The notes below the pieces were generated by a model. The model saw nothing but the letters and a program-made list of their open reading frames with translations, made no database searches and was not told the DNA's origin. A stretch of 12,237 nucleotides of DNA from Gammaproteobacteria bacterium (GTDB taxonomy: Bacteria; Pseudomonadota; Gammaproteobacteria; Steroidobacterales; Steroidobacteraceae): NCBI GenBank assembly GCA_009923475.1, contig RFTM01000017.1, positions 1 through 12,237 on the forward strand, in the 5' to 3' direction. Each line of letters starts with the position of its first letter. The first letter of the stretch is position 1. Shown piece by piece: positions 1 to 12,237 of the stretch. Position numbers and translations under genes: made by a program.

Positions 1-246
1 CTGGTCGGCCGCCAGGGCAGCGGCATCGAAGAGCTGCGCACCGGCATTCAGAAGACCCTTGGCGATGCCAATCGCCAGATCCGCATCAACGTCGTTGAGG
101 TGGAGCGGGTCGACGCCGATGCCTATCTGCTGGCCGAATACATCGGTCAGCAACTCGAAAAGCGCGTGGCGTTTCGCCGGGTGATGCGCATGGCTGTGCA
201 GCGCGCCCAGCGAGCCGGAGTCCTCGGGCTCAAGATCATGGTGGGG
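1..246 (+). CDS. rpsC: Ribosomal protein S3 (30S), internal fragment, cyanobacterial type
   Basis: The window opens inside this gene; frame 1 is open from base 1, so the true start lies upstream. The first ~80 residues match the KH-domain and following helices of S3, which binds 16S rRNA at the mRNA entry side of the small subunit. Visible landmarks are a [13 protein letters not shown] loop, [20 protein letters not shown], and [11 protein letters not shown] followed by [11 protein letters not shown]. The VDADA...AEYI and RAQRAGV spellings are those I associate with Synechococcus/Cyanobium S3; a gammaproteobacterial S3 would read more like RKPELDA and QNAMRLGAKG here. The native continuation (VGGRLNGAEIARTEW type, then about 100 more residues) is absent. 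After LGLKI the frame passes without a break into an epimerase C-terminus. No rplP follows, as it would in a ribosomal operon. The end coordinate is approximate because the joining bases fit both genes. Confidence 0.85.
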
Positions 247-438
247 AACATGACCGGCACGAGCCTGTCGGTCGGTCCGGCGTTCGTGCTCGGCCAGTTG
301 TGCGACATCGTCGATCTCGACGGGCCGCTGTTCCTCGCGGACGACCCGCCGCCGGCGGTGACCTATCGCGACGGGTCCGTGGACTGCCCGCCGACCGTGT
401 GGGGCGGCCCTGCTACGGAGCCGGCTTCGGGTCCGTAG
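223..438 (+). pseudogene. Dipeptide epimerase / N-acetyl-D-Glu racemase (DgcA-like), C-terminal fragment
   Basis: The last ~70 residues of this reading frame match the C-terminal end of enolase-superfamily dipeptide epimerases. The signature is [15 protein letters not shown], then [17 protein letters not shown], then a short [12 protein letters not shown] tail ending near VWGG. In the family the GxMxxTS and DLDGP segments close the barrel around the substrate. Members either epimerise L-Ala-D/L-Xaa dipeptides or, as DgcA, racemise N-acetyl-D-glutamate. DgcA is favoured by the dgcN gene further along the window, because DgcN and DgcA act in sequence. The first ~300 residues, including the metal ligands and catalytic lysines, are missing and replaced by an S3 fragment. 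The stop is at 436-438, so its end overlaps the converging transporter gene by 26 bp. Family call fairly sure; exact substrate unsure. Confidence 0.75.
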
Positions 439-1543
439 CGCTGCCCGACGCGGCGGCCGTGCCCCGGGTGATGCGCCAAAGGCCGAGCGTCGCCACCGGT
501 ATCACGTAGACCACGATGAAGAGCCAGGCGAGGAAGCGGTACCCGCCGGCGATCAGGGCGACCAGTCCGACCTTGGTGGCGACGAAGACCGCGATCACCA
601 GCATCGCGGCGGTGACCGCCGCGCGCATCGGGGTCGTCAGGCCGAGGCCGCGCGGGGCCAGCACGCCGGCGATGCGCTGGTTCAGGCCGTGCACGCAGCC
701 GGCGCCGCTCTCGAGCAGCGCGGCGAAGATCATGAGCTGGAACACGACATGGAACGTCGGCGCATCGATCCGCGTGAGCACGTGGTCCGACGGCAGCGCC
801 GCGGACCCGATCTCCGGATACCACGCGGTCATGCACACGAAGAACAGCAGCGCCGGCAGCATGCCGAGCGGGCCGCACAGCAGGCCCGCGATCACCGCGT
901 CGCGCCGGCTCGTCAGGTGCCTCAGCACCGGCAGGATGGCCACGGCGCCGACCACGTTGTAGGCGGCGTAGGTGAGCCCTCCCGGCACCCAACCGACCGG
1001 GTCCTGCGGAGCGGCGAAGGCGGCGACGATGCGGTCGCTGGCCTGCGACACCACGAGCACGACGAAGATCGCGTAGACGAGGTACAGGAAGTACGTGACC
1101 CACTTGAAGAGCCCTTCCACGGACTCGTTGCCGAAGGTCGCGAACAGCGCGATGCCGAACACCAGCGCGAGCGTGCCCACGAGCTTCGGCCAGCCGAGCA
1201 CCGCATGCCCGAGCTCGCCGGCGGCGGCGCCGAACACGGACAGCACGATCAGCAGCAGCGCGACGAAGGCGAGGTCGAAGACGAACGCGAGAGGTCCGAG
1301 CAGGTTGCGGAAGAACGCGCCGTAGTCGTAGGCGGCGACCTGTCGCGCATACACGAAAGTGATCGCGGCGATGGCGCTCCACACGACCATCGCCAGCAGC
1401 ATGCCGAGCACGCCGCCGAGCGGACCGCTCGGCAGGAAGAACTCCGCGAGCTCGCGACCGGTGGCGTATCCGCCGCCGATCACCACGGCCTTGAAGGCGA
1501 AACCGGGAAGGAACCAGCGTTGGAACCTGGAATGGCCGCTCAC
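413..1543 (-). CDS. YkvI-family integral membrane protein, candidate amino-acid/peptide permease
   Basis: A 376-residue, very hydrophobic protein with about ten predicted membrane segments. It starts with a short basic N-terminus and [20 protein letters not shown]. This Gly-rich first helix followed by a charged RELAEFF resembles the YkvI (COG3949) membrane proteins, which have an LeuT-like transporter look but no established substrate. The start is taken as GTG at 1543 because its bases overlap the TGA of the upstream deacylase (GTGA at 1540-1543), a classic coupled arrangement. The longer frame upstream gives an Arg-rich, non-membrane stretch that lies over the deacylase gene and is unlikely to be translated. 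Being last in an operon with a D-aminoacylase-like and a beta-lactamase-fold gene suggests import of their products; this is inference from context. The 3' end overlaps the epimerase gene by 26 bp. Confidence 0.75.
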
Positions 1544-3159
1544 GGCTGCCAGGTCCAGTCCTTGCTCGATGCGCGGCAACCGCCGCCGGGCGCGCCGGTC
1601 CAGGCCCGGCCGCGCACGACGCGGCCGCTCCACTGCCGCGTGGCCTCGCCGTCCTTGAGCGCGCGGACGCCGTTGATCCACACCTGTTCGACGCCCGTGG
1701 ACAACTGGTGCGGCTCCGCGAAGGTCGCGTGGTCCTGCACCGTCGCGGGGTCGAACACGACGACATCCGCGTAGTGTCCCGGCTTCAACAGCCCGCGGTC
1801 GGTGAGCGAGAGCACGGAGGCGGGGAGGCCGGTCAGCTTGCGCACCGCATCCTGCAGGGTGATCACCTTCTCCTCGCGCACATACTTCGCGAGCAGGCGT
1901 GCGAAGTTGCCGTAGGCGCGCGGATGCGGGGAGTACTTCAGGAACTCGCCTTCCGGCGCCGAGCCCTCCGCATCGGAGCCGAAGCTCATCCAGGGCAGCG
2001 CGACCTGGCGGCGGATGTTGTCCTCGGACATCAGGAAATAGGCGACGCCCACGCGCGTGCCGTCCTCCACGACGAGCGACATCATCGTCTCTTCAGGCGT
2101 CTGTCCGCGCGCCTTGGCGACCTCCGCGAGCGTCTTGCCGATGTACTGCCGCAGCGCGGGGTTCTTGAACTGCAGGAACAGCATCCCTTCGGGGCCGGCC
2201 GCCTGCCCGAGGTTCTCCCATGGGGACGCCGGGTCGGCCATCTCCGCGGCGACGCGCTTGCGGACCGCGGGGTCCTTCAGTCGCTCGATCCACTTCTCGA
2301 GGCCGCCTTCCTGCACCCACGGCGGCATCGCGGCATCGAGGCCGGTCGCGCCCGCAGGGTAGGTGTACATGTCCGCGGTGATCCGCGTGCCGGAGGCGCG
2401 CGCCGCCTCGATCTTCGCGATCACGGCGTCGAGCTTGCCCCAGTTCCTCCGGCCGGCGACCTTGAGGTGATAGATCTCGGCCGGCGCACCCGAGCGCTTG
2501 GCGATGTCGATCGTCTCGTCGATGGCCTCCAGCAGCCGGTCGCCCTCGCTGCGCATGTGGGCGATGTACATGCCCCCGCATCGGCCTGATTCGGCGGCGA
2601 GCGTGACCAGTTCGTCGGTCTTTGCGTAGGTGAAGGGGGTGTAGATGAGCGCGGTGGTGACCCCGAGCGCGCCTTCCTCCATGGCCTGTCGGACAAGCCC
2701 GCGCATCTGTCCGAGCTGGGCGGCATCCGGCTGCACATCGTCCTCGCCGAGCACATAGGTACGGACGGTCCCCGTGCTGACGAAAGACGCGATGTTCGGC
2801 GCGATGCCCTTCTTTGCCAGGCCGTCCAGGTATTCGCCGAGCGTGGTCCAATCGACGTCGTACTTGAGGTCAGCCTGGTTGTCGCGGAACTGCCGCTTCA
2901 TGCGCTCGTTGAGCGGGCCCATCGATATCTCGCCCATGACCTCGAGGGTGACGCCCTGCCGGAGGTCCGAAAGCGCGCGGCCGTCGACGAGCAGCGACTC
3001 TTCGGGGTGCGCGAGCATGTTGATGAAGCCCGGCGCCACCGCACGGCCCTTGGCGTCGAACTCCTCCTTGCCTTTGCCGGGCGCGCGCGGTCCGACGTAG
3101 ACGATGCGATCGCCCTTGATGGCGACATCGCGGACGCTGCGAGCACGATCGCCCAGGCC
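1540..3159 (-). CDS. D-aminoacylase-like amidohydrolase (COG3653), 5' end missing
   Basis: About 539 residues of an N-acyl-D-amino-acid deacylase relative, a family that removes N-acyl groups from D-amino acids using zinc. Recognisable parts are VRDVAIKGDRIVYVG in the N-terminal sandwich, APGFIN entering the barrel, IAHMRSEGDRLLEAIDE (near 2540-2570) and IYHLK (near 2461-2478), which hold the two conserved His ligands. FGSDAEGS (near 1965-1990) holds the conserved Asp, and LTGLPASVLSLTDRGLL with GHYADVVVFDP closes the sandwich. The usual HxH after PGFID is here NMLAHPEE, and the usual NCG cysteine position reads VMGE, so this is a divergent branch or an altered enzyme. The native start, signal peptide and first ~30-50 residues are missing: at 3139-3159 the sequence joins a truncated upstream gene in another frame. 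The stop overlaps the next gene's GTG. As the sequence stands, no proper start exists. Confidence 0.8.
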   Translation of the reverse strand, partial: GLGDRARSVRDVAIKGDRIVYVGPRAPGKGKEEFDAKGRAVAPGFINMLAHPEESLLVDGRALSDLRQGVTLEVMGEISMGPLNERMKRQFRDNQADLKYDVDWTTLGEYLDGLAKKGIAPNIASFVSTGTVRTYVLGEDDVQPDAAQLGQMRGLVRQAMEEGALGVTTALIYTPFTYAKTDELVTLAAESGRCGGMYIAHMRSEGDRLLEAIDETIDIAKRSGAPAEIYHLKVAGRRNWGKLDAVIAKIEAARASGTRITADMYTYPAGATGLDAAMPPWVQEGGLEKWIERLKDPAVRKRVAAEMADPASPWENLGQAAGPEGMLFLQFKNPALRQYIGKTLAEVAKARGQTPEETMMSLVVEDGTRVGVAYFLMSEDNIRRQVALPWMSFGSDAEGSAPEGEFLKYSPHPRAYGNFARLLAKYVREEKVITLQDAVRKLTGLPASVLSLTDRGLLKPGHYADVVVFDPATVQDHATFAEPHQLSTGVEQVWINGVRALKDGEATRQWSGRVVRGRAWTGAPGGGCRASSKDWTWQP

Positions 3160-5048
3160 TGCGAGTACCAGGGCCTGCCGCTGCGGAACGTCTTCACGGC
3201 GCCCAGCACGAGCATCACGGCGCCGCCGACATAGGCGACCACCGAGAGCGCGTAGAGGACATAGAGCCATTTGTCGAACGCGGGCGCGAACAGGAACGTG
3301 GTGAAACCGCGCACCGCGACGGCGAGCCAGAGGGCCGTCATGCCGAACACCGCCAACGAGCCGAGGCGGGTCAGTCGGCGCGCCGCCAAGCCCTCGCCGG
3401 TGAGGCCGAGCGGGGCACGGAGGCGCCAGCGCACGATGGCGCCGATGGGCCAGAACAGCACGGTGAGGAGCGTCGCCGCGAGCGCCACCGCGAGGGCGGG
3501 CCGCAGCCAAGCCGGCGAGCGGTATGCCGGGAAGGGCTGGAACACCATGGCGAAGGCGAACTGGTCGTGGCTGATGCGCTCCACGCGGTCGCCGTCCATC
3601 TTCGCGGCGATCCGCCAGCCGGAAGCCGTGTCTTGCCACACATAAGGCGCGATCTCCCGGAAACGCAGGGGCGCCGAGCCCGAGCTGTCCAGTAGCGCAC
3701 TGAAGCTGATGGTGTCGTCGTCGTTCGCCACCACCTTCATGGGTTGGATCATGCCGAGCGCGGCGAGGAACGAGCGGTCCGTCCGGCGCGAGATCTCGTA
3801 GATGCCCGCGACCTGCCGAGCGTGCTGCTTCGCCGTGGCGGTCGTCGGCGCCGGCTGGGCCGTGGCCGGGAAGTAGCGGTCCATGAACTGCCGGAACAGC
3901 TCGTTGCGGATCGGCGATACGGCGCCTTCCTTGCCCACGCTGTTGAGCGAGATGAAGAAGCCCACCTTTTCGTCGGGCAGCAGGTGCAGGACGCTGTGCA
4001 TGTAGACCGTATCGCCGCCGTGGCTGATCACGCGGCGACCGTTGTAGTTCTGCTCGTAGAAACCCAGCAACATGCGGTTCAAGGGCGGGATCGACTCCAT
4101 CGCGGTGCCGTGCATCATCTCGGCCGTCGCGGCCGACAGGATGCGCTGGCCCTCGAACTCGCCGTCGTTCAGGTGTGCGAGCATGAAGTGCGACATGTCG
4201 ATGCCGCTGGCCGCGAGACTGCCGGCGGGCCCGGGCGTGACGAACTCGAACTTCTCTGCCGGCTGCGTCGCCTGCTTGTAGCCCTGCGACATGTGCGCCT
4301 CCAGCGCCTTGGGCAGCGGCTGGCGGAAGGTCGAGTGCTCCATGCGGAGGGGCTTGAAGATGCGTTGCTCGACGTAGTCGTCGAACTTCAGGCCCGAGAC
4401 GCGCTCGACGAGGTGGCCCGCGAGTCCGGTCGCATAGTTCGAGTATGCCGGCGTGGTGCCCGCCTTGAAGATGCGGATGGGCGTGTAGTCCCGCGCGTAC
4501 TCGCCGAGCGGCCTCAACGTCGCGGGGTCGTCGGTGATCAGGCCCTTGACCTGCTCCTCGAAACCGGCGGTGTGCGTCATGAGGTGGCGCAGCGTGATCG
4601 GTCCGTCCGGACGCGCCGGCACCTTGAAGTCGAGGTAGGTGTTCACGTCGGCGTCGAGATCGAGCTTGCCGGCCTCCACCTGCTGCATCACGGCCGTCCA
4701 GGTGAGGAGCTTCGACACCGAACCCGGGCGGAACATCGTCGTCGCCGGATCGACGGGGATCTTCTTCTTGACGTCCGCGTAGCCGTAACCCTTGGCGGCG
4801 ATGATCTGCCCGTCCTTCACGACGGTGACGACCGCTCCCGCGACATCGCCCCTCGCGAGCGCATAGGGCAGGAAGCCGTCGAGCCATGCGGAGGCGTCGT
4901 CGGCGGTCAGCGCGCGTGCGCCGTCGGCCACCGCGGTGACCGCAGGTGCCGTAGCGGTCGTCGGGGCGGGCGCCGGCGCGGGCGCGGCGGCGGACGCGAG
5001 CGTGGTGCAGAAGCCTAGTGCGGCAAGGAGCGGGCGAAGGTTGCGCAT
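2898..5048 (-). CDS. Serine hydrolase, beta-lactamase/D-aminopeptidase fold, with C-terminal membrane helices; 3' end lost
   Basis: A class C beta-lactamase-type hydrolase, a fold shared by D-Ala-D-Ala carboxypeptidases, D-aminopeptidases and esterases. From ATG 5048 a signal peptide (MRNLRPLLAALGF to ASAAAP) leads into an Ala/Pro linker, then the catalytic domain. The motifs are S110-x-x-K113 (SVSK), Y202-S-N204 and H343-G-G345. Helices at about 515-540, 563-588 and 594-617 would tether it to the inner membrane with the active site in the periplasm. Native sequence ends near residue 636 (about base 3139). Beyond that the frame reads an Arg/Ser-rich stretch over the deacylase gene to a stop at 2898, so the last ~80 residues are not real. 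A longer start at 5147 is rejected because it lies inside the promoter. First gene of its operon, driven by promoter region A. The substrate is not visible; D-peptides are suggested by the neighbours. Confidence 0.8.
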   Translation of the reverse strand: MRNLRPLLAALGFCTTLASAAAPAPAPAPTTATAPAVTAVADGARALTADDASAWLDGFLPYALARGDVAGAVVTVVKDGQIIAAKGYGYADVKKKIPVDPATTMFRPGSVSKLLTWTAVMQQVEAGKLDLDADVNTYLDFKVPARPDGPITLRHLMTHTAGFEEQVKGLITDDPATLRPLGEYARDYTPIRIFKAGTTPAYSNYATGLAGHLVERVSGLKFDDYVEQRIFKPLRMEHSTFRQPLPKALEAHMSQGYKQATQPAEKFEFVTPGPAGSLAASGIDMSHFMLAHLNDGEFEGQRILSAATAEMMHGTAMESIPPLNRMLLGFYEQNYNGRRVISHGGDTVYMHSVLHLLPDEKVGFFISLNSVGKEGAVSPIRNELFRQFMDRYFPATAQPAPTTATAKQHARQVAGIYEISRRTDRSFLAALGMIQPMKVVANDDDTISFSALLDSSGSAPLRFREIAPYVWQDTASGWRIAAKMDGDRVERISHDQFAFAMVFQPFPAYRSPAWLRPALAVALAATLLTVLFWPIGAIVRWRLRAPLGLTGEGLAARRLTRLGSLAVFGMTALWLAVAVRGFTTFLFAPAFDKWLYVLYALSVVAYVGGAVMLVLGAVKTFRSGRPWYSQAWAIVLAASAMSPSRAIASSTSDRARPAKARRSSTPRAVRWRRASSTCSRTPKSRCSSTAARFRTSGRASPSRSWARYRWARSTSA

Positions 5049-5107
5049 CGGTGTGTCCGTGGTGGGTGTGAAGGCCGTCACCGCAGCGCAGATCTGTCGC
5101 GCCCGCG

Positions 5108-5135
5108 TTGACAGTTCCGGATACGCAACTATACT
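5108..5135 (+). promoter_or_regulatory. Sigma70-type promoter for the alpha/beta hydrolase gene
   Basis: A perfect -35 box TTGACA (5108-5113) is followed after 16 bp by TATACT (5130-5135). The predicted transcript starts near 5142, giving a leader of about 100 nt before ATG 5246. An identical arrangement exists at 9665-9692. Both boxes are strong matches in otherwise GC-rich sequence, which supports the call. Confidence 0.75.
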
Positions 5136-5144
5136 GCAATTGCG
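5124..5144. promoter_or_regulatory. Candidate operator, CGCAA-N11-TTGCG dyad over both -10 boxes (copy A)
   Basis: Inverted half-sites CGCAA (5124-5128) and TTGCG (5140-5144) flank the shared -10 region. The overlapping palindromes GCAATTGC (5136-5143) and TTGCGCAA (5140-5147) extend it. All are conserved in the second copy at 9681-9701. A regulator bound here would block both promoters. I cannot name the regulator and none is encoded in the window. Confidence 0.45.
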
Positions 5145-5158
5145 CAACGCGCTGTCAA
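5128..5158 (-). promoter_or_regulatory. Sigma70-type promoter for the beta-lactamase-fold/deacylase/transporter operon
   Basis: Read on the minus strand, TTGACA (5158-5153) is followed after 19 bp by TATAGT (5133-5128). The spacing is longer than the usual 17 bp. The -10 box overlaps the plus-strand -10 through the self-complementary TATA at 5130-5133, so polymerase could occupy only one direction at a time. The leader to ATG 5048 would be about 73 nt. The only Shine-Dalgarno-like element is a weak ACGGA about 9 nt before the ATG. Confidence 0.65.
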
Positions 5159-5245
5159 CGGATGGGCCCGCTTGCAGCCAGCTGACTCTCGCGATCCCTG
5201 CGCGACCGTCCCCCGGTCCTCGGACACCTCCGGAGCTGATGCGCC

Positions 5246-6727
5246 ATGCGTGTTTTCGAATGGTTGACGGTCATCGTGGTGGTGGCGATGGCTTGGCGAT
5301 GGGTCCGCGGTCGGCGGGCCGGCCTCCATTTGGCCCTGGTCGGTGTCGTCCTTGCGGCCGTGAGCGTGGTGTTCGAGGGGCAGCGCCTCGTGATGTGGCC
5401 CGCGTACCTCGTGGTGCTGGTGGCCCTGCTCAATGGGCTGCGCGCGCCCGCCGCGCCACCGGTCGCGGCTCGATGGTGGCGGAAGATCGGGCGGGGCGCT
5501 TGGGTGGCGCTGCTGCTGGTGGTCGCGGTGGCCTTGCCGATCCTTTGGCCGGTGATCCGGCTGCCTGCGCCGACGGGGCCGCATCCCATCGGCACGGCGT
5601 GGCTGGTGGTGAAGGACTCGACGCGCCTCGAGCGCTTCTCGGCGATACCGGGCGCGACGCGGGAGTTCCCGGTCAGGCTCTGGTATCCGGCGGCAGCCGG
5701 CGCGAAGGGGCCGATGGCCCCCTATGCGGAGGGCAGGGAGATGACGCTCGGCGGTGTCTTGCCGTCGCTGCTCATGGACCAGGCCCGGTTCACCCGCACC
5801 CACTCGATGCTCGACGTGCCGATGGCGGAGGGCAAATGGCCGTTGCTGATCTTCTCGCACGGCTACACGGGGTATGTCGCCCAGAACACCGTGCAGATGG
5901 AGGAGCTCGCCAGCCGCGGCTATGTGGTGGCCAGCATCGGCCATCCCGGCGAGGCGGCGTGGGCGCCGTTCCCGGACGGCCGCGGCATCCCCTACGATCC
6001 TTCGCCGATGAAGGCGATGACGCGGGAGATCGAACGCTCGCGCAAGCCCGGGACCGACCCCAAGAAGGAGGCGGACCGCCTGCTCGCCTCGCTGGCCGTC
6101 GCCGATCCGGTGGCGCGGCGCGCCAACTTCCGGGCGTTCCTCATGCAGGTGCCCGAGCCGCTGCGCTCGCAGAGCGTCACGCAGTGGGCCCTCGACACCA
6201 AGGCATTGCTCGACCGGCTCGAGGGCCAGCAGGCGAGTCCCGCCGATGCGCTGCTACGCGGGCGGCTCGATCTGCAGCGTGTCGGGGTCTTCGGGATGTC
6301 CTATGGCGGGGCCACGGCCATCGAGTTCTGCCGGTTGGACCGGCGCTGCCGGGTCGCGATCGACATCGATGGCACGCCGTGGGGAGGGATCATCGATGAC
6401 ACGCTCCGCGTGCCGCTGCTGGTGATCGGAAGCGATCCGGCCTACCCGACGCACCTGCCGCTGCTGGACCTGGTGCAGGCACCGGCCTTCGCGATCAAGG
6501 TGCCGGCCACCAACCACTTGGGTCTCTCCGACTTCTCGCTGCTCGGACGGCCGGTCGCCTGGATAGGCATGACGGGACGGCTCGACCCGGCGCGCCGCCA
6601 GTCGATCATGACCGACTACGTGGTCGGCTTCTTCGAGAGATACCTGATGGGCCGCTCGCCCGAGCAGTTCGACGGGCTGGCGGCCCGCTACCCGGACGTG
6701 GAGATCGCCAAGCGCAACGTCCCCTGA
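5246..6727 (+). CDS. Membrane-anchored alpha/beta hydrolase, PAF-acetylhydrolase-like
   Basis: A 493-residue protein. Four hydrophobic helices (about 5-20, 27-44, 50-65 and 85-104) precede a catalytic domain that starts near TREFPVRLWYP (about 138-148). That strand and IFSHGYTGY (203-211) are typical of bacterial relatives of platelet-activating-factor acetylhydrolase and dienelactone hydrolases. The nucleophile is S352 in GMSYGG, with D375 in IDIDG and H424 in TNHLGLSD as likely triad partners; His-203-region HG supplies the oxyanion turn. The catalytic domain probably faces the periplasm, but topology is not certain from sequence. ATG 5246 has a GGAG 10 nt upstream. It is transcribed from promoter region A, divergent from the deacylase operon, and converges on dppA with 42 bp between the stops. 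An ester or amide bond is cut; the substrate is unknown. Intact. Confidence 0.8.
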   Translation: MRVFEWLTVIVVVAMAWRWVRGRRAGLHLALVGVVLAAVSVVFEGQRLVMWPAYLVVLVALLNGLRAPAAPPVAARWWRKIGRGAWVALLLVVAVALPILWPVIRLPAPTGPHPIGTAWLVVKDSTRLERFSAIPGATREFPVRLWYPAAAGAKGPMAPYAEGREMTLGGVLPSLLMDQARFTRTHSMLDVPMAEGKWPLLIFSHGYTGYVAQNTVQMEELASRGYVVASIGHPGEAAWAPFPDGRGIPYDPSPMKAMTREIERSRKPGTDPKKEADRLLASLAVADPVARRANFRAFLMQVPEPLRSQSVTQWALDTKALLDRLEGQQASPADALLRGRLDLQRVGVFGMSYGGATAIEFCRLDRRCRVAIDIDGTPWGGIIDDTLRVPLLVIGSDPAYPTHLPLLDLVQAPAFAIKVPATNHLGLSDFSLLGRPVAWIGMTGRLDPARRQSIMTDYVVGFFERYLMGRSPEQFDGLAARYPDVEIAKRNVP

Positions 6728-6769
6728 TCGCGGCGGCCTCGACCGCCCACGGCGCTCTGCACGGGGGCG

Positions 6770-7588
6770 CTAACGAAGGGACGCGGACATCGCGGAGAGG
6801 CTGTTGAGCATGCGCACCGCAGCCTCGACCGTGGGGGCATCGAACGCCACCTCGTCGCCGCCCAGCCGCCGCATCGCAGGCCACTGGCAGAACAGGTCGG
6901 CGAACGCCGGCGTCTGCGTCTGCACGCGCACCGCGACCGGGCAAGCCAGCGTGAAGAGCTGCGCGTCGCCGAGCCTGCGCAGCGCGGCCGCCGCGCCTGC
7001 CCGGATGGCCTCGCACGACTGCGCCGGCGAGAGGCTCACCCCGCTCGTGTGCCCCGTGGCGCGCTTGGTCTGCACGAAGGTGGCATGCGGGAAGAGCGTA
7101 CGGTTCTCCTCGATGAAGGCGTCGTCGCCGCTCGCCATTGCCACCGGCGCGCCGCGCTCGCCGGCGAGCGCCCCGTAGATCCCGGCCTCGCCCAGCTCGC
7201 GGTCGTTGACCGCGATGCGCGCGAAGGCGAGGCTGTTGATGGTGTGCGCGAGGATGCCGCGTCCCCGCGCCCGCGAGTGGTAGCCGATCATCAGGACCGC
7301 ATCGACGCCTTCCTCCACGCCGGCCACCATGCCGAGGTAGCGCGGCTTGCCCTGCACCACGCGGGCGCGGGCGTCGAGCCCGTCCGGCGGCATGTTGCGG
7401 AAGTTGCCGTGCGAATCGTTCACCAGCACGTCCGTAGCGCCCGCATCGAAAGCGCCGGCGATGGCGGCGTTGGCTTCCTGGGCCATCAGCAGGCGGGCCC
7501 TCTCGTGCTCGGCGTTGCCGGCGCGCGTCTGCTCCGCGTGGAAGACGCCGGCCACGCCCTCGATGTCGGTGGATACGAGGACCTTCAT
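6770..7588 (-). CDS. dppA: D-aminopeptidase DppA (family M55)
   Basis: A 272-residue cytoplasmic zinc aminopeptidase, nearly the same length as Bacillus subtilis DppA (274). The family removes N-terminal D-amino acids, classically D-Ala from D-Ala-D-Ala and short D-Ala peptides. Known metal-ligand positions line up: D8 and E10 in STDIEG, H60 in NDSHGN, H104 in IGYHSRA, and an acidic residue at E134 in ELGEAGIYG. The segment KRATGHTSGVSLSP is typical of the family's C-terminal half. The start at 7588 is supported by GGAG (7600-7597 on the minus strand), 8 nt away. It follows the S9 peptidase gene by 58 bp on the same strand, so both probably come from promoter region B. A bacterium with secreted peptidases and DppA can use D-Ala-containing wall peptides; that role is inferred. 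Intact. Confidence 0.93.
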   Translation of the reverse strand: MKVLVSTDIEGVAGVFHAEQTRAGNAEHERARLLMAQEANAAIAGAFDAGATDVLVNDSHGNFRNMPPDGLDARARVVQGKPRYLGMVAGVEEGVDAVLMIGYHSRARGRGILAHTINSLAFARIAVNDRELGEAGIYGALAGERGAPVAMASGDDAFIEENRTLFPHATFVQTKRATGHTSGVSLSPAQSCEAIRAGAAAALRRLGDAQLFTLACPVAVRVQTQTPAFADLFCQWPAMRRLGGDEVAFDAPTVEAAVRMLNSLSAMSASLR

Positions 7589-7608
7589 CCCCTGGTCTCC
7601 GTCGGCGA

Positions 7609-7642
7609 GCCGTCGCGGGACGGCCGACGCCTGCGGGCGTCG
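7609..7642. other. Two tandem hairpins between the S9 peptidase and dppA genes
   Basis: Two adjacent perfect stems sit in the 58-bp gap. One pairs 7609-7614 (GCCGTC) with 7619-7624 around a 4-base loop. The other pairs 7625-7631 (CGACGCC) with 7636-7642 around TGCG. There is no T-run, so an intrinsic terminator is unlikely; an mRNA-processing or stabilising element between cistrons is possible. Confidence 0.5.
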
Positions 7643-7646
7643 CCGA

Positions 7647-9605
7647 TCACTGCGGGTCGATGCCGCGCAGGTGCCGGTCGAACCAGCCTATGGTGCGCAA
7701 CGCCCCGTCGATCTTGTTCTCGCGCTTGAAGAGCCCGTGCCCCTCGTTCGGGTAGTAACGGGCATCGACCGGCTTGCCGAGGCGACGCAGCGTCGCCACC
7801 ACCTGTTCGGCCTCGTATTTCGGCACGCGGATGTCGTTGTCGCCTTGCAGCACGAGCAACGGCGCCTGATAGCGGTCGAGATAGGTCAACGGGCTCACGC
7901 GCTCGTAGACCTCGCGGTCCCTGACCGGGTGCCCGATCAGTCCCTCCTGGTACGCCCGCAGCGCCGGCGATCCGCGCTCGTGCATCGAGGTCCAGTTGGT
8001 GATGCCGCAGACCTCCACGCCGGCCGCGAAGACATCGGGCGCGCGGCCGAGCGCGATCATCGTCATGTAGCCGCCGTAGGACACGCCCGTGATGCCGACG
8101 CGCTTCGCGTCGACATAGCCCGAGTCGACGAGGAACTTCACGCCCGCGACATAGTCGCCGAGGTCGCCGCCGCCGAGGTCGCGGATGTTGGCGCGCATGA
8201 ACGCCCGGCCGTAGCCGGTCGAGCCGCGCGGGTTCGGCGCGATCACGAAGTAACCCCGGGCGGCGAGCGCGACCGCGGTCGCATCGTAGCGGTCCTCGGT
8301 CTGGCCGGTCGGGCCGCCATGGGCGATCACCACGGCGGCGGCGCTGGCGTCACGGCGCGCGTTGGCCGGCACCCAAAGGATCGCGCTGATCCGCGTGCCG
8401 TCCTGCGCGGGATAGGTCACGACCTGCGTCGACGGCAGCGTCGCGACCGCGGACTCCGAGAAGCGCAGGAACGGACTGCTGCGGCCGCTCTTGCGGTCAT
8501 GGCTCCAATAGGCGAGCGGCTCGGTCCCGGACTGGTGGGGGAAGATGATGCGGCCGTCCGGTGTCTCGGCGGGCAGCTTGCCGAAGTAGTCGGTGTTCAT
8601 GCCGGACGGGAGCGGCAGGGTCTCGGTGCGTCCCGATGCGATGTCATGCCGCTTCACGACGCTGCGACCGTCGATGTTGTCGAGGAACAGCAAGGTCTTG
8701 CCGTCGGCGGAGAACCGCAGACTGCTCTGCTCCCACGGTCCGGGCGCGAGCATGCGCAGCTTCTGGGCGCGGACATCGAACAGCGCCGCCTGCTTCCTGC
8801 CGTCGGCGGTCTCGGTGGTAAGGGCCAACCAGCGTTCGTCCGGGCTGATGTCCGATACCGGGTTGATGGGCGAAACCGGCTTGCGGATCACCGGCACCGC
8901 CCGTCCATCGGCGACCGTGATCCGATAGAGCGTGTCCTCGACGCTGCCCGTGATGTCCACGCGGCGCGCATAGACGGCGCGGCCGTCGGCCGAGAACTCC
9001 ACCGCCGCCCACTGCCGGTCGGGCAAGGTCTCGGAGGTGAGCGTCCGCTCTGCGCCGCTCGCAAGGTCCATGACCACGATGTTCGCCGAGGGCGCGGTCT
9101 TCAGCCGGCGCGAGAACGCGAGTCGCCTCGCGTCACGCGAGAACACGGCGCCCGCCTCGGAGGCTTCGGGCGTGCGGGTCAGGTTGCGCGATGCGCCGCC
9201 GGCCACCGGCACCGCGTGCAGGTCGAACATCTCCGCGCCGCCGAGGTCCTCCCCGTAGACCACGGTCTTGCTGTCCGGCGAGACCGTGATGCCCCAGTGG
9301 CGGTCGTCGGAGGTGGTGAGGCGACGCGGCGTCCCGCCCGCGGTGTCGACATGCCAAAGGTTGAGCCGGCCGCTGGCATCGGAGGCATAGACGAGTCCGC
9401 GTCCGTCCGGGGTCACCGCCGCATCCCAACTCGCCGGTTCTGAAAAAAGCGCCGCCACCGACGGCGTCGCCGCCTGCGGCATCTGTGGCGAGACGATCGA
9501 GCGCGGGTCGGTCAGCGCCCTCGATGGCGTCGGCACGGGCGCTGCGGCGGACGCGAGCGTGGAGGAGAGGGCGGCTGCGGCGAGGAGCGGGGCAAGCGTG
9601 CGCAT
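7647..9605 (-). CDS. Secreted S9-family prolyl-oligopeptidase-type peptidase
   Basis: A 652-residue serine peptidase. A signal peptide (MRTLAPLLAAAAL to ASAAAP) precedes a beta-propeller of about residues 50-390 with repeated SPD/SADG blades, which limits access to short peptides. The alpha/beta-hydrolase domain follows. S509 sits in GVSYGGYM, D591 in GDNDIRVP and H623 in NEGHGLF, a complete triad. The IAHGGPTGQ and NPRGSTGYG segments are typical of the S9C/acylaminoacyl-peptidase-like branch. The start is ATG 9605, not the longer frame to 9827, because that extension lies over the promoter and the divergent dgcN gene. Its signal peptide and leader are near-copies of those of the beta-lactamase-fold gene at 5048. 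It is first in an operon with dppA, and probably cuts oligopeptides in the periplasm or outside to supply DppA and import. Intact. Confidence 0.92.
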   Translation of the reverse strand: MRTLAPLLAAAALSSTLASAAAPVPTPSRALTDPRSIVSPQMPQAATPSVAALFSEPASWDAAVTPDGRGLVYASDASGRLNLWHVDTAGGTPRRLTTSDDRHWGITVSPDSKTVVYGEDLGGAEMFDLHAVPVAGGASRNLTRTPEASEAGAVFSRDARRLAFSRRLKTAPSANIVVMDLASGAERTLTSETLPDRQWAAVEFSADGRAVYARRVDITGSVEDTLYRITVADGRAVPVIRKPVSPINPVSDISPDERWLALTTETADGRKQAALFDVRAQKLRMLAPGPWEQSSLRFSADGKTLLFLDNIDGRSVVKRHDIASGRTETLPLPSGMNTDYFGKLPAETPDGRIIFPHQSGTEPLAYWSHDRKSGRSSPFLRFSESAVATLPSTQVVTYPAQDGTRISAILWVPANARRDASAAAVVIAHGGPTGQTEDRYDATAVALAARGYFVIAPNPRGSTGYGRAFMRANIRDLGGGDLGDYVAGVKFLVDSGYVDAKRVGITGVSYGGYMTMIALGRAPDVFAAGVEVCGITNWTSMHERGSPALRAYQEGLIGHPVRDREVYERVSPLTYLDRYQAPLLVLQGDNDIRVPKYEAEQVVATLRRLGKPVDARYYPNEGHGLFKRENKIDGALRTIGWFDRHLRGIDPQ

Positions 9606-9664
9606 CGGTGTTTCCGTGGTGGGAGTGCAGACCGTCACCGCGGCGCAGATCTGTCGCGCTCGCG

Positions 9665-9692
9665 TTGACAGTTCCGGATACGCAACTATACT
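9665..9692 (+). promoter_or_regulatory. Sigma70-type promoter for dgcN and the amidohydrolase
   Basis: TTGACA (9665-9670), 16 bp, then TATACT (9687-9692), identical to the promoter at 5108-5135. The start point would be near 9699, placing ATG 9736 about 37 nt downstream. Confidence 0.75.
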
Positions 9693-9701
9693 GCAATTGC
9701 G
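9681..9701. promoter_or_regulatory. Candidate operator, CGCAA-N11-TTGCG dyad (copy B)
   Basis: CGCAA (9681-9685) and TTGCG (9697-9701) flank the shared -10 region and are base-for-base identical to 5124-5144. The identity could reflect recent duplication as well as selection. Confidence 0.45.
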
Positions 9702-9715
9702 CAACGCACTGTCAA
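9685..9715 (-). promoter_or_regulatory. Sigma70-type promoter for the S9 peptidase-dppA operon
   Basis: On the minus strand TTGACA (9715-9710) is followed after 19 bp by TATAGT (9690-9685). It shares TATA with the plus-strand -10 box exactly as in cassette A. Leader to ATG 9605 is about 73 nt. Confidence 0.65.
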
Positions 9716-9735
9716 TGTCGCGGCGACGGCAACCC

Positions 9736-10800
9736 ATGATCTCTGCCAATCCCATCGCGCCCATGTCCGGCCACTCCGAACCGCTCGTCGAGTTCGCCAC
9801 GCCGTTCGTGGTCTTCCTCGGCGACATCAGTGCGCAGACCTACGCCAAGACCGCCCTCGGGCTGATCCAGTGGCGCCCCGGCGAGTGCGTCGGCCAGATG
9901 CGGCTCTCGACAGCCACCTTCGACGCGGGCGTGCCCGATGTGACGGTCGCCGCCGCCAAGGCGGCGGGCGCTCGCTCCGTGGTCATCGGTTCGGCCGCGG
10001 TCGGCGGCATCGTGCCGGCCTCATGGGTGCCGGCGCTGTGCGAGGCGGCGCGCGCCGGGCTCGACATCGTCGCGGGCATGCACGGCAGGCTCGCCGCGCT
10101 GCCCGGTCTCGCCGAGGCCGCGGCTGCGGGCGGCGCGCGGCTCGTCGATGTGCGGGTGCCGCCACCGGGCCTGCCGGTCGGCACGGGCCGCAAGCGCACC
10201 GGCCGCCGCGTGCTCACCGTGGGCACGGACTGCGCATGCGGCAAGAAATACACGGCGCTGCAGCTCGCGGCGGACCTCCAGCGCGCCGGCATGGATGCCA
10301 CGTTCCGCGCCACCGGACAGACCGGCATCATGATCGCGGGTCGCGGCGTGCCGATCGACGCGGTGGTGTCCGACTTCGTCACGGGCGCGGCTGAAGTGCT
10401 GTCGCCGGATGCTGCGCCCGGCCACTGGGACGTGGTGGAAGGGCAGGGCTCGCTGTTCCACCCGGGTTACCTGCAGGTCACGGTGGGCCTGTTGGTCGGT
10501 TCGCAGCCGGATGCGTTCGTCGTCTGCCACGATCCGCTGCGCACGCACATCGCCAGCTGGCCGGATTTCGCGCTGCCGAGCGTGCCCGAGCTCATCGAGC
10601 GCACCATCCTCCTCGGCCGTCTCACCAATCCGGGCATCCGCTGCGTCGGCGTGTCCTTGAACACCTCCAAGGTGCCGTCCGGCCAGCGTGCGGCCTTGCT
10701 CGCGCGCTATGCGGACGAGACCGGCCTGCCTTGCGTCGATCCGCTGGTCGAAGGCACCGGCGCCATCGTGTCGGAGATCCGCCGCCGTTTCCCCGCCTGA
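9736..10800 (+). CDS. dgcN: D-glutamate N-acetyltransferase DgcN (DUF1611 family)
   Basis: A 354-residue two-domain protein of the DUF1611 family, whose characterised member DgcN N-acetylates D-glutamate so that the racemase DgcA can convert it to the L form. The N-terminal domain runs from FVVFLGD (about 24-30) through AKTALGLIQWRP to PPGLPVGTGR. The C-terminal P-loop domain opens with VLTVGTDCACGKKYTALQL (159-177), the family's Walker-A-like loop. GQTGIMIAGRG (194-204), VVEGQGSLFHPGY (233-245), VCHDP and the closing EGTGAIVSEI follow as in the family. The start is uncertain: ATG 9715, 9736 and 9763 are all in frame and none has a good Shine-Dalgarno; 9736 is a compromise given the predicted transcript start near 9699. 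Cytoplasmic. The DgcA-like fragment at the window's other end supports the pathway. Some family members may act on other substrates. Confidence 0.85.
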   Translation: MISANPIAPMSGHSEPLVEFATPFVVFLGDISAQTYAKTALGLIQWRPGECVGQMRLSTATFDAGVPDVTVAAAKAAGARSVVIGSAAVGGIVPASWVPALCEAARAGLDIVAGMHGRLAALPGLAEAAAAGGARLVDVRVPPPGLPVGTGRKRTGRRVLTVGTDCACGKKYTALQLAADLQRAGMDATFRATGQTGIMIAGRGVPIDAVVSDFVTGAAEVLSPDAAPGHWDVVEGQGSLFHPGYLQVTVGLLVGSQPDAFVVCHDPLRTHIASWPDFALPSVPELIERTILLGRLTNPGIRCVGVSLNTSKVPSGQRAALLARYADETGLPCVDPLVEGTGAIVSEIRRRFPA

Positions 10801-10807
10801 GAGGTGA
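10801..10807 (+). promoter_or_regulatory. Ribosome binding site of the amidohydrolase gene
   Basis: GAGGTGA lies directly after the dgcN stop and 6 nt before ATG 10814. It is the strongest Shine-Dalgarno in the window, which fixes this start and implies co-transcription with dgcN. Confidence 0.75.
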
Positions 10808-10813
10808 CCCGCC

Positions 10814-12178
10814 ATGCCTTGCACCCGCCCTCTTGCGGCACTGTGTCTGACGGCGGCGGTCACGCTCACCGCAGCGGCGGCGCCCCCCGCGTCCCGGGTG
10901 GTCGACCGCTCGGCATGGATCGACAGCTCGGTCACCGCCACGACGGATGACCCGCGCCGTCTCCCCGTGCCGAAGGGCTTCAACGAGCCCGCCGGGTCGC
11001 TGCTCATCCGCAACGCACGGCTGTTCGATGGCACCGGCGCGCCGGCCCGACCCGCCGCTCTTCTGGTGACGGGCAGTCATATCGTCGGGATCGCCGCCGA
11101 TGAGTCTCGCCTGACCGTGCCTGCCGACGCGCAGGTCATCGACGCAGCCGGCAAGACGGTGATGCCGGGACTCATCGATGCGCACACGCACATCACCTAT
11201 GTGGAGCAGTTCGGGCTGCCGGCGTCGACCAGCGACGAGAGCCAGGCCGGCGCTGCGCTGCGTGGCCAGGAGCGCCTGCGTTACTTCGTCGAGAGCGGCA
11301 TCACCTCGGTCCGCGACGTGGCGTCGCATGGCATGGCCCCGTTCATGCTGAAACAATGGGTCGCCAGTGGCCGGATCCCGGGGCCGCGGGTGTTCGCCTC
11401 CGGCGCGCTGATCACCAGCGTGGGCGGACACGGTACCGAGAATTTCATCATGAGCACCGCCCCTGGCTACCCCGACGGCGCGGTCTACGAGGCCAGCGGC
11501 CCGGATGGTTTTCGCGATGCCGTGCGCCTGCAATTCAAGCGCGGCGCCGATCTCATCAAGCTCGGCAGCCACTTCACCCGTGAAGAGGTGCAGGCCGCAG
11601 TCGATGAAGCCCATACCCTCGGCCTGCGCGTGACCGTCGACAGCGAGACGGTCTACACGCAGATGGCCGTCGAGGCGGGCGTGGACTGCGTCGAGCACCC
11701 GCTGCCGCGGACGGACGAGGTCATCAAGATGATGGCCCGCAAGGGCGTGTGCGCCGTGATCACGCTCGTGCCTTACCAGTACATCAACGCTGCCGGTGGC
11801 TATTTCCAGTCCACTTCACGCCGTTTCACCTCGACCGACGAAGTGCTTCTCGCCATGGCGAAGAAGCTGGATGCGGCGGGCGTGCGCATCGGGATCGGCA
11901 CGGACCTGATCGCCGGCTGGTACCGGTTCCTGCCCGACCCTTACCTGCAGGAATTGCGGAACTACGTGTCCCTCGGCAAGACGCCGGCGCAAGCGCTGGT
12001 CGCGGCCACCCGTACCAACGCCGAGATCCTGGGCATGGAAGACCGTCTTTCTTTCCGGACAACCACAGCCGGCTCGTCCTCAACGCCGGTTTCGTCCCGC
12101 ATTGGCGCGCCGGAGCGAAGGAGCGCTTCACCTATCGCCGGGAGCTCGGCGAAGGGCGGACCGAGTTCGTCGAGGTGA
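10814..12178 (+). CDS. Secreted amidohydrolase (COG1228, imidazolonepropionase/prolidase-like), C-terminus lost
   Basis: A signal peptide (to about residue 22, ...LTAAAAPPAS) precedes an amidohydrolase-superfamily domain. LLIRNARLFDGTGAP starts the sandwich and VMPGLIDAHTHIT gives the metal HxH (H124, H126). LIKLGSH gives the likely carboxylated K249, CVEHP gives H295, and IGTDL gives D364. The strand that normally carries a further metal His reads RVTVDSETV (272-280), with Asp in the expected place. Related enzymes are secreted or periplasmic dipeptidases of the Xaa-Lys/Arg or Xaa-Pro type, so a dipeptidase is a fair guess, but substrate cannot be read. Native sequence ends near residue 411 (GMEDR, about 12045). 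The usual GTLEPGKLAD-type closing sandwich is missing, and the frame instead runs Ser/Arg-rich to a stop at 12178 over a peptidase gene. It lies 13 bp after dgcN, in one operon. Confidence 0.85.
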   Translation: MPCTRPLAALCLTAAVTLTAAAAPPASRVVDRSAWIDSSVTATTDDPRRLPVPKGFNEPAGSLLIRNARLFDGTGAPARPAALLVTGSHIVGIAADESRLTVPADAQVIDAAGKTVMPGLIDAHTHITYVEQFGLPASTSDESQAGAALRGQERLRYFVESGITSVRDVASHGMAPFMLKQWVASGRIPGPRVFASGALITSVGGHGTENFIMSTAPGYPDGAVYEASGPDGFRDAVRLQFKRGADLIKLGSHFTREEVQAAVDEAHTLGLRVTVDSETVYTQMAVEAGVDCVEHPLPRTDEVIKMMARKGVCAVITLVPYQYINAAGGYFQSTSRRFTSTDEVLLAMAKKLDAAGVRIGIGTDLIAGWYRFLPDPYLQELRNYVSLGKTPAQALVAATRTNAEILGMEDRLSFRTTTAGSSSTPVSSRIGAPERRSASPIAGSSAKGGPSSSR

Positions 12179-12237
12179 TGGCGGCGGACGGGCGTCGGCG
12201 TCCCGCCTTCGACCATGCCATCGTGGCGGCGGGTTTG
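12052..12237 (+). CDS. S9B / dipeptidyl-peptidase-IV-like protein, N-terminal propeller fragment
   Basis: In a frame different from the amidohydrolase, 62 residues (FPDNHSRLVLNAG to the window edge) run open. RLVLNAGFVPHWRAG and ERFTYRREL, then TEFVEVMAADGRRRPAFDHA, match the start of the beta-propeller of bacterial S9B peptidases, where a first blade reads like LVYNxxVxPxW...FWYRR and is followed by a PAFDHARLAAAL-type segment. Such enzymes release N-terminal dipeptides outside the cytoplasm. The gene's real start and signal peptide are absent, since the reading frame joins the truncated amidohydrolase near 12041-12052. The catalytic domain would lie beyond the window. If native, this adds a second S9 peptidase to the island. 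The call rests on a short stretch. Confidence 0.6.

Follow-up and report, generated by a model that had tools for sequence, protein, structure and literature searches.

Two near-identical cassettes in the window (the whole 12,237-nucleotide stretch analyzed here, from a freshwater bacterium) appear to be operator-promoters of one local regulon, which an XRE-cupin repressor is predicted to control and in which the leader of one gene was probably copied onto another. This account, including its history of leader copying, is considered likely on the basis of sequence conservation, gene associations and leader homology, and the best reading of the regulon's role is D-amino-acid or peptide use. The cassettes are embedded in an island of the following genes:

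413..1681, minus strand: putative transporter (labeled by appearance), 57-71% to genes near the deacylase or dgcN in six relatives
1540..3060, minus strand: N-acyl-D-amino-acid deacylase-like amidohydrolase, candidate start; PRK09061 below cutoff; 80% to the G063 gene
2898..5048, minus strand: serine hydrolase with the PF00144 fold (a family name only, with no claim of resistance); G263 ortholog 71%, 655 aa
5246..6727, plus strand: alpha/beta hydrolase, PF03403-like, specific to the insert
6770..7588, minus strand: M55 D-aminopeptidase DppA-like protein (PF04951, 1.4e-91; under the NCBIfam DppA cutoff)
7647..9605, minus strand: S9 family peptidase with a signal-peptide-like leader (PF00326; 86% to G263)
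9739..10800, plus strand: dgcN homolog, DUF1611 family (PF07755/PF17396), start codon uncertain
10814..12178, plus strand: amidohydrolase downstream of dgcN (PF01979)

The dgcN homolog scores 432 bits against a cutoff of 480 for the curated DgcN equivalog NF041892, so that its function is assigned by homology only. The putative transporter has no match in Pfam or NCBIfam and is conserved along with the island, and the alpha/beta hydrolase gave no match at 1e-20 in eight relatives in a search run without a positive control. The C-terminus of dgcA lies at the window edge, where the first ORF fuses ribosomal protein S3 to DgcA, and the contig start is therefore probably chimeric.

Architecture of the cassettes

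The elements of the two cassettes are as follows:

4969..5158, minus strand: full repeat copy 1, spanning the serine hydrolase promoter and 5' leader together with the signal-peptide codons
5046..5158: cassette 1, operator-promoter between the serine hydrolase (minus) and the alpha/beta hydrolase (plus)
5108..5135, plus strand: plus promoter 1, TTGACA-16-TATACT
5114..5129: putative operator 1, GTTCCGGATACGCAAC (GTTnCGnnnnCGnAAC), coinciding exactly with the spacer between -35 and -10 in the plus promoter
5128..5158, minus strand (read from 5158 to 5128): minus promoter 1, TTGACA-19-TATAGT, with the serine hydrolase as presumed target
5144..5148, plus strand: third half-site GCAAC, 19 bp from the operator GCAAC, of presumed function
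9526..9715, minus strand: full repeat copy 2, spanning the S9 peptidase promoter and 5' leader together with the signal-peptide codons
9603..9715: cassette 2, operator-promoter between the S9 peptidase (minus) and dgcN (plus)
9665..9692, plus strand: plus promoter 2, TTGACA-16-TATACT, with dgcN as presumed target; found before dgcN in relatives too
9671..9686: putative operator 2, same sequence as operator 1
9685..9715, minus strand (read from 9715 to 9685): minus promoter 2, TTGACA-19-TATAGT, with S9-dppA as presumed target
9701..9705, plus strand: third half-site GCAAC, of presumed function

The identity of 106 of 113 positions (7 differ) and the 47-nt core described in the initial annotation were both reproduced, the core being the longest exact run common to the cassettes. 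The repeat is larger than the 113-nt cassettes, extending over 190 nt at 88% (22 positions differ). Of these, 77 nt encode the signal peptides of the two minus-strand genes, with differences at 15 of 77 positions; in the 50 nt flanking each side of the repeat, only 14/50 and 16/50 bases agree. The annotation had allowed that the core might prove to be a genome-wide repeat unrelated to gene function. When the window's own assembly (G000; 87% complete, 635 contigs) was scanned, exactly two copies were present, which rules out a dispersed repeat. A looser pattern, GTTNCGNNNNCGNAAC, occurs at two further places in this assembly, both within long open frames. With regard to mobile elements, no transposase was detected by Pfam in nine proteins and no terminal inverted repeat among the 25 listed of 102 inverted pairs; the direct repeats flanking the block are the cassettes themselves.

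Given the 635 contigs of this metagenome bin and the probably chimeric contig start, the cassette pair might be suspected to be an artefact in which the assembly was joined via the 47-nt exact repeat. This is highly improbable, since the 22 differences in 190 positions indicate two real sequences and the abH-dppA-S9 block is continuous between the cassettes, so that the flanks could be joined in the alternative way only through a 4.56-kb circle or a tandem array; moreover, 47 nt is a length that common short reads span.

All of the promoter motifs previously proposed, TTGACA-16-TATACT on the plus strand and TTGACA-19-TATAGT on the minus strand with a common TATA, are present at both cassettes, where TATACT and TATAGT overlap on opposite strands. 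TTGACA occurs four times on both strands of the 12,237 bases, in every case within the cassettes, and a scan for sigma-70-like promoters (spacer 16-18) recovered the two plus promoters only, compared with 0.7 (sd 0.8) in shuffled sequences. The usual -35/-10 spacing is 16-18, a range that the minus spacer of 19 exceeds. A MerR-type reading of this 19-bp spacer was considered but set aside, as the conserved palindrome is located downstream of the spacer and not inside it. The 16-nt spacer of the plus promoter is the imperfect palindrome GTTCCGGATACGCAAC; a palindromic site is thus placed in the core promoter, with GTTnCGnnnnCGnAAC occupying the whole -35/-10 spacer. The TATA is self-complementary because the operator end ...CAAC abuts TATACT.

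The initial annotation took this symmetry as the organizing principle and proposed -10-symmetric bidirectional promoters with mutually exclusive directions, one signal choosing the direction at both places. Such an arrangement would account for a common TATA flanked by a -35 box on either side in both cassettes, and divergent transcription arising from -10 symmetry has been documented (PMC12825309, PMC10268837). As a directional switch it is nevertheless quite unlikely. Across 16 aligned sites (the G054 variant excluded), the minus -35 TTGACA is present at three, namely the two cassettes and the S9 promoter of G263, where it stands 23 nt before the operator as at minus promoter 2, and is missing at the other 13, although such conservation is not strictly required of the -10-symmetric class. 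Only one of the 14 relative sites carries it, although the minus TATAGT is found at 11/14. Both directions find some backing in the comparison, the plus promoter through dgcN and receptor sites and the minus TTGACA through the orthologous G263 S9 promoter. What is conserved as a unit is the spacer operator rather than the -10 symmetry. Mutual exclusion finds no support: a repressor on a common operator would be expected to affect both directions alike, and a 2026 study reports that five E. coli bidirectional promoters operated without polymerase competition at basal level, although one side, when strongly activated, can repress the other (PMC12825309).

Operator distribution and the candidate regulator

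With up to one mismatch, the promoter-operator was found at 12 sites in 7 of 217 family genomes (the window's own and six others), compared with 1/217 for a reversed-pattern control. Eleven of these sites face dgcN or a TonB receptor; the twelfth, cassette 1, does not. Besides cassette 2, the dgcN-directed promoter is present in G263, G063, G120, G134, G157 and G260; in the sister species G263, the promoter-operator is located at dgcN and at the receptor, and an operator also precedes S9. The third half-site GCAAC is exact in both cassettes and at 6/6 relative dgcN sites, but at only 2/7 TonB receptor (TBDT) sites, and the -10 boxes of the G063 and G263 receptor sites are poor or altered. The operator consensus was derived from 14 of 17 listed sites (excluding cassette 1, the G054-regulator variant and the G263 S9 site), and conservation of the forward TTGACA is partly by construction, because the aligned forward sites were chosen partly by this motif.

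Beyond these sites, one of 13 in the 217-genome scan, in G118 (two mismatches, away from dgcN), was taken as chance, as was a G355 match with three mismatches in a wider scan of 396 genomes, in which the reversed control matched 2/396. A similarity search with the cassette matched 42 of 118 genomes at E <= 0.1. Except for the two cassettes themselves and a G063 match (4.5e-7), these are short, and only those in G054 (6.7e-4, 0.03) and a second in G063 (0.07) could be tied to the regulon. G264 carries S9 at 88%, yet its S9 locus is without the promoter-operator and its genome without a regulator ortholog. At the S9 locus L042, the exact operator is absent and a single-mismatch 16-mer (base 4890) lies inside a reading frame upstream of S9. 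Operator 16-mers with one mismatch occur in unrelated loci as well.

A scan of the genome and its relatives, as suggested in the initial annotation, showed that the element tracks dgcN and the TonB receptor in six family genomes and G263, which supports the view that the cassettes are regulatory DNA following gene function. Because the same element precedes dgcN or a TonB receptor in relatives, the proposal that one signal governs the units is likely to hold. In contrast, the pairing of sites is not unusual in itself, as G120, G134, G157, G260 and G063 have two each and G263 three; it is the near-identity of the two cassettes that is unusual, for which a copied S9 leader is the best explanation.

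The candidate regulator comes from relatives rather than from the window. In five genomes (G120, G134, G157, G260 and G263), the operator lies between a gene for an XRE-cupin regulator and the divergent receptor gene, and in G063 it lies beside the regulator; all six proteins contain HTH_31 and Cupin_2 (Pfam). G054 is an exception, with its regulator on a separate contig and only a divergent variant of the site there. When 217 genomes were searched with the G157 regulator, matches of at least 65% were confined to the six operator genomes other than the window's own, all of which had one, G157 itself among them; the sister species G263 has a regulator at 68%. Among 16 genomes with dgcN at 67% or above, six have the operator at dgc genes, five of these with a close regulator; the other ten have neither a close regulator (0/10) nor a site at dgc genes (0/10), the G118 two-mismatch match lying elsewhere. 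Both operator and regulator follow a common phylogeny, so this co-occurrence is not independent. KSTLSRVEN, in the recognition-helix region, is identical in seven operator-genome regulators, and its K is missing in 14 others aligned. A profile of six regulators matches structure 1Y9Q (E 7.9e-7) over the HTH part only, leaving the cupin half unaligned, and a single-sequence search returned no solved structure.

The XRE-cupin gene could itself be a bystander. A different regulator (e.g., of GntR or LysR type) might bind the operator, the XRE-cupin gene being no more than a companion of the island; at the L043 locus of G263, a GntR/FCD regulator gene is found downstream of S9, and the G000 assembly gave no XRE-cupin homolog at E 0.1 in a search in which G063 recovered its own. 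With the assembly 87% complete and in 635 contigs, this absence is indistinguishable from a gap. The alternative is unlikely, as five genomes have the operator placed between the XRE-cupin and receptor genes, G063 has it beside the regulator, and the XRE-cupin recognition helix tracks the operator.

Probable leader copying and a proposed mechanism

Leaders were compared by scoring against shuffles in place of global alignment, in which cassettes and relative intergenic regions were poorly discriminated, at about 65-78% even for unlike pairs and 86% for the two cassettes. At the DNA level, the serine hydrolase leader matches the G263 S9 leader at z 10.5 and five serine hydrolase orthologs at z <=2.4; at the protein level, the orthologs reach z 3.4, because signal peptides resemble one another. 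The S9 repeat, copy 2, is about 70% like the region upstream of G263 S9, with the operator identical at 16/16. These comparisons suggest that promoter, operator and signal peptide of S9 were probably copied onto the serine hydrolase.

In the sister species, serine hydrolase and dgcN are arranged around one operator in common. The S9-dppA-alpha/beta-hydrolase block would have come between them, and the S9 leader would have been placed on the serine hydrolase by copying. More tentatively, this may exemplify regulon growth by transplant: one secreted enzyme's operator and promoter, together with its 5' leader and signal peptide, would replace a neighbor's 5' end in frame, conferring the donor's control and export, and the copied cassette would join two one-sided promoters (an S9-type minus -35 and a dgcN-type plus promoter) round one operator, so that one repressor site at two places could serve four transcription units.

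Under the favored repressor model, the XRE-cupin protein would bind the 16-bp palindrome GTTCCGGATACGCAAC together with the third GCAAC half-site 19 bp further. This palindrome fills the dgcN-directed promoter's -35/-10 spacer and extends over the -10/start region of the opposite one. Both directions would be closed together when the inducer, which we guess to be a D-amino acid or peptide-derived metabolite, is absent, and opened together when it is present.

Significance and comparison with known systems

The cassettes appear to be duplicates of a single switch of an ordinary, repressor-controlled kind with an unusual history, and two near-identical symmetric promoters in one island can be explained without a directional switch. 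For a D-amino-acid/peptide catabolic system that has received little study, they offer a testable operator and a candidate regulator, and they illustrate how regulated promoters may spread as one unit with a signal peptide. Within the open-access library searched, no relevant title dealt with D-glutamate or TonB/D-amino-acid genes under an XRE-cupin regulator, with duplicated operator/signal-peptide cassettes or, among the matches listed, with these island enzymes together. The dgcN homolog and the dgcA C-terminus correspond, by homology, to components of dgcN-dgcA D-glutamate catabolism.

Overlapping -10 boxes with a common TATA are also a feature of -10-symmetric bidirectional promoters (Warman et al.; PMC12825309, PMC10268837), for which start distances of 10, 18 and 23 bp are reported to be common; the distance predicted here is about 21 bp, given a usual 7-bp discriminator, with starts predicted near 5142/5121 and 9699/9678. 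In contrast to that class, the symmetry here arises from an operator half-site abutting the -10, and control would be by occupancy, not competition.

The closest parallel is provided by the XRE-cupin factors of P. aeruginosa, described as repressors that bind palindromes in core promoters and are encoded beside their targets (PMC7901475). Regulons of this type in Pseudomonas (PsdR, PauR, ErfA and others; Trouillon et al. 2021) mostly have one or two targets, PsdR repressing dppA3 and mdpA via two sites around the psdR gene, and in the Vibrio cholerae XRE-cupin protein 1Y9Q the cupin pocket holds D-methionine (PMC7901475). The G157 regulator only weakly resembles the PuuR model (37 bits, far under the cutoff of 211). 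As in the Pseudomonas regulons, an HTH-cupin regulator is encoded beside its targets in relatives, with a palindrome in the core promoter, and the targets combine transport with small amino-acid, polyamine or peptide enzymes (PMC7901475). The present system differs in its targets (dgcN, a TonB receptor, the serine hydrolase/deacylase group and the S9 peptidase), in a regulator gene not found in the 87% complete assembly of the window's genome, and in an operator sequence that appears to be its own, to which binding is predicted.

Cassettes and putative operator

The two cassettes proposed in the initial annotation, at 5046-5158 (between a minus-strand serine hydrolase gene and a plus-strand alpha/beta hydrolase gene, abH) and 9603-9715 (between a minus-strand S9 peptidase gene and plus-strand dgcN), are identical at 106 of 113 positions, and both contain the promoters claimed for them, TTGACA-16-TATACT on the plus strand and TTGACA-19-TATAGT on the minus strand. 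TTGACA occurs nowhere else in the window on either strand, and a scan for sigma-70-like promoters returned 2, both in the cassettes, versus 0.7 in shuffles. The repeat exceeds the claimed length, spanning 190 nt at 88% identity; its additional 77 nt are signal-peptide codons of both minus-strand genes, the serine hydrolase (PF00144) and the S9 peptidase, and beyond its ends the likeness stops on either side (14/50 and 16/50 bases agree). Scanning the same genome for the core recovered just these two copies, both in the window (2.45-Mb assembly, 635 contigs, 87% complete).

The spacer of the plus promoter is an imperfect palindrome, GTTnCGnnnnCGnAAC, treated here as a putative operator, with the consensus TTGACAGTTcCG..T.CGCAACtaTAct drawn from 14 of the 17 listed sites. 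The constancy of the -35 element is partly by construction, because TTGAC was partly used to find sites; target genes and a third half-site were no part of the search. This further half-site, GCAAC, lies 19 bp downstream in both cassettes and all six dgcN sites of relatives; it is exact at just 2 of 7 receptor sites and reads GGAAC at the S9 site of the sister species G263. In G037 (locus L112, ~1315-1350), a more distant regulator gene (54%) is preceded by a related arrangement, TACGCAAC with TTGC half-sites, which is perhaps a diverged operator.

Conservation in relatives and a candidate regulator

With the cassette as query, 42 of 118 relatives matched at E <=0.1, mainly over short stretches; the best match beyond its own genome, 84% over 44 nt at E 4.5e-7, came from G063, a family member in a different genus, where it lies between deacylase and dgcN genes. 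A pattern combining the plus promoter with conserved spacer bases found 13 sites in 8 of 217 family genomes, versus 1 genome for the reversed control, and 12 of these sites, in 7 genomes, had at most one mismatch. An order-level draw of 396 genomes, family members included, added a sole further match with 3 mismatches; the reversed pattern matched 2 genomes.

The promoter points towards dgcN in G063, G120, G134, G157 and G260, with a divergent gene from the serine hydrolase/deacylase/transporter group in 5/5, and towards a TonB receptor gene in G054, G120, G134, G157 and G260 (receptor domains by Pfam, in G260 for the available part of the protein). At the receptor sites of G120, G134, G157 and G260, the divergent gene encodes a ~240-aa XRE-cupin regulator (HTH_31 + Cupin_2). 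G054 is an exception, its regulator adjoining a divergent variant of the site on a separate contig; in G063, the regulator adjoins a second site, whose -10 is poor. The cassettes are genuine, conserved regulatory DNA.

Regulators at least 65% identical to the G157 query occur, among 217 genomes, in G157, G260, G120, G134, G063 and G054 (next, 60%), which coincide exactly with the six operator genomes other than that of the window; shared descent contributes to this co-occurrence. As a control, dgcN at >=67% was found in 16 of 150 genomes. The operator is present in six (that of the window, G063, G054, G120, G134, G157) and absent from the dgc genes of the other ten, among which G118 has a 2-mismatch match elsewhere; a close regulator occurs in 5/6 and 0/10, respectively. 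In the recognition-helix region, KSTLSRVEN is identical in 7/7 regulators from operator genomes, and its K occurs in 0/14 other aligned regulators. The main gap in this account is that no regulator homolog whatever was detected in the window's own genome at E 0.1 (assembly 87% complete). That genome also carries a second dgcN-family gene (C174:657-1625, 52% identical) on a contig without the operator.

Probable origin of the repeated leader

In the sister species G263 (an Erken lake bin), dgcN was found at 86% and the regulator at 68%. The order along contig 43 of this genome is:

serine hydrolase (-), operator, dgcN (+), two serine hydrolases (+), regulator (-), operator, receptor (+)

This contig and the window are syntenic, except that the contig has no abH-to-S9 block there: adjacent stretches of it correspond to window 3139-4922 and 9602-10801. 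The G263 S9 gene lies on a different contig (L043), with an upstream operator 16-mer identical to that of the window and, as in the window, TTGACA 23 nt ahead of it in the S9 direction; a GntR/FCD regulator (L043 12758-13498) lies between this gene and a second TonB receptor. In G264, a second S9 relative (88%), the S9 locus showed no promoter-operator, with one 1-mismatch 16-mer within the upstream frame, and no regulator ortholog was found (best 25%, E 2e-5). For the alpha/beta hydrolase of the insert, eight operator or S9 relatives gave no match at 1e-20 in a search without positive control.

Since the window's serine hydrolase leader is far closer to the G263 S9 leader (DNA and protein z both 10.5 against shuffles) than to those of five serine hydrolase orthologs (DNA z <=2.4, protein z <=3.4), the sequences indicate that the S9 leader, promoter and operator included, was most likely copied in frame onto the serine hydrolase. 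It is this transplantation along with a signal peptide that most merits attention.

Two further irregularities were observed. The plus-strand ORF at 1-438 begins with a match to 30S ribosomal protein S3 and continues with one to DgcA (this portion has 70-76% identity to four relatives), and the contig start is probably chimeric. Around 3131-3139, ~245 bp present in G263 (L129 1213-1466) are absent at the serine hydrolase end and deacylase start, with both open frames out of register, reflecting either a real deletion or an assembly fault.

Predicted transcription in two directions and known XRE-cupin systems

The plus promoter is a feature of the proposed regulon. The minus TTGACA occurs at 3 of 16 sites, namely the two cassettes and the S9 promoter of G263; flank shuffles give a 6/6 match in <=0.3% of cases. 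As the G263 S9 promoter lacks the plus promoter (the gene upstream there has the same direction), the cassettes combine two promoters, each one-sided on its own, around a single operator. The -10 symmetry arises because ...CAAC abuts TATACT, and is found at 11 of 14 relative sites, none of these 11 with the minus TTGACA. The suggestion that the two directions are mutually exclusive is unsupported: in an E. coli study, 5/5 bidirectional promoters tested showed no competition at basal activity, although one side, when strongly activated, can repress the other (PMC12825309). A repressor on the cassette operators would affect both directions together.

On the best reading, the cassettes are operators of a local regulon under an XRE-cupin factor, doubled here through transplantation of the S9 leader. 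According to PMC7901475, XRE-cupin factors of P. aeruginosa mainly act locally as repressors, binding palindromic sites within core promoters that adjoin their own genes, with targets mainly in amino-acid, polyamine or peptide pathways, and 1Y9Q, from V. cholerae, has D-methionine in its cupin pocket. A profile built from six regulators matched 1Y9Q in the HTH part only. Given these pathways and this ligand, a D-amino acid or derived peptide may be the inducer, a reasonable guess and no more. Among the P. aeruginosa factors, PsdR controls dppA3 and mdpA via two sites (PMC7901475).
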